From contig DUNG01000023.1 of assembly GCA_012839475.1 (NCBI GenBank), positions 1-64,000 of the forward strand: a stretch of DNA of 64,000 bases, read 5' to 3'. The stretch comes from Petrimonas sp. (GTDB lineage: Bacteria > Bacteroidota > Bacteroidia > Bacteroidales > Dysgonomonadaceae). A program made the position numbers and the translations under genes. Each line of letters opens with the position of its first letter. Position 1 is the stretch's first letter. A model generated the notes under the pieces. It was not told the DNA's origin. It saw only the letters and a program-made list of their open reading frames with translations, and searched no databases. Of the stretch, positions 1-64,000 are shown piece after piece.

Positions 1-126
1 CTTTTTCACCTCATCCTTGACTTGTATTTTTAATTCCGATACCTGTACAAGGATTACAGGCGTTGCCTGTAACTTGCTTGTCCTTGTGCAAGGTAAGAGG
101 AATTAATGACATTTGTCAAGGATGAG
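1..126. repeat. Inverted repeats downstream of the transposase
   Basis: The stretch left of the transposase stop contains a perfect 8-bp hairpin (54-61 with 65-72, loop GTT), extended by an ACAAG/CTTGT pair. A wider 12-bp inverted repeat (10-21 with 115-126) overlaps the 3' end of the transposase gene. These could be a transcription terminator or sub-terminal IS structure. No copy of the sequence seen at the right end (1372-1402) is visible here, so the left IS boundary probably lies outside the window. Confidence 0.45.
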
Positions 127-1297
127 TGAAACACGCTTCTTCCTTGGGGAACAGGGTCTCATCCTTGTCGATGCCCGGTAACTCCCTGTTGTACGCCTCC
201 TTGTCCATCGACACCTTTCCCATCAAGACCAAGACAGACTCCTCGTTGGGCATGGCACCGCGCATCCTGAGCACACGGCGAAAATCCCTGTTGAGCCTCT
301 CTATCCAGTTGGTGGTGTAAATCATCGACTGGATGGCGGGATGGTACTGCAAGTAGGTGAAGTAGTACTTGTAGGAAATATCACCTGCCATCTTCTTTAT
401 GCCCCGGTAATCCTTTCCCCACCCCTCGCAAAGTCCCGTCCACCTCTCCCAGGCTTCATCCAGGGTGTAATCCCTTTGCCCGGTGCGGAAGACGTCGCGT
501 AAGTCCTCGGCCAACGCCATCTTGTCCCCGTGACGCACCTTGGAAAGCATGTTTCGCTTCAAGTGGGTGACGCATCGCTGCAGCTGGGCCGTCGGGTAAA
601 CGACCGACAGGGCAGCGTCAAGGCCCGCGAGACCATCGCTTACCATCAAGCCGACGTGTTCCATCCCCCGGTCAAAGAGGTCTCGAAAGATCCCTTCCCA
701 GCCCGTGGCGCTCTCCGTAGGATGGTTGTAGATGCCGAGAACTTCTCGCTTTTTATCCTCCTTGACGCCGAGAACGACATAAAAGGCTTCCGTGGCAACC
801 GAGCGCTTCCGGTGAACCTTGACGTGGACGGCATCCACGAAAACGATCGGGTAGTAGCTTTCCAGGGAGCGATTCAGCCACTTCTCAACGTCCGAGCGCA
901 GGTACTCGATCATCCGGGAGATGCTGGCCTTGCTGTAATGGCTCCCGTAAACCTCCTCGAAGACGTCGCCGACCTGGCTTTGGGTTAGCCCCTTGCAGTA
1001 AAGGATGCCGGCCAGGCGTTCGCATTCCATCTCCTGGTCGCGAAGCAACGCCAGGATCTTGGGGTGAAAGTTGCCGTAGCGGTCGCGGGGGATCCTGAAC
1101 TCCAGGACGCGTCCTTGACCGAAGGCGCGGCCATGGCGAAAACCGTTACCCTTGTTGCCTTCGGCGTGATCCAAGAACTCGCGCCGCTCTGCTAACATCA
1201 TGCTCTCGATCATGATCTCCATTAAATCGTGTAGGCCATTTTCACGCTCTGAATGTTTGGCCATTACAGAAGAAAGTTGTTCCTTTGATAGTAACAT
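116..1297 (-). CDS. IS256-family (mutator-type) transposase
   Basis: This encodes a DDE transposase that cuts and joins IS ends. The 393-aa length is normal for the IS256/MULE group. The acidic residues fall in the expected contexts: Asp in VFVDAVHVKVH, Asp in MVSDGLAGL, and Glu in the family signature TTNWIERLNRDFRRVLR. The conserved C/H pair of the insertion domain is visible in QRCVTHLKRN. The frame is open from start to stop, so the element may be active. The start codon lies inside a 20-bp inverted repeat (1293-1363). It is transcribed away from the PUL that begins at 1591. Confident at family level; the IS name cannot be assigned from sequence alone. Confidence 0.95.
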   Translation of the reverse strand: MLLSKEQLSSVMAKHSERENGLHDLMEIMIESMMLAERREFLDHAEGNKGNGFRHGRAFGQGRVLEFRIPRDRYGNFHPKILALLRDQEMECERLAGILYCKGLTQSQVGDVFEEVYGSHYSKASISRMIEYLRSDVEKWLNRSLESYYPIVFVDAVHVKVHRKRSVATEAFYVVLGVKEDKKREVLGIYNHPTESATGWEGIFRDLFDRGMEHVGLMVSDGLAGLDAALSVVYPTAQLQRCVTHLKRNMLSKVRHGDKMALAEDLRDVFRTGQRDYTLDEAWERWTGLCEGWGKDYRGIKKMAGDISYKYYFTYLQYHPAIQSMIYTTNWIERLNRDFRRVLRMRGAMPNEESVLVLMGKVSMDKEAYNRELPGIDKDETLFPKEEACFTHP

Positions 1298-1363
1298 AGT
1301 CTTTGAATTTTACGGTTTTATTTTTGGTGAAATACAAAACTAATAAAATTTTTAGACTATGTT
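1293..1363 (-). promoter_or_regulatory. Hairpin covering the transposase start codon
   Basis: Positions 1293-1312 and 1344-1363 are inverted copies matching at about 17 of 20 positions, with a 31-nt loop. The transposase start codon (1295-1297, minus strand) is inside one arm. In a transcript begun outside the element this stem would hide the start codon, a known way for insertion sequences to limit impinging transcription. The regulatory role is inferred. Confidence 0.5.
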
Positions 1364-1371
1364 TTTTTATT

Positions 1372-1402
1372 GGCTCAGACACACTTTTTGGAACAGTATC
1401 CG
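1372..1402. repeat. Candidate right terminal inverted repeat of the IS
   Basis: The segment around CAGACACACTTTTTGGAAC resembles the terminal repeats I remember for IS256-family elements and lies about 80-105 bp upstream of the transposase start, where the end is expected. The partner end was not found in 1-115, so the exact boundary is unproven. Confidence 0.4.
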
Positions 1403-1590
1403 TTGTTTTTAGCTTAAAAATAAACAAATTATCGATATAGTACAACTTTTTGTCGATAATGGACAAAAATATTTCAGACCAAAACCGTTACATTTGTTAT
1501 TATAACTATCATTTTTTGTGATTTTGCGCATAAAATACGACCATGAACAGTGATTTTTATTTTTAACTTTTTAATTTATTAGGTAGTAGC

Positions 1591-3249
1591 ATGGCACAGG
1601 TATTCTCATTAATAAAAATCGTTTGCGTGGCCGCTTGTTTCACGTGGGCATATTCAAGCGCCATCGCGCAAGTAAGTGACCCTGATTTCATCTATAGAAT
1701 CAGCGTGGACGCCGAGGAGATGAAAGAAGGAAAATTCGAACCAACGTGGGAGTCGCTACAGCAATACGAAGTTCCTGAATGGTTTCGAGACGCGAAGTTT
1801 GGCATGTGGACACACTGGGGACCTCAATGTCAACCGCAGCGAGGCGATTGGTATTCCAGGGGCATGTACGAAGAGGGGTCACGTCAATACCGTGAACATA
1901 TTAGGCAGTACGGCCATCCCTCGGAATTCGGGTTCAAGGACGTTATAAACGAGTGGAAAGCGGAGAAATGGGACCCTGAAGCCATCGTGGCCCTGTACAA
2001 GCGAACGGGGGCCAAGTACTTCGTGGCCCTGGCGAACCACCATGACAACATGGATTTGTGGGACAGCAAGTACCAGCCTTGGAATTCCGTGAACATGGGC
2101 CCCCGGAGGGACATCATCGGGGAGTACGAGAAGGCGGTACGAGCCAACGGCTTGCGCTTTGGCGTGACGTTCCACGCGGCCCACGCGTGGTTGTTTCACG
2201 AACCGGCGCGGTTAGCCGACACGAGCGGCCCGAAAGAAGGAGTTCCTTACGACGGGAGGCTCATGAAAGAAGATGGCGTGGGTACCTGGTGGGAAGGGTA
2301 CGACCCGCAGGATCTTTACGCTCAAGACCATGCCCCGAGCCCAGAGAAAAACATCCACGTGAACTGGCATTGGACTAACATTGGAGGTGTTACTTTCCCC
2401 GACAGGAAGTTCACGGAGAATATTTACAACCGCACGCTCGATCTCATAAACAAGTACAAGCCGGATTTACTCTACTTCGATGACACGGTTCTACCCCTCT
2501 ACCCGGTGAGCGACGGCAGCTTGAAAACGGTCGCCCATTTTTACAACTCATCCATGGAGTGGAATAACGGGAAAAACGAAGCGGTAATAACCGGGAAGGT
2601 GTTAACTAACGACTACGAGAAAAAGTCGATAGTTTGGGACATCGAGAAAGGCACGCCCAATGAAATACAGGAATACCCATGGCAGGTTTGCACCTGTATC
2701 GGAAGCTGGCATTATGATATCAACATTTACAACAACAACCGGTACAAGAGCGCGGAAACCGTTATCCGTCAGTTGATCGACGTGGTTAGTAAAAACGGGA
2801 ACCTGTTGCTGAACATCCCCATGAGGGGTGACGGCTCCTTCGACGATAAAGCGTTGGCCATCGTCGAGGAGATAGGGGATTGGATGGCCGTTAACAGCGA
2901 GGGCATCTACGCTACACGCCCGTGGAAAGCTTTTGGTGAAGGGCCGGATGCCGAATCGGTCGTTGCCCTCAACGCGCAAGGTTTTAACGAGGGACGCGTG
3001 AACAAATTCACGGAGAGGGAAGTCCGTTACACCTCGAAGGGGAACACCGTCTACGCGTACGTGATGGGGTATAACGAGGCTCCTATTACCCTGACCTCTT
3101 TCGGTAAAGAGGATAAGGTGAGATCGGTGACCTGCTTGGGGACTCGCGAGAGAGTACGGTGGAGGCAAAACAGTAGCGGTCTTACTATCCAACCGATGAA
3201 GAGGAAAGAGATCGTGGCACCCATCTGTTACAAGATCGTATTAAAATAA
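1591..3249 (+). CDS. Alpha-L-fucosidase, GH29
   Basis: This is a predicted secreted or periplasmic exo-enzyme releasing alpha-linked L-fucose. The N-terminus is a signal peptide (hydrophobic core, cleavage near AIAQ). The GH29 fold is recognised from WFRDAKFGMWTHWGPQ near residues 62-77, the conserved ALANHHDNMDLWDSKY block, and the nucleophile region DLLYFDD with the likely nucleophile Asp297. The tail block GNLLLNIPMRGDGSFDD is also typical of the family. At 552 aa it is complete, with a C-terminal beta-sandwich. It is the first gene of the PUL, about 190 bp beyond the IS element, and is followed by a strong hairpin at 3292-3322, so it is probably its own transcript. A second, divergent GH29 lies at 22661. 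Linkage specificity cannot be read from sequence. Confidence 0.93.
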   Translation: MAQVFSLIKIVCVAACFTWAYSSAIAQVSDPDFIYRISVDAEEMKEGKFEPTWESLQQYEVPEWFRDAKFGMWTHWGPQCQPQRGDWYSRGMYEEGSRQYREHIRQYGHPSEFGFKDVINEWKAEKWDPEAIVALYKRTGAKYFVALANHHDNMDLWDSKYQPWNSVNMGPRRDIIGEYEKAVRANGLRFGVTFHAAHAWLFHEPARLADTSGPKEGVPYDGRLMKEDGVGTWWEGYDPQDLYAQDHAPSPEKNIHVNWHWTNIGGVTFPDRKFTENIYNRTLDLINKYKPDLLYFDDTVLPLYPVSDGSLKTVAHFYNSSMEWNNGKNEAVITGKVLTNDYEKKSIVWDIEKGTPNEIQEYPWQVCTCIGSWHYDINIYNNNRYKSAETVIRQLIDVVSKNGNLLLNIPMRGDGSFDDKALAIVEEIGDWMAVNSEGIYATRPWKAFGEGPDAESVVALNAQGFNEGRVNKFTEREVRYTSKGNTVYAYVMGYNEAPITLTSFGKEDKVRSVTCLGTRERVRWRQNSSGLTIQPMKRKEIVAPICYKIVLK

Positions 3250-3291
3250 CAGTAAAGTATGAAAGGCCTATGAACATCAGACAAACAAAAA

Positions 3292-3322
3292 AAACAGGTA
3301 AATGAACGGCATTTACCTGTTT
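3292..3322. terminator. Bidirectional-type terminator hairpin after GH29
   Basis: A perfect 13-bp stem (3292-3304 with 3310-3322) has a 5-nt loop. An A-run precedes it and TTTAG follows, consistent with intrinsic termination of the fucosidase transcript before the susC promoter region. Confidence 0.75.
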
Positions 3323-3398
3323 AGATTCGATTTAATTAAACATTACATTTTTCGCCTAAAATGTATAAGTCGTTAATAATCTAAACCCATACAAAGAT

Positions 3399-6300
3399 AT
3401 GAATTATTTTTCAACTAAAAAGAAACCCACGTCTTTCTTAAAAACAAGATTGTATGTGGCATTATTTGTAGTATTATTTCCAAGCCTAAAGATTTTATCT
3501 TCCGTGTACACTACTGATGATCCTACCCTTTACTCGATAATGCAGGATCGTAAAATAGTGTCAGGTGTGATCTCAGGGACAAATGGAGAACCGATAATTG
3601 GTGCAAATGTTACTGAACAAGGTACGTCAAATGGAACAATCACTAATGTTCAAGGAGAATTTACATTATCTGTAGCCCCTAATTCTATCTTGGTTATAAG
3701 TTATATTGGATACGTCTCTGTATCGTTGCCTGTTGGTGAAGAGACTTCTTTCAATATAGTATTAGAGGAGGATACTCAAGCTTTAGACGAAATTGTTGTG
3801 GTAGGATATGGAACGCAAAAAAAGATAAATTTAACTGGTTCAGTATCCTCAATCACTCGTGATCAATTAATAAATAAGCCGGTTACAAATACATCTATTG
3901 CAATAGCAGGATTAGCCCCAGGATTAAGCGTTATTCAAAACTCGGGTCGCCCCGGAGTAGGTGCACGAGTGAGGATACGTGGTACAGGTACTTTCTCTAG
4001 CGCAGGGACTAACCCGTTGGTTTTGATTGACGGACTTGCCGGGAATATTGATGACGTTGATCCTAATGACATTCAGAGCATATCATTTTTAAAAGATGCT
4101 GCATCCGCTTCAATCTATGGAAATCGTGCCGCAAATGGTGTCATCTTAATTGAAACTAGAAAAGGGGAAGAAGGAGGAATAAGGATTTCGTATAATAATT
4201 CTTTAGGATGGCAAGTTCCTACTGAATTACCCGCTTTCCTTCCCTCATGGGAATATGCTGTTTATTATAATGAAGCGATGGTAAACATGGGTAGGCAAGA
4301 AGCCTATAGTACCGACCAAATAAAAAAATTCAAGGATGGTTCAGATCCTGACAACTATCCAAATGTTAACCATCTTAAATGGTTATTAGAATCAGGTTCC
4401 GGATTTCAGCATCAGCATAACGTGAGCATACAGGGAGGGAGCACGTCCACTAATTACAATTTATCGGTAGGATATCGTAGGCAAGAGGGGATGACCGATA
4501 AAACCTTCAATGACCGATATACTGCCTTATTTGCTTTAAAAAGTCAAATTGCTCAATCACTCACCTTGAATGTCAATTTAAACGCTTACGCTAATACTTA
4601 TAAAGCACCCAATGGTGAGCCACAAAGTATTGATGGGATGATTGGTTACTCCGTTCGACAAGGTCCTATCTATGCAGGACGAAAAACAGATGGTTCCTTT
4701 GGTTATCAAGACAATTATAGCCCACAGGCATGGATGGCAAGTCCCTCTTTCGTACACAATTTAGGTAGAAACATAAGTAGTTCTGCGCAATTAAATTGGG
4801 AGACACCAGTGGAAGGCTTATTGTTAAGTGGGAAAGCAGGGTTGAATTATTATACAGATTTCAACAAAACTTATCGAGCTAACACCTACTTTGATGAATC
4901 AAAGACGGTAGGACCTGCCTCTTTGTCGATAGGCTCAGCTAACAATTTATATACGACAATTGAAGCTTTAGCTTCTTTTGAGAAGCAACTTCAATCCCAT
5001 TTTTTTAAAGTTTTATTAGGTACTTCTTTGGAAGAGTCTGCTAATAGAGATGTAAATGGCAGCAGGAACACCTTTCCAAATAATTATTTGTATGAGCTGG
5101 GTTCGGGTGATGCATCTACCGCGCAGAATAATAGCAGCCTAAATGAATTTGCGCTTCTATCGTATTTCAGCCGAGTGAACTACTCCTATGAAGATCGTTA
5201 CCTTTTCGAGGCAAATTTACGATATGATGGATCTTCACGTTTTGCTAAAGACTCACGATGGGGAGTTTTCCCTTCAATATCGGGAGGATGGAGGTTGTCA
5301 GAAGAAAATTTCTGGAAAAGTAGCAAGATGTCTACTATTATCGATAATCTCAAAATTCGTGTTTCGTGGGGAGTTTTAGGAAATCAAAATATTGGGACCT
5401 ATCCCTATCAACAAACCTATTCTTTAGGACAAAACTTCCCTATTGGCAACCCTGCTGTCCTCTTATCCGGGGCACGTATGACCACGTTTAATAACCCGAA
5501 AATTACCTGGGAGAAAACAGCTGTTACCGATATAGGCTTTGATTTCACTGTTTTAAAAGGAATGTTCAACGGATCAATTGATTATTTTTATAAATACACT
5601 TCCGATATTTTAGCATCGGTGGAAAGGGCAGCCATTATGGGACGCAATGTGGGCCAATCAAACGTGGGGGCAGTTTCTAACGAAGGTGTTGAAATAGATA
5701 TACAATATAATGGTAAAGTTGGTGAAAGATTCAATTTTAGCATTGCACCCAATTTCACTTACATAAAAAATTCAGTTGAAAAATTAGCTAATGACGCAAC
5801 AGAAGAGATTAACAATAATCGTATTGTAGGTCAACCACTAGGAATTATATATGGATATAAAACCGATGGACTCTTTGTAGATCAAGCTGAAATTGATAAT
5901 GCACCAAAGCAATTGATAGACAAAAGCAATATCAAGCCAGGGTATGTAAAATATATGGATATTAGTGGCCCTGATGGAATTCCTGATGGGAAAGTAGATG
6001 CTTTGTATGATCGTTCCGTTATCGGCAGTGTAACACCTAAATATTATTATGGACTAACATTATCTGCCTCTTTTAATGGTTTTGACTTTTCGGCTTTACT
6101 GCAAGGATTGGGAGGATATCAAAGGTTAATCGGCTCTTATATGGCTTATGCTTTTTATAACGGAGGTCAAATTCAAAAATGGCAAGTTGATAACCGATGG
6201 ACTACTGATAATCCCGATAAATGGGCTGCATATCCTCGCCTAGAAATACTTAACATGAATAATACGAATATTCAGACTTCCACCTATTGGGTTAGAGATG

Positions 6301-6530
6301 CAAGCTTCTTGCGTGTTAAAAATTTGCAGTTAGGATATACTCTACCCCAAAACATTTCAAGAAAAATCGGGTTAGATTACATTCGCGTATATGTGAGCGG
6401 TCAGAATCTTCATACTTTCAATAAGTTCTATAAGGGCTGGGATCCAGAGAATGAAATTGGAACTGGCGATGCCCCTTCTTATTATCCGATCAATAGTATC
6501 TATTCGTTCGGTTTCAATTTTAGATTTTAA
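3399..6530 (+). CDS. SusC-like TonB-dependent outer-membrane transporter (pair 1)
   Basis: This outer-membrane beta-barrel imports oligosaccharides with TonB energy and a SusD lid. The order is a signal sequence, a carboxypeptidase-D-regulatory-like domain (about residues 50-125, VSGVISGTNGEPIIGANV), the TonB-box segment ALDEIVVVGYGTQKK, a plug (about 140-260, including PLVLIDGLAGNIDDVDPNDI and ASIYGNRAANGVI), then a 22-strand-type barrel ending in the aromatic FNFRF. The 1043-aa length is normal. No N-terminal STN signalling domain is seen, so control by an ECF-sigma/anti-sigma pair is unlikely. The gene is more AT-rich than the hydrolase genes around it, as are the three transport genes that follow. 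The SusD partner starts 28 bp downstream. Confidence 0.96.
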   Translation: MNYFSTKKKPTSFLKTRLYVALFVVLFPSLKILSSVYTTDDPTLYSIMQDRKIVSGVISGTNGEPIIGANVTEQGTSNGTITNVQGEFTLSVAPNSILVISYIGYVSVSLPVGEETSFNIVLEEDTQALDEIVVVGYGTQKKINLTGSVSSITRDQLINKPVTNTSIAIAGLAPGLSVIQNSGRPGVGARVRIRGTGTFSSAGTNPLVLIDGLAGNIDDVDPNDIQSISFLKDAASASIYGNRAANGVILIETRKGEEGGIRISYNNSLGWQVPTELPAFLPSWEYAVYYNEAMVNMGRQEAYSTDQIKKFKDGSDPDNYPNVNHLKWLLESGSGFQHQHNVSIQGGSTSTNYNLSVGYRRQEGMTDKTFNDRYTALFALKSQIAQSLTLNVNLNAYANTYKAPNGEPQSIDGMIGYSVRQGPIYAGRKTDGSFGYQDNYSPQAWMASPSFVHNLGRNISSSAQLNWETPVEGLLLSGKAGLNYYTDFNKTYRANTYFDESKTVGPASLSIGSANNLYTTIEALASFEKQLQSHFFKVLLGTSLEESANRDVNGSRNTFPNNYLYELGSGDASTAQNNSSLNEFALLSYFSRVNYSYEDRYLFEANLRYDGSSRFAKDSRWGVFPSISGGWRLSEENFWKSSKMSTIIDNLKIRVSWGVLGNQNIGTYPYQQTYSLGQNFPIGNPAVLLSGARMTTFNNPKITWEKTAVTDIGFDFTVLKGMFNGSIDYFYKYTSDILASVERAAIMGRNVGQSNVGAVSNEGVEIDIQYNGKVGERFNFSIAPNFTYIKNSVEKLANDATEEINNNRIVGQPLGIIYGYKTDGLFVDQAEIDNAPKQLIDKSNIKPGYVKYMDISGPDGIPDGKVDALYDRSVIGSVTPKYYYGLTLSASFNGFDFSALLQGLGGYQRLIGSYMAYAFYNGGQIQKWQVDNRWTTDNPDKWAAYPRLEILNMNNTNIQTSTYWVRDASFLRVKNLQLGYTLPQNISRKIGLDYIRVYVSGQNLHTFNKFYKGWDPENEIGTGDAPSYYPINSIYSFGFNFRF

Positions 6531-6558
6531 GGTAAACACTAGAAAAAAGAGCTGTAAT

Positions 6559-8250
6559 ATGAAAAATACTGTACAAAAAATAATAAAAGTGATAGGCTGT
6601 TTATGCTTGCTTACTATATTGGTAGGTATATCAGGTTGTTCAGATGTTCTTGATAAACAGCCCCCCTCTTCCATATCGGACAATAATTTTTGGACGGGAG
6701 AAACTGATGCTTTATTAGCCCTTGTTGGATGTTATCGTTTCCAAACGGGATGGTCTCACGATGATTTTGCTACACCTCAAGGATTATTATACCTTGATTT
6801 TGCAGGAGGTCATGGAACAGAGAAAGAAAACTTCACGACCTTAGGGATGGCCAGCTCTAGCACCGTAGCTACAAGTGGAAATGTCGGAGGATATTGGAAT
6901 AACGCTTATGCACAAATTGCTCATTATAATACATTTTTAGACAAGATTGAAGGTTGCCCGATGAATGAAAATAAAAAAGCTTTATGGATAGCTGAAGTTA
7001 AATGTTTGCGGGCTTATTATTTTCTATACTTAGCGTTTCATTTTAAAGACGTTCCTATGCCATTAAAAACCTTGACGATTGATGAAGCAAATACAATTAG
7101 TCAGACACCTCAGGCAGAAGTATATGCTCAAGCTGAACAGGATTTGTTAACCGCAATTGAATTATTACCAGAAACCCGTTCCAATGCTGAGTACGGAAGG
7201 TATACTAAAGGAGCGGCTAAGGTTATTTTAAGTAGGATTTATTTAGCTCAAAATAAATGGCAACAGGCAGCTTCTGTTCTGCGTTCTATTATCGATTCAA
7301 ATATTTATGAACTTGATAGGAAGAACGGAGATGAAAGTTACGAAAAACTATTTCAAATAGGTGGTGAGTATAGTCCTGAAATGATTTTTTGTATAATGGG
7401 CATTAAAGGTAGATATACAAATTCCCGTTATCAATACCTTTATCCTGAAGCATGCTATGGTGGATGGCATCAATTTGCACCTTACAACGAGTTAGTGAAA
7501 GCTTATTTTTGTAGTGATGGCAAGGATATCTACACGTCAGAAGTGTATGACGACAACGATCCTTATGCAAATCGTGAAATTCGTTTGTACGCTTCATTTT
7601 TCCTGCCTCCTCTTGGTAGTTTCCCGGGCACAAAGTACAATAATATTACGTACAATTGCTTTAAAGGCCCCAATACGACGGATAGTTACAATCGCTACAC
7701 ACTTTTTAATGGCTATTGCCCCAAAAAGGGATGTGACCCCTCTATTACAAACAATTTGAGTAGCACGCCTACTTATACACCGCTTATGCGATATGCTGAA
7801 GTCCTGTTAAGTTATCTTGAAGCACTAAATGAGTCCAGTCCAGCATCAATTACACAAGAGATTTTGGATTTAACGATTAATGATATCAGAGATCGGGTGA
7901 AATTACCCCCTTTAAGTATATCAGAATTGTCTTCTCAGGAACTTGTGAGAAAAGCGGTTCGTAATGAAAGAAGAGTAGAACTGGCCTTCGAGGGGTTTCG
8001 TTATTTTGATGTATTGCGTTGGGGAACAGCAATACAAGAGTTGAATCACACTTTTACTGGTGTTAAATTATCAGATGATCCAAATGCACCCAATTATCGT
8101 GGCAGCGGTATAACGGCATCACCAGTGGATGAAAACATGTATTATCAATTTGAGACACGTAAGTGGGCTGCTCATAATCGATATTTCCCCATACCACAAA
8201 GTGAATTAAACATAAATAAAAATCTAAAACAAAACGAGGGATATAATTAA
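6559..8250 (+). CDS. SusD-like glycan-binding surface lipoprotein (pair 1)
   Basis: This cell-surface lipoprotein lids the SusC barrel and binds the glycan. The ATG at 6559 is chosen because it gives a lipoprotein signal (lipobox GISGC, acylated Cys27); upstream in-frame ATGs overlap susC and lack a signal peptide. The SusD/RagB family is recognised from DVLDKQPPSS after the lipobox, the helical repeats with AEVKCLRAYYFLYLA and KGAAKVILSRIYLAQNKW, and the C-terminal VRNERRVELAFEGFRYFDVLRWG block. Length 563 aa. It is translated from the same transcript as the preceding SusC and followed by a strong hairpin at 8287-8352. Confidence 0.96.
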   Translation: MKNTVQKIIKVIGCLCLLTILVGISGCSDVLDKQPPSSISDNNFWTGETDALLALVGCYRFQTGWSHDDFATPQGLLYLDFAGGHGTEKENFTTLGMASSSTVATSGNVGGYWNNAYAQIAHYNTFLDKIEGCPMNENKKALWIAEVKCLRAYYFLYLAFHFKDVPMPLKTLTIDEANTISQTPQAEVYAQAEQDLLTAIELLPETRSNAEYGRYTKGAAKVILSRIYLAQNKWQQAASVLRSIIDSNIYELDRKNGDESYEKLFQIGGEYSPEMIFCIMGIKGRYTNSRYQYLYPEACYGGWHQFAPYNELVKAYFCSDGKDIYTSEVYDDNDPYANREIRLYASFFLPPLGSFPGTKYNNITYNCFKGPNTTDSYNRYTLFNGYCPKKGCDPSITNNLSSTPTYTPLMRYAEVLLSYLEALNESSPASITQEILDLTINDIRDRVKLPPLSISELSSQELVRKAVRNERRVELAFEGFRYFDVLRWGTAIQELNHTFTGVKLSDDPNAPNYRGSGITASPVDENMYYQFETRKWAAHNRYFPIPQSELNINKNLKQNEGYN

Positions 8251-8286
8251 AATGCAAGAACAATTTTGCGAATTGTTTGTATGTTG

Positions 8287-8356
8287 AAGGCTTCCTCTTA
8301 TACCTCACCTATTTTTTGCATGATAACAACTAGAAGGTATAAGAGGAGCCTTTTAT
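8287..8356. terminator. Long hairpin terminator between the SusCD pairs
   Basis: Positions 8287-8305 and 8335-8352 form a stem of about 18 bp with one bulged base, followed by TTATCATTTT. It separates susC/D pair 1 from pair 2, so the two pairs probably have separate promoters. Confidence 0.75.
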
Positions 8357-8500
8357 CATTTTAAAATGAAGAATAAACAATTTTACATTTTCTGCAGCTT
8401 TTGATTAATAATAAATTAAAGAGATTGCCTATGGAATAAAACGGAGAACAACTATTATTTTTTTCTTAAAAATCAGTTTTAACTAATCAAAAATTATAAA

Positions 8501-11485
8501 ATGAAAATCATGATAAATAAATTAACACTTTTATTGTTATGTACTTTAGTCCTGTCGATTAATCATGTGCAGGCTAATGTATTGCAACAATCCATTACGA
8601 TTACTGGAAAGGTAACGGATGAATTTGGAGAGTCAGTACCTTCAGCAACAATTATGGTTAAGGGAACAAGCGTTGGAGTTGTTAGCGATATTAATGGGCA
8701 ATACTCAATTAACGTTCCTAACAGGGATGCCGTATTAGTGTTTTCTTACATTGGTTTTATTACACAAGAGGTTGTTGTTGGGAATCAGCGAGAAATCAAC
8801 GTCACTTTTTCAGAGGATCTTATTGGTCTCGAAGAAGTGGTAGTAATTGGCTATGGTAGTATAAGAACGGCTGATATTACCAGTGCGGTTGTTTCTGTAA
8901 AACCTGAAAGCTACATTCAAGGAAGTGTTAGGGATGTGGGCCAGTTGATACAGGGTAAAGTCGCGGGTTTAATAATCAATACCACCAGTGGTAACCCTTC
9001 TGGAAGTTCATCGATCAGACTGCGTGGGAATACTACGCTTCATGGTACTAGCACTAATCCATTGATCTTGATTGACGGTGTTCCAGGTGATTTTAGTACC
9101 GTTTCACCCAATGATATCGAATCTATCGATGTCCTTAAAGATGGGTCGGCAGCGGCTATTTATGGAACTAGAGGGACTAATGGTGTGATTATCATTACAA
9201 CCAAAAGAGCAAGCGCAGACATTCGAAGTCGTGTAGATTATTCATCTTACCTTGGAACACAGTCTATCAGAAAGAGGACAGAATTGTTAGATGCCAATGA
9301 TTATCGCAGGCTTATTGCTGAAGGCGTAATAGGAAAATCGCATGACTATGGTGGAGACACCGATTGGTTAGATGAAATTTCAAGGACACCGTTAATCCAA
9401 AATCATAACTTGACAATTAGGGGGGGGAACCAACAAACAAATTATTTGTTGTCAATGATGTATAATAATTCGGAAGGTATTTTTAAAAAATCGTACCGAG
9501 AAAGATTCAATATTCGTGCTGACATGAATCACAATATGTTTGATGGTCTTTTGCAGTTAAATATTGGTATATTGTCGCGCAATGATAATTCCAGTTCATT
9601 CAGTAATGGTATATTTAGATTAGTGAATCAATACCATCCTACTATTCCTGTTAAAGATGAGAATGGAAAATGGTTTGAAGCGGGTATATTCGAAGTAGAA
9701 AATCCGGTTGCCCGTATCATGGAACAAGATAATAGTTCGAGTTCGCTGTTCAACCGTATAAATGGAACAATAACCCTTAACCCGATAGAAGGATTGAGTT
9801 TAAAAGCGCTTCTATCCTGGTCTAAATATCATCAGCATGGTGGATCGTATGAAACCCATAATCATATTTCAACCGTTCGTAATGGTCGTAATGGCTCTGC
9901 ATGGCTCGATGCGAGACAAAATGTTGAAAGGTTGATTAACCTCACGGCTGAGTATAGAAAAAACATCGGTGATCATAATTTCACGTTGTTAGGAGGATAT
10001 AGCTATGAGGATTTTGATGGAATGAGTCATTCGATGAATAACACGGATTTTCCAACAGATATATTCGGCCGGCACAATATTGGTCTCGCGCAAGCTATCA
10101 ATAGAGGATCTACTTTTTGGAGTATGGGTAGTAATAGAAGTATTACCAATCTCATTGGTTTCTTTGGTCGAGTAAATTATAATTACAAGGATCGCTACAT
10201 ACTTATGGCGAGTTTACGGCACGAAGGGGCAAGTCAATTATGGGGCACAAAGAATCCGTGGGGTACTTTCCCTTCTATTTCTTTAGGTTGGCGACTGAAA
10301 GAGGAATCTTTTTTGAGAGATGTTTCGTATGTCAACGAAATGAAGTTGCGCGCTGGTTACGGTGTTACCGGAACACAACCCAATAGTTCGTTTTTAGGTG
10401 TAGCAACACTTGGTTACAGTGGTGCTGTTTATACCGATGGCGAATGGATGCAAACGCTTGTGCCGAGCCGAAACCCCAACCCATACCTGAGGTGGGAAGA
10501 GAAAAAGGAAACAAATATCGGACTTGATTATGCTTTTTTTAGAAGCCGTATATCTGGAAGTATTGACTATTATAATCGTGTGATTGACGGGTTGTTGTAC
10601 GATTATACAGTACCTGTCCCCCCGAACCTGGTAAATACAACGCGTGCAAATGTTGGTAAGATGAAAAATAACGGGATTGAACTCTTGTTAAGAGGAATCC
10701 CGGTAAAAACAAAAGATTTTGAATGGAGTGCTGATCTAAATTTTTCGACAAATAAGAACAAATTAGTTACGCTTTCCGATGACCTGTATGAGCCACAGAA
10801 CTCCTATATTACAGCTGGTGACGCTCAGATACCTATTTATGGCCCGACACATCGATTGGATATCGGGGGAAAAATCGGCAATTTTTGGGGTTATAAAGTA
10901 ATTGATATCGATAATGATGGCAAATGGATTTACGAAGACCCAAGTACAGGGAATCCTGTGCCCTATGATGATTTTGCAAAAGTTGATGAAAATAAAATGA
11001 TTATAGGAAACGGCCTTCCCAAATATTACTTGGGTTGGAATAATTATGTTCGTTTTAAGAATTTTGACTTTTCAGTTTCTATGAGGGGGGCATTCGGGTA
11101 CGAGATATTGAACTTTGCTCGGATGTATTACGAAAACACCAAAACCCATCAGCAGTACAACCGATTGAAATCCGCTTACGACCCTGTGTTCGGCAAAGCA
11201 GTATTGAACAATGACTTGGATCTTGAATACAATTCGTATTTCATAGAAAAAGGCGACCATTGGAAAATTGATAATATCACACTGGGGTATACGTTCAATA
11301 CAGAAAACATAAAATACCTCAATAGTGCCAGAATCTATGCATCAACACTTAATACGTTTGTTATCACAAAATACAAAGGTATTGATCCTGAAGTGAGTGC
11401 AAGTGGTCTTGCTCCTGGAAATGACAGTCGGGATAAATACCCCACTGTAAGAACGTTTACTATTGGCATCAACCTTAGTTTTTAA
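8501..11485 (+). CDS. SusC-like TonB-dependent outer-membrane transporter (pair 2)
   Basis: This is the second nutrient transporter of the locus. It has a signal peptide, the CarboxypepD_reg-like domain (about 30-105, ITGKVTDEFGESVPSATI), the TonB-box region LEEVVVIGYG, a plug with PLILIDGVPGDFSTVSPNDI and AAIYGTRGTNGVI, and a long barrel ending in FTIGINLSF. At 994 aa it is somewhat shorter than pair 1 and clearly different in sequence, so it is not a recent tandem duplicate. No STN domain. A leader of about 145 bp separates it from the terminator of pair 1. The next gene starts 19 bp after its stop, so it is co-transcribed with its SusD. Confidence 0.96.
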   Translation: MKIMINKLTLLLLCTLVLSINHVQANVLQQSITITGKVTDEFGESVPSATIMVKGTSVGVVSDINGQYSINVPNRDAVLVFSYIGFITQEVVVGNQREINVTFSEDLIGLEEVVVIGYGSIRTADITSAVVSVKPESYIQGSVRDVGQLIQGKVAGLIINTTSGNPSGSSSIRLRGNTTLHGTSTNPLILIDGVPGDFSTVSPNDIESIDVLKDGSAAAIYGTRGTNGVIIITTKRASADIRSRVDYSSYLGTQSIRKRTELLDANDYRRLIAEGVIGKSHDYGGDTDWLDEISRTPLIQNHNLTIRGGNQQTNYLLSMMYNNSEGIFKKSYRERFNIRADMNHNMFDGLLQLNIGILSRNDNSSSFSNGIFRLVNQYHPTIPVKDENGKWFEAGIFEVENPVARIMEQDNSSSSLFNRINGTITLNPIEGLSLKALLSWSKYHQHGGSYETHNHISTVRNGRNGSAWLDARQNVERLINLTAEYRKNIGDHNFTLLGGYSYEDFDGMSHSMNNTDFPTDIFGRHNIGLAQAINRGSTFWSMGSNRSITNLIGFFGRVNYNYKDRYILMASLRHEGASQLWGTKNPWGTFPSISLGWRLKEESFLRDVSYVNEMKLRAGYGVTGTQPNSSFLGVATLGYSGAVYTDGEWMQTLVPSRNPNPYLRWEEKKETNIGLDYAFFRSRISGSIDYYNRVIDGLLYDYTVPVPPNLVNTTRANVGKMKNNGIELLLRGIPVKTKDFEWSADLNFSTNKNKLVTLSDDLYEPQNSYITAGDAQIPIYGPTHRLDIGGKIGNFWGYKVIDIDNDGKWIYEDPSTGNPVPYDDFAKVDENKMIIGNGLPKYYLGWNNYVRFKNFDFSVSMRGAFGYEILNFARMYYENTKTHQQYNRLKSAYDPVFGKAVLNNDLDLEYNSYFIEKGDHWKIDNITLGYTFNTENIKYLNSARIYASTLNTFVITKYKGIDPEVSASGLAPGNDSRDKYPTVRTFTIGINLSF

Positions 11486-11504
11486 TTTTTTAACAGTAAA
11501 TGAG

Positions 11505-13151
11505 ATGAAAATAATTAAATATAAATATCTGTTTTTGATCGTGTTGATCACTCATGTCAGCTTTGGATGTACGGAATTGGCAAGTGAAAGTTTTAGCGAT
11601 ATAATAGCCGAGCAGTTCGAGCCAACTGATAGAGATGTACCTGCAATTATTGGAGCTGCATATACGCAGTTACGTGCATCAATGCTGGATTTTGACGGAA
11701 TTTGGCGTTATCAGGAAATTACCGCCGACCAAGTAGTGATACCTGCACGACCCAATGGATGGGTAGATGGCGGTTTGTACAGACGTGCACACGAGCACTC
11801 ATGGACCGAAACAGAAAACTGGAATCGAAACTTGTGGACCCGTGTATATAGAGGGGTAACCAATTGTAATCGATTGATATTTCAACTTGAATCAGGTTTT
11901 TTACCTATCAGTGATCAGGATATGTACAACGCGGTCATTGCTGAATTAAGGGCAACACGTGCATGTTATTATTACTTGTTGATTGACCTTTGGGGAAATG
12001 TTCCGATCGAAACAAAATTTGATCAACCTGACGGATACTTACCTACCCAATCAACCAGAAAGCAAGTGTATGATTTCATTATTCAAGAAATAACAGAAAG
12101 TATCCCCCTCCTATCAAAAGAGCGAAACCAGAGTACATACGCGCGCTTTAATGAATGGGCAGCACGAACTTTATTGGCAAAAATGTATTTGAACGCCGAA
12201 GTTTATACTGGTACAGCAGAATGGCAAAAATGTATAGAACAATGCGATTTGATTATTAATTCGAATGTAGGATATGGATTAGAGCCTAGACAAAAGAATG
12301 TATTTGTAACTGAAAATCAAAACTCTATCGAGATTATTTTCGGATTAGCAATTGATGCGAATTATACAAATAGCTGGAATGCATTCGATCATCACATGCA
12401 AACATTGCCGGCAGGACTGCAGTATAAATACAATATAACGCAGGAACCCTGGGGAGGTATGTGTGCTATTCCACAGTTTATCGATACATTTGATCCTGAC
12501 GATAGCCGATATCACGACAACTTTATTTATGGACCGCAATTTACGCTTGCAGGCGAGCCTATTTATATTACCGTTGGAAGCGCGGAGTATATCGGCAAAC
12601 AGATGGATTTTGTCAATGAAGTCAATAGTATCGCTCAGTCCGAACAACATCAAGGAATACGTTTTCAAAAATATGAGATAGGCCTCGGCTCATCCAATAT
12701 TTTAAATAACGATTATGTTTTTTTCCGCTATGCTGATGTATTGATGATGAAAGCAGAATGTCTTTTACGGACGGGTAGAGCGGATGACGCTGCTGCAATC
12801 GTTACTCAGGTTCGTACCAGAGCTTTCACGGCTGCACCTGAAAAAGCAAAAGTTACAGGAGAACAACTCCTTGCAGGGAGTGTTTATGATTATGGAATAA
12901 GAGACAACCGAGATACTCCGGAAAACACATTTGAGGGTGGTGCCGATATAGAGTATGGTCGCTTTCTTGATGAACTGGGTTGGGAATTTAACCAAGAGGG
13001 ACGCCGTAGACAAGATTTGATTCGTTTTGGTGTTTTCACCACAAAATCATGGTTTTCTCATGCTCCAAACGGAGAATATAGAACGCTTTTTCCAATTCCG
13101 AGAAGGGAAATCGATGCCAATGGAAATCTTGTGCAAAATCCGGGTTATTAA
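11505..13151 (+). CDS. SusD-like glycan-binding surface lipoprotein (pair 2)
   Basis: This is the lipoprotein partner of the preceding SusC. The start at 11505 is preferred because it gives a lipoprotein signal with Cys22 (HVSFGC); the upstream in-frame ATG at 11463 overlaps susC. SusD-family features are ATRACYYYLLIDLWGNVPIE, the ARTLLAKMYLNAEVY helix, and a C-terminal segment with EFNQEGRRRQDLIRFGVF and FPIPRREIDANGNLVQNPGY. Length 548 aa. It shares the AT-rich composition of the three preceding genes. A 13-bp inverted repeat downstream (13212-13294) probably ends the transcript. Confidence 0.96.
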   Translation: MKIIKYKYLFLIVLITHVSFGCTELASESFSDIIAEQFEPTDRDVPAIIGAAYTQLRASMLDFDGIWRYQEITADQVVIPARPNGWVDGGLYRRAHEHSWTETENWNRNLWTRVYRGVTNCNRLIFQLESGFLPISDQDMYNAVIAELRATRACYYYLLIDLWGNVPIETKFDQPDGYLPTQSTRKQVYDFIIQEITESIPLLSKERNQSTYARFNEWAARTLLAKMYLNAEVYTGTAEWQKCIEQCDLIINSNVGYGLEPRQKNVFVTENQNSIEIIFGLAIDANYTNSWNAFDHHMQTLPAGLQYKYNITQEPWGGMCAIPQFIDTFDPDDSRYHDNFIYGPQFTLAGEPIYITVGSAEYIGKQMDFVNEVNSIAQSEQHQGIRFQKYEIGLGSSNILNNDYVFFRYADVLMMKAECLLRTGRADDAAAIVTQVRTRAFTAAPEKAKVTGEQLLAGSVYDYGIRDNRDTPENTFEGGADIEYGRFLDELGWEFNQEGRRRQDLIRFGVFTTKSWFSHAPNGEYRTLFPIPRREIDANGNLVQNPGY

Positions 13152-13211
13152 TTGTAGTGTATAACTGCAATTCTTCCAAGAAAGGATTAACCCGGAAATG
13201 GTGTAAAACAC

Positions 13212-13294
13212 AAGGCGAAACATTTACTTCTGAGCTTTATAGCTGGTTTTTTCTTTTGTTTAAGGCAGGCACGGTATGGTCAATGTTTCGCCTT
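13212..13294. terminator. Inverted repeat after the second SusD
   Basis: A perfect 13-bp inverted repeat (13212-13224 with 13282-13294) has a 57-nt interior. Inside it, AGCT-TTAT-AGCT followed by GGTTTTTTC looks like a small intrinsic terminator. It fills most of the 240-bp gap between susD and the mutarotase gene. Confidence 0.55.
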
Positions 13295-13318
13295 TCTCAA
13301 TGAATATGCTTATCTTTG
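13286..13318 (+). promoter_or_regulatory. Promoter of the mutarotase gene
   Basis: TATCTTTG at 13311-13318 fits the Bacteroidetes -7 box TAnnTTTG exactly. TTTC at 13286-13289, 21 nt upstream, is a 3-of-4 match to the -33 TTTG. The start codon follows 75 nt later. Confidence 0.5.
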
Positions 13319-13392
13319 AGACACACAGAGTCTACAAGTTGATTAATAGGTTTTTTATAGCCTCAGTTAACAGTTATTCCACGCGCTAACTG

Positions 13393-13797
13393 ATGCAAAA
13401 ACAGGTAATCATGCTGAAAAAAGAAGGGTATAAGCAAAAGACCCACCTTGTTCCAACGAAACGTTATTGCCAAACCCTGGAGTTGAAAGACAACCCAGAG
13501 ATGATTCGTGAATACGTTAAACATCACGATGAGAAGCATCACTGGCCTGAAATACGGGAGGAAATCCGCTCCGTGGGGATTCTTGAAATGGAGATTTACC
13601 TGTTGGGTACAAAACTCTTTATGATCGTGGAAACCCCGTTGGACTTCGAATGGGATGAGGCATTTGAAAAATTAGCCGGCATGAAGCGCCAAAAGGAATG
13701 GGAAGCATTCATATCGCTTTACCAGCAGGCGGATGACAAACAAAGTTCAAGTGAAAAATGGCAGCTGATGGAGAGAATTTTCTATTTATATGAATAA
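13393..13797 (+). CDS. L-rhamnose/L-fucose mutarotase family protein (RhaM-like)
   Basis: This small cytoplasmic enzyme probably interconverts alpha and beta anomers of a deoxyhexose released by the locus. It belongs to the YiiL/RhaM (DUF718) family, recognised by RYCQTLELKDNP, the active-site-like EYVKHHDEKHHWPEI, EIYLLGTKLFMIVE and the final RIFYLYE. At 134 aa it is slightly longer than usual, mostly at the N-terminus; ATG at 13411 is an alternative start. Family members are annotated for rhamnose, but with two GH29 fucosidases nearby L-fucose is the more natural substrate here (inference). It sits alone between an inverted repeat and the hairpin at 13862. Confidence 0.85.
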   Translation: MQKQVIMLKKEGYKQKTHLVPTKRYCQTLELKDNPEMIREYVKHHDEKHHWPEIREEIRSVGILEMEIYLLGTKLFMIVETPLDFEWDEAFEKLAGMKRQKEWEAFISLYQQADDKQSSSEKWQLMERIFYLYE

Positions 13798-13861
13798 AGG
13801 AGTAGGTACATTTGTACTGAGCTACTTTAAAATCCTTGTGAATTTAATAAAACAGTGAAAT

Positions 13862-13906
13862 GAAACCTTTGATGTTTTTAATTAACCATTAAACATCAAA
13901 GGTTTC
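13862..13906. terminator. Perfect 16-bp hairpin before the GH43 gene
   Basis: Positions 13862-13877 pair perfectly with 13891-13906 around a 13-nt loop. It lies between the mutarotase stop and the GH43 start, 25 nt before that ATG. It may terminate the upstream transcript or act in the GH43 leader. Its 3' arm plus following bases (GGTTTCGTACGCTGAAA) resemble the leader element at 29855 and 20961. Confidence 0.6.
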
Positions 13907-13931
13907 GTACGCTGAAAAATAAAATTGTTAT

Positions 13932-15407
13932 ATGAAAAGAACGCTATTTTTACCCCTCTTGTTGATGTTACAATTCTTGGGAGTCGCGCAGAATTATAAC
14001 CCCATCATACCCGATAATGTTGCCGACCCCTCCATCGCAAAGTTTGGAGACACCTACTACCTCTACGGTACAACAGATATCGACAGGGGACTGGAAGAGA
14101 TGGGGCCGCCGGTAGTCTGGAAATCGAAAGACTTCGTGAACTGGAGCTTCGAAGGCACCATACTGGAAGAGATTGATTGGAATAAGCCGTACCTCTACAC
14201 CAATGACAAAGGAGAGAAAAAATACGGATTTTATCGGTATTGGGCCCCGGGAAGGGCGGTGAAAATAGACAACCTTTACTACCTGTTCCCAACCATTGTG
14301 TCACCCGATGGAACGTGCCCTGTCTACACCCTCGTATCGGAAGCACCCGATGGGCCGTTCCGGTTTCAGAATGGTCACGGTCTCTTTTGGGGACAACAGC
14401 CCGAGTGGATGGAGTTGTCCCAACCTTTGGTGCCCGACATCGACGTGGAACCGTTTATCGATGATGATGGGCAAAATTACGTGTACTGGCGGCAGCGACA
14501 AGCGGCAAAAGTGAACCGCGACTTCTCGAAAATTGAGGGTGAGGTGATAACCATGCCGACCAAGAGAACCGAGTACTCAGAAGGCCCAACCCTTTTTAAA
14601 AGGGAGGGTATATACTATTATATCTATACGCAAGGTGGCCACCAAAACTACCGGAACGCGTACATGATGAGCAAGGAGAGCCCACTCAAGGGCTTTGAGG
14701 CTCCCGGGGGAAACGATGTTTTTATCTCCTCGTCGCTCGAGAACGGGGTGTGGGGCCCCGGGCATGGGAACGTTTTTTATGATGCCGACTCCGACAGCTA
14801 CCTTTTTGCCTACCTTGAATTTGGTGAAGGGAGTACTACCAGGCAGGTGTTCGTGGACAAAATGGAGTTTAACCCCGATGGAACCATACAAACTATTATC
14901 CCGGGATTCAAAGGTGTGGGTTACCTGAATAACACGCCCGATAACCGTTTGAACCTGGCAATGAACGCGAGGGTTACCGCCTCTAGTTTCCAGGAAGAAA
15001 AAACATCCACTGAAAAAGTCGAGACCAATCAAAATAACCCAATGCCCAACGAAGGATCAGTCAAAGTAGCCACCCGCGTGTTTACCTACAAGCCGGGCAA
15101 CGCAGTAGACGGTTCAAACGGCACCCGTTGGAAGGCTTCCGGAGACGATAGAACTCCCTGGTTCACCCTCGATTTCGAGGAGGTGAAAATGATCGAATCG
15201 TGCGAGATGTCATTCACGTTCCCCGCGCTTGGACATGCCTGGATACTCGAAAAATCGATGGATCGGAGAAACTGGCACGTGTGCGGTATCCAAGCCGAGA
15301 AGATCGCGCGTTCGCCGCATATAGTCACGGGAATTGGTGAGGCCAGGTACCTGAGGGTTAAAATCATCAAGGGGGATCCCGGGTTATGGGAGATAAAAGT
15401 GTATTGA
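13932..15407 (+). CDS. GH43 glycosidase with C-terminal discoidin-type carbohydrate-binding domain
   Basis: This is a predicted secreted glycosidase, most likely acting on arabinofuranosyl, xylosyl or galactosyl side groups. A signal peptide (cleavage near GVAQ) is followed by a five-bladed GH43 propeller. The catalytic base is in NVADPSIAKFGDTYYLYGTTD, the pKa-modulating Asp is likely in DIDVEPFIDDDGQNYVYW, and the acid Glu is in EYSEGPTLF. Residues about 345-491 (MNARVTASSFQ, AVDGSNGTRWKASG, ARYLRVKIIKG) form an F5/8-type-C / CBM32-like domain. Length 491 aa. The next gene starts 21-33 bp downstream, so the two GH43 genes form an operon. Activity cannot be assigned from sequence alone. Confidence 0.9.
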   Translation: MKRTLFLPLLLMLQFLGVAQNYNPIIPDNVADPSIAKFGDTYYLYGTTDIDRGLEEMGPPVVWKSKDFVNWSFEGTILEEIDWNKPYLYTNDKGEKKYGFYRYWAPGRAVKIDNLYYLFPTIVSPDGTCPVYTLVSEAPDGPFRFQNGHGLFWGQQPEWMELSQPLVPDIDVEPFIDDDGQNYVYWRQRQAAKVNRDFSKIEGEVITMPTKRTEYSEGPTLFKREGIYYYIYTQGGHQNYRNAYMMSKESPLKGFEAPGGNDVFISSSLENGVWGPGHGNVFYDADSDSYLFAYLEFGEGSTTRQVFVDKMEFNPDGTIQTIIPGFKGVGYLNNTPDNRLNLAMNARVTASSFQEEKTSTEKVETNQNNPMPNEGSVKVATRVFTYKPGNAVDGSNGTRWKASGDDRTPWFTLDFEEVKMIESCEMSFTFPALGHAWILEKSMDRRNWHVCGIQAEKIARSPHIVTGIGEARYLRVKIIKGDPGLWEIKVY

Positions 15408-15428
15408 TTGATTGAAGAAACAGGTGAG

Positions 15429-17030
15429 ATGACTCGTGAAATGAAAAAAGGTATATGGATAGTCCTATCTCTATTGGTATGGGTTAACAGTGGATTCACC
15501 CAGGATAATACCAGGTGGGGAACCTGGAGGAACTGGGGAGAACAGGTTGATGGAACCTATAGGAACCCGGTGATACCATCCGATTATAGTGATATCGACT
15601 GCATTCGGGTAGGTGACGACTATTACGCCATCTCTTCCACTTTTCAATTCTCCCCCGGGGTGATTATCCTCCACTCGAAGGACCTGGTTAACTGGAGGAT
15701 ACTGGGTCACGCGATACAGGATGTAACGCAAATTTCGCCCGCTTTAAATTGGGATAAAATGAATAGGTACGGCAGGGGTGTGTGGGCTGGTACCATTCGT
15801 TATCACGATGAGAAGTTCTACATCTATTTCGGTACGCCCGATGAAGGGTATTTCATGACCTCCGCGACGAACCCCGAGGGGCCTTGGGAACCGCTTCATC
15901 CAATCATGCTTGAGCCAGGCTGGGACGATTGCTCAGTGCTATGGGACGAAAATGGCGAGGGCTATTTTGTCGGCACCCACTTCGCGGATGGCTATAAAAC
16001 GTACCTCTTCAAGTTATCTAAAGATGGGAAAACTATTGATCGGGAATCGGCCCAACTGGTTAACTCCGGTTCGGGCAGAGAAGCCAATAAGCTGATTAAA
16101 GTGGACGATTGGTATTACCTCGTGTTTAGCGAACACAAGCATGATAAGGGAAGGTATGTGATGGCAAAACGATCGAAACGGCTACAAGGTCCGTATGATG
16201 AAGAAAAACAGCTGGCTCTGCCTGGGAGAGAGGCGATGGAGCCTAACCAAGGGGGTATCGTGCAAGGGAGAGATGGAAAGTGGTACTTTCTAACCCATCA
16301 TGGAACGGGCGATTGGTCGGGAAGAATAATGAGCTTGCTTCCCGTTACCTGGATAGATGGATGGCCTATTATCGGGACAGTGTTACCTGACACTATAGGA
16401 AGCATGAGCTGGGGTGGAGAGATGCCTTTCCAAGATAACGACAGGTTTAACATGCAACGAAGCGATGATTTCGATAATGCTGTTATCTCAGAGCAGTGGG
16501 AATGGAATTACCAGCCTCGGGTGGAGATGTTCTCATTGGTGGAGAGAAAGGGATGGTTGCGTTTAAAAGCATTCAAACCTTTGGTTGAAAACGAATTGTT
16601 ACAAGCGGGAAATACGCTGACCCAAAGAAGCTTCAGAACCTTTAGAAACGAGGTGATCATCAAAATGGATATATCGGGTATGGTCGATGGACAAAAATGC
16701 GGTTTGTGTCACTTTTCCGGACAGTACTCTTTTATCGGGGTTAAACAGGTTGGCAGCACACGTAGCATCGAAATCAACATAAACGGGGAAGAAAAAGAGG
16801 GGGTAACCCTTCAAGAACCCCATGTTTGGTTAAAATCCGAGTGGGGACTGGACGGGAAATCCATCTACTCGTACAGTATAGATGGCGATAATTACCAGCC
16901 TTTTGGTGATACCTATCAACTAGCCTGGGGAAATTACAGGGGAGACAGAATTGGTATATACTGCTTCAACAACAAGGAGGAAAAGGGATACGTAGACGTG
17001 GACTACTTCCATTATCACATCCAAAAATAG
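15429..17030 (+). CDS. GH43 family glycosidase (xylosidase/arabinofuranosidase type)
   Basis: This is a second GH43 enzyme, unlike the preceding one. ATG at 15429 is used; ATG at 15441 gives the cleaner signal peptide start (MKKGIWIVLSLLVWVNSGF) and may be correct, while the TTG at 15408 is unlikely. The catalytic domain shows the base region NPVIPSDYSDIDCIRVGDDYY, WAGTIRYHDEKFYIYFGTPD, and the acid region SGREANKLIKVDDWYYLVFSEH. The C-terminal part (from about residue 330) is the beta-sandwich often fused to GH43 xylosidases (DDFDNAVISEQWEWNYQP, FSLVERKGWLRLKAF). The layout resembles beta-xylosidase/alpha-arabinofuranosidase enzymes of PULs. Confidence 0.9.
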   Translation: MTREMKKGIWIVLSLLVWVNSGFTQDNTRWGTWRNWGEQVDGTYRNPVIPSDYSDIDCIRVGDDYYAISSTFQFSPGVIILHSKDLVNWRILGHAIQDVTQISPALNWDKMNRYGRGVWAGTIRYHDEKFYIYFGTPDEGYFMTSATNPEGPWEPLHPIMLEPGWDDCSVLWDENGEGYFVGTHFADGYKTYLFKLSKDGKTIDRESAQLVNSGSGREANKLIKVDDWYYLVFSEHKHDKGRYVMAKRSKRLQGPYDEEKQLALPGREAMEPNQGGIVQGRDGKWYFLTHHGTGDWSGRIMSLLPVTWIDGWPIIGTVLPDTIGSMSWGGEMPFQDNDRFNMQRSDDFDNAVISEQWEWNYQPRVEMFSLVERKGWLRLKAFKPLVENELLQAGNTLTQRSFRTFRNEVIIKMDISGMVDGQKCGLCHFSGQYSFIGVKQVGSTRSIEININGEEKEGVTLQEPHVWLKSEWGLDGKSIYSYSIDGDNYQPFGDTYQLAWGNYRGDRIGIYCFNNKEEKGYVDVDYFHYHIQK

Positions 17031-17114
17031 GAGAGACCTAACCCTGCCCTCCATTAGGGGTACATTTCTCAAAATTATATTATCCTTATTTGGCGACTTT
17101 GTAAATCTTATAAA

Positions 17115-17146
17115 GTTGTAAGGAACTGTTTTTTCATCTATTTTTG
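17115..17146 (+). promoter_or_regulatory. Promoter of the GH123-like gene
   Basis: TATTTTTG at 17139-17146 matches the -7 consensus, and GTTG at 17115-17118 is a 3-of-4 match to the -33 box with a 20-nt spacer. Transcription would start near 17153. That rules out the upstream ATG at 17148 and supports translation from 17199. Confidence 0.6.
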
Positions 17147-17198
17147 TATGGATAACAATCCGAAAGCCAAAATCGGACAAAAAACAGAAAAGATAATT

Positions 17199-18977
17199 AT
17201 GAGAATCGTTACATCTATTTTTCGAATAGCGCTATGTATGGCGCTCGGGTTGTCACTGCTGGCAACCATTTCATGCAATGGCAAGCAACCCCAAGAAGAG
17301 TGTGCCACCTTCCAAGAGATGCAAGACCCCACGAACGACACGCTTTCCGACTGGTCGCACGTGACGAGAGGACTACACGCCTCGTTTATCTCTATCGACG
17401 AGAAGCTGCCTAAGTCGGTGGCGCCCGAAATTACCCCCGTTAACCGTGTAACCGTTAGCGGATGGAAAGGGGAGAGGGTCTCCGCGCAACTTCTCCTATG
17501 GAGTGCGGAAGAGATCCAGCAGGTGGAGTATGAAATCGGGGAGTTCAAGGGAGATGACAATGTACTGCCCGCCTCCATCGCGCAAGCCCGGTTTGTTCGA
17601 TACGTGATGACCGATGAGTTCGCTAATGGTTGCGGACATCGCAAACCGGAGGACTTCGCCGCATCACTGGCGCCCGATATGCTCGACACGCTGGAGTGCT
17701 TCAACATGGAGGCGAAAGCGGTAAGACCCCTGTGGCTCACCATCCATATCCCGGTCGATGCACATGCGGGTAGCTATAAAGGGAAAGTTACCCTTCACGC
17801 CAAAAAGCAACGGTCACAAACCTTCGATATTGAACTTAAAGTGGTCGACCGGTTACTCCCCGAGCCATCGGAGTGGATTTACCACCTGGATCTGTGGCAG
17901 CACCCCACGGCCGTGGCACGGGTACATAACCTGGAACTGTGGAGCGATGCGCATTTCGAGAAGATGCGCCCGCTGATGAAAATGTTAGCCGACGGGGGAC
18001 AAAAGGTGATTACCGCCACGCTCAACAAGGATCCGTGGAACCATCAATGCTACGACGCGTACGCCGATATGATTACCTGGACGAAGAACGAGGATGGAAG
18101 CTGGACATTCGACTATAGCGTGTTCGACCGCTGGGTGGAATTCATGATGGGGCTGGGAATCAACAAGATGATCAACTGTTACTCGCTCCTCACCTGGAAT
18201 AACCAGATGCATTACAACGATATGGAGAAAAAAGAGCTGGTGACGGTGGAGCTTAAAGCACAATCCAAAGAGTACGAAGCACTGTGGGGGGTATTCCTTC
18301 CCGATTTTACCCGTCATCTCCGTGAGAAAGGGTGGCTGGAGATAACCAACATCGCGATGGATGAACGGGGACCGGCTGATATGCAAGCCGCGCTAAAAGT
18401 GCTGAATCGCTACGCTCCCGAGCTGGGTGTCTCCCTCGCGGACAACCACAAGAGCTACCAGCAATACCCGTGGATCAAGGATATTTGCGTGGGCGCGGGC
18501 GCACGCCCAACTCAAGAGGATATAACGACAAGAAGAGAAAAGGGACTCAACACTACTTACTATGTCTGTTGTTCCGATAAATTTCCCAACACATTCACCT
18601 TCTCCCCGTCTGCCGAAGCGGTGTATATAGCTTGGCACTCGGTGGCGCTCGACCTGGACGGCTTCTTACGCTGGTCCTACAACTCGTGGGTGGAAAACCC
18701 GCTGACCGACTCGCGATTCCGTACCTGGCCCGCGGGAGACACCTACATTGTCTATCCTGATGCCCGCAGCTCCATCCGGTTTGAACGGTTAGTAGAGGGG
18801 ATTCAGGACGTGGAAAAGATACGGGTGTTGCGGAAAGCATACAGCGAGGAAAATAGCCCCGAAGCGCTGGATAAATTGACGAAACTGGAGGAGGCCATCG
18901 AGTTTTTCGATACCACGGATCCTTCCGACGACTGGCAAGAGAGACTCAACAAGGCCAAGCAACTGCTGAACTCATAG
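17199..18977 (+). CDS. GH123/DUF4091-like glycoside hydrolase, lipoprotein
   Basis: This is a predicted lipoprotein glycosidase. The start at 17199 gives a lipoprotein signal (LLATISC, Cys26) and fits the promoter at 17115-17146. Two layers are visible: an N-terminal beta-sandwich (about residues 60-210, with VTVSGWKGERVSAQLLLWS and IPVDAHAGSYKGKVTLHA) and a C-terminal barrel of the DUF4091/GH123 type (DLWQHPTAVAR, ITNIAMDERGP, the final SIRFERLVEGIQDVEKIRVLRKAY). The adjacent Asp388-Glu389 pair in AMDERGP matches the Asp-Glu pair that works by substrate assistance in GH123 N-acetyl-beta-galactosaminidases. That would fit a GalNAc-containing sulfated glycan, but many DUF4091 proteins have no proven activity. 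Confidence 0.82.
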   Translation: MRIVTSIFRIALCMALGLSLLATISCNGKQPQEECATFQEMQDPTNDTLSDWSHVTRGLHASFISIDEKLPKSVAPEITPVNRVTVSGWKGERVSAQLLLWSAEEIQQVEYEIGEFKGDDNVLPASIAQARFVRYVMTDEFANGCGHRKPEDFAASLAPDMLDTLECFNMEAKAVRPLWLTIHIPVDAHAGSYKGKVTLHAKKQRSQTFDIELKVVDRLLPEPSEWIYHLDLWQHPTAVARVHNLELWSDAHFEKMRPLMKMLADGGQKVITATLNKDPWNHQCYDAYADMITWTKNEDGSWTFDYSVFDRWVEFMMGLGINKMINCYSLLTWNNQMHYNDMEKKELVTVELKAQSKEYEALWGVFLPDFTRHLREKGWLEITNIAMDERGPADMQAALKVLNRYAPELGVSLADNHKSYQQYPWIKDICVGAGARPTQEDITTRREKGLNTTYYVCCSDKFPNTFTFSPSAEAVYIAWHSVALDLDGFLRWSYNSWVENPLTDSRFRTWPAGDTYIVYPDARSSIRFERLVEGIQDVEKIRVLRKAYSEENSPEALDKLTKLEEAIEFFDTTDPSDDWQERLNKAKQLLNS

Positions 18978-19174
18978 ACTAAACCAGCATCGATTTCATA
19001 AACCAAGTAATCGTGAAATAGATAAACAAGATCAAACAGCCGCTTCGGAGTGATGAACGCAGTGGGAGAGGTGCTGCTAAAAAGAGAAAGGTAAGTTGAA
19101 AGTTGAAAGTGGGAAGCAGGGAGCAGGAAGTTAATAAAGTATAACAGACCAAGTAACGACAAGTGACAGATACT

Positions 19175-20755
19175 ATGAGACGTTTAAAAAAAATGGCGCC
19201 GGTGGCTTTGGCCCCGCTAATGGGGTTATCTCCACAAAATGGTGCTGTTGCTGGTGAACGCCCTAACATCATCCTTTTCATGGTTGATGATATGGGGTGG
19301 CAGGATACATCGCACCCCTTTTGGAGAGAGAAAACAGCCCTTAACGAGCGGTATCATACACCCAACATGGAGCGGTTAGCGGCACAAGGAATGACCTTCA
19401 CGCAGTCGTACGCGTGCAGTGTTAGCTCACCTACCCGCGTAAGCCTGATGACGGGCATGAATGCCGCCAGGCACCGGGTAACTAACTGGACACTTCATAA
19501 AAACAGAAGTAACGACAAGGAGAGTGCCAACCTTTCCTTCCCCGAGTGGAATTGGAACGGCATTAGCCAGGTACCGGGCATCCCGTTCACCTACGAAGTC
19601 ACAGCGCTGCCCCAACTACTGAAAAACAGCGGCTACCATACCATTCACTGCGGCAAAGCGCACTGGGGGGCGATCGATACACCGGGTGAGAACCCGCACC
19701 ACTTCGGCTTTGAGGTCAATATAGCGGGCCATGCCGGGGGAGGGATTGCCAGTTACCACGGTGAGAACAATTACGGGAACCGAACCGATGGTAGCCCATC
19801 GCCACCGCAAGCGGTTCCTGGACTGGAGAGGTATTGGGGCAGTAACACTTTCGTCACAGAGGCGCTGACCCTCGAGGCGTTGACCGCGCTTGACAAAGCC
19901 AAGAAGCTAGGGCAACCCTTCTTTCTGTATATGGCACACTACGCGATCCATATACCCATTGATAGAGACCCCCGATTCTACCAGAAATACCGGGATGCCG
20001 GGCTGTCCGAGAAGGAAGCGGCTTACGCGGCACTTATCGAAGGGATGGACAAAAGCCTGGGAGATATAATGGGATGGCTGGTAGAGAATGGGCTGGAAGG
20101 GAACACGGCGATTATCTTCATGTCGGACAACGGTGGTTTTTCAACCTCTACCCAGTGGCGTGACGCACCATTACATACCCAGAACGCACCGCTAAATAGC
20201 GGCAAGGGGTCGGCTTACGAGGGGGGCATCCGCGTGCCGATGATCGTGAAATGGCCGGACGTTACGACACCGGGCAGCCGGTGCGATGAGTACCTTATTA
20301 TCGAGGACTTTTTCCCCACCATCCTCGATATCGCGCAAGTAGAAGAGCGAGAAACAAAACAACCGATCGATGGGGTTAGCTTTATTCCAATGCTTCAGGG
20401 TAGAAAAACAAGCTACCAGGATAGAGCCTTGATATGGCACTACCCGAACCGATGGGGGAACGAAGGCCCTGGCATAGGCACCACAAGCACCATTCGGAAA
20501 GGTGACTGGAAACTGATTCATTATTACGAAAGCGGGAAGAAAGAGCTTTTTAATATCAATGATGATATCGGTGAGACCGTGAACCGTGCTGAGGATGAAC
20601 CTCAACGGGTACAACAACTCGCCATTGAATTGGGGGAGTACCTCCGAAGCGTGAACGCACAACGCCCCTCGTTTAAAAACGGAGGAGAGATGTTGGGTTT
20701 AGGTCGTGACCGGGTAAACGAGGACTCAAACATGTGTCCCTGGCCGGACGAGTAG
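19175..20755 (+). CDS. S1-family sulfatase (serine-type)
   Basis: This is a predicted secreted sulfatase removing sulfate esters from glycans. ATG at 19175 is preferred over GTG at 19163. The maturation motif is Ser84-Ser-Pro-Thr-Arg88 followed by VSLMTGM, so the formylglycine precursor is Ser and activation needs a radical-SAM anaerobic sulfatase-maturating enzyme; none is in this window. Metal-binding residues are visible in ILFMVDDMGWQD and FMSDNGGFSTS. The C-terminal HYPNRWGNEGPGIGTTSTIRKGDWKLIHYYESGKKELF region is typical. Length 526 aa. It lies about 200 bp after the GH123-like gene with no clear terminator between. Confidence 0.94.
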   Translation: MRRLKKMAPVALAPLMGLSPQNGAVAGERPNIILFMVDDMGWQDTSHPFWREKTALNERYHTPNMERLAAQGMTFTQSYACSVSSPTRVSLMTGMNAARHRVTNWTLHKNRSNDKESANLSFPEWNWNGISQVPGIPFTYEVTALPQLLKNSGYHTIHCGKAHWGAIDTPGENPHHFGFEVNIAGHAGGGIASYHGENNYGNRTDGSPSPPQAVPGLERYWGSNTFVTEALTLEALTALDKAKKLGQPFFLYMAHYAIHIPIDRDPRFYQKYRDAGLSEKEAAYAALIEGMDKSLGDIMGWLVENGLEGNTAIIFMSDNGGFSTSTQWRDAPLHTQNAPLNSGKGSAYEGGIRVPMIVKWPDVTTPGSRCDEYLIIEDFFPTILDIAQVEERETKQPIDGVSFIPMLQGRKTSYQDRALIWHYPNRWGNEGPGIGTTSTIRKGDWKLIHYYESGKKELFNINDDIGETVNRAEDEPQRVQQLAIELGEYLRSVNAQRPSFKNGGEMLGLGRDRVNEDSNMCPWPDE

Positions 20756-20908
20756 TCATGATTCGATGACGACATGTTGTGTTAACATTATTGCTTAACT
20801 TTTTTGAACCCGTTTGCACGAGCATGATTAATACAGTCGTCAAACAACTGATAATAATTACTTTAAACATCAAAGCCCCATCTGTTTTAACGTAAAGATA
20901 TAATAATC

Positions 20909-21005
20909 GTATGAAACGAGCATGTAAATCATTTACACCAATGACAAAGATTAAAAGCGAGTTCCATACACCAAAATGTAAAAGAGTAAATTAATCGTAT
21001 GAAAA
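20909..21005 (+). promoter_or_regulatory. Sulfatase leader with start-codon decoy (shared with thrA)
   Basis: GTATGAAAC at 20909-20917 can pair with GTTCCATAC at 20961-20969 (one mismatch). The start codon region GTATGAAAA at 20997-21005 can pair with that same 20961-20969 segment. The 45 bases from 20961 are about 41/45 identical to those preceding thrA (29856 onward), including the identical 27-nt spacing to the second copy. The two pairings are mutually exclusive, so the upstream copy could free the start codon. Confidence 0.5.
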
Positions 21006-22528
21006 TAAAGCGACAAACCATTTCAACTTCGGCTAAATTATTGGGGGTAGGCTCTATGGCTCTACTTAGCGGATGCCAAGGTGACAAGCAGCCACCACAA
21101 CTGCCTAACGTGGTGCTGATTTACATGGACGACCTGGGCTACGGCGATATGGGAGCCTACGGTGCCACGGCAGTAGAAACACCCCACATGGACAGGCTGG
21201 CCCATGGCGGCGTGCGCTTCACCAACGGCTACTCCTCTTCCGCTACCAGTACCCCCAGCAGGTACGCGCTGCTGACCGGAGAGTACCCGTGGCGTGAGAA
21301 AAATGCGCAAATCCTGCCTGGCGAAGCCCCGTTAATTATCGACACTACCCAGATGACGCTTCCCAAAATGCTGCAAGAAAGGGGATATCAAACGGGCATC
21401 GTGGGGAAATGGCACTTGGGACTGGGTAGGGGAACGGTCGACTGGAACCAGCGGGTAGCACCGGGTCCCAACGAGGTGGGGTTCGATTATGCTTTTATCA
21501 TGGCGGCCACGCAAGATCGGGTACCCACGGTGTACCTCGAGAACGGGCAGGTAGTTGGACTTGAACCCGATGATCCGCTCCTGGTAAGCTATCGGGAGAA
21601 TTTTGAGGGCGAACCCACTGGCCTCGATAACCCGGAACTGTGTACCATGATGTGGCACCACGGTCATAATAATTCCATCCACAACGGGATACCCAGGATC
21701 GGATTCCAAAAGGGAGGAGAGTCGGCCCGATGGATTGATGAGGATATGGCAGACGATTTTCTGCAGAAAGCGCAAAAGTTTATCCGAAATCACAAGGAGA
21801 AACCCTTCTTTCTCTACTACGCGATGCAACAACCGCACGTACCCCGAACACCGCACCCGCGCTTCGTGGGATCATCGGGCATGGGACCACGTGGTGACGT
21901 GATCGTGGAGGCGGACTGGTGCGTGGGAGAGCTGATGAAAACGCTCGAGAAGGAGAGCCTGCTGGAGAACACGCTGGTTATCTTTAGCAGTGATAATGGA
22001 CCAGTAGTGAACGATGGCTATTTTGATGATGCGGAGGAGAAATTGGGCGATCATCGGCCGTCCGGACTGCTACGAGGAGGGAAGTACAGCCTCTATGAAG
22101 CGGGTACACGGGTGCCGTTCATCGTCTTCTGGAAAGGGAAAATAGAACCTGCCGTTTCCAACGCGCTGGTGTCGCAACTAGACCTCTTCTCGTCGCTAGC
22201 CCAACTTGTGGGGAGCGACCAAAGGGGCCCCGATAGCGAAGAACTGATAGACGCATTCCTGGGTCGTGGCGAGCAAGGGCGTTCGGAATTAATCATGGAA
22301 GCAACGACCAGAACGGCTTATCGACAGGGTGATTGGGTGTTTGTCCCTCCCTATAAAGGTCCCGCGGTCAACAAGATGGTCAACATCGAGCTGGGCAACT
22401 CTAATGAACCCCAACTCTATTACCTAACAGACGACATCGGCCAACAGGTAAACCTCGCCGATTCGGAACCGGAGAAATTGCAGGAGATGACGGAAGCGTA
22501 TGAACGCATACGGAACCCCCAACGTTAG
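20999..22528 (+). CDS. S1-family sulfatase, lipoprotein (serine-type)
   Basis: This is the second sulfatase of the locus, 509 aa, with a lipoprotein signal (ALLSGC, Cys26), so it is likely anchored to a membrane or the cell surface. The maturation motif is Ser84-Thr-Pro-Ser-Arg88 followed by YALLTGEYPWR. Metal ligands are in VVLIYMDDLGYGDMG and VIFSSDNGPVVND. GIVGKWHLGLGRG is the conserved Lys/His segment of the arylsulfatase group. It differs strongly from the neighbour at 19175, so it probably acts on a different sulfate position. The start is preceded by the unusual leader at 20909-21005. A 15-bp tandem repeat follows the stop. Confidence 0.95.
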   Translation: MKIKRQTISTSAKLLGVGSMALLSGCQGDKQPPQLPNVVLIYMDDLGYGDMGAYGATAVETPHMDRLAHGGVRFTNGYSSSATSTPSRYALLTGEYPWREKNAQILPGEAPLIIDTTQMTLPKMLQERGYQTGIVGKWHLGLGRGTVDWNQRVAPGPNEVGFDYAFIMAATQDRVPTVYLENGQVVGLEPDDPLLVSYRENFEGEPTGLDNPELCTMMWHHGHNNSIHNGIPRIGFQKGGESARWIDEDMADDFLQKAQKFIRNHKEKPFFLYYAMQQPHVPRTPHPRFVGSSGMGPRGDVIVEADWCVGELMKTLEKESLLENTLVIFSSDNGPVVNDGYFDDAEEKLGDHRPSGLLRGGKYSLYEAGTRVPFIVFWKGKIEPAVSNALVSQLDLFSSLAQLVGSDQRGPDSEELIDAFLGRGEQGRSELIMEATTRTAYRQGDWVFVPPYKGPAVNKMVNIELGNSNEPQLYYLTDDIGQQVNLADSEPEKLQEMTEAYERIRNPQR

Positions 22529-22541
22529 CGAACGGGATTTT

Positions 22542-22610
22542 CGGGAACGAGGAAACCGGGAACGAGGAAACCGGGAACGAGGAAATCGGGAACACGAACA
22601 CCGGGAACTG
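22542..22610. repeat. 15-bp tandem repeat, about 4.5 units
   Basis: The unit CGGGAACGAGGAAAC occurs at 22542, 22557, 22572 (one change) and 22587 (degenerate), with a partial unit at 22602. It lies just after the sulfatase stop and before GH29. Expansion by slippage is the simplest origin; no function is visible. Confidence 0.85.
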
Positions 22611-22660
22611 GTCATTATTATTTTAACAACCAATAATTAATCACTATAAATCACTTCACT

Positions 22661-24049
22661 ATGAGAACAACGTTGATTTTCTTATGCATCGGGCTCTTCT
22701 TCATCCAGGGGATATTCCCCCAGACGCCAGACAACAAGGAGATGGCCATTTGGAACGAAACGGAGGCCGAGAAAACGGAACGGATGAGATGGTGGACCGA
22801 AGACCGCTTCGGTATGTTCATTCACTGGGGACTCTACGCACAATTAGCGCGGCACGAGTGGATCAAAAAAAACGAGCGCATTTCGGACGAAGCGTACCAA
22901 AAATACTTCGAGCTGTTTGATCCCGACCTGTTCGACCCCGCGGAGTGGGCCGCCAAGGCGAAAGCCGCGGGGATGAAATACGCCGTCATCACCAGCAAAC
23001 ATCACGAGGGGTTCTGTCTATTCGATTCGAAATACACCGACTACAAGGCGACAAACACGCCGTATGGTAAAGATATCATCAAGGAGTGGGTGGACGCCTT
23101 CCGGGCCGAAGGGTTAAAGGTGGGCTTCTACTACTCGCTCATCGACTGGCATCACCCACACTACACCATTGACCAGGTACACCCGCGAAGTGCATCGTCG
23201 GCAGAGGAATATGACCGACTGAACGAAGGGAAGGATATGGATATCTACCGCCAGTACCTGAAGGACCAGGTGCGGGAGCTGCTTACCAATTACGGGAAAA
23301 TCGACCTGCTGTGGCTCGACTACTCGTTCCCGGGGAGGTTTGGAAAAGGGCGGGACGACTGGGGTTCGGTGGAGTTGATGAAGATGGTTCGTCAACTTCA
23401 ACCGGAGATCCTCGTGAATGACCGGGCCGACCTCAAGGAGTACCGGGGTGGGTGGGACTTCACTACACCAGAGCAGTTCAAGGTACAGAGCTGGCCAGAG
23501 ATCGATGGGAAGAAGATTCCCTGGGAGACCTGCCAAACATTTTCAGGATCTTGGGGATATTACCGCGATGAGCAAACTTGGAAGGATAATCGGCAACTCT
23601 TGGGGCTACTGATCGAATCGGTAAGCAAGGGCGGGAACCTGTTGCTAAATGTGGGGCCCACCGCGAGGGGAACATTCGATTCACGGGCAGATAAGGCGCT
23701 GGCCGAAATGGGTGAGTGGGTAAAGCTGCATGGTCGCTCGATCTACGGCTGCACGCAAGCGCCCGAAGAGTTCGAAGCGCCCGAGCACACCATCCTCACC
23801 TACAACCCCACGACCAACCGTCTGTACATTCACCTGCTGGACTACCCGATTACCAATTTCCGGTTGCCGGGGTATAAGGGAAAGGTGAAGTATGCACAGT
23901 TCCTGCACGATGCGTCAGAGATCCAGATCACAGCTCCATACGGCCACCACATGCAGGGGAGCATAGCCACGGAGGCGGATCTGAACCTGCGGTTACCGGT
24001 TATCAAGCCGGACGTGGAGATACCGGTGATTGAGCTGTTTTTGGAGTGA
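22661..24049 (+). CDS. Alpha-L-fucosidase, GH29 (second copy)
   Basis: This is a secreted exo-fucosidase of 462 aa. A signal peptide ends near IFPQTPDN. The GH29 signatures are MRWWTEDRFGMFIHWGLYAQ, YAVITSKHHEGFCLFDSKYTDY, GFYYSLIDWHHPHY, and the nucleophile segment IDLLWLDYSF with Asp220. GNLLLNVGPTARGTFDSRA closes the barrel, and a short C-terminal beta domain follows. It is much closer to the classical GH29 type than the gene at 1591. Two fucosidases of different subtype in one locus suggest two fucose linkages. The stop codon is at the start of dispersed repeat copy 1 (24046). Confidence 0.95.
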   Translation: MRTTLIFLCIGLFFIQGIFPQTPDNKEMAIWNETEAEKTERMRWWTEDRFGMFIHWGLYAQLARHEWIKKNERISDEAYQKYFELFDPDLFDPAEWAAKAKAAGMKYAVITSKHHEGFCLFDSKYTDYKATNTPYGKDIIKEWVDAFRAEGLKVGFYYSLIDWHHPHYTIDQVHPRSASSAEEYDRLNEGKDMDIYRQYLKDQVRELLTNYGKIDLLWLDYSFPGRFGKGRDDWGSVELMKMVRQLQPEILVNDRADLKEYRGGWDFTTPEQFKVQSWPEIDGKKIPWETCQTFSGSWGYYRDEQTWKDNRQLLGLLIESVSKGGNLLLNVGPTARGTFDSRADKALAEMGEWVKLHGRSIYGCTQAPEEFEAPEHTILTYNPTTNRLYIHLLDYPITNFRLPGYKGKVKYAQFLHDASEIQITAPYGHHMQGSIATEADLNLRLPVIKPDVEIPVIELFLE

Positions 24050-24150
24050 TCACCTGAATGTAACCAGTTCCGAGTCAGACGATGAAATCACGAGGTCAAC
24101 AGGTTCTTATAGTGATCACCTGAAGAGCGGTCAAACAGGTAGTCGCTCCA
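24046..24150. repeat. Dispersed direct repeat, copy 1
   Basis: The motif GTGATCACCTGAA occurs at 24046 and again 66 nt later at 24112. The same two-motif arrangement, with the same 66-nt period and roughly two-thirds identity in between, is found at 27653-27756. The two copies bracket the opposite-strand gene pair 24209-27554. Copy 1 begins at the GH29 stop codon. Confidence 0.65.
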
Positions 24151-24208
24151 TATCCAAGTTGTTTATACTGGACGTCCACGAAATTAGTACGTGGCGTCAG
24201 TATACCTA

Positions 24209-25747
24209 TTATTTCCTAAATTTCACATCGATACCGGTGCTCTTTTTTGCCGTTCGGCCAATATCGTACCCTGAGACGTTCACTTTACCTCTTACAAATT
24301 CCGGTACGTTATATGACTTCATAAGGTGATCGTAATAGTCTACCTCTTTTTGAGGCACAATAAACGCTTTTTCAGCTTCTCCCTCATCGTTGATGTAGGC
24401 GATAAACGGACGTGTATAGAGGCCATCTACGCGACGGCTGCTGAACACGATCCAACGGCTGTTGCTGCTCCACGAGTGGTAGCTTTCGGCATCGTCACTG
24501 TTAGCCAGCGTGAGCGGGTAGTGCTCTCCTGTTTCAATGTTGTAGAGATAGAGATCGGCCTCTTTATGCCAAATCAAAAAGCCCCCGTAGTCCCCCTGAG
24601 TGTAAAGTAGGTACTTCCCATTCGGGGATACCCTGGGAAAGGAGGCGCTTCTATTTTCTAACCGGGCGTTAAAAATGGTGTCCACGGATGTCCCGAACTG
24701 CTTGGTTTCGGGATCAAAGCCGATACGACATAGGCTATACTTGACACTTTCGTATTCGTTTGGCATATCACAAGCTTCGGCGGTGGAGAAGTAGAGGTTG
24801 TTTCCATCGGGGGAGAAGGTGGGGAACGATTCGAATCGATCCTCGGAAAACAGGGCGGCAGTAGTGAATATCTCATGATTCTCAACATCATACAGCACTA
24901 CATCGGAAGCCATGTCGAATACCTCAACGCGATTCCTATCTATCGAGTGAAAGTCCTGTTTCGTATCGTTAACCGAAAAAGCGATGAACCTACCCGATGG
25001 ATGCCACGATGGATACACGAGGGCCGACATGGTCTCTTTGGTTTTCGTATTCAGTTTTTCAACTTTCCCATCTATAACGATCATGGTGCCTGCATTCACC
25101 CCACGTATATGCAGCATCATTTGGGCAGGGTCCTGCATGCAGAACGAGTGACAATTCATGCAATCTCCCTCAACCGTTCTATTATCCAGCAACGCGGTCT
25201 GGGTAAAGTTCTCCAAGTTCCGTTGGTAGATGCCCATCTGATTCCACGTTTCGTATCCCGGTTCTATTAGGCGATAAGCCAAGTAAGGATCAACAGGCTC
25301 CTTGGCAACTTTCACACTGAACGGAGCGTAAGCTGCCCAGCCGGTTTCTTCTAGAACACACACCGTGATCGTGAATTCGCCGCCAGCCGAGACCTTTAGT
25401 AATTCAGCCCATCGCGATGGTGGTATATGAAACCGTCCGTTCTTACCGCGCACTTCAAATGTGACGTGATTGGATTCAAAAATGGCAGCTTGCGCCTTAC
25501 CACTATGCTCAATTAACTTAAAATTTAAAGGAGCGATATTCGGGGGAATGGTTACCTCGGCATAGTCGGGAAATATTGTTGGAGATGTCTCTTTTACCAT
25601 GACGATCTCCACCGGTCTGGAGCAAGTGGTTAACAAGAGAAAAATCGATAAGAGGAAAAGTGGCACGAGAAAAAGCGGCGAGGGCAAAACAACGCGTCCG
25701 ATATGGTGTAGGAATCTGTTCATGCGATAATAATTTTTACGCTTCAA
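24209..25747 (-). CDS. TolB-like beta-propeller protein with a CxxCH motif
   Basis: Function unknown. The 512-aa protein has an N-terminal hydrophobic segment (about 15-41) ending in LLLTTC, possibly a weak lipobox, then an Ig-like region. A single CMNCH motif (Cys196, Cys199, His200, with another Cys203) follows. After it come PD40/WD40-like blades with repeated SWHPSGRFIAFS, FPTFSPDGNNLYFS, FPRVSPNGKYLLYT and SWSSNSRWIVFSS. CxxCH is the attachment site for c-type haem, so a one-haem propeller is possible; zinc or disulfide use is an alternative. It is the second gene of a two-gene operon with the DUF6057-like gene (46-bp gap) and points opposite to the rest of the PUL. I recall this pair being adjacent in other Bacteroides-type genomes. 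Confidence 0.75.
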   Translation of the reverse strand: MKRKNYYRMNRFLHHIGRVVLPSPLFLVPLFLLSIFLLLTTCSRPVEIVMVKETSPTIFPDYAEVTIPPNIAPLNFKLIEHSGKAQAAIFESNHVTFEVRGKNGRFHIPPSRWAELLKVSAGGEFTITVCVLEETGWAAYAPFSVKVAKEPVDPYLAYRLIEPGYETWNQMGIYQRNLENFTQTALLDNRTVEGDCMNCHSFCMQDPAQMMLHIRGVNAGTMIVIDGKVEKLNTKTKETMSALVYPSWHPSGRFIAFSVNDTKQDFHSIDRNRVEVFDMASDVVLYDVENHEIFTTAALFSEDRFESFPTFSPDGNNLYFSTAEACDMPNEYESVKYSLCRIGFDPETKQFGTSVDTIFNARLENRSASFPRVSPNGKYLLYTQGDYGGFLIWHKEADLYLYNIETGEHYPLTLANSDDAESYHSWSSNSRWIVFSSRRVDGLYTRPFIAYINDEGEAEKAFIVPQKEVDYYDHLMKSYNVPEFVRGKVNVSGYDIGRTAKKSTGIDVKFRK

Positions 25748-25793
25748 TGAATGACACTTTTGGATATTTTCTGACGGTTTCCTGTGAATCTTA

Positions 25794-27554
25794 TCAGTCG
25801 TTAAACATTAAATATAACCAATAAGTGTTGCCGAAGCTTCTGTATAAAATGTCTGCCACGCGAGGGTCACTTCTGTTTTCTAAATAGAGCTGTTTGTAAT
25901 TAATGTATTTTTCTGTAACCCGTGGATTTACGTTATACCTCTCCCAGGCGGAAGGATCGCTCTCGTAATAGACGATGATGCCTTCCTGAAATTTTTCAGG
26001 TAAATCTGCCAGGGTTTCTTCGGTGGTACAATATTCATCGACAAGCTCGATGAAAAGTGAAACCTGCTTTTCAAACAGGAATATCGATGCCAGGTAGTCA
26101 AAGGCTGACCTGTTAGTTGGATCGGCTTTCAGTAAACTGTTAACCTTGTGAACAGGGTCGTGAGAAGCCAGTAGGTAGTTATCCGTGGGTAGCCCCCTTC
26201 TTTTTTTGCCTAAAAGAGGGTCATCTGTTATTGCCTTGTCATTGTACAAAAAACGTCGCTGTTCCATCGCCCACTTCTTGTAAGCATGGGTTTGCTCTAA
26301 CAGCTGGATATACTTTTCGGCAACGGCATACTCACCGTTAATCAGGTTGGTTTGTATCAGCCGTTTATATAAACGGGGGCTCCCCGTTTTCGAAACGGTG
26401 AGGTTCGCCTCGAACGCGAACCGTTGAGAAGCGGCAATATCTCCTAAGGTGAAGTTTAATTCATTGGATACCACCAAGGAAGGAAGTCCTTTGTCTTCGA
26501 TAGGGACCAATCCTTTCGTGCCTTTCTGATCGAACATGAGGAACTGATGACCAAGCTGATTGGTCTCCATTAAGGCAATGTTCAGGTAGTACGCGTGTAG
26601 CAAGTTGGTTATCGGTTTTTTGCTCCCCTCGATTATATCGTTCCACCCCTCCATCCGCAGGTAGTAATCCATTTTTTTATATTCTGCTGATGAGTGCTGC
26701 CCATGGGTAGGGATTAGAGTATAAACGATAACGGGAACAATGAGCAGTTGACCGGCAACAACAACGTATTGGAGTCTTCTTGAAATATTCAGGTTCCGTA
26801 GCAGGTGCGAAATGGCAACTAACAGCAGCATTAGACCCCAAGGAAAGTAAATGATGGGTGGGGGTGTTAGCTTAGGGTGAAAGTAGATCGCAGGCAGAAA
26901 TGTCTGCCTGTAGTCGCCCACCCACGACAAACGAACGCTCACGAAAGCCAGGATAACAAACACGAAAAGAGGTGTAAGGGCATGCAATACACGTTTTCTG
27001 GTCGTTAGAAATTGCCATAAAGTAACCGTAACGGCAAACAGAAAAGCGGCTGGTCCCGCCCACCAAAACAGCAACAACGTGAATAACGTGGAGACGATCA
27101 GGTTCGCAATAGGCCGCTGGATATACAAATAGAACAGGAAAGCCGCTAAGGCGAGGATATAGGCCACGGTGCCGGCAATGTAATAATTGTGGTTTAGGTG
27201 TAGGAAAAATATAAAAACGCTACTCAAGAGAGGGATGAGAATAAGCGATATCTTCGGGTTGATCTTTTTTGTAACGCTGTTCATAAGGATGGCGATGGCA
27301 AGCAGCAAGGCCGTCGTTATCAATGCTCCCATTTTTGGATGGATGAAAAACTGGAGGAGCCAACGGGAAATTAGTTCGGATAACCCACCGAATGAAAAAA
27401 GAAGGTCAGATAAAAAAGCCCTGTGGTAGAGGAACAGCTGAAGCTGCTCCACGTAGTAAAAGTGAAACTCGAAATAGTGTTGCAAAAACAAAAAAACAGC
27501 GATCCCCGTAACTAACCAAAATGTGAACGGGAGGAGCTTTTTGACTGTTTTCAT
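25794..27554 (-). CDS. DUF6057-like multi-spanning membrane protein
   Basis: Function unknown. The first 300 or so residues of this 586-aa protein hold about eight to ten hydrophobic segments (examples FTFWLVTGIAVFLFL, ALITTALLLAIAILM, LIVSTLFTLLLFW). The C-terminal half is soluble and helical, with TPR-like character (NFTLGDIAASQRFAFEANLTV, YAVAEKYIQLLEQTHAYKKW). This layout matches the Bacteroidetes family DUF6057. It is first in a minus-strand operon with the CxxCH propeller protein, so the two may form an inner-membrane complex facing the periplasm. The pair is bracketed by the direct repeats at 24046 and 27653. Confidence 0.75.
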   Translation of the reverse strand: MKTVKKLLPFTFWLVTGIAVFLFLQHYFEFHFYYVEQLQLFLYHRAFLSDLLFSFGGLSELISRWLLQFFIHPKMGALITTALLLAIAILMNSVTKKINPKISLILIPLLSSVFIFFLHLNHNYYIAGTVAYILALAAFLFYLYIQRPIANLIVSTLFTLLLFWWAGPAAFLFAVTVTLWQFLTTRKRVLHALTPLFVFVILAFVSVRLSWVGDYRQTFLPAIYFHPKLTPPPIIYFPWGLMLLLVAISHLLRNLNISRRLQYVVVAGQLLIVPVIVYTLIPTHGQHSSAEYKKMDYYLRMEGWNDIIEGSKKPITNLLHAYYLNIALMETNQLGHQFLMFDQKGTKGLVPIEDKGLPSLVVSNELNFTLGDIAASQRFAFEANLTVSKTGSPRLYKRLIQTNLINGEYAVAEKYIQLLEQTHAYKKWAMEQRRFLYNDKAITDDPLLGKKRRGLPTDNYLLASHDPVHKVNSLLKADPTNRSAFDYLASIFLFEKQVSLFIELVDEYCTTEETLADLPEKFQEGIIVYYESDPSAWERYNVNPRVTEKYINYKQLYLENRSDPRVADILYRSFGNTYWLYLMFND

Positions 27555-27652
27555 GAGCCTTTATCAATTTCTGCGAATGTAGCTATTTTATTTTGTCTTT
27601 TCAAAATCACATGAAAAAACCGTGAAAAAAAGTGTCGGAAAGTTCTCCCAGC

Positions 27653-27756
27653 GTGATTACCTGAATAGCAACCAATCTCAAGTCATGCGGCAAGACACCG
27701 AAATCAACCGTTTTTGGAGTAATCACCTGAACAGCGGCCAATCGGGGTGATCGCTT
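27653..27756. repeat. Dispersed direct repeat, copy 2
   Basis: This copy carries GTGATTACCTGAA at 27653 and GTAATCACCTGAA at 27719, again 66 nt apart. The second motif and its flank overlap the last codons and stop of the sulfatase on the minus strand. The bases before it (TTTTTGGAGT) also match those before the first motif of copy 1. Confidence 0.65.
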
Positions 27757-29138
27757 CTTGCACCCTTCATGAGTTCTTTCAACTCTTCTGCCTTGCTTGG
27801 GTAGAGACTCACTAGGTTATGGTTTTCCGATGGGTCGGACGCGAGGTTGTATAACTCGTAATAACCGTCTCCGCGGATATCAAGGTGAAGTAGCTTCCAG
27901 TTGCCCTGAATCAAGGCTTGCCGACCACCCTGCTCGTGAAACTCGAAGTAGAGGTAATCGTGTTTAGTTTGCCTTTCGTCACCCAGCAACAAGGGAAGAA
28001 TGCTTATCCCATCGCTCTCCTCCGGAAGCGGTTGACCGATCAACTCGGAGAACGTGGCCATGTAGTCCCAAAAGGCAAATGGGTGATCGCTCTCCCTACC
28101 GGACGGCACCCTCCCCTTCCACGATATCAGGGTGGGAACACGGATCGCCCCCTCGTACAGATCCCGCTTGTACCCCCGGTATATCCCGTTGCTGTTGAAG
28201 AAATCGGGGTCGCCACCCCCTTCACGGTGCGGCCCGTTATCGCTGGTGAAAACGATCAAAGTGTTCTCGAGAACACCTGTCTCCTTGAGCTTGTCGATAA
28301 TCTGACCCACGTAGAGGTCGATGTGCGTGACCATGGCCGCGTGCGTGGCACGCGGGTGTTCTTGGGAGCGGTAGCCGCCCTTTTCAAAGGCGGTTTTCGC
28401 GTCTACCCCCACGTAAGGGGTCTCTGGGAAGCGCCCCCTGAACTTCTGGATGATGCTATCCTCGGGAACGACCAGCTCAGCGTGTGGAAGTACCATCGGC
28501 ACGAAGAGAAAGAAGGGGTTCTCCTGCTGCTGCTCGATAAATTTTAGTACCTCCCCCTGAATCACCTCCTGCGAGTAGATGACCGATTTTCCTCCATCAT
28601 TTTCGGGGAACCTCACCTTGGTGCGATTATCCCACAAGTAAGCCGGATAGTAGTTGTGTGCCTTGCGCTGACAGTTGTAGCCAAAGAACCGATCGACCCC
28701 CTGGTTAACGGGGTCGCCCGAGGAACCGGGGTAACCCAATCCCCACTTGCCAAAGGCGGCGGTGGTATACCCCGCGTTCTTAAACAGGTGGAAAAGGGTG
28801 AACGTGCCGGCCGGGAGCGGCGACTGCCCCTCGGGTTGTATCTCTTTATTGCCCCTTATAGGCGTGTGGCCGGTATGCAACCCGGTCACCAGGCTCGCCC
28901 TGGATGGTGCACTCACGGTGGTTCCCGAGTATGAACGGGTGAAACGAGTGCCGTTCAACGCCAATCGATCGATATGGGGTGTCTGGAACTTCTCTTGCCC
29001 GTAACAGCTCAAGTCGCCGTATCCCAAATCATCGGCAATGATAAACACCACGTTCGGCTTCTGTTGCGCGCTCAACGGGGTGAAGGCGGCAAGGGATGCC
29101 CCCACGGCAAATAGCTTGTTTCTCATTCTACACCTCAT
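27723..29138 (-). CDS. S1-family arylsulfatase (serine-type)
   Basis: This is the third sulfatase of the locus, 471 aa, with a signal peptide (AAFTPLSAQQ); ATG at 29126 is an equally plausible start. The maturation motif is Ser76-Ala-Pro-Ser-Arg80 followed by ASLVTGLHTGH. Metal-binding residues are in VVFIIADDLGYGDLSCYG and IVFTSDNGPHREGG. AAFGKWGLGYPGSSGDP carries the conserved Lys. It resembles the arylsulfatase-A-like group more than the two plus-strand sulfatases do. It is convergent with the plus-strand PUL genes and could be driven from the repeat-rich region 29139-29340. Like the others it needs an anaerobic maturase, absent from this window. Confidence 0.94.
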   Translation of the reverse strand: MRCRMRNKLFAVGASLAAFTPLSAQQKPNVVFIIADDLGYGDLSCYGQEKFQTPHIDRLALNGTRFTRSYSGTTVSAPSRASLVTGLHTGHTPIRGNKEIQPEGQSPLPAGTFTLFHLFKNAGYTTAAFGKWGLGYPGSSGDPVNQGVDRFFGYNCQRKAHNYYPAYLWDNRTKVRFPENDGGKSVIYSQEVIQGEVLKFIEQQQENPFFLFVPMVLPHAELVVPEDSIIQKFRGRFPETPYVGVDAKTAFEKGGYRSQEHPRATHAAMVTHIDLYVGQIIDKLKETGVLENTLIVFTSDNGPHREGGGDPDFFNSNGIYRGYKRDLYEGAIRVPTLISWKGRVPSGRESDHPFAFWDYMATFSELIGQPLPEESDGISILPLLLGDERQTKHDYLYFEFHEQGGRQALIQGNWKLLHLDIRGDGYYELYNLASDPSENHNLVSLYPSKAEELKELMKGARSDHPDWPLFR

Positions 29139-29507
29139 CTTGCAAACTTTTAACCGATTTTTTTCAACGGAACACTTTTCCCCAAAGGTTCTTCTTAAAT
29201 GAAATATTTTCTCAAACGGTTTTCCTCAAAGCAATTCCTTCTCAACGAAACACGTTATCAATCGGAATGGTTATATCAAAAGGAATCACTTTTCAGTGAT
29301 ATTCCCAAAATTTCAGTAATATCCCCAAAAGTAGTGATTTTTTCCCGTTAATAAAATCCCACGTTCGCGTAAAAAAGAGAGTTGTTTGGCTTTTTGGTTT
29401 CAACCTCGACAAACGCGAAAACAGGTGACGATAAAAACGTAAGAGGTAGTTCACGGGCACTTAGCCATGCGGGGAATTACGACAGATAGACAATTTCTTT
29501 CGTTTTT
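29139..29507. other. Repeat-rich intergenic region upstream of the sulfatase
   Basis: No gene is seen. A 20-bp near-exact tandem repeat occupies 29291-29310 and 29311-29330 (TTTCAGTGATATTCCCAAAA and a variant). Looser repeats built on TTTTC..CAAA lie at about 29155-29260. A TTCGCGT/ACGCGAA stem spans about 29365-29420. The tandem copies are placed like operator sites for the minus-strand sulfatase, but nothing proves this. Confidence 0.4.
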
Positions 29508-29539
29508 ATTTCACATTATCAATTAATGGCCTATCTTTG
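29507..29539 (+). promoter_or_regulatory. Promoter of the threonine operon
   Basis: TATCTTTG at 29532-29539 matches TAnnTTTG exactly, with a TTTC/TTTCAC -33-like segment about 20 nt upstream (29508-29512). Transcription would start near 29546, about 15 nt before the leader peptide. Confidence 0.6.
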
Positions 29540-29560
29540 CAACAGATTCACACGACAGCT

Positions 29561-29629
29561 ATGCAAGGATTCTATTTCATGCACCTCTGTGCAACCGCTA
29601 CAATGACCATGACCCCTTGGGGGGGTTAG
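29561..29629 (+). CDS. Candidate threonine-operon leader peptide
   Basis: A 22-codon open frame starts at ATG 29561 and stops at TAG 29627. Its second half reads CATATMTMTP: four Thr codons (ACC, ACA, ACC, ACC) within seven codons, interspersed with Met and Ala. It begins just after the predicted transcription start and is followed within 20 nt by hairpins, about 260 nt upstream of thrA. That is the arrangement of a ribosome-stalling attenuator sensing charged tRNA-Thr. No strong ribosome-binding site is visible, which is usual in this phylum. It is too short to be supported by coding statistics. Confidence 0.6.
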   Translation: MQGFYFMHLCATATMTMTPWGG

Positions 29630-29648
29630 GTAAATTATTCACGTCCGT

Positions 29649-29744
29649 AAGCATTCGCTGCTTTTTTCGCCACCGTCCGGTGTGCGCTTTTCAATAATCA
29701 ACACATGATTACAACAATGTAACCTTTTCAAGGGAGTGGGTTAC
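29649..29744 (+). terminator. Attenuator-type hairpins upstream of thrA
   Basis: Three stems follow the leader stop. The first, AAGCA/TGCTT at 29649-29663, is followed by four T. The second (29668-29686) joins CGC-CACC to GGTG-T-GCG with one bulge and is followed by CTTTTC. The third, GTAACC/GGTTAC, is at 29719-29744. The first two resemble intrinsic terminators. I could not identify a convincing alternative antiterminator pairing by eye. Confidence 0.45.
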
Positions 29745-29840
29745 ACCAAGGGCAGAAGAGAGGCCCGTTTGTTTTAACGCATTATCTTCTCTTTCCATGG
29801 TCTGGAATTGGATACACTTCAATATAAAAATAAAAAAGCC

Positions 29841-29900
29841 GTATGAAACCGACAGGTTCCATACACTGAAATGTAAAAGAATAAAATAATCGTATGAAAC
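29841..29900 (+). promoter_or_regulatory. thrA leader with start-codon decoy (shared with a sulfatase)
   Basis: GTATGAAACC (29841-29850) pairs with GGTTCCATAC (29855-29864) with one mismatch and loop GACA. The thrA start region GTATGAAAC (29892-29900) can pair with the same 29855-29864 segment. The downstream 45 bases closely match those before the sulfatase at 20999, with identical 27-nt spacing. Two exclusive folds would either hide or free the thrA start codon. Confidence 0.5.
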
Positions 29901-32338
29901 TGATGAAGTTTGGGGGGACATCGGTGGGAAGTCCCGAAAGTTTGCAACGAGTCAAGCAGATTATCGAGAATCAAAAAGAGCCCGTTATCGTGGTGGTATC
30001 GGCGCTGGATGGAGTCACGGATCGCCTTCTCCTTGCGGCAGACTTCGCGCTGAATGGCAACGCCGGGTACAAGGGTATACTCGATGAGGTAATCTCCCGC
30101 CACGAGGTGATCATTGAAAAAATGGTTTTGAACCCAGATACTAAGCGGGAGCTGGAACCGAAAGTGTACCAGTTGTTCGATGAACTGCAGAATATCCTTC
30201 GAGGGGTATTCCTGATTGGCGACCTGTCGCAAAAGACTTCCGACAAGATCGTGAGTTACGGTGAACGGCTCTCGTCGCTCATCATCAGCGAACTTATCGA
30301 TGGGGCAAGACTCTACGATGCCACCACCTTTATCAAGACCAACCGACAGTACAACAGCCATATACCCGACCTGAAACGCTCCAACGAGCTGATACGCGAG
30401 ACGTTCGCCAAAATGCCGCCACCACGGGTAGCCATCGTGCCAGGCTTTATCTCATCGAGTCACGATACCAACGACATCACCAACCTGGGCAGGGGAGGTT
30501 CGGACTACACGGCAGCCATCATCGCCGCCGCCATGAATGCTTCGGTACTGGAAATCTGGACCGATGTGGATGGATTTATGACGGCCGACCCGAAGATCAT
30601 CAACTCGGCCTACCTGATCGAGGAGCTCTCGTTTACCGAGGCGATCGAGCTAAGCAACTTCGGCGCCAAGGTGATTTACCCACCCACCATCTTCCCCGTC
30701 TACCACAAGAATATCCCCATCCACCTGAAGAACACGTTCCACCCCGAGAGGGAGGGAACATGGATACGCAACATTCAACCCACGGGGGATGGGAAAATTA
30801 TCAAGGGGATCTCTTCCATCAGCGATACTGCCTTGATTACCATACAGGGACTGGGGATGGTCGGCGTGATCGGGGTGAACAAGCGCATCTTCTCGGCACT
30901 GGCCGATAACGGCATCAGCGTCTTCCTCGTCTCGCAAGCCTCCTCCGAGAATAGCACCTCCATTGGTGTGCGAACGCAAGATGCCCCTCTCTCCCAGAAA
31001 GTGTTGTCGAACGAGTTTGCCCACGAGATCGCGATGGGAAGCATCAACGAGATCATGGTAGAGTATGACCTGGCAACAATCGCCATCGTCGGACAAAACA
31101 TGAGGCACGTACCGGGCATCGCGGCGAAATTCTTTGGTGCTCTGGGACGCAACGGGATCAACATCGTAGCCCTAGCGCAAGGTGCTGGTGAGACGAACAT
31201 CTCCTGCGTCATCGCCAAAGCGGATCTTAGGAAGTCACTCAACGTGATACACGACTCCTTCTTCCTGTCGCCCTACCAAGAACTCAACCTGTTCGTGGTG
31301 GGCACCGGTACGGTGGGGGGCAAGCTGCTCGAGCAAATACAACAGCAGCAACAGACCCTGAAGGAGCAGAACAAGCTCCGCATCAACGTGGTGGGCATCG
31401 CCAACGGCAGAAGAGCCCTCTTCGCCCGCGAAGGTATCCCACTGGAGGGGTATTTCGACAACCTGATGACCAACGGCTACAAAAGCTCCCCCGAACGGAT
31501 ACGCGACGAGACGGTAAAGATGAATATTTTCAACTCGGTATTCGTGGATTGCACCGCGAGCCCCGATATCGCGAAACTATACGGTGAACTGATGGGAAAA
31601 AACATCTCCGTGGTCACCGCCAACAAGATCGCTGCCTCATCGGACTACGACAATTACCGCCTGCTGAAGGAGACTGCCCGAAAAGCCGGGGTGAAGTTCC
31701 TCTTTGAGACGAACGTGGGTGCTGGATTGCCCATCATCAACACGATGAACTCGTTGATTAACTCGGGCGACAAGATCGTGAAGTTAGAGGCGGTACTCTC
31801 CGGTACGCTGAACTTCATCTTTAACACGCTGAGCGAGAAAATCCCGTTCAGCCAGGCCATACGCATGGCGGTGGACGCGAAATTTGCCGAGCCCGACCCG
31901 CGGGTCGACCTAAGCGGGCTGGACGTGATACGGAAGTTGGTGATCCTCTCCCGTGAAGCTGGAGCGATAGTGAACCAGGAAGAGGTAAAGAAGACCCTCT
32001 TCGTTCCGCAAAAGTACTTCGACGGAAGCCTCGAGGAGTTCTGGCAGGCTATCCCCGAGATGGATCCCTCGTTTGAGGAGCGGCGCGAGAAACTGGCGAA
32101 AGAGGGGAAACGGCTGCGGTTCGTTGCATCTTACGACCATGGAAAATGCGAAGTAGGCTTGAGGGAAGTGGAACAGGGCCATCCGTTCTACGACCTGGAG
32201 GGGAGTAACAATATCATCATGATCACCACCGAGCGGTACAACGAGTACCCCATGGTCATCAAGGGGTATGGAGCCGGCGCCAGCGTGACAGCCGCCGGGG
32301 TCTTTTCGGATATCATCTCGATCGCGAACATACGGTAG
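29894..32338 (+). CDS. thrA: Bifunctional aspartokinase / homoserine dehydrogenase
   Basis: This enzyme phosphorylates aspartate and later reduces aspartate semialdehyde to homoserine, steps 1 and 3 of the threonine branch. The aspartokinase domain covers about residues 1-290 (KFGGTSVGSPESLQRV, GRGGSDYTAAIIAAAMNA, EIWTDVDGFMTADP). The ACT regulatory region is about 300-455 (DTALITIQGLGMVGVIGVNKRIF, NEIMVEYDLATIAIVGQNM). The homoserine dehydrogenase is about 465-814 (NADP loop VVGTGTVGGKLLEQ; ANKIAAS; FETNVGAGLPIINTMNSL; LSGTLNFIFNTLSE). The 814 aa match the fused ThrA type. It heads the operon, 14 bp before the ApgM-type gene, behind a candidate attenuator and the decoy leader. Confidence 0.97.
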   Translation: MKLMKFGGTSVGSPESLQRVKQIIENQKEPVIVVVSALDGVTDRLLLAADFALNGNAGYKGILDEVISRHEVIIEKMVLNPDTKRELEPKVYQLFDELQNILRGVFLIGDLSQKTSDKIVSYGERLSSLIISELIDGARLYDATTFIKTNRQYNSHIPDLKRSNELIRETFAKMPPPRVAIVPGFISSSHDTNDITNLGRGGSDYTAAIIAAAMNASVLEIWTDVDGFMTADPKIINSAYLIEELSFTEAIELSNFGAKVIYPPTIFPVYHKNIPIHLKNTFHPEREGTWIRNIQPTGDGKIIKGISSISDTALITIQGLGMVGVIGVNKRIFSALADNGISVFLVSQASSENSTSIGVRTQDAPLSQKVLSNEFAHEIAMGSINEIMVEYDLATIAIVGQNMRHVPGIAAKFFGALGRNGINIVALAQGAGETNISCVIAKADLRKSLNVIHDSFFLSPYQELNLFVVGTGTVGGKLLEQIQQQQQTLKEQNKLRINVVGIANGRRALFAREGIPLEGYFDNLMTNGYKSSPERIRDETVKMNIFNSVFVDCTASPDIAKLYGELMGKNISVVTANKIAASSDYDNYRLLKETARKAGVKFLFETNVGAGLPIINTMNSLINSGDKIVKLEAVLSGTLNFIFNTLSEKIPFSQAIRMAVDAKFAEPDPRVDLSGLDVIRKLVILSREAGAIVNQEEVKKTLFVPQKYFDGSLEEFWQAIPEMDPSFEERREKLAKEGKRLRFVASYDHGKCEVGLREVEQGHPFYDLEGSNNIIMITTERYNEYPMVIKGYGAGASVTAAGVFSDIISIANIR

Positions 32339-32352
32339 TAGCAATTAAAGCG

Positions 32353-33558
32353 ATGAAACGAATAGTTATCTTGGGTGACGGTATGGCAGACGAGCCAATC
32401 GCCTCGCTGGGTGGCAAAACCCCCATGCAGGTGGCCCATACACCTTACATGGATCTGCTCGCCCGCCAGGGGAGAAACGGATTACTACAGACTGTACCCC
32501 CCGGCTTTTCACCCGGCAGCGAGATAGCCAACCTCTCCGTTCTGGGGTACGATCTCCCCTCGGTGTACGAGGGTCGGGGTGTATTGGAAGCCGCGAGTAT
32601 GGGGGTGGAAGTACTGCCAGGCGAGCTTTGTTTGCGCTGTAACCTTGTGAACCTGGAGGGTGATAGGTTAAAGAATCACTCGGCGGGACATATCTCCACA
32701 CCCGAGGCGAACGAGCTGATTCGTTTCCTGGATAAGAAGCTGGGCGGCGAATCAATCAGTTTTCACCCGGGTGTTTCTTACCGCCACGTGCTGAAGATCA
32801 AGGGCGGTAGCAAGGCGTTACATTGCACGCCCCCTCACGACATCCCGGAACAACCGTTTGCTCCCCACCTGGTACATCCAGAGAATGACGATGCCATAGC
32901 CACGGCCAATCTTCTGAACCGCCTGATCGCGGCATCGCGGGAACTCCTGGAGGATCATGCCGTGAATCAGCGTAGAAAGGGCGAGGGAAAAGATCCGGCC
33001 AACGCCATATGGCCCTGGTCACCCGGATTTCGTCCCTCCATGAAACCGTTAAAGGAGCTGTTTCCCATAGGGAGCGGGGCGGTTATCTCGGCCGTAGATC
33101 TTATCCGGGGGATTGGTGTATACGCGGGACTGGAGGTAGTGAAGGTAGCAGGGGCCACGGGCCTCCACGACACCAACTACGAGGGGAAGGCAGCGGCGGC
33201 TCTTGCGGCGCTGAAAAAACACGACTTCGTTTACCTGCACGTTGAAGCCAGCGATGAAGCGGGACACGAGGGCAACGTACCCCTCAAGATAAAAACCATC
33301 GAGTACCTGGATGCCCGGCTCGTGAAGACGATCTACGAGGAGACCGTCACGTGGCAAGAGCCGGTGACCATTGCGGTCCTGCCCGATCACCCAACTCCCT
33401 GCGCCACCCGGACGCACACGAGCCAACCCGTCCCCTTTCTGATCTACCGGCGGGATAGGGAACCCGACGAGGTGCTTACTTACGATGAGTTCTCAGCAAA
33501 GGGGGGAAGCTACGGACTGTTGAGTGGCGACGGGTTCATGAAGGCCCTCCTCGATTAA
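32353..33558 (+). CDS. ApgM-family protein, probable homoserine kinase of the threonine operon
   Basis: By sequence this is a cofactor-independent phosphoglycerate mutase of the archaeal ApgM type (401 aa, alkaline-phosphatase superfamily). It shows the metal-binding start RIVILGDGMADEP, the Ser-centred SEIANLSVLGYD, HVEASDEAGHEGN, and LPDHPTPCATRTHTSQPVPF. It lies between thrA and thrC where thrB would normally be, and no GHMP-type homoserine kinase is present. In Bacteroides this gene has been proposed, and as I recall supported by mutant fitness data, to act as the homoserine kinase. So 'phosphoglycerate mutase' is the family name and homoserine phosphorylation the likely role (inference from context). 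Confidence 0.85.
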   Translation: MKRIVILGDGMADEPIASLGGKTPMQVAHTPYMDLLARQGRNGLLQTVPPGFSPGSEIANLSVLGYDLPSVYEGRGVLEAASMGVEVLPGELCLRCNLVNLEGDRLKNHSAGHISTPEANELIRFLDKKLGGESISFHPGVSYRHVLKIKGGSKALHCTPPHDIPEQPFAPHLVHPENDDAIATANLLNRLIAASRELLEDHAVNQRRKGEGKDPANAIWPWSPGFRPSMKPLKELFPIGSGAVISAVDLIRGIGVYAGLEVVKVAGATGLHDTNYEGKAAAALAALKKHDFVYLHVEASDEAGHEGNVPLKIKTIEYLDARLVKTIYEETVTWQEPVTIAVLPDHPTPCATRTHTSQPVPFLIYRRDREPDEVLTYDEFSAKGGSYGLLSGDGFMKALLD

Positions 33559-33669
33559 TCAACAACTTATTTTTCACATGTTATTTACGTTTCAAATTAT
33601 TGCCTTTTATGTCGTCACTCGGCAAAGCTTGAGCGAGCTCAGCTATGCTCTCGTTCCTAAGAAAATTCA

Positions 33670-33819
33670 GCTTTCAGAGCGAAGACCTCATAAATTCCTG
33701 CGCAGACACATCCTGCGAAGATTGCGTTAAAAAAGAAAAGCTGTTTGAACAACGTGAGTTCTTTTCTTTTAGCAAGCAGAAGATGAGTCGCAGGATTTAT
33801 GCCAGTCGAGCCTGAAAGC
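33670..33819. repeat. Structured foldback element, copy A
   Basis: This sits in the 290-bp gap between the ApgM gene and thrC. Nested pairings: GCTTTCAG (33670-33677) with CTGAAAGC (33812-33819); CATAAATTCCTGCG (33689-33702) with CGCAGGATTTATG (33789-33801, one bulge); ACACATC (33706-33712) with GATGAGT (33782-33788, one mismatch); and an inner A-rich/T-rich stem (about 33728-33739 with 33758-33770). The core from about 33706 to 33735 is shared almost base for base with copy B at 61714-61746. Outside the core the stem sequences differ but still pair. It may be transcribed within the thr operon. Confidence 0.75.
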
Positions 33820-33848
33820 GAAAGTTAGGACAACAACTAAACAAAAAT

Positions 33849-35153
33849 ATGCGCTATTACAGTACGAACGGAAAAGCACCCCTCGCCTCCCTGCAAGAGG
33901 CGGTGGTAAAAGGTCTTGCCCCCGATAAGGGCCTCTACATGCCCGAGCGTATCGGGCGGCTCCCCGACCAGTTTTTTGACAACATCGGGGAGAAAGGATT
34001 GACGGAAATCGCTAAGGAGGCGGCCGACCTCTTCTTTGGCGAGGATATCCCGAAAGAGGCCCTGCACAGGATCGTTAAGGAGACCCTCGATTTTGACATA
34101 CCCCTCGTGAAGGTAGAGGAGGGGATATACGCGCTGGAACTGTTCCACGGACCCACTTTTGCCTTCAAGGATGTGGGCGCACGCTTTATGGCACGGATGC
34201 TCTCTTATTTCGCACGGGAGAGACAGCAAGGGGAGGTGTCGGTGCTTGTTGCCACTTCGGGCGATACCGGGAGCGCAGTGGCCAACGGCTTTTTGGGCGT
34301 GGAGGGGATACGGGTGTTCGTGCTCTACCCCTCCGGCAAGGTGAGCGCGATGCAGGAGGCACAGTTCACTACCCTGGGACAAAATATCACCGCCCTGGAG
34401 GTCGATGGCACTTTCGACGACTGCCAGGCGCTCGTGAAGGCGGCCTTCATGGACAACGAACTGAACGACCGCTTACACCTTACCTCGGCTAACTCCATCA
34501 ATGTGGCACGATTCCTGCCCCAATCGTTTTACTACTATTGGGCCTATGCCCAACTGGCAAACCGCTCGTTAGCCAATCAGGTGGTCATCGCCGTACCAAG
34601 CGGTAACCTGGGTAACCTCACGGCAGGGCTATTCGCGAAGCAAACAGGTTTGCCGGTTAAGCGATTTATAGCTGCCAACAACCGTAACGACGTGTTTTAC
34701 CAGTACCTCAAAACGGGTGAATACCGTCCTGCCCCATCGGTACAGACGCTAGCCAACGCCATGGATGTGGGCGCACCCAGCAACTTCGACCGCATCCTTG
34801 ACCTGTACGGCTCATCGCATGCCTCCATCCAACAAGCGATCGATGGCTTCACCTATAACGATGAAGCGATAAAAATGGCCGTTCGCGAGGTGTACCAACG
34901 AACCGGCTACTTGCTGGACCCCCACGGGGCTTGCGCCTACATGGCCCTGAAAGAGGGAAAACGGGAGGGTGAAACGGGTGTGTTCCTGGCGACCGCGCAC
35001 CCGGCCAAGTTCAAGGAGATCGTGGAAGCTTGTGTCGGTATCTCGATCGAGGTGCCCGATAGGTTAAAAGCTTTTATGACGCGTGAAAAACGGTCGCTAC
35101 CACTTCCCAACGACCTCCATGAACTGAAAAAGATGCTAATCGCCCGCTCTTAA
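33849..35153 (+). CDS. thrC: Threonine synthase
   Basis: This pyridoxal-phosphate enzyme converts O-phospho-homoserine to threonine, the last step of the operon. At 434 aa it has the ThrC N-terminus (MRYYSTNGKAPLASLQEAVVKGLAPDKGLYMPE). The PLP lysine is in GPTFAFKDVGARFMARML, the phosphate-binding segment is TSGDTGSAVANGF, and the C-terminal region has LDPHGACAYMALKEG and FLATAHPAKFKEIVE. The 290-bp gap before it is occupied by structured element A, so its expression may be tuned separately from thrA. The promoter box of the next gene begins 13 bp after its stop. Confidence 0.97.
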   Translation: MRYYSTNGKAPLASLQEAVVKGLAPDKGLYMPERIGRLPDQFFDNIGEKGLTEIAKEAADLFFGEDIPKEALHRIVKETLDFDIPLVKVEEGIYALELFHGPTFAFKDVGARFMARMLSYFARERQQGEVSVLVATSGDTGSAVANGFLGVEGIRVFVLYPSGKVSAMQEAQFTTLGQNITALEVDGTFDDCQALVKAAFMDNELNDRLHLTSANSINVARFLPQSFYYYWAYAQLANRSLANQVVIAVPSGNLGNLTAGLFAKQTGLPVKRFIAANNRNDVFYQYLKTGEYRPAPSVQTLANAMDVGAPSNFDRILDLYGSSHASIQQAIDGFTYNDEAIKMAVREVYQRTGYLLDPHGACAYMALKEGKREGETGVFLATAHPAKFKEIVEACVGISIEVPDRLKAFMTREKRSLPLPNDLHELKKMLIARS

Positions 35154-35165
35154 GTTTCTTTTTAT

Positions 35166-35173
35166 TATTTTTG
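35166..35173 (+). promoter_or_regulatory. Promoter -7 box of lptD
   Basis: TATTTTTG at 35166-35173 matches the Bacteroidetes -7 consensus and lies directly after the thrC stop. No convincing -33 box is seen. It supports the ATG at 35239 as the lptD start. Confidence 0.45.
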
Positions 35174-35238
35174 CCGCATATTAATGCATTAATGAGTAGT
35201 TTCGCGTGTGAAAACCATACGTGACCTGCATTTTCCGC

Positions 35239-38208
35239 ATGAGGCAATTTGTACGTTTTATATACCTGCTTACCATCCTGTGGGTCTTTGTCCAATGTTC
35301 GTCCCTGAGAAAGACCGGTATGGCGACAAGCCAAGAAGAGCTGCCGGCTGTAACGGAGGTGTTGGCTATCGATTCGGTGAGAGAGACTATACTGGTGGAA
35401 GAGCAACTACCTGACTCGCCGCGGCTTACTGATACGCTACAACATGCTGACTCATTGGAGCTTCTTGCTGCAACACAACGTCCCGACTCGTTACAACTCC
35501 CTGACTCTTTACCGCATCCACTTCAAGCAGATAGCTTGGCGATTGATTCGCTTACGGTTGCCCCAACAGATACCACGTTGTCACTTGACGCCGCACGTGA
35601 CAGCATTGAGATTGACATTCCGAAGGAGAAGCTCGATTTCACGGTTCATTACACGGCACAAGACTCGGTCATCTTTACCGCTGACAACATGGGATTTTTA
35701 TACGGTGATGCCGATATCGAGTATGGCGAAATGTCTATCAAGGGGGAGTATATTACCGTGGACTTGGACAGCAGTATGATCTCTTCCACGTTCGGTGTTG
35801 ACTCCTTGGGGAAGGAGTTCGGTTACCCAGTCTTCAAGGAGGGGCAAGACGAGTACGAAATGAAGAGGGTGCGGTACAACATCGAAACGGAAAAAGCGTT
35901 TATTCACGGTGTGATCACGAAGCAGGGTGAAGGGAATATTGTGGCTAAGGAGGCGAAGATGAACCCCGATAAATCGTTCTACATGCGCGACGCGAAATAT
36001 TCCACCTGCGACAATGACGAAAACCCCCATTTTTACCTGAACCTGTCAAGGGCAAAGGTAACCAACGAGGATGTCGTAACGGGGCCCGCCTGGCTGGTGG
36101 TGGCTGACGTGCCCCTCTTCCCCATCGTATTGCCCTTCGCGTTCTTCCCCTTCACCAAGAGTTACTCCTCAGGGATCATCATGCCAAGCTACGGCGACGA
36201 GATGACCCGTGGATTTTACTTGCAAAACGGGGGTTACTACTTCGCGTTAAGCGATTACATTGACCTGGCAGTAACGGGCGAGATCTATACCAAGGGATCA
36301 TGGGGTATAGGAGCCCGCTCCAACTATCGTAAGCGGTACAAGTACTCGGGCAATTTCAACATTTACCACCTGAGCACAGCCACCGGTGAGAAGGAGCTGA
36401 AGGAGGTGGTACCCGCGGCCTACTCCGTGGCGAAAGACCTTCGCATCAACTGGACCCACTCGCAGGATCCGAAAGCCAATATGTACCGCACCCTTTCGGC
36501 TAGTGTGAACTTCTCCACGAGCAAGAACAACCACCGCGACCTTAGCCGTCTCTACTCAAGAGACGCATCGAGTAATACCAAGAGCTCCAGTGTAAACCTC
36601 ACCCAGCGGTTCCCCGATTCACCCTGGAGTCTGTCAGCCACGATGAGCATCAACCAGGTATCGCGCGACTCCACCATTGCCGCCACGCTCCCCAATATCT
36701 CCGTCAACATGGGCCGAATAAACCCTTTTAAGCGGAAGAACGCGGTGGGCAGCGAACGGTGGTACGAGAAGATATCGATGAGCTACTCTGGTGAGTTTCG
36801 AAACTCGATTACCACGAAGGAGGATTTGTTCCTTAAGTCGAGCCTGATTCGTGATTGGAGCAACGGGATAAAGCACAGTATCCCGGTAAGTGCCACTTTT
36901 ACCCTCCTCGAGTTTATTCAGGTATCACCATCGTTCAACTACACCGAGCGGTGGTATACCGGGGCACATAAGCAGGCGTGGGATCCCATCGCTAAACGAC
37001 ACGTGCCGGTGGATACCGTCCACGGTTTCAAGCGAGTGTACGACTACAGCACATCGCTCAGCGCACAGACCAAGCTCTACGGGATGTATACCCCGTGGAA
37101 GATATTTGGCGACAAGGTACAGGCCATTCGACACGTATTTACCCCCAGTATTAGTCTCAACTGGAAGCCTGACTTCGGGGATCCCAAGTACGGCTTTTAC
37201 GAGACCTACACCTACAAAAACGAATACGGCGAGGATGTGGAGTATACCTATTCGCCCTACTCTTCTATGATGTTTGGTACCGCCTCTCGTGGTCAAAGTG
37301 GGAGCATTGGATTCGACTTCAAGAATAATCTGGAGATGAAGATACGAACCGACGCGGACACTACCGGTACCCGCAAGATCAGTCTGATTGACGACCTGGG
37401 GATCAGCTTCAGCTACAACATGATGGCCGACTCCATGAAGTGGAGCAACATCAACTCGAACATCCGTTTGAAGCTCTCCAAATCCTACACCCTCAGCTTG
37501 AACGCCGTGTGGGATCCCTACATCTATCAGTTGGACCAGAATGGGAGTCCAAGGAAGGTCGACAAGCTCCGGGTAATGAACGGTAAGGGCTTCGGGAAGT
37601 TGATGAGCACCGGGACCTCTTTCTCCTACTCGCTTAACCAAGATACGTTGAAGAAGTTGTTTGGTCGCAAAAAGGGTGAGGGTAGCGAGGGACGCGATGA
37701 AAGTGATGACGACGATACAACCAATCCGTTGCCAGACGATGGAACGATAGGTCGCAACCCATACGAAGAGGGTTCTCGTGGCGGTATGTTTGATAACAGT
37801 GATAGCTCGATGGGTGAGTTCGATGAGAACGGATACCTCAAAAACAGTGTCAACTGGAACATTTCGTTTAACTACTCGTTGCGGTACGGATACGGGGAGT
37901 TTGATAAGGAGAGGATGGAGTACAAGGGAAGGCTTACCCATAATTTCGGGTTGAGTGGTTCGATACAGCCGTCCAAGAACTGGAACTTCACGTTCAATAC
38001 CGACTACAACTTCGACCAAAAGAAGTTCACGAACATCAACTGTACGCTCACGCGCAACCTGCATTGCTGGAACATGTCGGCCAGCTTTATACCAATCGGA
38101 CCCTACAAGTCGTATAACTTCACCATCCGGGCCAACTCTTCCATGCTACAAGACTTGAAGTATGACCAGAGGAGTTCACCGTATGACCGGGGTATGGATT
38201 GGTATTGA
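35239..38208 (+). CDS. lptD: Putative LPS-assembly outer-membrane protein LptD
   Basis: This is the predicted outer-membrane translocon that places LPS on the cell surface. ATG at 35239 gives a hydrophobic signal; LWVFVQC at Cys20 hints at a lipobox. The GTG at 35221 is less likely. A low-complexity Asp/Ser/Leu-Pro segment (about 40-125, repeating PDSL-like units) precedes the OstA-like periplasmic domain (SVIFTADNMGFLYGDADIEYGEMSIKGEYITVD, FIHGVITKQGEGNIVAKEAKM). The FPFTKSYSSGIIMPSYGDE motif, typical of Bacteroidetes LptD, leads into a barrel of alternating strands to the end. Length 989 aa. The acidic loop GSEGRDESDDDDT near residue 820 is unusual. It is convergent with rarA, 27 bp apart. 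Confidence 0.88.
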   Translation: MRQFVRFIYLLTILWVFVQCSSLRKTGMATSQEELPAVTEVLAIDSVRETILVEEQLPDSPRLTDTLQHADSLELLAATQRPDSLQLPDSLPHPLQADSLAIDSLTVAPTDTTLSLDAARDSIEIDIPKEKLDFTVHYTAQDSVIFTADNMGFLYGDADIEYGEMSIKGEYITVDLDSSMISSTFGVDSLGKEFGYPVFKEGQDEYEMKRVRYNIETEKAFIHGVITKQGEGNIVAKEAKMNPDKSFYMRDAKYSTCDNDENPHFYLNLSRAKVTNEDVVTGPAWLVVADVPLFPIVLPFAFFPFTKSYSSGIIMPSYGDEMTRGFYLQNGGYYFALSDYIDLAVTGEIYTKGSWGIGARSNYRKRYKYSGNFNIYHLSTATGEKELKEVVPAAYSVAKDLRINWTHSQDPKANMYRTLSASVNFSTSKNNHRDLSRLYSRDASSNTKSSSVNLTQRFPDSPWSLSATMSINQVSRDSTIAATLPNISVNMGRINPFKRKNAVGSERWYEKISMSYSGEFRNSITTKEDLFLKSSLIRDWSNGIKHSIPVSATFTLLEFIQVSPSFNYTERWYTGAHKQAWDPIAKRHVPVDTVHGFKRVYDYSTSLSAQTKLYGMYTPWKIFGDKVQAIRHVFTPSISLNWKPDFGDPKYGFYETYTYKNEYGEDVEYTYSPYSSMMFGTASRGQSGSIGFDFKNNLEMKIRTDADTTGTRKISLIDDLGISFSYNMMADSMKWSNINSNIRLKLSKSYTLSLNAVWDPYIYQLDQNGSPRKVDKLRVMNGKGFGKLMSTGTSFSYSLNQDTLKKLFGRKKGEGSEGRDESDDDDTTNPLPDDGTIGRNPYEEGSRGGMFDNSDSSMGEFDENGYLKNSVNWNISFNYSLRYGYGEFDKERMEYKGRLTHNFGLSGSIQPSKNWNFTFNTDYNFDQKKFTNINCTLTRNLHCWNMSASFIPIGPYKSYNFTIRANSSMLQDLKYDQRSSPYDRGMDWY

Positions 38209-38235
38209 TTGTTCACCTGCTCCTTATTGCGGGTG

Positions 38236-39525
38236 TCATAGGTTTTTTTCGGGATTTTCCCGCTCTTCACCCCACATTTTTTTCATGCGCTCAACCAACT
38301 TCAGTTCCGCGGGGTTGGGTTGCGCCTCCCAGAAACGGGTTCCCTTGAGTTCCTTGGGTAGGTACTCCTGCTTCACGAAGTTATTGTCATAATCGTGTGC
38401 GTACTTGTACTCCTTGCCGTAGTCAAGTTCTTTCATCAACGACGTGGGTGCGTTGCGCAGATGCAACGGCACCGGCAGGTTACCCGTTCGCTCCACGTTT
38501 GCGATAGCCTTATCAATGGCCAGGTAGGCGGAGTTGCTCTTGGGTGAAACAGCCAGGTAGACGGTGGTCTCGGCCAGGACGATGCGCCCCTCGGGCCACC
38601 CGATCTTTTGCAGTGCATCGAAGCAGGCATTGGCCAGCAGCAACGCGTTGGGGTTGGCCAGGCCAATATCTTCGGCGGCTGAGATGACCAGTCGCCGGGC
38701 GATAAACTTGGGGTCTTCACCCCCCGCCACCATCCGCGCCAGCCAGTAAATGGCCGCGTCGGGGTCACTCCCCCGGATCGATTTGATAAAAGCCGAGATG
38801 ATGTCGTAATGCAACTCACCCCCCTTATCGTACGCGGTCGGGTTTTCCTGCAACCGCTCCGTCACCAGCTTATCAGTGATCACCACCTTATCGCCCCCTT
38901 CGGAGGCAACCGTCAGCTCCAGGATATTCAACAGCTTGCGGGCATCACCACCCGCGAAACGGAACAGCGCATCGCTCTCCTTCACCTTGATCTCCCGCTC
39001 CCTCAGGAGGTGATCTTCAGTAAGGGCACGTTCCAACAGCGTCTCCAGATCCTGCTTTCCCATTGGCTTAAGGACGTACACCTGACAGCGGGAAAGCAGC
39101 GGCCGGATAACCTCAAAAGAAGGGTTTTCGGTGGTCGCCCCGATCAGGGTGATCGTTCCGGTCTCCACTGCGCCCAGCAGCGAGTCCTGCTGCGATTTAC
39201 TGAATCGGTGAATCTCATCGATAAAGAGGATGGGGGCAGCGCTATCAAAAAAACGATTACTTTTCGCTTTCTCAATCGCATCACGTACGTCCTTGACTCC
39301 CGAGTTCACGGCGCTCAGCTTATAAAAGGGTGCCTCGATGGTACTGGCGATAATGTAAGCGAGCGTGGTCTTCCCCACACCGGGAGGCCCCCAGAAAATC
39401 AGGGAGGGTACGCGACCGGAGTCGATCATTCTGCGCAACACGGCTCCCTTACCGACCAGGTGTGTCTGTCCGATATACTCATCGAGGGTACGCGGCCTCA
39501 TCCGCTCGGCGAGGGGTGCGCTCAT
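38236..39525 (-). CDS. rarA: Replication-associated recombination protein A (AAA ATPase)
   Basis: This clamp-loader-like AAA+ ATPase acts at stalled replication forks. The 429-aa protein has N-terminal PLAERMRPRTLDEYIGQTHLVG, Walker A GPPGVGKTT, Walker B ILFIDEIHRFSKSQQD, sensor-1 LIGATTENPSFEV, and the C-terminal tetramerisation domain (HYDIISAFIKSIRGSDPDAAIYWLARM, RRLVISAAEDIGLANP). The length and all motifs fit RarA/MgsA. It is monocistronic, convergent with lptD, with a -7 box at 39561-39568. Confidence 0.97.
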   Translation of the reverse strand: MSAPLAERMRPRTLDEYIGQTHLVGKGAVLRRMIDSGRVPSLIFWGPPGVGKTTLAYIIASTIEAPFYKLSAVNSGVKDVRDAIEKAKSNRFFDSAAPILFIDEIHRFSKSQQDSLLGAVETGTITLIGATTENPSFEVIRPLLSRCQVYVLKPMGKQDLETLLERALTEDHLLREREIKVKESDALFRFAGGDARKLLNILELTVASEGGDKVVITDKLVTERLQENPTAYDKGGELHYDIISAFIKSIRGSDPDAAIYWLARMVAGGEDPKFIARRLVISAAEDIGLANPNALLLANACFDALQKIGWPEGRIVLAETTVYLAVSPKSNSAYLAIDKAIANVERTGNLPVPLHLRNAPTSLMKELDYGKEYKYAHDYDNNFVKQEYLPKELKGTRFWEAQPNPAELKLVERMKKMWGEERENPEKNL

Positions 39526-39560
39526 AGGGTTTCTTGTTAAGCCGTTTCTTTTTATATCGA

Positions 39561-39568
39561 CAAAGGTA
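39561..39568 (-). promoter_or_regulatory. Promoter -7 box of rarA
   Basis: CAAAGGTA on the plus strand is TACCTTTG on the minus strand, an exact TAnnTTTG, 36 bp upstream of the rarA start. A -33 partner is not evident. Confidence 0.45.
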
Positions 39569-39820
39569 ATGAATTTAACGCAACTTTTACACGTTGTTTT
39601 ATTATCGGTTTATAAGATACGATAATCAATTTTTCACATTCCATTTCTTGATCAAGCATTGCTATATGGGAATATAATAAAACGGATAAATGCACATGTT
39701 GCGTAACGTATCAGTCTAAAGCACATGGCTAATTCACTATGTGAAAAAGACAAACAATGTGAAATATAACGGTGGGGAATATATTTTTTCGTACCTTGTG
39801 CCTCAAAATCAAAAGGTCCA

Positions 39821-40786
39821 ATGAAGTTTACCCCGCTACTATCGCTTTTTGGGAACCTTGAACAACTCGATGCGGTTCAGTTGAATTTTAACCAAGGGAG
39901 CGTCAACATCATGAACGTTGCCATCGCGTTTATTATGTTTGGCGTAGCACTAAGTATCAAGCCCGAGCACTTTAAAACGCTCGCGCTGAACCCTAAGCCG
40001 GTTATCCTGGGAGTCATCTCGCAATATGTGCTACTTCCTGCCCTCACCTTTTTGCTGGTGATGATTCTACGCCCCTCCACGGCAGTGGCAATGGGAATGA
40101 TTTTGGTTGCCGCTTGCCCGGGGGGTAACGTCTCCAACCTTATCTCCTCCATCTCTAAGTCGAATATTACCCTATCGGTTAGTCTCACCGCCCTTACCAC
40201 CGTGATGAGCCTCTTTATGACACCCTTTAACTTCGCCTTCTGGGGCAGTCTATACGCGAAGCACTCGCCCCTGTTGGTACCCATCACAATCGATCCGATA
40301 GAGATGTTTCGCACGGTCTTCCTGATCCTCGGCATCCCTGTGATTCTCGGGATGTTCGTCGGCATGAAGTTCCCGAAGTTCACCAAGCGGATTGACAAGA
40401 CGGTGCAGACTGCTTCCATCCTCTTTTTCGTAGGGTTCATCGTGGCCGCGCTGGCGGGTAACTTCAGCCTTTTCCTTCGGTACATTCACCTGATATTCTT
40501 TATCGTGCTTCTCCATAACGGATTGGCCTACGTGGGCGGGTACTACTTTCCCAAGCTTCTCAAGGTGAGCGAGATAAACTGTAGGACCATCTCCATTGAG
40601 ACGGGTATACAGAATTCGGGCTTAGGCCTCGCGCTGATTTTCAACCCGAGGATTTTCCCTCCTGAACTGGAACTAGGCGGGATGGCCTTTATCGCCGCTT
40701 GGTGGGGTATATGGCATATCATCGCCGGCTTAATGCTCGCGTTTTATTGGAGGAGGCGGGTTATTTCGCCCCTCATAACAAACTGA
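39821..40786 (+). CDS. Bile acid:sodium symporter (BASS) family transporter
   Basis: This is an inner-membrane transporter of 321 aa with about nine to ten transmembrane helices. The BASS family is recognised from NVAIAFIMFGVALSIKPEHF, the Na-site-like region AACPGGNVSNLISSISKSNITLSVSLTALTT, and the second conserved block ISIETGIQNSGLGLALI. Substrates of bacterial members include bile acids, pantoate and small organic acids, so the real cargo is unknown. A TACCTTGT box near 39803 may be its promoter. The next gene starts 49 bp downstream and may share the transcript. Confidence 0.9.
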   Translation: MKFTPLLSLFGNLEQLDAVQLNFNQGSVNIMNVAIAFIMFGVALSIKPEHFKTLALNPKPVILGVISQYVLLPALTFLLVMILRPSTAVAMGMILVAACPGGNVSNLISSISKSNITLSVSLTALTTVMSLFMTPFNFAFWGSLYAKHSPLLVPITIDPIEMFRTVFLILGIPVILGMFVGMKFPKFTKRIDKTVQTASILFFVGFIVAALAGNFSLFLRYIHLIFFIVLLHNGLAYVGGYYFPKLLKVSEINCRTISIETGIQNSGLGLALIFNPRIFPPELELGGMAFIAAWWGIWHIIAGLMLAFYWRRRVISPLITN

Positions 40787-40835
40787 GAGAGTATATTGAT
40801 ACGGGTTGTTGCCTCTACTGACAAAACTTACCGTT

Positions 40836-42152
40836 ATGATTTACCATTACGATATTCGCTACTCGCTGGCTAAACTGCCGGTGAAGACCACGTTGCGATT
40901 GAACTTCAGGAAGTTGGTGTTTATCGACAGGAAAGAGAACGTATCCAGGAAAAAGCCGGTCATCTTCGCGGCGAACCACCGCAATGCGTTGTTGGATGCC
41001 CTGATGTTGGTCTACTCCAGCTACCACTGCAAGCAGGTCGTATTTCTAGCCAGGGCCGATATCTTCAAGCAGAAGTTCGTCGCCTGGCTGCTCAAGGGAT
41101 TACGTATCATCCCGGTCTTTCGGATTCGTGACGGGAAAGAGAACCTGGAGCGAAACGATGAGGTCTTTAAAACAGCTGCCCGCGTACTGAAGAAAAACAA
41201 TCCCATCGCCCTCTTCCCGGAGGGGAGACACAACCCCAAACAGTCGCTCCTCCCCATTCAGAAAGCGGTGCCCCGCATCGTGCTGCCCACGGAGGCCTCC
41301 CTCGGCTTCGAGCTACAAAGCCAGATCGTGCCGGTTGCCATCTACTATCGCGATGTGAACGACTTCCCATCTGACGCCTACGTGACGTTTGGCCAACCCA
41401 TCGAGGTATCGGAGTACAAGACGCTGTACAGCGAAAGTCCCAACTTGGCCATCAACCAGTTGCGGAAGGACCTAGAAACCCGGTTAAAGTCGATGGTGGT
41501 CGATATCTGGAACGATGAATTTTACGACGACTACTGCCTGGCGATCGACTGGAACGGTGACCGCATTGCAAAGGAACAATTCCGTGGTCGAAAAGACGAC
41601 TTCCTTCAGGCATCGCTCCATATCGTGAGGGAGCTGGATCGCCTTTTCGAGCTGGATCCCGAACGGTTCCAACAAAAAATCGATGAACTGAGAGAGGCGA
41701 AACAGTTGTTGCAGGAAAACGGACTCACCTCCAAAGACCGGGTATGGAAGCGGCCCTCCAAATGGAACCTCTTCGCCCGTTTTTCGGTACTTCTCCTTAC
41801 CGTCCCCATCGCGCTGTTCGGCTTCTTGAATGGCCTCTTCCCGCTGCTGATTAACAAAAAGCTCAAGGGGCTGTTCAAGGACAAGCAGTTCGTCCCCTCG
41901 GTACGGTACGTTTCGGGACTCTTTTTCGTGCCTATTTTCGCCCTGTTGCAATCGCTCCTACTGGGAGGTATTAGCGGCAACTGGCTCCTGGCGTTGGGTT
42001 ACCTCTTCGTGATGCCGCTCACCTTCTACTTCGCCATCCGTTGGCAAAAGAGGTGGAAAATCGCTCGTCGGGATCAAAAGGTATACCGTTTCGCGAACTA
42101 TTTCCCCGAGGAGTGGGAGCGGCTATCGAAGCTGATTACTTTCTCTCTTTAA
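40836..42152 (+). CDS. 1-acyl-glycerol-3-phosphate acyltransferase-like (PlsC family)
   Basis: This membrane acyltransferase is probably for phospholipid or lipid acylation. The start at 40836 (MIYHYDIRYSLAKL) is chosen over the TTG at 40806. Motif I is AANHRNALLDALML (His...Asp with five residues between, the form usual in this Bacteroidetes subgroup) and motif III is ALFPEGRHNP. PVAIYYRDVND is the fourth block. The C-terminal third adds a coiled region (ELDRLFELDPERFQQKIDEL) and two or three hydrophobic segments (FSVLLLTVPIALFGFLNGLF, FVPIFALLQSLLLGG, LLALGYLFVMPLTFYF). Length 438 aa. Its last 17 bases overlap the convergent GH92 gene. Confidence 0.88.
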   Translation: MIYHYDIRYSLAKLPVKTTLRLNFRKLVFIDRKENVSRKKPVIFAANHRNALLDALMLVYSSYHCKQVVFLARADIFKQKFVAWLLKGLRIIPVFRIRDGKENLERNDEVFKTAARVLKKNNPIALFPEGRHNPKQSLLPIQKAVPRIVLPTEASLGFELQSQIVPVAIYYRDVNDFPSDAYVTFGQPIEVSEYKTLYSESPNLAINQLRKDLETRLKSMVVDIWNDEFYDDYCLAIDWNGDRIAKEQFRGRKDDFLQASLHIVRELDRLFELDPERFQQKIDELREAKQLLQENGLTSKDRVWKRPSKWNLFARFSVLLLTVPIALFGFLNGLFPLLINKKLKGLFKDKQFVPSVRYVSGLFFVPIFALLQSLLLGGISGNWLLALGYLFVMPLTFYFAIRWQKRWKIARRDQKVYRFANYFPEEWERLSKLITFSL

Positions 42153-44511
42153 GGTAGAAGACGATGGATCGTGCTTTCATCAGCTCCTCGTGTGATATGC
42201 GGAAACCTTTCCATCGCTTGCCATCCACCTCCACCCGATCGATGAACAGAGCGTTGGGGGTAGGTCGTACAGTTGCGATCTCAAGCTGACCCGTGGCGTG
42301 GTAGCGTGTATCGAGCGTGAGCGTGATCCTATTGAAGACGGGCGTGGTAAAAGTGTAGGAGGGATCGGTGGGATCGTCCGGGTAGAAGCCCATCATCGAA
42401 AAGAGCGCCCAGGTGGACATCGTGCCGGTATCGTCATTCCCCGGGAGCCCGTCGGGCGTGTTCTTAAAGTGCTTGTCAAGCAGCTCGAGTGTCGTTTTTT
42501 GCGTGCGCCACTCCTCTCCCTTCACCCGGGAGAAGAGGAACGGGTAGCCGATGTTGGGCTCATTTGTCGGGTCGTAATGCCCCTCGTCAAACACCACTTG
42601 CAACCGCTTCACGAAGGCCCTCTTGCCCCCATGCATCTTGATCAGCCCCTCCACGTCGTGTGGCACCATGAAGGAGTAGTTCCACGAGCTCCCCTCGTGG
42701 AAGCCGGGTACCGGCTCGAAGTTTTCTCCCTGCTTGGGGTTGAACGGAGAGAGGAATGTGCCGTTGGCTAACCGGGGACGGAAGACCCCGTACTCGGGGC
42801 AGTAGTAGTGCGTGTAGTTGAGCGACTGCTCCCGGAAACGTTTCGAGTCGGACTCCTTGCCCAGTGCGGCCGCGAACTTCGACAGCGCGTGATCAGCGAT
42901 ATAGTACTCCAGGGCATGTGATACCGAGTTGTCGAACTCCTCCCGCAGCGGGATGTAGCCCAAACCCAGGTAGTCATCGATATCGGGACGGATGAAGTTA
43001 TCTTTCCCAGGCGTAGTGGCCGACTTCCGCATCGCCTCGTAGGCTGTTTCCACGTCGAACTCCTTCAGCCCTTTCATCCAGCTATCCACGATGACCGGGA
43101 TAGCGGGATCGCCCTCCATGGTTAATGTTTCCCGGCTATAGAGCTCCCACCGGGGTAGCCATCTCCCCTCTTTGTACATATCCACCATGGAGCGGACCAT
43201 ATCAAGCTGCTTGTCAGGGTAAAGCAGCGCAAGTAGCTGATGCACGTTTCGGTAGGTGTCCCACAGGGAAAAAACGGTGTAGCGGGTCGTCTCGGTGATA
43301 CCCACCTCATCACGCTCCATCATCGGGTACTCCCCGTTCACGTCGTTCAGCACGTTCGGGTGGATAAGTGCATGGTAGAGGGCAGTGTGGAAAACGGTCT
43401 GCTGGTCGTCCGTGCCCCCAACGGGCGTTGCCTTGGATAGCACCTCGTTCCATGCTTCTTTCGCAGCACTCCTCACCCTCTCGAAGTCGAATCCGGGCTG
43501 CTCGGTATCAAGGTTCAACCGCGCGTTATCGATGCTCACGAAAGAGACACCTATCTGCACCTCCACCTGTTCTGCCTCCGCGAGGTCATAGGTAAACCAC
43601 GCGCCGATGTCGTCGCCCGCGATGTCCCGCCCGTAGCGGGTATATATCTTCCGGATACCGCTGGTGTTATCCCATTGCGCCTCGACCCCCATCTCCCGTT
43701 GCTGCTTCCAGTAGCCGGTCGCCTCGGGTTGTTTGTTGATACGCATCACGAAATAGATGGGAAAGACGGCCCAGGGGTTGTAGCAGAAGGTTCCTAGCAG
43801 CTTCATCCCCTCCACCTCGCTATCGCTTACCCGGCGCATCCAAGCCCCCGACTCGTTAGTGAGTCCCTCCCCCAGGTTAAGCAGGATATGCCCTTCCCCT
43901 TTTGGGAAGGTGAAGCGGGCAATGCTGGTTCGGGTGGTGGCTGATACCTCCGTCTTGACGCGGTACTTGGTAAGGGTGTTTGAATAGTAGCCCGGTGAAG
44001 CCTGCTCATCGGTATACTCGCTGCCATACTCGGTATAATTGACATTCAGGGGTCCCGTGGTTGGCATCAACAGGAGGGACCCCAACTCCGGGCATCCCAC
44101 CCCGCTCAGGTTCACATGCGCGTACCCCGTGAAGAAACGGTTCTCGTACGAGTAGGGCGTGGACCACCACTGGCTATCCTTGTCGAACCGGTTCTTCGGT
44201 GAACCCATCACGTTGAAGGGCGATACCGACATCATCCCATTGGGCATCACCGGCCCTGGGTTGGTCGTTCCGTAATTGGTCGTGCCGATAAACAGGTTCA
44301 CCTTATCGACCGGTTCCACCTTGACTACCTCGCTCCTGGTAGCTTCAACCCCGAATCCAGCACCTTCACTACCGTTTCGAGAAGTCTTGATCCCGTATTC
44401 GGCAGCTTCGGTCCCGTTTCGAGAAACCCCGACCCCGTGCAGCAACATCGGGGTTAAGGTCATAACCCCAATCACCAGGAGCAACGTTACGTTTGAAAAA
44501 AATCGAGCCAT
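42136..44511 (-). CDS. GH92 alpha-mannosidase family protein
   Basis: This is a predicted secreted, Ca-dependent exo-alpha-mannosidase trimming N-glycan-like mannose. After a signal peptide the N-terminus holds a degenerate repeat (about 28-60: GVSRNGTEAAEY, GIKTSRNGSEGAGF, GVEATRS) that is not part of the family. The GH92 core then begins with VNLFIGTTNYGTTNPGPVMPNGMMSVSPFN. Conserved blocks follow: FTGYAHVNLSGVGCPELG, YTVFSLWDTYRNVHQLLALLYP, EGSSWNYSFMVPHDVEGLI, GLPGNDDTGTMSTWALFSMMGFYP and the terminal beta domain. Length 791 aa. It is downstream of alaS on the same strand (95-bp gap) but functionally unrelated. Confidence 0.95.
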   Translation of the reverse strand: MARFFSNVTLLLVIGVMTLTPMLLHGVGVSRNGTEAAEYGIKTSRNGSEGAGFGVEATRSEVVKVEPVDKVNLFIGTTNYGTTNPGPVMPNGMMSVSPFNVMGSPKNRFDKDSQWWSTPYSYENRFFTGYAHVNLSGVGCPELGSLLLMPTTGPLNVNYTEYGSEYTDEQASPGYYSNTLTKYRVKTEVSATTRTSIARFTFPKGEGHILLNLGEGLTNESGAWMRRVSDSEVEGMKLLGTFCYNPWAVFPIYFVMRINKQPEATGYWKQQREMGVEAQWDNTSGIRKIYTRYGRDIAGDDIGAWFTYDLAEAEQVEVQIGVSFVSIDNARLNLDTEQPGFDFERVRSAAKEAWNEVLSKATPVGGTDDQQTVFHTALYHALIHPNVLNDVNGEYPMMERDEVGITETTRYTVFSLWDTYRNVHQLLALLYPDKQLDMVRSMVDMYKEGRWLPRWELYSRETLTMEGDPAIPVIVDSWMKGLKEFDVETAYEAMRKSATTPGKDNFIRPDIDDYLGLGYIPLREEFDNSVSHALEYYIADHALSKFAAALGKESDSKRFREQSLNYTHYYCPEYGVFRPRLANGTFLSPFNPKQGENFEPVPGFHEGSSWNYSFMVPHDVEGLIKMHGGKRAFVKRLQVVFDEGHYDPTNEPNIGYPFLFSRVKGEEWRTQKTTLELLDKHFKNTPDGLPGNDDTGTMSTWALFSMMGFYPDDPTDPSYTFTTPVFNRITLTLDTRYHATGQLEIATVRPTPNALFIDRVEVDGKRWKGFRISHEELMKARSIVFYLKERK

Positions 44512-44606
44512 ACTTCTCCTTTTCTTGTGTTAAAAACCGTAGTTCACCTGTTGTTTTACTGTTTTGCTTTAAAGCGAATACAAATTAATATGTGCGAAGT
44601 GAAAAG

Positions 44607-47222
44607 TTACGCTTCAGCAAGCTTCTTGATGATTACCTCCACGGCCGATTTCAGCCCATCCGCATTTTTCCCTCCCGCGGTCGCGTAGTAAGGTTGGCCC
44701 CCGCCGCCACCTTGTATCTCTTTCGCCGCCTCACGCACCATATTGCTTGCATTGAGCCCCTTGGCTACCAGGTCGTCACTCAACATAACGGTGAGGCTCG
44801 GTTTATCGTTGACCAGCGTCCCGGCCACGAACATCATCTTTTCCGGAAACTCACCCCGAAGCTGGTAAGCGATCTCCTTAACCGTGTCGGGAGCTCCAAC
44901 AGGTAACAGCAACTTGAAGAGGGTTACCCCGTTCACCTCCTTACGCTTATCAATCAGCTGCTGCTTGAGCTGCTCTACACGCTCTTTCAGATACGCTTGA
45001 AGCTGCTTCTTCATCTCCTCGTTATCGCCAATCACCTTTTGAATCGCCTGCATCACATCGGGTACGTTTTCGAACAGACTTTTTATCTCCCTTAAAAGGT
45101 CCTCCTGCATGTAAAGGTACTCTTCGCACCCTTTGGCCGTCACGGCCTCCACGCGGCGTACGCCCGCGGAGATGGCCCGTTCGCTAACGATGCGGAAGGT
45201 ACCAATGCGACCCGTGGAGGAGGTGTGGGTACCCCCGCACAGCTCGATGGAAGAGCCAAAGCGGACGGTACGTACCTTATCGCCGTATTTCTCACCGAAG
45301 AGAGCCACCGCACCTTGCGCTTTCGCCTCCTCGATTGGTAGCTGCCGCTGCTCCTCAATCGGCAGGTTCGCCCGTATCTTAGCGGTCACCCGCTTCTCCA
45401 CCTCCCGAATCTCCTCGAGGCTCATCTTTTGGAAGTGAGAGAAGTCGAATCGCAACAGCTCCGGGGAGACATACGACCCCTTCTGTTCCACGTGGTTGCC
45501 TAGCACTTCGCGCATCGCCTCGTGCATCAGGTGGGTAGCCGAGTGGTTGCACTCGGTAGCCGTTCGCTTCTCCCTGTCGATTCGTGCGATGAACTTTCCT
45601 TCCAGGTTGACCGGTAACTTGTTGGTAAGGTGCATGGCCAGGTTATTCTCCCGTATGGTATCGAACACCTCGATACGATTCTCTTGGTCTATCAGCCAGC
45701 CACTATCACCCACTTGCCCCCCCATCTCCGCGTAGAAGGGTGAACGGGAGAGTACCAACTGGTAATAGCGCTTGTTCTTGCGCTTCACCTCCCGATAGCG
45801 CAGGATGGTCGCCCTGCTTTCCGTTTCGTCATACCCCACGAACTCCGGCTCGCCTTTCCGCAGCACGACCCAGTCGCTCGTCTCCATGGCTGCCGCATTG
45901 CGCGCTCGTTCCCGCTGCTTCCGCATCTCAGCGTTGAAGCCCTCGGTATCCACTGTCATACCCTGTTCACGGAGAATCAACTCGGTAAGGTCGAGCGGGA
46001 AGCCGAAGGTATCGTATAGCTGGAAAGCCACCTCCCCTGCCAGCACGCCCCCCTTCTCTTCGGGCAGGTTCCTTTCCAGCAGCCTGATCCCGTTTTCGAG
46101 CGTCCGCAAGAATGCCTCCTCCTCCTCTTTGATCACCTTCTCGATAAGCGACTGCTGTGCCGGTAGTTCCGGGTACGCTTCGCCCATCACTTTCACCAGC
46201 GTGGGCACCAATCGGTGGATAAACGACTCATGCATCCTCAAGAAGGTGTAGCCGTACCGCACCGCGCGACGCAAGATGCGCCGGATCACGTAACCCGCTT
46301 TCGCGTTCGATGGAAGCTGTCCATCGGTAATCGAGAAGGCGATGGTGCGCACGTGGTCGGCCACCACCCGCATGGCCACATCTTGCTTGTCATTTTTGCC
46401 GTATGGACAGCCGGTTATCTCCGCTATCTTCTGAATAAGGGGCTGGAACAGGTCGGTATCGTAGTTCGACAGCTTTCCCTGCACCGCCATGCAGAGCCGT
46501 TCAAGGCCCATCCCGGTATCGATCACCTTCGCGGGCAGCGGTTCAAGCGAGCCGTCCGCCTTGCGGTTGTATTGCATGAACACCAGGTTCCACACCTCGA
46601 TCACGAGCGGGTGGTCTTGGTTCACGAGGGTCGCCCCGTCTACCTTAGCCCGCTCCTCCTCCGGGCGCAAGTCGATATGGATCTCCGAGCAGGGGCCGCA
46701 GGGACCGGTATCGCCCATCTCCCAAAAATTATCATGCTTGCTTCCGTTGATGATACGATCCTGTGGTAGGTACTTTTTCCAATGCCCTATCGCCTCGTCG
46801 TCTCGCTCGAGGTTCTCCTCGGGCGATCCCTCGAAGATGGAGGCGTACAGCCTATCCTTATCGAGCTTGAGCACCCCCGTGAGGTACTCCCACGCCCAAT
46901 CGATTGCCTCCTCCTTGAAGTAGTCGCCGAAGGACCAGTTCCCCAGCATCTCGAACATGGTGTGGTGGTAGGTATCATGCCCCACCTCCTCCAGGTCGTT
47001 ATGCTTTCCACTCACCCTCAGGCACTTCTGGGAGTCGGCCACGCGCGGGAACTCGATAGGGGCGTTGCCCAAGATAATATCTTTAAACTGGTTCATCCCA
47101 GCGTTGGTGAACATCAAGGTGGGATCATCCTTAATCACCATCGGAGCCGATGGCACGATCCGGTGATCCTTCGATTGAAAAAAGTCTTTGAACGACTGGC
47201 GAATCTCTTTGGAAGTCATCAT
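44607..47222 (-). CDS. alaS: Alanyl-tRNA synthetase
   Basis: This charges tRNA-Ala and edits mischarged Ser/Gly. Class II catalytic domain about residues 1-235 ([53 protein letters not shown]-like [15 protein letters not shown]). The editing domain is about 550-700, with zinc-binding [14 protein letters not shown] and [13 protein letters not shown]. The C-terminal coiled coil and DHHA1 domain (about 720-871) end in [20 protein letters not shown]. Length 871 aa, normal. A strong promoter (47288-47318) lies upstream. Confidence 0.98.
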
Positions 47223-47287
47223 TACAAGTAATATTTATGAAACCGCGTAAAACCGACGTGAAAAAAATAATCGTGTGAAACAGGCTA

Positions 47288-47318
47288 CAAAATTACATGA
47301 AAAACTTCGTTTCCCAAA
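47288..47318 (-). promoter_or_regulatory. Promoter of alaS
   Basis: On the minus strand TTTG (47315-47318) is followed after 19 nt by TAATTTTG (47288-47295). Both are exact matches to the Bacteroidetes consensus. Predicted start of transcription is near 47281, giving a leader of about 60 nt. Confidence 0.75.
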
Positions 47319-47425
47319 GTGTGGGAACAAAATGGCGAGGGGAAAGGAGTGAAAATGGGCGAGAAAAGGGTGTGACAAGGGTAAATAACAGGGTAAGAGG
47401 AATAAAGGGGAATGGGAGTCAAAAA

Positions 47426-47457
47426 TTTGTCCTTCCCGTTGAATAGTGTTATTTTTG
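47426..47457 (+). promoter_or_regulatory. Promoter of the methyltransferase operon
   Basis: TTTG (47426-47429), a 20-nt spacer, then TATTTTTG (47450-47457) give exact matches at both boxes. Transcription near 47464 would exclude nothing upstream and leaves a leader of about 66 nt to ATG 47530. Confidence 0.75.
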
Positions 47458-47529
47458 AGCCACTGTGTAGATAGGTGACAAAATGTCTGTTTCGGTTGTT
47501 TGAGAAGCGAAGATTTTTTGAACCATTGT

Positions 47530-48513
47530 ATGAATGACAAACTCCTTATCGAATTGACAAGTTGCCCGGTGTGTGGCAGCGACGCTATAGGAAAAGCGCT
47601 TGACGTGGTGGATCACTTTTCGAGCGGGGAGTTCTTTCCCCTTTTTGATTGTAACCGGTGCGGTTTTCGTTTCACAAACCGCTTCCCATCTGAAGATGCG
47701 ATAGGAAGGTATTACGATTCACCGGAATACATCGCTCACTCCAACACTAACCGGGGACTGGTAAATAAGCTTTACCATGCAACCCGGGAGGTTATGGTGA
47801 AAAGGAAGGTTCGCCTGGTGACGGCGGTCGTTCAGAGGGAGGCAGATGAATCGGATAGACCAAGTTTAGCGGACGGGTCGGTTAACGTTACGGGTGAACC
47901 TCTTCGACTCCTTGATATGGGGTGTGGTACCGGTCATTTCCTGCATGCGGCGAAAAAACGTGGGTTCACTGTTTCGGGCATCGAGAAAGGGCAAAGGGCT
48001 AGAGAGTACGCCATCACCCATTTCTGTTTGGATGTTCGGGACGAAGAGGGCTTTTGGGACATCAAGCGGGACTCGTATCACGTGGTCACCCTATGGCACG
48101 TGCTGGAGCATCTAGAAAGGCTAAATGAGAGTATCAATCAGATCAAGGAGGTATTGACGGACGAGGGGGTTGCGATTATCGCCGTTCCCAACCACCTCTC
48201 TTATGACGCTCGCTTTTACAAGGATCAGTGGGCGGCGTACGATGTGCCCAGGCACCTGTGGCACTTCACCTCCGCCACCCTCGAACGATTGTTAGTACGC
48301 CATGGGCTGGTTGTTACGGGCAGGCATGCGTTACCCTTCGACCCGTTCTATATCTCGTTATTAAGCGAGAAGTATATGAAGAGCAACCCGCTGGTACGTT
48401 ACGTTCGGGCCTCATTTGTCGGCTTAATAAGCCTTGCCCGCTCATGGCGTGACGTTGAACAAGCCAGCTCTATAGTTGTTATCGTGCGAAAGTCGAGCAA
48501 ACAAACCCCTTGA
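47530..48513 (+). CDS. Class I SAM-dependent methyltransferase with N-terminal zinc ribbon
   Basis: Substrate unknown. ATG at 47530 is preferred over TTG at 47500. The protein (327 aa) starts with a four-Cys metal site: CPVCG near residue 9 and CNRCG near 42. A Methyltransf_23-type Rossmann domain follows, with SAM motif I LLDMGCGTGHFLHAAKKRG, post-I Glu in VSGIEKG and motif IV-like VVTLWHVLEHLERLN. The C-terminus FLARSWRDVEQASSIVVIVRK-like tail is family-typical. Similar proteins modify sugars or small molecules in surface polysaccharide clusters. It leads an operon with the MerR-like gene and namZ. Confidence 0.85.
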   Translation: MNDKLLIELTSCPVCGSDAIGKALDVVDHFSSGEFFPLFDCNRCGFRFTNRFPSEDAIGRYYDSPEYIAHSNTNRGLVNKLYHATREVMVKRKVRLVTAVVQREADESDRPSLADGSVNVTGEPLRLLDMGCGTGHFLHAAKKRGFTVSGIEKGQRAREYAITHFCLDVRDEEGFWDIKRDSYHVVTLWHVLEHLERLNESINQIKEVLTDEGVAIIAVPNHLSYDARFYKDQWAAYDVPRHLWHFTSATLERLLVRHGLVVTGRHALPFDPFYISLLSEKYMKSNPLVRYVRASFVGLISLARSWRDVEQASSIVVIVRKSSKQTP

Positions 48514-48541
48514 CAATATTATTTTCCTTACACATTGCCTT

Positions 48542-48937
48542 ATGGGAAAGAGAAAGAAACCAATTCAGTTCAGCAAGCAGCGCCTCTTCTACTCGATACA
48601 AGAGGTGGCTGACCATTTTGCCGTCAACGTTTCACTACTGCGTTACTGGGAGAAAGAATTTGACAACATTCGCCCCAAAAAGACGGCTGGCGGCACCCGT
48701 CAATATACCCGTGAAGATATCTTGCAGGTAGAGATGGTCTACCACCTGGTCAAGGAGAAGGGTATGACGCTTGAGGGAGCCCGCCAAACCCTGCAAACGA
48801 AAAAGGACGAGGTAACGAGACGAACCGAGACGGTGGCACGCCTTAGGGAGATAAAGAAAGAACTGCTCCTCCTGCAAGGAGAGTTCGACCAATTGCACGA
48901 GCAACAAAAATACTCATCTACCAAGATCGAAGAGTAA
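48542..48937 (+). CDS. MerR-family transcriptional regulator
   Basis: This is a DNA-binding protein of 131 aa. ATG at 48542 gives the compact protein starting MGKRKKPIQFSKQRLFYS. The MerR winged HTH spans about 15-80 (YSIQEVADHFAVNVSLLRYWEKEF, then the wing GGTRQYTREDILQVEMVYHLVKEKGMTLEGAR). A coiled-coil dimerisation helix ends the protein, and no metal- or drug-binding domain is present, so its signal is unknown. Its stop overlaps the next start (TAATG at 48935), giving translational coupling to namZ. This arrangement is common in Bacteroidales genomes as far as I recall. Confidence 0.92.
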   Translation: MGKRKKPIQFSKQRLFYSIQEVADHFAVNVSLLRYWEKEFDNIRPKKTAGGTRQYTREDILQVEMVYHLVKEKGMTLEGARQTLQTKKDEVTRRTETVARLREIKKELLLLQGEFDQLHEQQKYSSTKIEE

Positions 48938-50187
48938 TGCAACGAGCGCTGTTTTCCCTGTTTTCTTTGTTTATTTTCCCTGTTCTTCTCACGGCTTGCC
49001 CGTTAGCGAAAAAAGAGGCCTCGATGAACCGCACAAAGCTATCGGCGACACCCGAGGGAGACGTATCTACCCACGATGACTCATCGGTAACGATGGGTGC
49101 TGAGCGGTTTGACCAATACCTCCCCACGCTGGAAGGCCAGCGGGTGGCAGTGATGAGCAACCAAACCGGTATGGTGGGTGATGTTCATCTGGTGGACGCT
49201 CTCGTGGAGCGGGGTATCAAGGTGGTGGCGATTTTCTCACCCGAGCATGGCTTTAGGGGAACCGCTGATGCGGGAGAAAAAGTAAGTGGTTCGGTCGATG
49301 AGAAAACCGGTATCCCCATCTGGTCGCTATACGGTGGCGGAGGCGGTAAACCTTCAGTTGATCAGATGAAGGAGTTCGATCTATTATTATTCGACATACA
49401 AGACGTGGGGCTCCGCTTTTACACCTATTACGTCAGCATGGCGAGATTGATGGACGCCTGCGCCGAGCACGGTAAGAAGATGATCGTGTTGGACCGACCC
49501 AACCCCAACGGCTTTTACGTGGATGGTCCCCTCCTTGACATGAAGCATAAGTCGGGCGTAGGCTGGCTTCCCATCCCGGTGGCACATGGGATGACCCTTG
49601 GGGAACTGGCGTTGATGATCAACGGCGAAAAATGGCTGCCAGGGGGGCGGGTGTGTGACCTCACCGTGGTGCCTTGCGAGAACTACACGCACCAAACACG
49701 TTACGAACTCCCCATAGCTCCCTCGCCCAACCTGCCTACCATCCAGTCGATCTACCTCTACCCTTCCACCTGTCTGTTTGAGGGGACGGTCATGAGCCTG
49801 GGACGCGGCACCTCGTTCCCCTTCGAAACCTACGGCCACCCGGATTACGAGGGGTCGGACTTCACGTTCACACCGCTCAGTGTTCCAGGAGCCAAAAACC
49901 CTCCATTACTGAACAAAAAGTGTTATGGGGTCGACCTAAGGAACGTGCCACACGAGGAGATCTGGGAAAAGGGGTTCGACCTCTCCTACATCATCGATGC
50001 CTACCACAACCTGAATATAGGAGAAGCATTCTTCACCTCGTTCTTCGAGAAGCTGGTCGGTGTGGATTATATCCGCGAGGATATAATGGCAGGGAAATCG
50101 GCTGATGCTATCAAAGTGAGATGGGCAGATGATGTTGAGCAATTCAAGCAACAACGAAAGCCCTACTTGCTCTATGAAGACATATAA
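48937..50187 (+). CDS. namZ: NamZ-family exo-beta-N-acetylmuramidase (DUF1343, GH171)
   Basis: This is a predicted cell-envelope lipoprotein that releases terminal N-acetylmuramic acid from peptidoglycan fragments, for recycling or scavenging. Signal peptide with lipobox LLTAC (Cys21). The DUF1343 domain is recognised from QRVAVMSNQTGMV, IFSPEHGFRGTADAGE, DLLLFDIQDVGLRFYTYYVSM, VLDRPNPNGFYVDGPLL, PVAHGMTLGELALMI and SPNLPTIQSIYLYPSTCLFEGT. Length 416 aa. The gene overlaps the MerR stop by one base. The symbol follows the characterised family member; activity is inferred. Confidence 0.88.
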   Translation: MQRALFSLFSLFIFPVLLTACPLAKKEASMNRTKLSATPEGDVSTHDDSSVTMGAERFDQYLPTLEGQRVAVMSNQTGMVGDVHLVDALVERGIKVVAIFSPEHGFRGTADAGEKVSGSVDEKTGIPIWSLYGGGGGKPSVDQMKEFDLLLFDIQDVGLRFYTYYVSMARLMDACAEHGKKMIVLDRPNPNGFYVDGPLLDMKHKSGVGWLPIPVAHGMTLGELALMINGEKWLPGGRVCDLTVVPCENYTHQTRYELPIAPSPNLPTIQSIYLYPSTCLFEGTVMSLGRGTSFPFETYGHPDYEGSDFTFTPLSVPGAKNPPLLNKKCYGVDLRNVPHEEIWEKGFDLSYIIDAYHNLNIGEAFFTSFFEKLVGVDYIREDIMAGKSADAIKVRWADDVEQFKQQRKPYLLYEDI

Positions 50188-50276
50188 AATAGATTTGGCT
50201 TTTAGGGCAAAAAACAGCCATAAAACAATATGTTAAAGTTAACGAGCTTCCTAAAACCAAAGTCCTAAATAATTTA

Positions 50277-50316
50277 TACCTTTGCAACCTGAATAAGAAT
50301 AATAACACTATTCAGG
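50277..50316 (+). promoter_or_regulatory. valS promoter box and 5'-terminal hairpin
   Basis: TACCTTTG at 50277-50284 is an exact -7 box. A perfect 8-bp stem CCTGAATA (50288-50295) / TATTCAGG (50309-50316) with a 13-nt loop lies at or just after the predicted transcription start (about 50291). It may stabilise the 5' end or be a protein site; it does not resemble a T-box. Confidence 0.5.
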
Positions 50317-50421
50317 GTTTCACATTGAGATTCCCTTGATAAAATCATAACCTCGTGAAAGTAGCGAAAAAGAATGGTCTCCATTCAAACTGAAGCTCCT
50401 GAGGTGAAATTGAAACAACAA

Positions 50422-53046
50422 ATGGAAATTGCAAGCAAGTACAACCCCGCTGAGGTAGAGAAAAAGTGGTATCAATACTGGATGGAGCACCGGCTGTTTC
50501 ACTCAGAACCGGACAACCGTGAACCGTTCACCGTGGTCATCCCGCCGCCCAACGTTACCGGCGTGCTGCATATGGGCCACATGCTCAACAACACCATCCA
50601 GGACGTGCTGGTGCGGCGAGCCCGCATGCAGGGAAAGAACGCCTGCTGGGTACCCGGCACCGACCATGCCTCCATCGCTACCGAGGCGAAGGTGGTAGAG
50701 CGACTGGCGTCGCAAGGTATCAAGAAGAGCGACCTTACTAGGGAAGAGTTCTTAGAGCACGCGTGGGAATGGACGCGGGAGCACGGGGGCATTATCCTTG
50801 AACAGCTCAAGAAGCTGGGCGCCTCCTGCGATTGGGAGCGCACCGCGTTCACCATGGATGACCTCCGCTCCGAGAGCGTGCTGAGGGTATTTTGCGATCT
50901 ATACGAGAAGGGACTCATTTACCGGGGAGTTCGAATGGTGAATTGGGATCCACAGGCGCTCACGGCACTATCCGATGAGGAGGTAATCCACAAAGAGGTA
51001 AACGCCAAACTCTACTACTTGAAATACAGGGTAGAAGGTGACCCGAACGGAGCTTACGCCTTGGTCGCCACCACCCGCCCGGAGACCATCATGGGGGATA
51101 CCGCGATGTGCATACACCCCGACGACCCGAAGAACGCCCACCTAAAGGGGAAGAGGGTGATCATCCCGCTCGTAAACCGGGCCATCCCAGTGATCGAAGA
51201 TGAGTATGTCGACATCGAGTTCGGTACCGGCTGCCTGAAGGTGACGCCGGCACACGACGTGAACGACTACCTCCTGGGCGAGAAGCACAACCTCCCCTCC
51301 ATCGATATATTCAACGACGATGGTACCCTCAACGAACATGGCATTCACTACAAGGGGATGGATCGGTTTGAGGTGAGGGAACAGATTGAAAAGGATCTGG
51401 AGGAGGCCGGGCTTATCGAGAAGATAGAGCCGTACGTCCACAAGGTAGGTTTCTCGGAGCGCACCGACGCCGTTATCGAGCCGAAACTCTCCATGCAGTG
51501 GTTCCTGAAGATGGAGCAGCTGGCCAAGCCGGCCACCGAGGCAGTGGAGAACGACACCATCCGCTTCCACCCGGAGAAGTACAAGAACATGTACCGCCAC
51601 TGGATGGAGAACATCAAGGACTGGTGCATCAGCCGCCAGCTCTGGTGGGGACACCGGATCCCGGCCTACTTCCTGCCCGAGGGGGGTTACGTGGTAGCGA
51701 TGTCTCCCGAGGAGGCACTCGAGAAAGCACGGGCCAAGGTGGACTACCCGCTCACGATAGACGACCTGAAACAGGATGAGGATGTGCTGGACACCTGGTT
51801 CTCCTCGTGGCTCTGGCCCATCTCGGTGTTCGACGGCATCAACCAACCCGATAACGATGATATCAACTACTACTACCCCACGGACGACCTAGTAACGGCG
51901 CCCGAGATCATCTTCTTCTGGGTGGCGCGAATGATCATGTCGGGCTACGAGTACCGGAACGAGCCCTGCTTCCGGAACGTCTACTTCACGGGGATCGTGC
52001 GCGATAAGCTGGGGCGGAAGATGTCGAAGTCGCTCGGCAATTCGCCCGACCCAATCGAGCTGATGAACCAATACGGTGCCGATGGCGTGCGGATGGGCAT
52101 GCTCCTCACCTCCCCCGCGGGAAACGACCTCCCCTTCGACGAGCTGATGTGCGAGCAGGGGCGCAACTTCAACAACAAGATATGGAACGCGTTCCGACTG
52201 ATCGAGGGGTGGGAGGTGGACGAAATTATTCCTCAACCCGAAACGGCAACCATCGCGGTGGAGTGGTTCCAAAACAAGCTGTTCGAGACCATTGCGGAGG
52301 TGGACGACCTCTTCTCGAAGTACCGCCTCTCGGAGGCGCTCATGGCGCTTTACAAGTTTTTCTGGGACGACTTCTCGGCATGGTACCTGGAGATCGTGAA
52401 ACCGGACTACCAACAACCCATCGACGCCCGGACGTACGAGGCCACGTTGCGCTTTTTCGACGCGCTGACCCGCTTGCTGCACCCCTTCATGCCGTTTATC
52501 ACCGAAGAGCTGTGGCAGGCACTTCACCCCCGGGAGGAGGGTGAGAGCATCATGACCGCAAAGCAACCCGAAGCAGGGGCAACCGACAGCGGGTTATTGG
52601 CCGACTTCGAGGTGTTGAAGGAGGTGGTGTCGGGCGTGCGGGCTATCCGGACGGAGAAAAATATCCCCAACAGGGAGGAGCTGGAGCTGCACGTGACCGG
52701 GGGGCACAACGACCGCTTCAACAGCGTGATCGCCAAGCTGTGCCGCCTCTCCACCATCATGACAGTCCCGGAGAAGCAACCCTGCGCGGCCGGGTTCTTC
52801 GTGGGGACCACCGAGTATAGCGTACCCCTGGAGGAGAAGATAGATGTAGAGACTGAGCTAGAGAAACTTCGCGCGGAACTGACTTACACCGAGGGCTTCC
52901 TGCAATCGGTACTGAAAAAGCTGAGTAACGCACGGTTCGTGCAGAACGCGAAACCGGAGGTGGTGGAGAACGAACGTAAGAAACAGGCGGATGCGGAGAG
53001 TAAGATAGCCCGACTGAAAGAGAGCATCAGTAACCTGACGCGATGA
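50422..53046 (+). CDS. valS: Valyl-tRNA synthetase
   Basis: This charges tRNA-Val. ATG at 50422 gives [16 protein letters not shown], the usual start of Bacteroidales ValS; ATG at 50374 would add 16 residues. Class I signatures: HIGH as HMGH in [15 protein letters not shown] and KMSKS in [16 protein letters not shown]. The editing domain lies between ([29 protein letters not shown]). The C-terminal coiled coil ([31 protein letters not shown]) is typical. Length 874 aa. The stop overlaps the next start by four bases (ATGA), so the two genes are co-translated. Confidence 0.98.
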
Positions 53047-53900
53047 ACCAGCTTGTCTCCTATATTTCGGAGTGCATCGATGAACCTATCGTGACGTTTA
53101 AACCGGTTTCGGGTGGCAGCATCTCATCGGCTTACCGACTGGAAACCAGGTCGAAGACCTATTTCCTGAAGGTAAACCGGGAGCCGACCGCGCTAACCAT
53201 GTTTCAAGCGGAACAAGCGGGATTGGAAGCTATTGAAAAAACCAAAACCATCGCCGTGCCGCATGTGCATCTGATTGGTTCACTCGGCAGCCAGGATTTC
53301 TTGTTGATGGAGCACGTGGAGAGTAAGCGCCCTGACGGGTCGGACTACCAACGACTGGGCATGCAGCTGGGCCGACTGCACCAAACCGCGGGCGAGCAGT
53401 TCGGTTTCACGGGCGATAACTTTATCGGCAGCCTGCCTCAAAGCAACCGAAACCACGCTGACTGGCCGGAATTCTATTGGCGGGAAAGAATCCTGCCTCA
53501 GCTCGAGATGGCACGACGAAAAGGGCTACTTCCTGAAAAAGCGATTCCAACCGAAAGGAAGGCGGTCAACCTCTTCACCCAAGTTTTCGGCGAGGTGAAA
53601 CCGGTGCTGCTACACGGCGACCTCTGGGGTGGCAACTACCTGATCGCGAGCGACGGCACGCCCTACCTGATTGATCCCGCCACCTATTACGGTCACTCGA
53701 TGGTAGATGTCGCGATGAGCCACCTTTTCGGTGGCTTCGGCACTCTCTTTTACGAAGCATACCACGAACAGATACCACGAACTGACAACCACGATGTCCA
53801 AATCGACCTGTACCAACTCTACTTCCTGCTGGTCCATCTGAACCTTTTCGGTAGCGGGTACTACGCCTCGGTCGCGTCTATCTTGAAGCGCTATTTTTAA
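53043..53900 (+). CDS. Fructosamine kinase family protein
   Basis: This 285-aa kinase is probably a protein/sugar deglycation enzyme that phosphorylates ketosamines on C3 so that they fall off glycated amines. The family is recognised from [14 protein letters not shown] (nucleotide loop), FLKVNREP (Lys), FLLMEHVE (hinge), catalytic [12 protein letters not shown] and metal-binding [23 protein letters not shown]. It overlaps valS by 4 bp and is co-transcribed. Ribulosamine or erythrulosamine kinase activity is likely for bacterial members (known of the family). Confidence 0.92.
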
Positions 53901-54109
53901 ATAAAAGATACCACGTTCGTCACCGGGAAAGAAAATCTCGGTAAATTTGGGTATTTGTACCAATTGTCGTTAATTTGTACTTGGGTGGCGGTCAGTTAAA
54001 TAACCATGAAAAATCTGATATAGTTATTGGTATTACAGAAAGAAAATATTTTCGATATGATTTTTTGAAAAGCAAGGAGCGAGTATAACGTTACAATGAA
54101 TTTAAAACT

Positions 54110-55645
54110 ATGAAACATCTAATAGCAACGGTATTATTGAGTATAATATTAATACCCAGTTTGTTCTCACAAAACCATTCAAGTGCAGCGCTGACCATAG
54201 ATTTTGAGTCACGCCCTCACGAATATAGTGAGATGATTTTCGGATATTTTATTGAGCATTTTCATCGTCAAATTTATGGTGGAATTTATGAACCTGGTTC
54301 AAAATTATCCGATGAGCAAGGGTTTAGAAAAGACGTGGTTGATGCACTTCGTGAATTAAAGGTTCCCGTGGTTCGTTATCCAGGAGGTTGCTTTGTGTCG
54401 ACTTACCACTGGAAAAAAGGTGTGGGTGAAAACAGGATACCCGTCTACGATAAATCGTGGCACGTGGAAGATCCCAACACGTTTGGAACGGACGAGTATA
54501 TCGCATGGTGTAAAAAAATAGGTGCAGAACCCTATATTTGTACCAATGCCGGAACAGGGACTCCTGAGGAGATGAGCGACTGGCTTGAATATTGCAACCT
54601 GAACGTTGGAGAGTATGGAAGAATGCGTATTGCCAATGGCTACCCCGAACCACATAAGGTGAAATATTGGAGCATTGGAAATGAAAACTACGGCTCTTGG
54701 GAACTGGGTGCGAAAACCGCGGATGAATGGAGTTATTTGGTGCGTGAATCCGCGAAATTAATGTTAAGCGTTGATCAGGATATCAAGCTTTTTGCAGCAG
54801 CACTGGCAGATGATAATTGGACCATCCCATTGTTAGAAAGAGCGGGACAATATTTAAGCTACGTTTCAATACATGGTTACTGGGATTTTATGGTAGAAAA
54901 TAATACGCCATCTGACTACGTAACATGTATGCTTAAAACCACCATGCCTGAAAAACAGATTCTGCGAACCATTGATATATTAAAAAAAACAGGGTTCGAT
55001 AAACAAATTAAAATCGCGTTTGACGAATGGAACCTGAAAAACTGGCACCACCCTGGCCATGGACAACACCGTAAAGGCCAGGATATAGAAGCCAGGGACG
55101 GTAACGATGATAACTCCCTTTACACCATGGCCGATGCGCTTTTTTCAGCCTGCTTTTTGAATGCCTGTTTACGCCACTCAAACTATGTTGAAATGGCCAA
55201 TATGTCTCCGGTAGTGAATACAAGAGGTCCGCTGTTTGTACATCCCGAGGGGATTGTAAAGCGAACAACTTACCATGTTATGCAGATGTACGCGACAAAG
55301 CTTCAACCCAACATTTTGCCTGTCACTATTCAATCGGATGAGCTTAGCAAAGATGGGCAATCAGTTCCAATTGTTGACGCCATTGTAACATGTAGTGATG
55401 ATAAAAAACAACTGGTCATTGCACTGGTAAATAAAGATCCTAAGGCGGAGGTAATTTGTGATTTAGGGATTAACGGTATTGATGGAAATATCACTGCAAC
55501 TATGCTTTCTGGCGATTCTACGGAAGCTTTCAATGATATTGACAATCCGAACCGAGTAGTTCCACAAGAGCGGAAAATGATAATTAAGGGGGGAAAAGTT
55601 ACTATTCCCGCACATTCACTGGTTTTCTTGCCAATATTGTTGTAG
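54110..55645 (+). CDS. Alpha-L-arabinofuranosidase, GH51
   Basis: This is a secreted enzyme removing arabinofuranose from arabinan or arabinoxylan. Signal peptide ends near SLFSQ. GH51 signatures: FGYFIEHFHRQIYGGIYEPGS, VVRYPGGCFVSTYHWKKGVG, acid/base Glu192 in WSIGNENYGSWE, nucleophile Glu306 in FDEWNLKNW. The C-terminal beta-sandwich ends in IPAHSLVFLPIL. Length 511 aa. The gene is clearly more AT-rich than valS before and the genes after it, matching instead the SusCD block at 3399-13151, which suggests separate acquisition. A small AACAC/GTGTT hairpin at 55656 follows. Confidence 0.95.
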   Translation: MKHLIATVLLSIILIPSLFSQNHSSAALTIDFESRPHEYSEMIFGYFIEHFHRQIYGGIYEPGSKLSDEQGFRKDVVDALRELKVPVVRYPGGCFVSTYHWKKGVGENRIPVYDKSWHVEDPNTFGTDEYIAWCKKIGAEPYICTNAGTGTPEEMSDWLEYCNLNVGEYGRMRIANGYPEPHKVKYWSIGNENYGSWELGAKTADEWSYLVRESAKLMLSVDQDIKLFAAALADDNWTIPLLERAGQYLSYVSIHGYWDFMVENNTPSDYVTCMLKTTMPEKQILRTIDILKKTGFDKQIKIAFDEWNLKNWHHPGHGQHRKGQDIEARDGNDDNSLYTMADALFSACFLNACLRHSNYVEMANMSPVVNTRGPLFVHPEGIVKRTTYHVMQMYATKLQPNILPVTIQSDELSKDGQSVPIVDAIVTCSDDKKQLVIALVNKDPKAEVICDLGINGIDGNITATMLSGDSTEAFNDIDNPNRVVPQERKMIIKGGKVTIPAHSLVFLPILL

Positions 55646-55655
55646 TGAAAGACTG

Positions 55656-55696
55656 AACACTTAGGTGTTGATAAAAAAGATTTTGATGTATATTTG
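55656..55696 (+). promoter_or_regulatory. GH51 hairpin and promoter of the DUF1080 gene
   Basis: AACAC-TTAG-GTGTT (55656-55669) is a small hairpin after GH51. TATATTTG at 55689-55696 matches TAnnTTTG, and GTTG at 55667-55670 could be a -33 box with an 18-nt spacer, one short of the usual range. Confidence 0.4.
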
Positions 55697-55730
55697 TTCT
55701 TTGTATGTGAAACTTTAATATAATAAGCGT

Positions 55731-56465
55731 ATGAAAAAGAGTGTTTTTTTAATTGTTTCAGTTGTCTTGCTTCGCGTGTTTGCGATTTCAGCGCAGTGGA
55801 CGCCCCAGCAAACGGAATGGTATTACCCTGAACCTGAAAAAGTGACTCCCGGGGTGCAAGCGGGAGCTCCACCTTCTGATGCCATCGTGTTGTTTGATGG
55901 GAAGGACTTGTCTAAATGGGTGAACTCAAAGGGTCAAAAACCCGAGTGGACGGTGGCCGATGGAGTGCTTTCTGTGAAACCGGGTACAGGGGATATATTG
56001 ACCAAAGAGCACTTTGGGGACTGCCAGTTGCATATTGAATTTCGATCACCCGCTCCGGAGAATCACCATGGGCAGAATCGGGGTAACAGCGGCATCTTGT
56101 TGATGAAGCAGTACGAGGTACAAGTGCTGGATGGGGATAATAACCACACCTACGTGAATGGTATGGTGGGAAGCATCTATAAGCAGTCGGCACCTTCGGT
56201 CAACGCGTACACCAAAAACGGGGAGTGGCAGGTGTACGACATCTACTGGAAGGCACCGAGGTTTGGCACTGGGGGGGAGTTGGAGTCACCAGCCATGATA
56301 ACCGTGGTGCTAAATGGTATCGTTATACAGAACAACTTCATCCTGAAGGGACACACGCCTTACATTGGTTTACCGGAATATCAGCCGCACGGGCGACTTC
56401 CCTTGATGCTTCAAGATCACGGGACCGAGGTTTCATTTAGGAACATTTGGATTCGTAACTTGTGA
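55731..56465 (+). CDS. DUF1080 / 3-keto-disaccharide hydrolase domain protein
   Basis: This is a secreted concanavalin-like beta-sandwich protein of 244 aa. Signal peptide (cleavage near AISAQ). The family shows IVLFDGKDLSKWVN, WTVADGVLSVKPGTGDILTKEHFGDCQLHIEFRSP-type strands (broken here), GNSGILLMKQYEVQVLD and the terminal GTEVSFRNIWIRNL. Related domains are now linked to hydrolysis of 3-keto-glycosides made by Gfo/Idh/MocA oxidoreductases. This fits the remnant of such an oxidoreductase immediately downstream (56495-56830), so a 3-keto pathway may once have been encoded here. Confidence 0.9.
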   Translation: MKKSVFLIVSVVLLRVFAISAQWTPQQTEWYYPEPEKVTPGVQAGAPPSDAIVLFDGKDLSKWVNSKGQKPEWTVADGVLSVKPGTGDILTKEHFGDCQLHIEFRSPAPENHHGQNRGNSGILLMKQYEVQVLDGDNNHTYVNGMVGSIYKQSAPSVNAYTKNGEWQVYDIYWKAPRFGTGGELESPAMITVVLNGIVIQNNFILKGHTPYIGLPEYQPHGRLPLMLQDHGTEVSFRNIWIRNL

Positions 56466-56494
56466 AGACAGGCACATAATAACTGATTAATATC

Positions 56495-56830
56495 TTGACA
56501 TTAACAAGACGTTCTTTTATAAAAACATCCGCCGCCCTGGCGGCGGGTTTGGCAGTACCCACTTACTTAAAGGCCGGTACGCTCTCCTCAAGTGACCGGG
56601 TGAACATGGCACTATGGGTGAAGCAGCCGGCTAACTTGCCGCTTACCATCTAGGCGTCCGGAGGTAACTACCTTTTTCCCGACTGGATGCATGAAACATT
56701 CGACACACAGTCCGTTTTGTATCGATTTGATGACTACCTGTTGTCATGGGAACATAACGCGGGTATCGAATCGGGTCCTTACGGGAAAAATCACGGTCTA
56801 GTATTCACGGGTGGCAATTGCCACCCGTGA
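56495..56830 (+). pseudogene. Remnant of a Tat-exported Gfo/Idh/MocA oxidoreductase
   Basis: Reading one frame from TTG 56495 gives LTLTRRSFIKTSAALAAGLA, a twin-arginine signal, then a short DRVNMAL segment where the Rossmann fold should begin. The frame jumps directly to sequence of the C-terminal domain (ASGGNYLFPDWMHETFDTQ, LSWEHNAGIESGPYGKNHG). In a whole gene roughly 200 residues lie between. A TAG at 56651 interrupts the frame, and the gene ends early at TGA 56828, inside a perfect palindrome. So it has an internal in-frame deletion, a nonsense codon and a 3' truncation. Family assignment rests on the Tat signal and the C-terminal block from memory. Confidence 0.75.
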
Positions 56831-56831
56831 A
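56804..56831. repeat. Perfect 28-bp palindrome
   Basis: The 14 bases from 56804 (TTCACGGGTGGCAA) are followed directly by their exact reverse complement, with no loop. It marks the 3' end of the oxidoreductase remnant. Such loopless palindromes can arise from template switching at a rearrangement, or act as dimer-binding or recombination sites. Confidence 0.8.
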
Positions 56832-56875
56832 CTGTCAACCACAGAACTTCCGGATTGGCGTCTTTTGGGTTCAAA

Positions 56876-58072
56876 ATGTTTAAAAAAATATTGTTGATGA
56901 GGGCATTATTGACAAACTTATTGCTTGTCGTTTTCTTTTTATCGGTATTTGGACAAAAAGCGAAAAAATATGATGTCGCCGCGTTTGTTTATCCCGCGTA
57001 TGCTGCGGATGACCCGCGTTTACGTCCTTTCTGGCCGCATGGTATAGGTGAATGGGAGACCGTTGCTACCATGCAACAACGGAACCCCGGGCATTACTGG
57101 AATCGCCAACCCCTTTGGGGGTATATCAATGAAGCCGACCCTAACGTGATGGCCATGGAGATTGATGTGGCCACGGAGCATGGGGTGAACGTGTTTATCT
57201 TCGACTGGTACTGGTACGATGGCCGCCCGTTCATGGAGACCACGCTCGACAACGGTTTCCTGAAAGCGAAAAACGTGGATAAGATGAAGTTTTACCTGAT
57301 GTGGGCAAACCACGAGGTGGTGAACGTGTGGGATACCCGGCTGGCGGGCATAAACGAGCATAACGTGATCTGGACGGGTAAGGTGGACCGTCAGGAGTTT
57401 GAGAAAATTTGCAAGCGAAATATTGAGAAATATTTCAAACACCCGCGCTATTACACAATCGACGGTAAACCGGTCTTTATGATCTATGATATTCCAGAAC
57501 TGATAGCGGGATTAGGAGGCATGGAGGAAACGATAGATGCCCTTGAATGGTTCGTGGAGGAAACCAAGAAAGCTGGTTTCCCTGGGTTAGACCTGCAATT
57601 AACCATGTGGGGGCAAAACGTGAACCACAGTGGGGTGGATGGCAGTAGAACCAGTGAGCCAGACCCGAGATTCGTGAAAAAACTGGGTTTCACCAGTGCC
57701 ACGCACTATCAGTTTGTCCATTTCACGGACGTGAACCGAGATTATCTGCAGATCATGGAAGAGGTGAAAAAGGCGTGGGCAGATATCGATGCCACGTTCG
57801 ATCTGGTATATTACCCCCATATCAGCGTGGGCTGGGACAATAGTCCCCGGACGGCAAGAAGTGCCGTGGTGAAAAACAATACCCCCGAAAACTTCGCGAA
57901 AGCGCTGAGGATGGCGAAGGAGTACGTGGATAGCCACCCCAGGCAAGCCCCGTTGATAACCATCAACAGTTGGAATGAGTGGACGGAAACAAGTTACTTG
58001 CAACCGTGTAACATCTTTGGCTACGGCTACCTGGAGGCGGTAAAGGAGGTTTTCTGCCCGGCGGGACAATAA
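56876..58072 (+). CDS. Glycosyltransferase WbsX-like / GH99-type secreted protein
   Basis: This 398-aa protein belongs to the WbsX-like family (a GH99-related barrel; some members are annotated as polysaccharide biosynthesis proteins). ATG 56876 gives a hydrophobic N-terminus ending FLSVFGQ, consistent with export, so a degradative role is more likely than glycan synthesis. Conserved blocks: VAAFVYPAYAADDPR, the WNRQPLWGYINEADPNVM region, GVNVFIFDWYWYDGRPF, KFYLMWANHEVVNVW and INSWNEWTETSYLQP. The TTG at 56855 is rejected as start. The oxidoreductase remnant lies just upstream. Confidence 0.85.
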   Translation: MFKKILLMRALLTNLLLVVFFLSVFGQKAKKYDVAAFVYPAYAADDPRLRPFWPHGIGEWETVATMQQRNPGHYWNRQPLWGYINEADPNVMAMEIDVATEHGVNVFIFDWYWYDGRPFMETTLDNGFLKAKNVDKMKFYLMWANHEVVNVWDTRLAGINEHNVIWTGKVDRQEFEKICKRNIEKYFKHPRYYTIDGKPVFMIYDIPELIAGLGGMEETIDALEWFVEETKKAGFPGLDLQLTMWGQNVNHSGVDGSRTSEPDPRFVKKLGFTSATHYQFVHFTDVNRDYLQIMEEVKKAWADIDATFDLVYYPHISVGWDNSPRTARSAVVKNNTPENFAKALRMAKEYVDSHPRQAPLITINSWNEWTETSYLQPCNIFGYGYLEAVKEVFCPAGQ

Positions 58073-58161
58073 AACTCTTAGGGAGGCAGCGAGCGTGAAG
58101 CCAGGATACCTGTTCCTACTTGAACCCTTGGCCATGCCTGAAAATAAATATAGCCGATTGT

Positions 58162-58192
58162 TTTGATAATTGGAATAAAATCATTACTTTTG
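58162..58192 (+). promoter_or_regulatory. Promoter of rpmI-rplT
   Basis: TTTG (58162-58165), a 19-nt spacer and TACTTTTG (58185-58192) match the consensus at every fixed position. Transcription would begin near 58199, so the ribosomal genes are driven from their own promoter. Confidence 0.8.
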
Positions 58193-58257
58193 CAAACTTT
58201 TTTGAACCTGAAAAGGGGAAAAAGGGTGACAATATAAACTTATTCAAACTGAGCAAA

Positions 58258-58452
58258 ATGCCAAAGATCAAGACTAATTCCGGTGCCAAAAAGAGGTTCG
58301 CCCTTACCGGAACAGGAAAAATCAAGAGGAAACATGCTTACAAGAGTCACATTCTCACGAAAAAGACCAAGAAGCAGAAGAGGAATCTAACGCACACGGG
58401 CCTGGTTCACAAGGCCGACGAGAAGAATGTCAAGACCTTGTTGGGTCTGTGA
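58258..58452 (+). CDS. rpmI: 50S ribosomal protein L35
   Basis: This is a 64-aa, strongly basic ribosomal protein. The start at 58258 gives the family N-terminus [31 protein letters not shown]; the longer frame from 58120 would place the promoter inside the gene. [15 protein letters not shown] is the conserved basic core. It is followed 102 bp later by rplT, as in most bacteria. infC and thrS, which normally precede it, are missing here. Confidence 0.98.
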
Positions 58453-58554
58453 TGAAGTGAGTAACAGTTTCACGTAAACGATTTATTAACAGGATGTATA
58501 TGCACCTAAGGGCTCCGCGTGACGGGGACGCTATCATTCAAAACAAGTAACATT

Positions 58555-58899
58555 ATGCCAAGATCAGTCAATCATGTTGCATCGCGCAACCGCAGGAAAA
58601 AAATCCTGAAATTAACCAGAGGCTATTACGGTGCACGCAAGAACGTGTGGACGGTAGCCAAGAACACGTGGGAGAAAGGGTTGACCTACGCCTACCGTGA
58701 CCGAAAAAAGAAAAAACGCAACTTCCGCTCGTTGTGGATACAGCGTATTAACGCTGCTGCCCGAGAGCATGGGATGTCCTACTCTCGCCTGATGGGTGCG
58801 CTGCATAAGAACAACATCGAAATTAACCGCAAGGTACTTGCCGACCTGGCGATGAACCATCCCGAAGCTTTTAAAGCGATCGTTGACAAGGTGAAGTAG
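58555..58899 (+). CDS. rplT: 50S ribosomal protein L20
   Basis: This is a 114-aa protein binding 23S rRNA, needed early in large-subunit assembly. Start 58555 gives [32 protein letters not shown], the standard N-terminus; the GTG at 58519 is rejected. [29 protein letters not shown] is the conserved C-terminal block. In the 102-nt gap after rpmI a GCGT/ACGC hairpin (58517-58531) is visible; L20 controls its own mRNA in other bacteria, but no evidence of that can be claimed here. A strong terminator follows. Confidence 0.98.
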
Positions 58900-58922
58900 C
58901 CGGGAAGAATGACAAAATAGTG

Positions 58923-58962
58923 AAAGAGGGAGGGGTTCTAACTAGGGCTTCTCCCTCTTTTT
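58923..58962 (+). terminator. Intrinsic terminator after rplT
   Basis: A perfect 10-bp stem AAAGAGGGAG (58923-58932) / CTCCCTCTTT (58951-58960) with an 18-nt loop runs directly into more T (58958-58962). This is a classic rho-independent terminator. Confidence 0.88.
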
Positions 58963-59050
58963 GGTCTTGTATGGATGTTGATGGATATGCGTAGCTGGGT
59001 GATAGTGCACCACCTTGGCACACATGGGAAGAAAAAAGAGAATGTAATAA

Positions 59051-60187
59051 ATGAATGATATGAGGAAAAAATGGTTGTTTACGCTAGCTTGCCCACTCGT
59101 GGGTTTGCTTTTGACGGGAATGCTTGTCGGTTGTAACCCGAAAGGTAAGGAGGCATCGGGTGAGGTGATCTACACGAACCCGCTGCCGGTGGCTTTTGGT
59201 GACCCGTTTATCCTGTCAGCATCAGATGGGTATTATTATATGTACGGTACGGGCGGAGTGGAAAAGGGGTTCGGGGCATATCGCTCCGATAACTTGGTCG
59301 ATTGGGAGTTCGTGGGACAGGTCTATTCGGGAAATCAACCGAGATCGTGGACAGTAAAGAACTACTGGGCACCGGAAGTGTACGAGGTTGATGGAAAGTA
59401 TTTGATGTTTTTTAGTGCCGACTGGAAGGTGAACCCTACTGATGAACTGGAGAACTTTAGGATCGGGGTGGCGGTGGCTGATGAGCCAACGGGACCTTTC
59501 ATTGAGGTATCGGATGAGCCGCTGTTTGACCCGGGTTACCCGATTATCGATGCGAATATCCTGCGCCACGAGGGGAGGACTTATCTCTATTATTCCCGTT
59601 GCTGCTACAAGCACCCGGTGGAGAGCGAGGTGGCCGGGTGGGCAAGGGCGCAGGGCCTTTTCGAGGAGATCGAGGAGAGCTGGGTGTATGGTGTTGAAAT
59701 ATCAAACGACTTCACGACGGTAATCGGCGAGCCGATGTTGCTTTTGCAGCCACCTTCCACCATGGATGACCCGCAGACGGAGTGGGAGAGCCGGTCGGTA
59801 ACGAGTGGTGAGGTGAACCGACGTTGGACAGAGGGATCGTTTGCCTTTGAACATAACGGTACGATCTACATGATGTATTCGGCAAACTATTTTGGGGGAC
59901 AGAATTACGCGGTGGGGTATGCCACGGCCGATCACCCGCTGGGGCCGTTTACCAAGGCGGATAATAATCCAGTGTTGCAGAAGAACATCGAGCAAGGGGG
60001 TGAGGTGACCGGTACAGGGCATAATATGGTGTTTTGGTCGAGTGACAGTACCAAGATGTACTGCGTGTACCACGGGCGGACCGAGAAGACGGGCAATGAG
60101 CGGGTAGTCTTTATCGACGAGATGAAGATCGATGAGAACGGGGTGCTCACGGTCGATGGCCCATCTACCACGCCAAAAGCTTTATAA
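59051..60187 (+). CDS. GH43 family glycosidase, lipoprotein
   Basis: This is the third GH43 enzyme in the window, 378 aa, with no accessory domain. ATG 59051 or 59060 both give a lipoprotein signal (MLVGC, Cys28 from the first). The propeller shows the base Asp in AFGDPFILSASDGYYYMYGTG, WAPEVYEVDGKYLMFFSA, DANILRHEGRTYLYYSRC and the acid Glu in WTEGSFAFEHNGTIYMMYSAN. GGEVTGTGHNMVFW carries the His that ligates the central metal in the family. It is followed by intergenic heptamer repeats. Likely an arabinofuranosidase or xylosidase; substrate is not defined by the sequence. Confidence 0.92.
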   Translation: MNDMRKKWLFTLACPLVGLLLTGMLVGCNPKGKEASGEVIYTNPLPVAFGDPFILSASDGYYYMYGTGGVEKGFGAYRSDNLVDWEFVGQVYSGNQPRSWTVKNYWAPEVYEVDGKYLMFFSADWKVNPTDELENFRIGVAVADEPTGPFIEVSDEPLFDPGYPIIDANILRHEGRTYLYYSRCCYKHPVESEVAGWARAQGLFEEIEESWVYGVEISNDFTTVIGEPMLLLQPPSTMDDPQTEWESRSVTSGEVNRRWTEGSFAFEHNGTIYMMYSANYFGGQNYAVGYATADHPLGPFTKADNNPVLQKNIEQGGEVTGTGHNMVFWSSDSTKMYCVYHGRTEKTGNERVVFIDEMKIDENGVLTVDGPSTTPKAL

Positions 60188-60264
60188 CTGGTGAGATTGT
60201 TTTGACTGGGGTGTATACGAGCTGTTGGGTTGCAAAAGACAACCCCACCCTTAATTCCAACGGT

Positions 60265-60305
60265 ATTGCTCATTGCTCATTGCTCATTGCTAATTGCTAA
60301 TTGAT
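60265..60305. repeat. 7-bp tandem repeat (ATTGCTC/ATTGCTA), about six units
   Basis: Units ATTGCTC x3, ATTGCTA x2 and a final ATTGATA run head to tail, ending 4 bp before the ATG at 60310. Changes in unit number would change the spacing to the start codon. Confidence 0.85.
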
Positions 60306-60309
60306 AAGT

Positions 60310-60813
60310 ATGGGTGTGAATACTATAAAAGAACGAGAACATGTGGAACGTGTAATTAGGGAGTGTACCCTCTGTAACGTAGGGATGGTGGATGAGGAGG
60401 GTGTTCCGTACGTGATCCCAATGAATTTCGGGTATGAGGAGGGGGTAATCTACTTACACTCTGCGCAGGAGGGGCGTTCTATCACTATCCTCGAGAAGAA
60501 TCCGCTGGTTTGTATAACCTTTTCTACCTTTACCGCGTTGTCGTGGCAACACGAGGAGGTGGCGTGTAGCTACCGACTGCAAGGTGAAAGCGTGATCTGT
60601 TACGGCAGGGTGTTGTTCGAGGAGGATCACGAGGAGAAGGTGCAGGCACTGAACCGGATCATGTATCACTACACGGGACGGGAGTTTAGCTATTCAGATC
60701 CCGCCGTGAAGAACGTGAAGGTGTGGAAGGTAGTGATCGAGGAGGCATCGGTGCGGGAGTTTGGGAAGCCGAGCAAGAACGCCTTGCGCTTTCGTTCGAG
60801 TCGTCCCATGTGA
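60310..60813 (+). CDS. Pyridoxamine 5'-phosphate oxidase-like (NimA-type) flavin-binding protein
   Basis: This split-barrel FMN-binding protein of 167 aa belongs to the group that includes nitroimidazole-resistance NimA proteins. ATG 60310 is used; the TTG at 60301 is part of a tandem repeat. Characteristic stretches: ECTLCNVGMVDEEGVPYVIPMNFGYEEGVIYLHSA, ILEKNPLVCITF, YRLQGESVICYGRVLFEE and YHYTGREFSY. The Nim group shares this fold and a conserved His/aromatic flavin contact, but resistance should not be assumed. The spacing to the upstream heptamer repeat is unusually tight. Confidence 0.88.
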   Translation: MGVNTIKEREHVERVIRECTLCNVGMVDEEGVPYVIPMNFGYEEGVIYLHSAQEGRSITILEKNPLVCITFSTFTALSWQHEEVACSYRLQGESVICYGRVLFEEDHEEKVQALNRIMYHYTGREFSYSDPAVKNVKVWKVVIEEASVREFGKPSKNALRFRSSRPM

Positions 60814-60856
60814 TGGCGGAACATGGCTGCCAACTGTTTACGTTAAAAAATGAAGC

Positions 60857-61642
60857 ATGATTACTAGCTTGCAAAACCCGTTCATCAAGAACGTGGTAAA
60901 ACTGTCGAAGGCCAGGGAGCGCATGGAGCAGCAACGCTTCGTTATTGAAGGGGCCAGGGAGCTCTCGCTGGCTCTGGAAGGGGGCTATGAGATCGTGGAG
61001 CTGTACGTTTGCAGGGAGCTATTCGCCACTACCCGCTACCCGGGGGTGTTGACCACGATTCCTGAGAAGGTTGTCGTTGAGGTATCCCGTGAGGTGTTTC
61101 GGAAGATGGTGTACCGGGAAAGCTCGGACGGCGTGGTGGCGCTGGCCAAGCCTAAGGAACATAAGTTGGGCGACCTGAGGTTGGGTTCAAACCCGTTTGT
61201 GATTATCCTGGAGGCGGTGGAGAAGCCGGGTAACCTGGGGGCGGTGCTGAGGACGGCCGATGCCGCCGGGGTGGACGCGGTGGTGGTGTGCGACCCGAGG
61301 ACGGATCTTTACAACCCAAACGTGGTGCGTTCGAGCGTGGGGACGCTCTTCACCGTGCAGACCGCTCGATGCACGTCGGTAGAGGCGCTGGAGTGGCTCC
61401 GAGAGAACGGTATTGCCTCATACGCGGCCGAGCTGCAAGCAGCCGAGTGGTACCAAGATGTTGATTTCACCGGTCCCTCCGCTATCGTGATGGGTACGGA
61501 GGCGGAAGGGTTGACCGACTTTTGGGTCGACAATTCGACGAAGCGCATTAAGATTCCCATGCGGGGGAAGATCGATTCACTGAACGTGTCGGTCTCCACG
61601 GCCGTGCTCACCTTCGAAGCGATGCGGCAGAGGGGGTATTAA
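60857..61642 (+). CDS. TrmH/SpoU-family RNA 2'-O-methyltransferase
   Basis: This is an RNA ribose methyltransferase of 261 aa. An N-terminal substrate-binding domain (SLQNPFIKNVVKLSKARERMEQQRFVIEGARE) precedes the knotted SPOUT domain with motif 1 ILEAVEKPGNLGAVLRTADAAGVDAVV, motif 2 AIVMGTEAEGLTDFW and motif 3 IPMRGKIDSLNVSVSTAVLTFE. RNA target (rRNA or tRNA) unknown. Its final codons and stop are in the first copy of the 21-bp direct repeat bounding foldback element B. Confidence 0.95.
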   Translation: MITSLQNPFIKNVVKLSKARERMEQQRFVIEGARELSLALEGGYEIVELYVCRELFATTRYPGVLTTIPEKVVVEVSREVFRKMVYRESSDGVVALAKPKEHKLGDLRLGSNPFVIILEAVEKPGNLGAVLRTADAAGVDAVVVCDPRTDLYNPNVVRSSVGTLFTVQTARCTSVEALEWLRENGIASYAAELQAAEWYQDVDFTGPSAIVMGTEAEGLTDFWVDNSTKRIKIPMRGKIDSLNVSVSTAVLTFEAMRQRGY

Positions 61643-61874
61643 CTCAATTTTCGCAAGTTACATTTCTGCTGTTATTTGCTTTCAAGACGAAGGCCTTGGC
61701 TCGTTTTACGGGGACACATCCTGCGAAGTTCGCGTTAAAAAAGAAAAGCTGTTTGAGCGACTTTAGTCGTGAGTTTTTTTCTTATAGTGAACAAGCAGCA
61801 GATGGGTCGCAAAACGAGCGTCAGTCAAGCTTGAAAGCAAACGATAAACGCAAATGCGGCAGAGGGGGTATTAA
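61622..61874. mobile_element. 211-bp insertion with foldback element B, bounded by 21-bp direct repeats
   Basis: Exact 21-bp copies occupy 61622-61642 and 61854-61874 (both begin ATGCGGCAGAGG). The first ends with the methyltransferase stop and the second contains the stop of the minus-strand peptidase. Between them (61643-61853) lies copy B of the structured element. Pairings: GCTTTCAAG (61678-61686) with CTTGAAAGC (61830-61838); GCTCGTTTT (61699-61707) with AAAACGAGC (61811-61819); ACACATC (61714-61720) with GATGGGT (61801-61807, one mismatch); and an inner A-rich/T-rich stem capped by CGACT-TT-AGTCG (61759-61770). No protein is encoded. The structure matches insertion with target-site duplication. 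Confidence 0.7.
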
Positions 61875-64000
61875 TACCCGTATCCCCACGTTTTCCCTTT
61901 CTCGATCGCGGGAACTCCCTTAGTCATCCATGTCGGCGCAGGTTCCCCCTTCAGGTAGTGGTCGAAGAACTGCTGCAGCCGGATAGAGAGGTCCTTGCTG
62001 TTGCGGCGATGCAGGAGGTTATGCTCCTCGTTGTTGTACTGTAACATCCACACCGGCTTGCCTAGACGGCGCATGGTCATGAACAACTCGATCCCCTGGT
62101 ACCAGGGTACCGCTCCATCGTTGTCGTTGTGCATGATGAGCAGGGGGGTATTTATCTTGTCGGCGAAGAAGACCGGCGAGTTCCGCAGGTAGACCTCCAG
62201 CGAATCGCTCATGGTGTAGCCTAAGCGGGATTGTGTCTGCTCGTACTGGTACTGGCGACTTCTCCCGGATCCCCACCGGATACCCCCGTAGGCGCTGGTC
62301 ATGTTTGAAACGGGTGCACCTGCACCAGCGGCCTTGAACATATCGGTTCGTGTGATTAGGTAGGCCACCTGGTATCCACCCCAACTCTGCCCCTGGATCG
62401 CCATGTTTTCCCTATCCACCCAATCGTTCTTGGCGAGGGCTTCTGCCCCGGAGACAATCGCGTTGTAGGCATCTTCACCTGGTTGCCCCACCGTGTAGTG
62501 GATATCTGGTGTGAAGACAAGGTACCCGCGACTCACGAAAAACGGGATGTTGACGGTAGATCGACTTGGTGCCGGGGTGAAGTAGCGGTAAAGCTCGTCG
62601 GAATGTTGTTCGTAGAAATAGATCATGACCGGGTACTTTTCCGTGGGATCAAAATCTTCCGGCTTGTAGAGGATACCTTCGAGTGGCACGCCGGCATAGG
62701 AGATCCACGAGAAGAGCTCTGCTGTACCCCAGTTGTATTGCTCCATCTGCGGGTTGATATCGGTGAGCCTTCTGGAGGTTTTCCACAAGTCGCTCGTCAC
62801 ATGTAGGTCGGGCGATGTGTTGAAGTTGCTCTTCTGGTAGACCAGCAGGTCGCTCTCCTTGGCTTTCATCAGGCCAGAGTAGGTAAATCCTTCCATCTTC
62901 CTCTTTTGCAAGGGGTTTCGCCCCGACTGCTTGAGGGTATAGTAACCCCACTCTTTGCTCTTGTTGTTGAACGCTGAAAGCAGGAGGAGGTCGCCCTTTT
63001 CGATAAACCGTTTATCGGGATCGGTCTGGACGTACCGGAAGGTGATGGAGTCAGAGCGGCCCGTGTGGGCGGTGATATTCTCGGCCCCCTTCACCCCTTT
63101 TGGATACACCCTCCATAGGTCGAACGCGTCGTAGATAAGGATGTATTCGTCGTTCTCGCCCCAGGCGGCTACCCCGTACGCGCCGGGGGCAGCAGGCACA
63201 TCATTCTTTTCGTTCCAGAAGTTAACGGGAATCTCTCCGGTAAGGCTTCTGATAGAGCGGGAGACGATATCGTACACGAACCACTCCAGCTTATGGCTAT
63301 CCCACCAGTAGAGGTAGGTGCCCCTAGGTGATAACATTGGTCTCGCAAAGAGTGGCTTAGCGACCTCGTGTAGGCTGTTCGTCTCCAGGTCCATTACCCA
63401 TACGTCGTACTTTGCCAAAAGGTCCCACGTGCTCTCTATCAGGTAGGGGAGGTTGGAACTAAGTAGGGCGTAACGGCCGTTCCCCTCGTCTGAAATAGCC
63501 GCGTTGGGCATCGTCTCGTTGGCGATGGCGGTAAAGTGGTTCGGGCGATCCGGGCGGACGATGCCGATGTAGGTGCGGCGCTCTTCACCTCTTAGCTCCT
63601 TCAGTTGTTGGGGCTGAATCAACGGATCCATCCAGTGCCAGATGTCAAGCTTCGCCATCTCGAAGTCAACAATCGTGGTGTCTTTAGGTGGCTGCTTGGG
63701 GGCCGCCCCGATAAGTATTCGCTCGCCGTTCTTGCTGAACGAGGGGGAGGCATACTCGTTAAAGATCCATCCCTCGGGCAAGCCTAATGCAGAACGATCG
63801 GCCAATACGCGGGCGGAATCGCTCTCCACGCTATAGTAACGCAGGTCGTACTCCTTCTGCTCCACCTTGGAGGTGTCGCCCGTGGCAAGGTAGGTGAGCT
63901 GCCCGCCGGGCTCATCGAACACGAGCGACCTGTACTCTTTCTGGTCGCTCGAAATGGTTTTACGCGTATTGTTCACCAGATCGAAAAACTCCACCCGGCG
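61871..64000 (-). CDS. S9-family prolyl oligopeptidase-like peptidase (partial at window edge)
   Basis: This is a serine peptidase of the DPP-IV/acylaminoacyl-peptidase type, probably exported and acting on peptides. About 708 residues are visible and the frame stays open to 64000, so the N-terminus is outside the window; the Met at 63994 is internal. A propeller (repeats such as PSFSKNGERILIGAA, RPMLSPRGTYLYWWD) is followed by the alpha/beta hydrolase with nucleophile IQGQSWGGYQVA, Asp in MHNDNDGAVPW and His in NNEEHNLLHR. The C-terminal ...KTWGYGY ends in the second copy of the 21-bp repeat; before the insertion its stop overlapped that of the convergent methyltransferase gene. Confidence 0.92.
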   Translation of the reverse strand, partial: RRVEFFDLVNNTRKTISSDQKEYRSLVFDEPGGQLTYLATGDTSKVEQKEYDLRYYSVESDSARVLADRSALGLPEGWIFNEYASPSFSKNGERILIGAAPKQPPKDTTIVDFEMAKLDIWHWMDPLIQPQQLKELRGEERRTYIGIVRPDRPNHFTAIANETMPNAAISDEGNGRYALLSSNLPYLIESTWDLLAKYDVWVMDLETNSLHEVAKPLFARPMLSPRGTYLYWWDSHKLEWFVYDIVSRSIRSLTGEIPVNFWNEKNDVPAAPGAYGVAAWGENDEYILIYDAFDLWRVYPKGVKGAENITAHTGRSDSITFRYVQTDPDKRFIEKGDLLLLSAFNNKSKEWGYYTLKQSGRNPLQKRKMEGFTYSGLMKAKESDLLVYQKSNFNTSPDLHVTSDLWKTSRRLTDINPQMEQYNWGTAELFSWISYAGVPLEGILYKPEDFDPTEKYPVMIYFYEQHSDELYRYFTPAPSRSTVNIPFFVSRGYLVFTPDIHYTVGQPGEDAYNAIVSGAEALAKNDWVDRENMAIQGQSWGGYQVAYLITRTDMFKAAGAGAPVSNMTSAYGGIRWGSGRSRQYQYEQTQSRLGYTMSDSLEVYLRNSPVFFADKINTPLLIMHNDNDGAVPWYQGIELFMTMRRLGKPVWMLQYNNEEHNLLHRRNSKDLSIRLQQFFDHYLKGEPAPTWMTKGVPAIEKGKTWGYGY

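What the first reader, a model, noticed from the sequence alone, without database searches (positions are those of the whole stretch)
61622..61874. Small non-coding element inserted with an exact 21-bp target duplication between two convergent genes
The last 21 bases of the TrmH-family gene (61622-61642) are repeated exactly at 61854-61874, where they contain the stop of the convergent S9 peptidase. Removing 61643-61874 would restore a single junction where both stops overlap by 2 bp. Thus a 211-bp, protein-free foldback element appears to have inserted by a staggered cut, leaving both genes intact. A 21-bp duplication is long for ordinary DDE transposons and points to an unusual mobiliser (target-primed or phage-like) acting in trans.
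Basis: partly seen in the sequence, partly recalled or inferred. Interest (0 to 1): 0.85.

Follow-up and report, generated by a model that had tools for sequence, protein, structure and literature searches.

The report
Mobile hairpin with overlong target duplication
A 211-base hairpin sits between two genes that nearly touch in relatives; it belongs to a family of small jumping elements that usually copy 7-8 bases of their target, and here an unusual right-hand junction stretched that copy to 21 bases.

Summary
ATGCGGCAGAGGGGGTATTAA occurs exactly twice (61622-61642, 61854-61874) around a 211-nt foldback. Relative G030 has the predicted empty site: one copy, stop codons overlapping by 2 bp. 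Of 30 trmH loci read in the genus, 2 carry the element (this genome and G022). The insertion is not recent: G022's copy is 90% identical.

The element belongs to a MITE-like hairpin family (34 BLAST matches in this genome; 29 of 101 genomes of the taxonomic family). Where both ends (CTTAACTTTCGCATG and its inverse) are recognisable, duplications are 7-8 bp at 26 of 44 sites in three genomes and 13 of 17 in congeners, against about 1 expected. None reaches 10 bp. So no exotic mobiliser is needed, and IS1202-group DDE elements make 16-28-bp duplications anyway.

The window copy is an exception. The last ~9 nt of its right end are missing and 8 target bases stand in their place; ATGCG is common to element and target. 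One other site (L157/L140) has a 16-bp duplication, right end missing, empty in this genome. I favour re-alignment (conversion or template switching) between duplication copies; aberrant end-joining or a real 16-bp mode are not excluded. No transposase was found in the stretches examined.

The parts
60857..61642 (+). TrmH/SpoU-family RNA methyltransferase gene; its last 21 bases are the left repeat copy
   Evidence: ORF; Pfam PF00588 E 1.2e-37
61622..61642 (+). left copy of the 21-bp direct repeat (native end of the trmH gene)
   Evidence: present once in the empty site of G030
61635..61642 (+). GGTATTAA, left copy of the inferred canonical 8-bp target duplication
   Evidence: lies directly outside the left terminal inverted repeat, where other copies have their 7-8-bp duplication; inference for this copy
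61643..61853 (+). 211-nt foldback element (to 61858 if the shared ATGCG is counted as element)
   Evidence: absent in G030, orthologous in G022 at 90%, 34 matches in own genome, itself included, fold z -3.4
61643..61657 (+). left terminal inverted repeat CTCAATTTTCGCAAG (family CTTAACTTTCGCATG)
61710..61810 (+). conserved core GGGGACACATCC ... GATGGGTCGC with apical hairpin
   Evidence: alignment of 28 copies; coordinates
61849..61858 (+). CGCAAATGCG, element right arm; the expected terminal ~9 nt (AAAGTTGAG) are missing after it
   Evidence: same sequence followed by AAAGTTGAC in family copy L030; coordinates
61854..61874 (+). right copy of the 21-bp direct repeat
61859..61866 (+). GCAGAGGG, flank-derived bases in place of the element's right terminus
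   Evidence: identical to 61627-61634; comparison with copies that keep the right end
61867..61874 (+). GGTATTAA, right copy of the inferred canonical 8-bp duplication
   Evidence: inference for this copy
61871..63994 (-). convergent S9-family peptidase gene, stop codon at 61871-61873 inside the right repeat copy
   Evidence: ORF; Pfam PF00326 E 4.2e-27
33566..33829 (+). second copy of the family in the window (264 nt), flanked by TCAACAA / ACAACAA (6 of 7)

Best explanation
The insert is an old copy of a non-autonomous, MITE-like foldback family of Dysgonomonadaceae. Shown: terminal inverted repeats, multi-copy dispersal, a 7-8-bp A+T-rich target duplication at over half of the sites with recognisable ends, presence/absence at this site between relatives, and three identical copies at different sites in a congener. 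Inferred: a trans-acting cut-and-paste (DDE-type) transposase, not found, put this copy at GGTATTAA with an 8-bp duplication in an ancestor of G000 and G022. Inferred, about 45% likely: the overlong repeat arose because the two duplication copies, helped by ATGCG lying just upstream in both target and element end, re-aligned during replication or repair of the hairpin. The ~9 terminal element bases were then overwritten by the 8 flank bases upstream of the left duplication (8 + 8 + 5 = 21). Alternatives for the extra length: aberrant right-end joining at insertion (about 25%) or a real second mode with a 16-bp duplication (about 20%).
For: Empty site in G030; the element core is present in 2 of the 30 trmH loci read in the genus and not detected in the other 28. 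Repeat family: 34 matches in G000, itself included, 60 and 53 matching pieces in G022 and G030, 29 of 101 genomes and 9 of 15 genera of the family. Of 44 unique sites with both ends recognised in G000/G022/G030, 26 have a 7- or 8-bp duplication with at most 1 mismatch (expected 1.4 at k=7, 0.4 at k=8), 8 exact at 8 bp (expected 0.02), 1 at 9 bp with 1 mismatch, none at 10 bp or more; in congeners 13 of 17 at 7 bp (expected 0.7). Three copies in G012 are identical over 211 bp with different flanks (L328-L330). The window copy has the canonical left end with GGTATTAA beside it, while its right end stops at CGCAAATGCG where L030 continues AAAGTTGAC. Homogenisation: base 10 of the repeat is A in both G000 copies, C in both G022 copies and C in G030; the G022 copies differ at 3 of 21 bases, the G000 copies at none. 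Conversion-like exchange is visible in the family: orthologous copies differ by whole modules, and L289 has a module plus a different loop half compared with its ortholog L153.
Against: Another site (L157/L140) also shows 16 exact bases, a near-canonical left end and a right end stopping at nearly the same element position, with an empty site in G000. Two such similar cases look more like a regular 16-bp mode than accidental conversion. The homogenisation argument rests on one informative base. No relative with the canonical right end at this site was found. G022's own two copies share at most 10 exact bases. No transposase with matching ends was found: among 124 stretches read (417 kb) only 2 pairs of facing ends lay 600-3500 nt apart, and the genes in them are host genes. 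In 18 of 44 and 4 of 17 sites no 7-8-bp duplication was recognisable.
Confidence: 0.7

Rival explanations
1. Aberrant insertion: the left end was joined canonically, while the right end was resected by ~9 nt and joined 16 bp away in the target, through the 5-bp ATGCG microhomology in the window copy. The long duplication arose in one step.
For: Right end truncated at both long-duplication sites; ATGCG occurs in the target (G030 empty site) and in the element end of L030; no later re-alignment step is needed.
Against: L157 has no microhomology at the joint; nothing explains why both cases give 16.
Confidence: 0.25
2. A real second mode: some copies are mobilised with an alternative right end (CGYAAATRC) and a 16-bp stagger, by a long-duplication transposase such as an IS1202-group relative, or by a different chemistry.
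For: Two independent sites share the duplication length (16; 16-21 in the window) and nearly the same right endpoint. Transposases with 16-28-bp duplications exist (PMC10132070, passages).
Against: Other copies of the same inner type look shorter: L030 has 7 bp with 1 mismatch and L294 8 of 8 (its score of 8 is below the 95% control of 9, so weak on its own). None of 44 + 17 sites with both ends recognised has 10 bp or more, although that set excludes copies without a canonical right end, hence both long cases.
Confidence: 0.2
3. Not an insertion: the element is ancestral, or the repeat is a local tandem duplication around unrelated intergenic sequence.
For: G022 carries the element with ordinary divergence, and G030 groups with G022 in the trmH tree (support 0.903), so its empty site may be a secondary loss between the repeats.
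Against: The element core was not detected in 28 of 30 trmH loci of the genus, 16 of which keep the convergent S9 gene. Related elements lie at many other sites, and another insertion has an empty site in this very genome.
Confidence: 0.03
4. A structured RNA gene rather than a mobile DNA element.
For: Strong fold on the + strand (z -3.4); the + strand folds more stably in 25 of 28 copies; the core is conserved across species.
Against: No Rfam match at gathering scores. G-U versus A-C counts are close in the less biased tests (11 v 8; 10 v 3). Terminal repeats and target duplications show DNA transposition. An RNA role in addition is not excluded.
Confidence: 0.1

Closest known systems
Bacterial MITEs in general (e.g. 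BrickBuilt of Porphyromonas gingivalis, PMC4596501; passages read)
   Same: Short, non-coding, multi-copy, intergenic, terminal inverted repeats, target duplications in some copies (3 of the 4 BrickBuilt copies with both ends, of differing lengths), no transposase of its own
   Different: Different ends (AAGACCTTTGCA and CCGAAAGGTCTC appear in the passage of its Table 2); BrickBuilt holds a 23-nt minisatellite, this family is a long foldback with exchangeable hairpin modules
IS1202-group insertion sequences (PMC10132070; passages read)
   Same: Target duplications of 16-28 bp, in the range of the 16 and 21 bp seen at the two exceptional sites
   Different: That family's members encode a large transposase and have outer ends 5'-TGT (stated for the ISAjo2 type, with similar ends in the rest); the family here has CTTAACTTTCGC ends, no gene, and 7-8-bp duplications where readable
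REP/BIME palindromes and RAYT-mobilised repeats (PMC2817692, search listing only)
   Same: Intergenic hairpins dispersed in many copies, composite arrangement
   Different: This family makes 7-8-bp target duplications, which single-strand Y1 transposition does not (recalled)

Membership tests
[quoted passage not shown]
   211 nt with no ORF of 100 aa or more inside; other copies 36-368 nt, leaving aside doubtful L169 (438) and two copies with N runs
[quoted passage not shown]
   both ends recognised (at most 4 mismatches of 15 each, 7 together) in 51 copies of G000/G022/G030; in the window copy only the left end is complete
[quoted passage not shown]
   7-8 bp at 26 of 44 and 13 of 17 sites; the window copy and L157/L140 deviate (21 and 16 bp)
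[quoted passage not shown]
   G030 at this site, G000 for L157, G000 for L171
[quoted passage not shown]
   in 124 stretches (417 kb) of three draft genomes only 2 facing end pairs 600-3500 nt apart, around host genes; not every end site was read, and no search by transposase family was made
IS1202-group mobilised element | TGT-type ends | tested here: not met
   ends are CTCAATTTTCGC (window) or CTTAACTTTCGC (family)
IS1202-group mobilised element | duplication of 16-28 bp | tested here: inconclusive
   true for 2 sites, not for the 26 of 44 + 13 of 17 sites with a readable duplication
target-primed (retro-) insertion | no inverted-repeat ends, duplication of variable length | tested here: not met
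   inverted-repeat ends and 7-8-bp duplications in the family
target-primed (retro-) insertion | reverse transcriptase supplied in trans | not tested
   no search for reverse transcriptases was made
Rfam RNA family | score above gathering threshold | tested here: not met
   0 matches in the window; best weak hit E 0.73 to a lncRNA family, taken as chance

The most novel reading that the evidence does not exclude
The family has two insertion modes: canonical two-ended transposition with a 7-8-bp duplication, and a second, end-asymmetric mode that uses an internal right end (CGYAAATRC) and duplicates 16 bp (two canonical staggers), seen independently at the window site and at L157/L140.
Probability: 0.2. 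Interest if true: 0.65.

Novelty: new member of a known kind. Interest (0 to 1): 0.4.

Why it matters
It corrects a tempting inference: one perfect 21-bp flanking repeat does not show how an element moves. The same family gives 7-8 bp at the readable sites, and the repeat at this site may have been homogenised after insertion. It also brings out a common hairpin family in Dysgonomonadaceae with nested, exchangeable modules, orientation differences between orthologs, deletion derivatives and identical recent copies, and no transposase seen so far. If the 16-bp class is a real second mode, it would be a rare natural case of one element family with two duplication lengths.

Tried and rejected
Rfam: nothing at gathering thresholds; the only weak hit, E 0.73, was treated as chance. 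RNA-level selection: a biased count (G-U 97 v A-C 7 on the + strand fold) was rejected as circular; less biased counts were inconclusive. Autonomous partner: end patterns gave 8, 17 and 12 sites and 29, 45 and 39 sites (reversed-pattern controls 7, 13 and 2) in G000, G022 and G030. In the 124 stretches read, two facing pairs lay 600-3500 nt apart; the genes inside are a lipid A acyltransferase-like gene (L168) and, for L162, a histidine kinase gene and a GNAT-like gene, so neither is a transposon. The genus-wide pattern list was cut off by the tool. Transposases were not searched by Pfam accession. Taking 21 bp as the family's rule was rejected. Empty sites for 18 other copies: only L171 gave a clean one, where the flank alignments overlap by 10 aligned bases and the filled site has 9 bp with 1 mismatch; of the other 17, 14 were aligned and were occupied, decayed, rearranged or incomplete, and 3 (L129, L142, L158) were not aligned there. 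Literature: searches for Bacteroidales/Bacteroidetes MITEs, nested foldback repeats, P. gingivalis MITEs and 8-bp bacterial MITEs listed no paper that I recognised as this family; titles and abstract starts only, except the passages cited (PMC10132070, PMC10969869, PMC4596501).

Full report
OBSERVATION. The 21-bp sequence ATGCGGCAGAGGGGGTATTAA stands at 61622-61642 and 61854-61874, exactly. Chance is excluded: 2 matches in the window at up to 3 mismatches against 0.01 expected, and the longest flank repeat at 3000 random positions with the same geometry was 11. The left copy ends a TrmH/SpoU methylase gene; the right copy holds the stop of a convergent S9 peptidase gene. The 211 nt between them fold back strongly (-66.4 kcal/mol, z -3.4; other strand -55.9, z -2.7).

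EMPTY SITE. All 39 genomes searched in the genus have a trmH-like match, in some only a distant one. I read the junctions of the 30 best loci, the window's own included; the other 9 genomes were not read, and 3 of the 30 loci have under 300 nt downstream. The element core (16-mers at up to 3 or 2 mismatches) lies downstream of trmH in 2 of 30: the window and G022. The convergent S9 peptidase is found in 18 of 30; the 16 of these without the element have intergenic distances of -4 to 127 nt, except one of 1091. The element is thus an insertion. It is not recent: G022 carries the orthologous element at 90% identity, about the genomic background (trmH DNA distance 0.132 to G000; 0.113 on the S9 side). 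In the trmH tree G030 groups with G022 (0.903), so G030 may have lost the element by deletion between the repeats, or lineage sorting may be at work. The 27 other loci without it indicate that the empty state is ancestral.

FAMILY. The window element gives 34 matches in its own genome, itself included; some are pieces of one copy, and 40 of 57 candidates were scored. A related copy (L021) matches 60 and 53 pieces in G022 and G030 and 29 of 101 genomes, 9 of 15 genera, of the family (at most 8 candidates scored per genome). Copies share the ends CTTAACTTTCGCATG / CATGCGAAAGTTAAG and mostly range from 36 to 368 nt. Three copies in G012 are identical over 211 bp with different flanks (L328-L330), so the family has moved recently there.

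DUPLICATION LENGTHS. In the three close genomes, 51 copies had both ends recognisable (at most 4 mismatches of 15 each, 7 together), at 44 unique sites. A 7- or 8-bp duplication with at most 1 mismatch directly outside the ends flanks 26 of 44 (expected 1.4 at 7, 0.4 at 8); 8 are exact at 8 bp and 6 exact at 7 bp; 1 site has 9 bp with 1 mismatch; none has 10, 12, 16 or 21 bp even with 1 mismatch. In congeners 13 of 17 sites show 7 bp (expected 0.7), 7 of them exact. The 9-bp case is L171, and it has an empty site in G000 whose flank alignments overlap by 10 aligned bases. Copies without a recognisable right end, which include the window copy and L157/L140, are not in these counts. A wider look at 72 core-bearing copies for the longest exact flank repeat put the window (21) and L157/L140 (16) on top; next came L142 (14), L175 and L032 (13), and the G022 ortholog of the window copy had 10. 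Allowing mismatches, in a partly different set of 71 copies (99% control 10.5), the order was window 21, L157 and L140 16, L142 14, L032 13, L127 11.5, L124 11. L142 and L175 are 8-bp duplications extended by adjoining bases; L032 is an internal module.

THE TWO EXCEPTIONS. L157 (G030) and its ortholog L140 (G022) carry TTGAGTTAAAGTCATA on both sides of a 207-nt element. A search with 1201 bases of L157 found G000 matching both flanks with a 16-bp overlap (C60:116421-116436), and the sequence shows one copy and no element. The duplication there is therefore real. In both exceptional copies the left end is canonical or nearly so, while the right end stops short (window ...CGCAAATGCG, L157 ...CGTAAATAC) where L030 goes on with AAAGTTGAC. 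In the window, the 8 bases outside the left end (GGTATTAA) are where the family's duplication should be. The next 8 (GCAGAGGG) replace the lost end on the right, and the remaining ATGCG is common to the element (L030) and the target (G030). Hence 21 = 8 + 8 + 5.

MECHANISM. I favour canonical insertion by an unseen DDE-type transposase, followed by re-alignment of the two duplication copies so that upstream flank overwrote the element's right terminus. Shown: the family rule, the truncated right end, the shared ATGCG, and a sign of later homogenisation (repeat base 10 is A in both G000 copies and C in both G022 copies and in G030; G022's copies differ at 3 of 21). Also shown: orthologous copies differ by whole internal modules, which makes conversion-type events plausible in these hairpins. 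Inferred: the transposase and the order of events. Against: the two exceptions agree on 16 bp and nearly on the endpoint, which a regular second mode would explain better; the homogenisation sign is a single base. A search of the 124 stretches read for facing ends 600-3500 nt apart gave two pairs, and the genes in both are host genes, so the mobiliser remains unknown.

COMPARISON. The family meets the tested defining features of a MITE except that no autonomous partner was found. The P. gingivalis BrickBuilt MITE (PMC4596501, passages) is the nearest published case in Bacteroidales that I saw; its ends and structure differ. I recognised no paper describing this family in searches, but the library lacks most subscription journals.

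VERDICT. A real insertion and a real duplication, belonging to a family I did not find described but of an ordinary kind. The exceptional length is a local oddity seen at two sites, with three explanations still open.

Noticed in passing
L021 (G000) v L143 (G030); L016 (G000) v L135 (G022): At orthologous sites the element core lies in opposite orientation relative to the flanking genes, so the foldback has been inverted in place.
   Followed up: partly
L015 v L146; L013 v L156; L012/L127 v L155; L153 v L289: Orthologous copies differ by whole nested hairpin modules (ATATTTGCG..GCAAATATC, AACTTTTGCG..GCAAAAGT, TTTTCTTAGGAGCGAGAGCAG..AAAAGGCAATAA) in stems or apical loop, like Russian dolls.
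   Followed up: partly
L026 (G000), L123 (G022), L173 (G030): One orthologous site holds a 214-nt element in two genomes and only a 55-nt end-to-end hairpin in the third, as if the hairpin had collapsed.
   Followed up: no
window 33566-33829: A second copy of the family in this window, 264 nt, with a module in its left arm and TCAACAA/ACAACAA flanks.
   Followed up: partly
L168 1923-2944 (G022): Two facing family ends lie 1022 nt apart around a lipid A acyltransferase-like gene whose last codons run into the left arm; whether this is a composite or two half copies is open.
   Followed up: partly
genomes G113, G114, G116 (one search places): A middle part holding the apical hairpin (query positions between 82 and 143 of 209) gives 8 matches in each of these genomes of other genera, which is the scoring cap, so it may be an older repeat of its own.
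   Followed up: no
window 22542-22608 and 60265-60303: Short tandem arrays: 15-bp unit x 4.5 and 7-bp unit ATTGCTC x 5.6.
   Followed up: no
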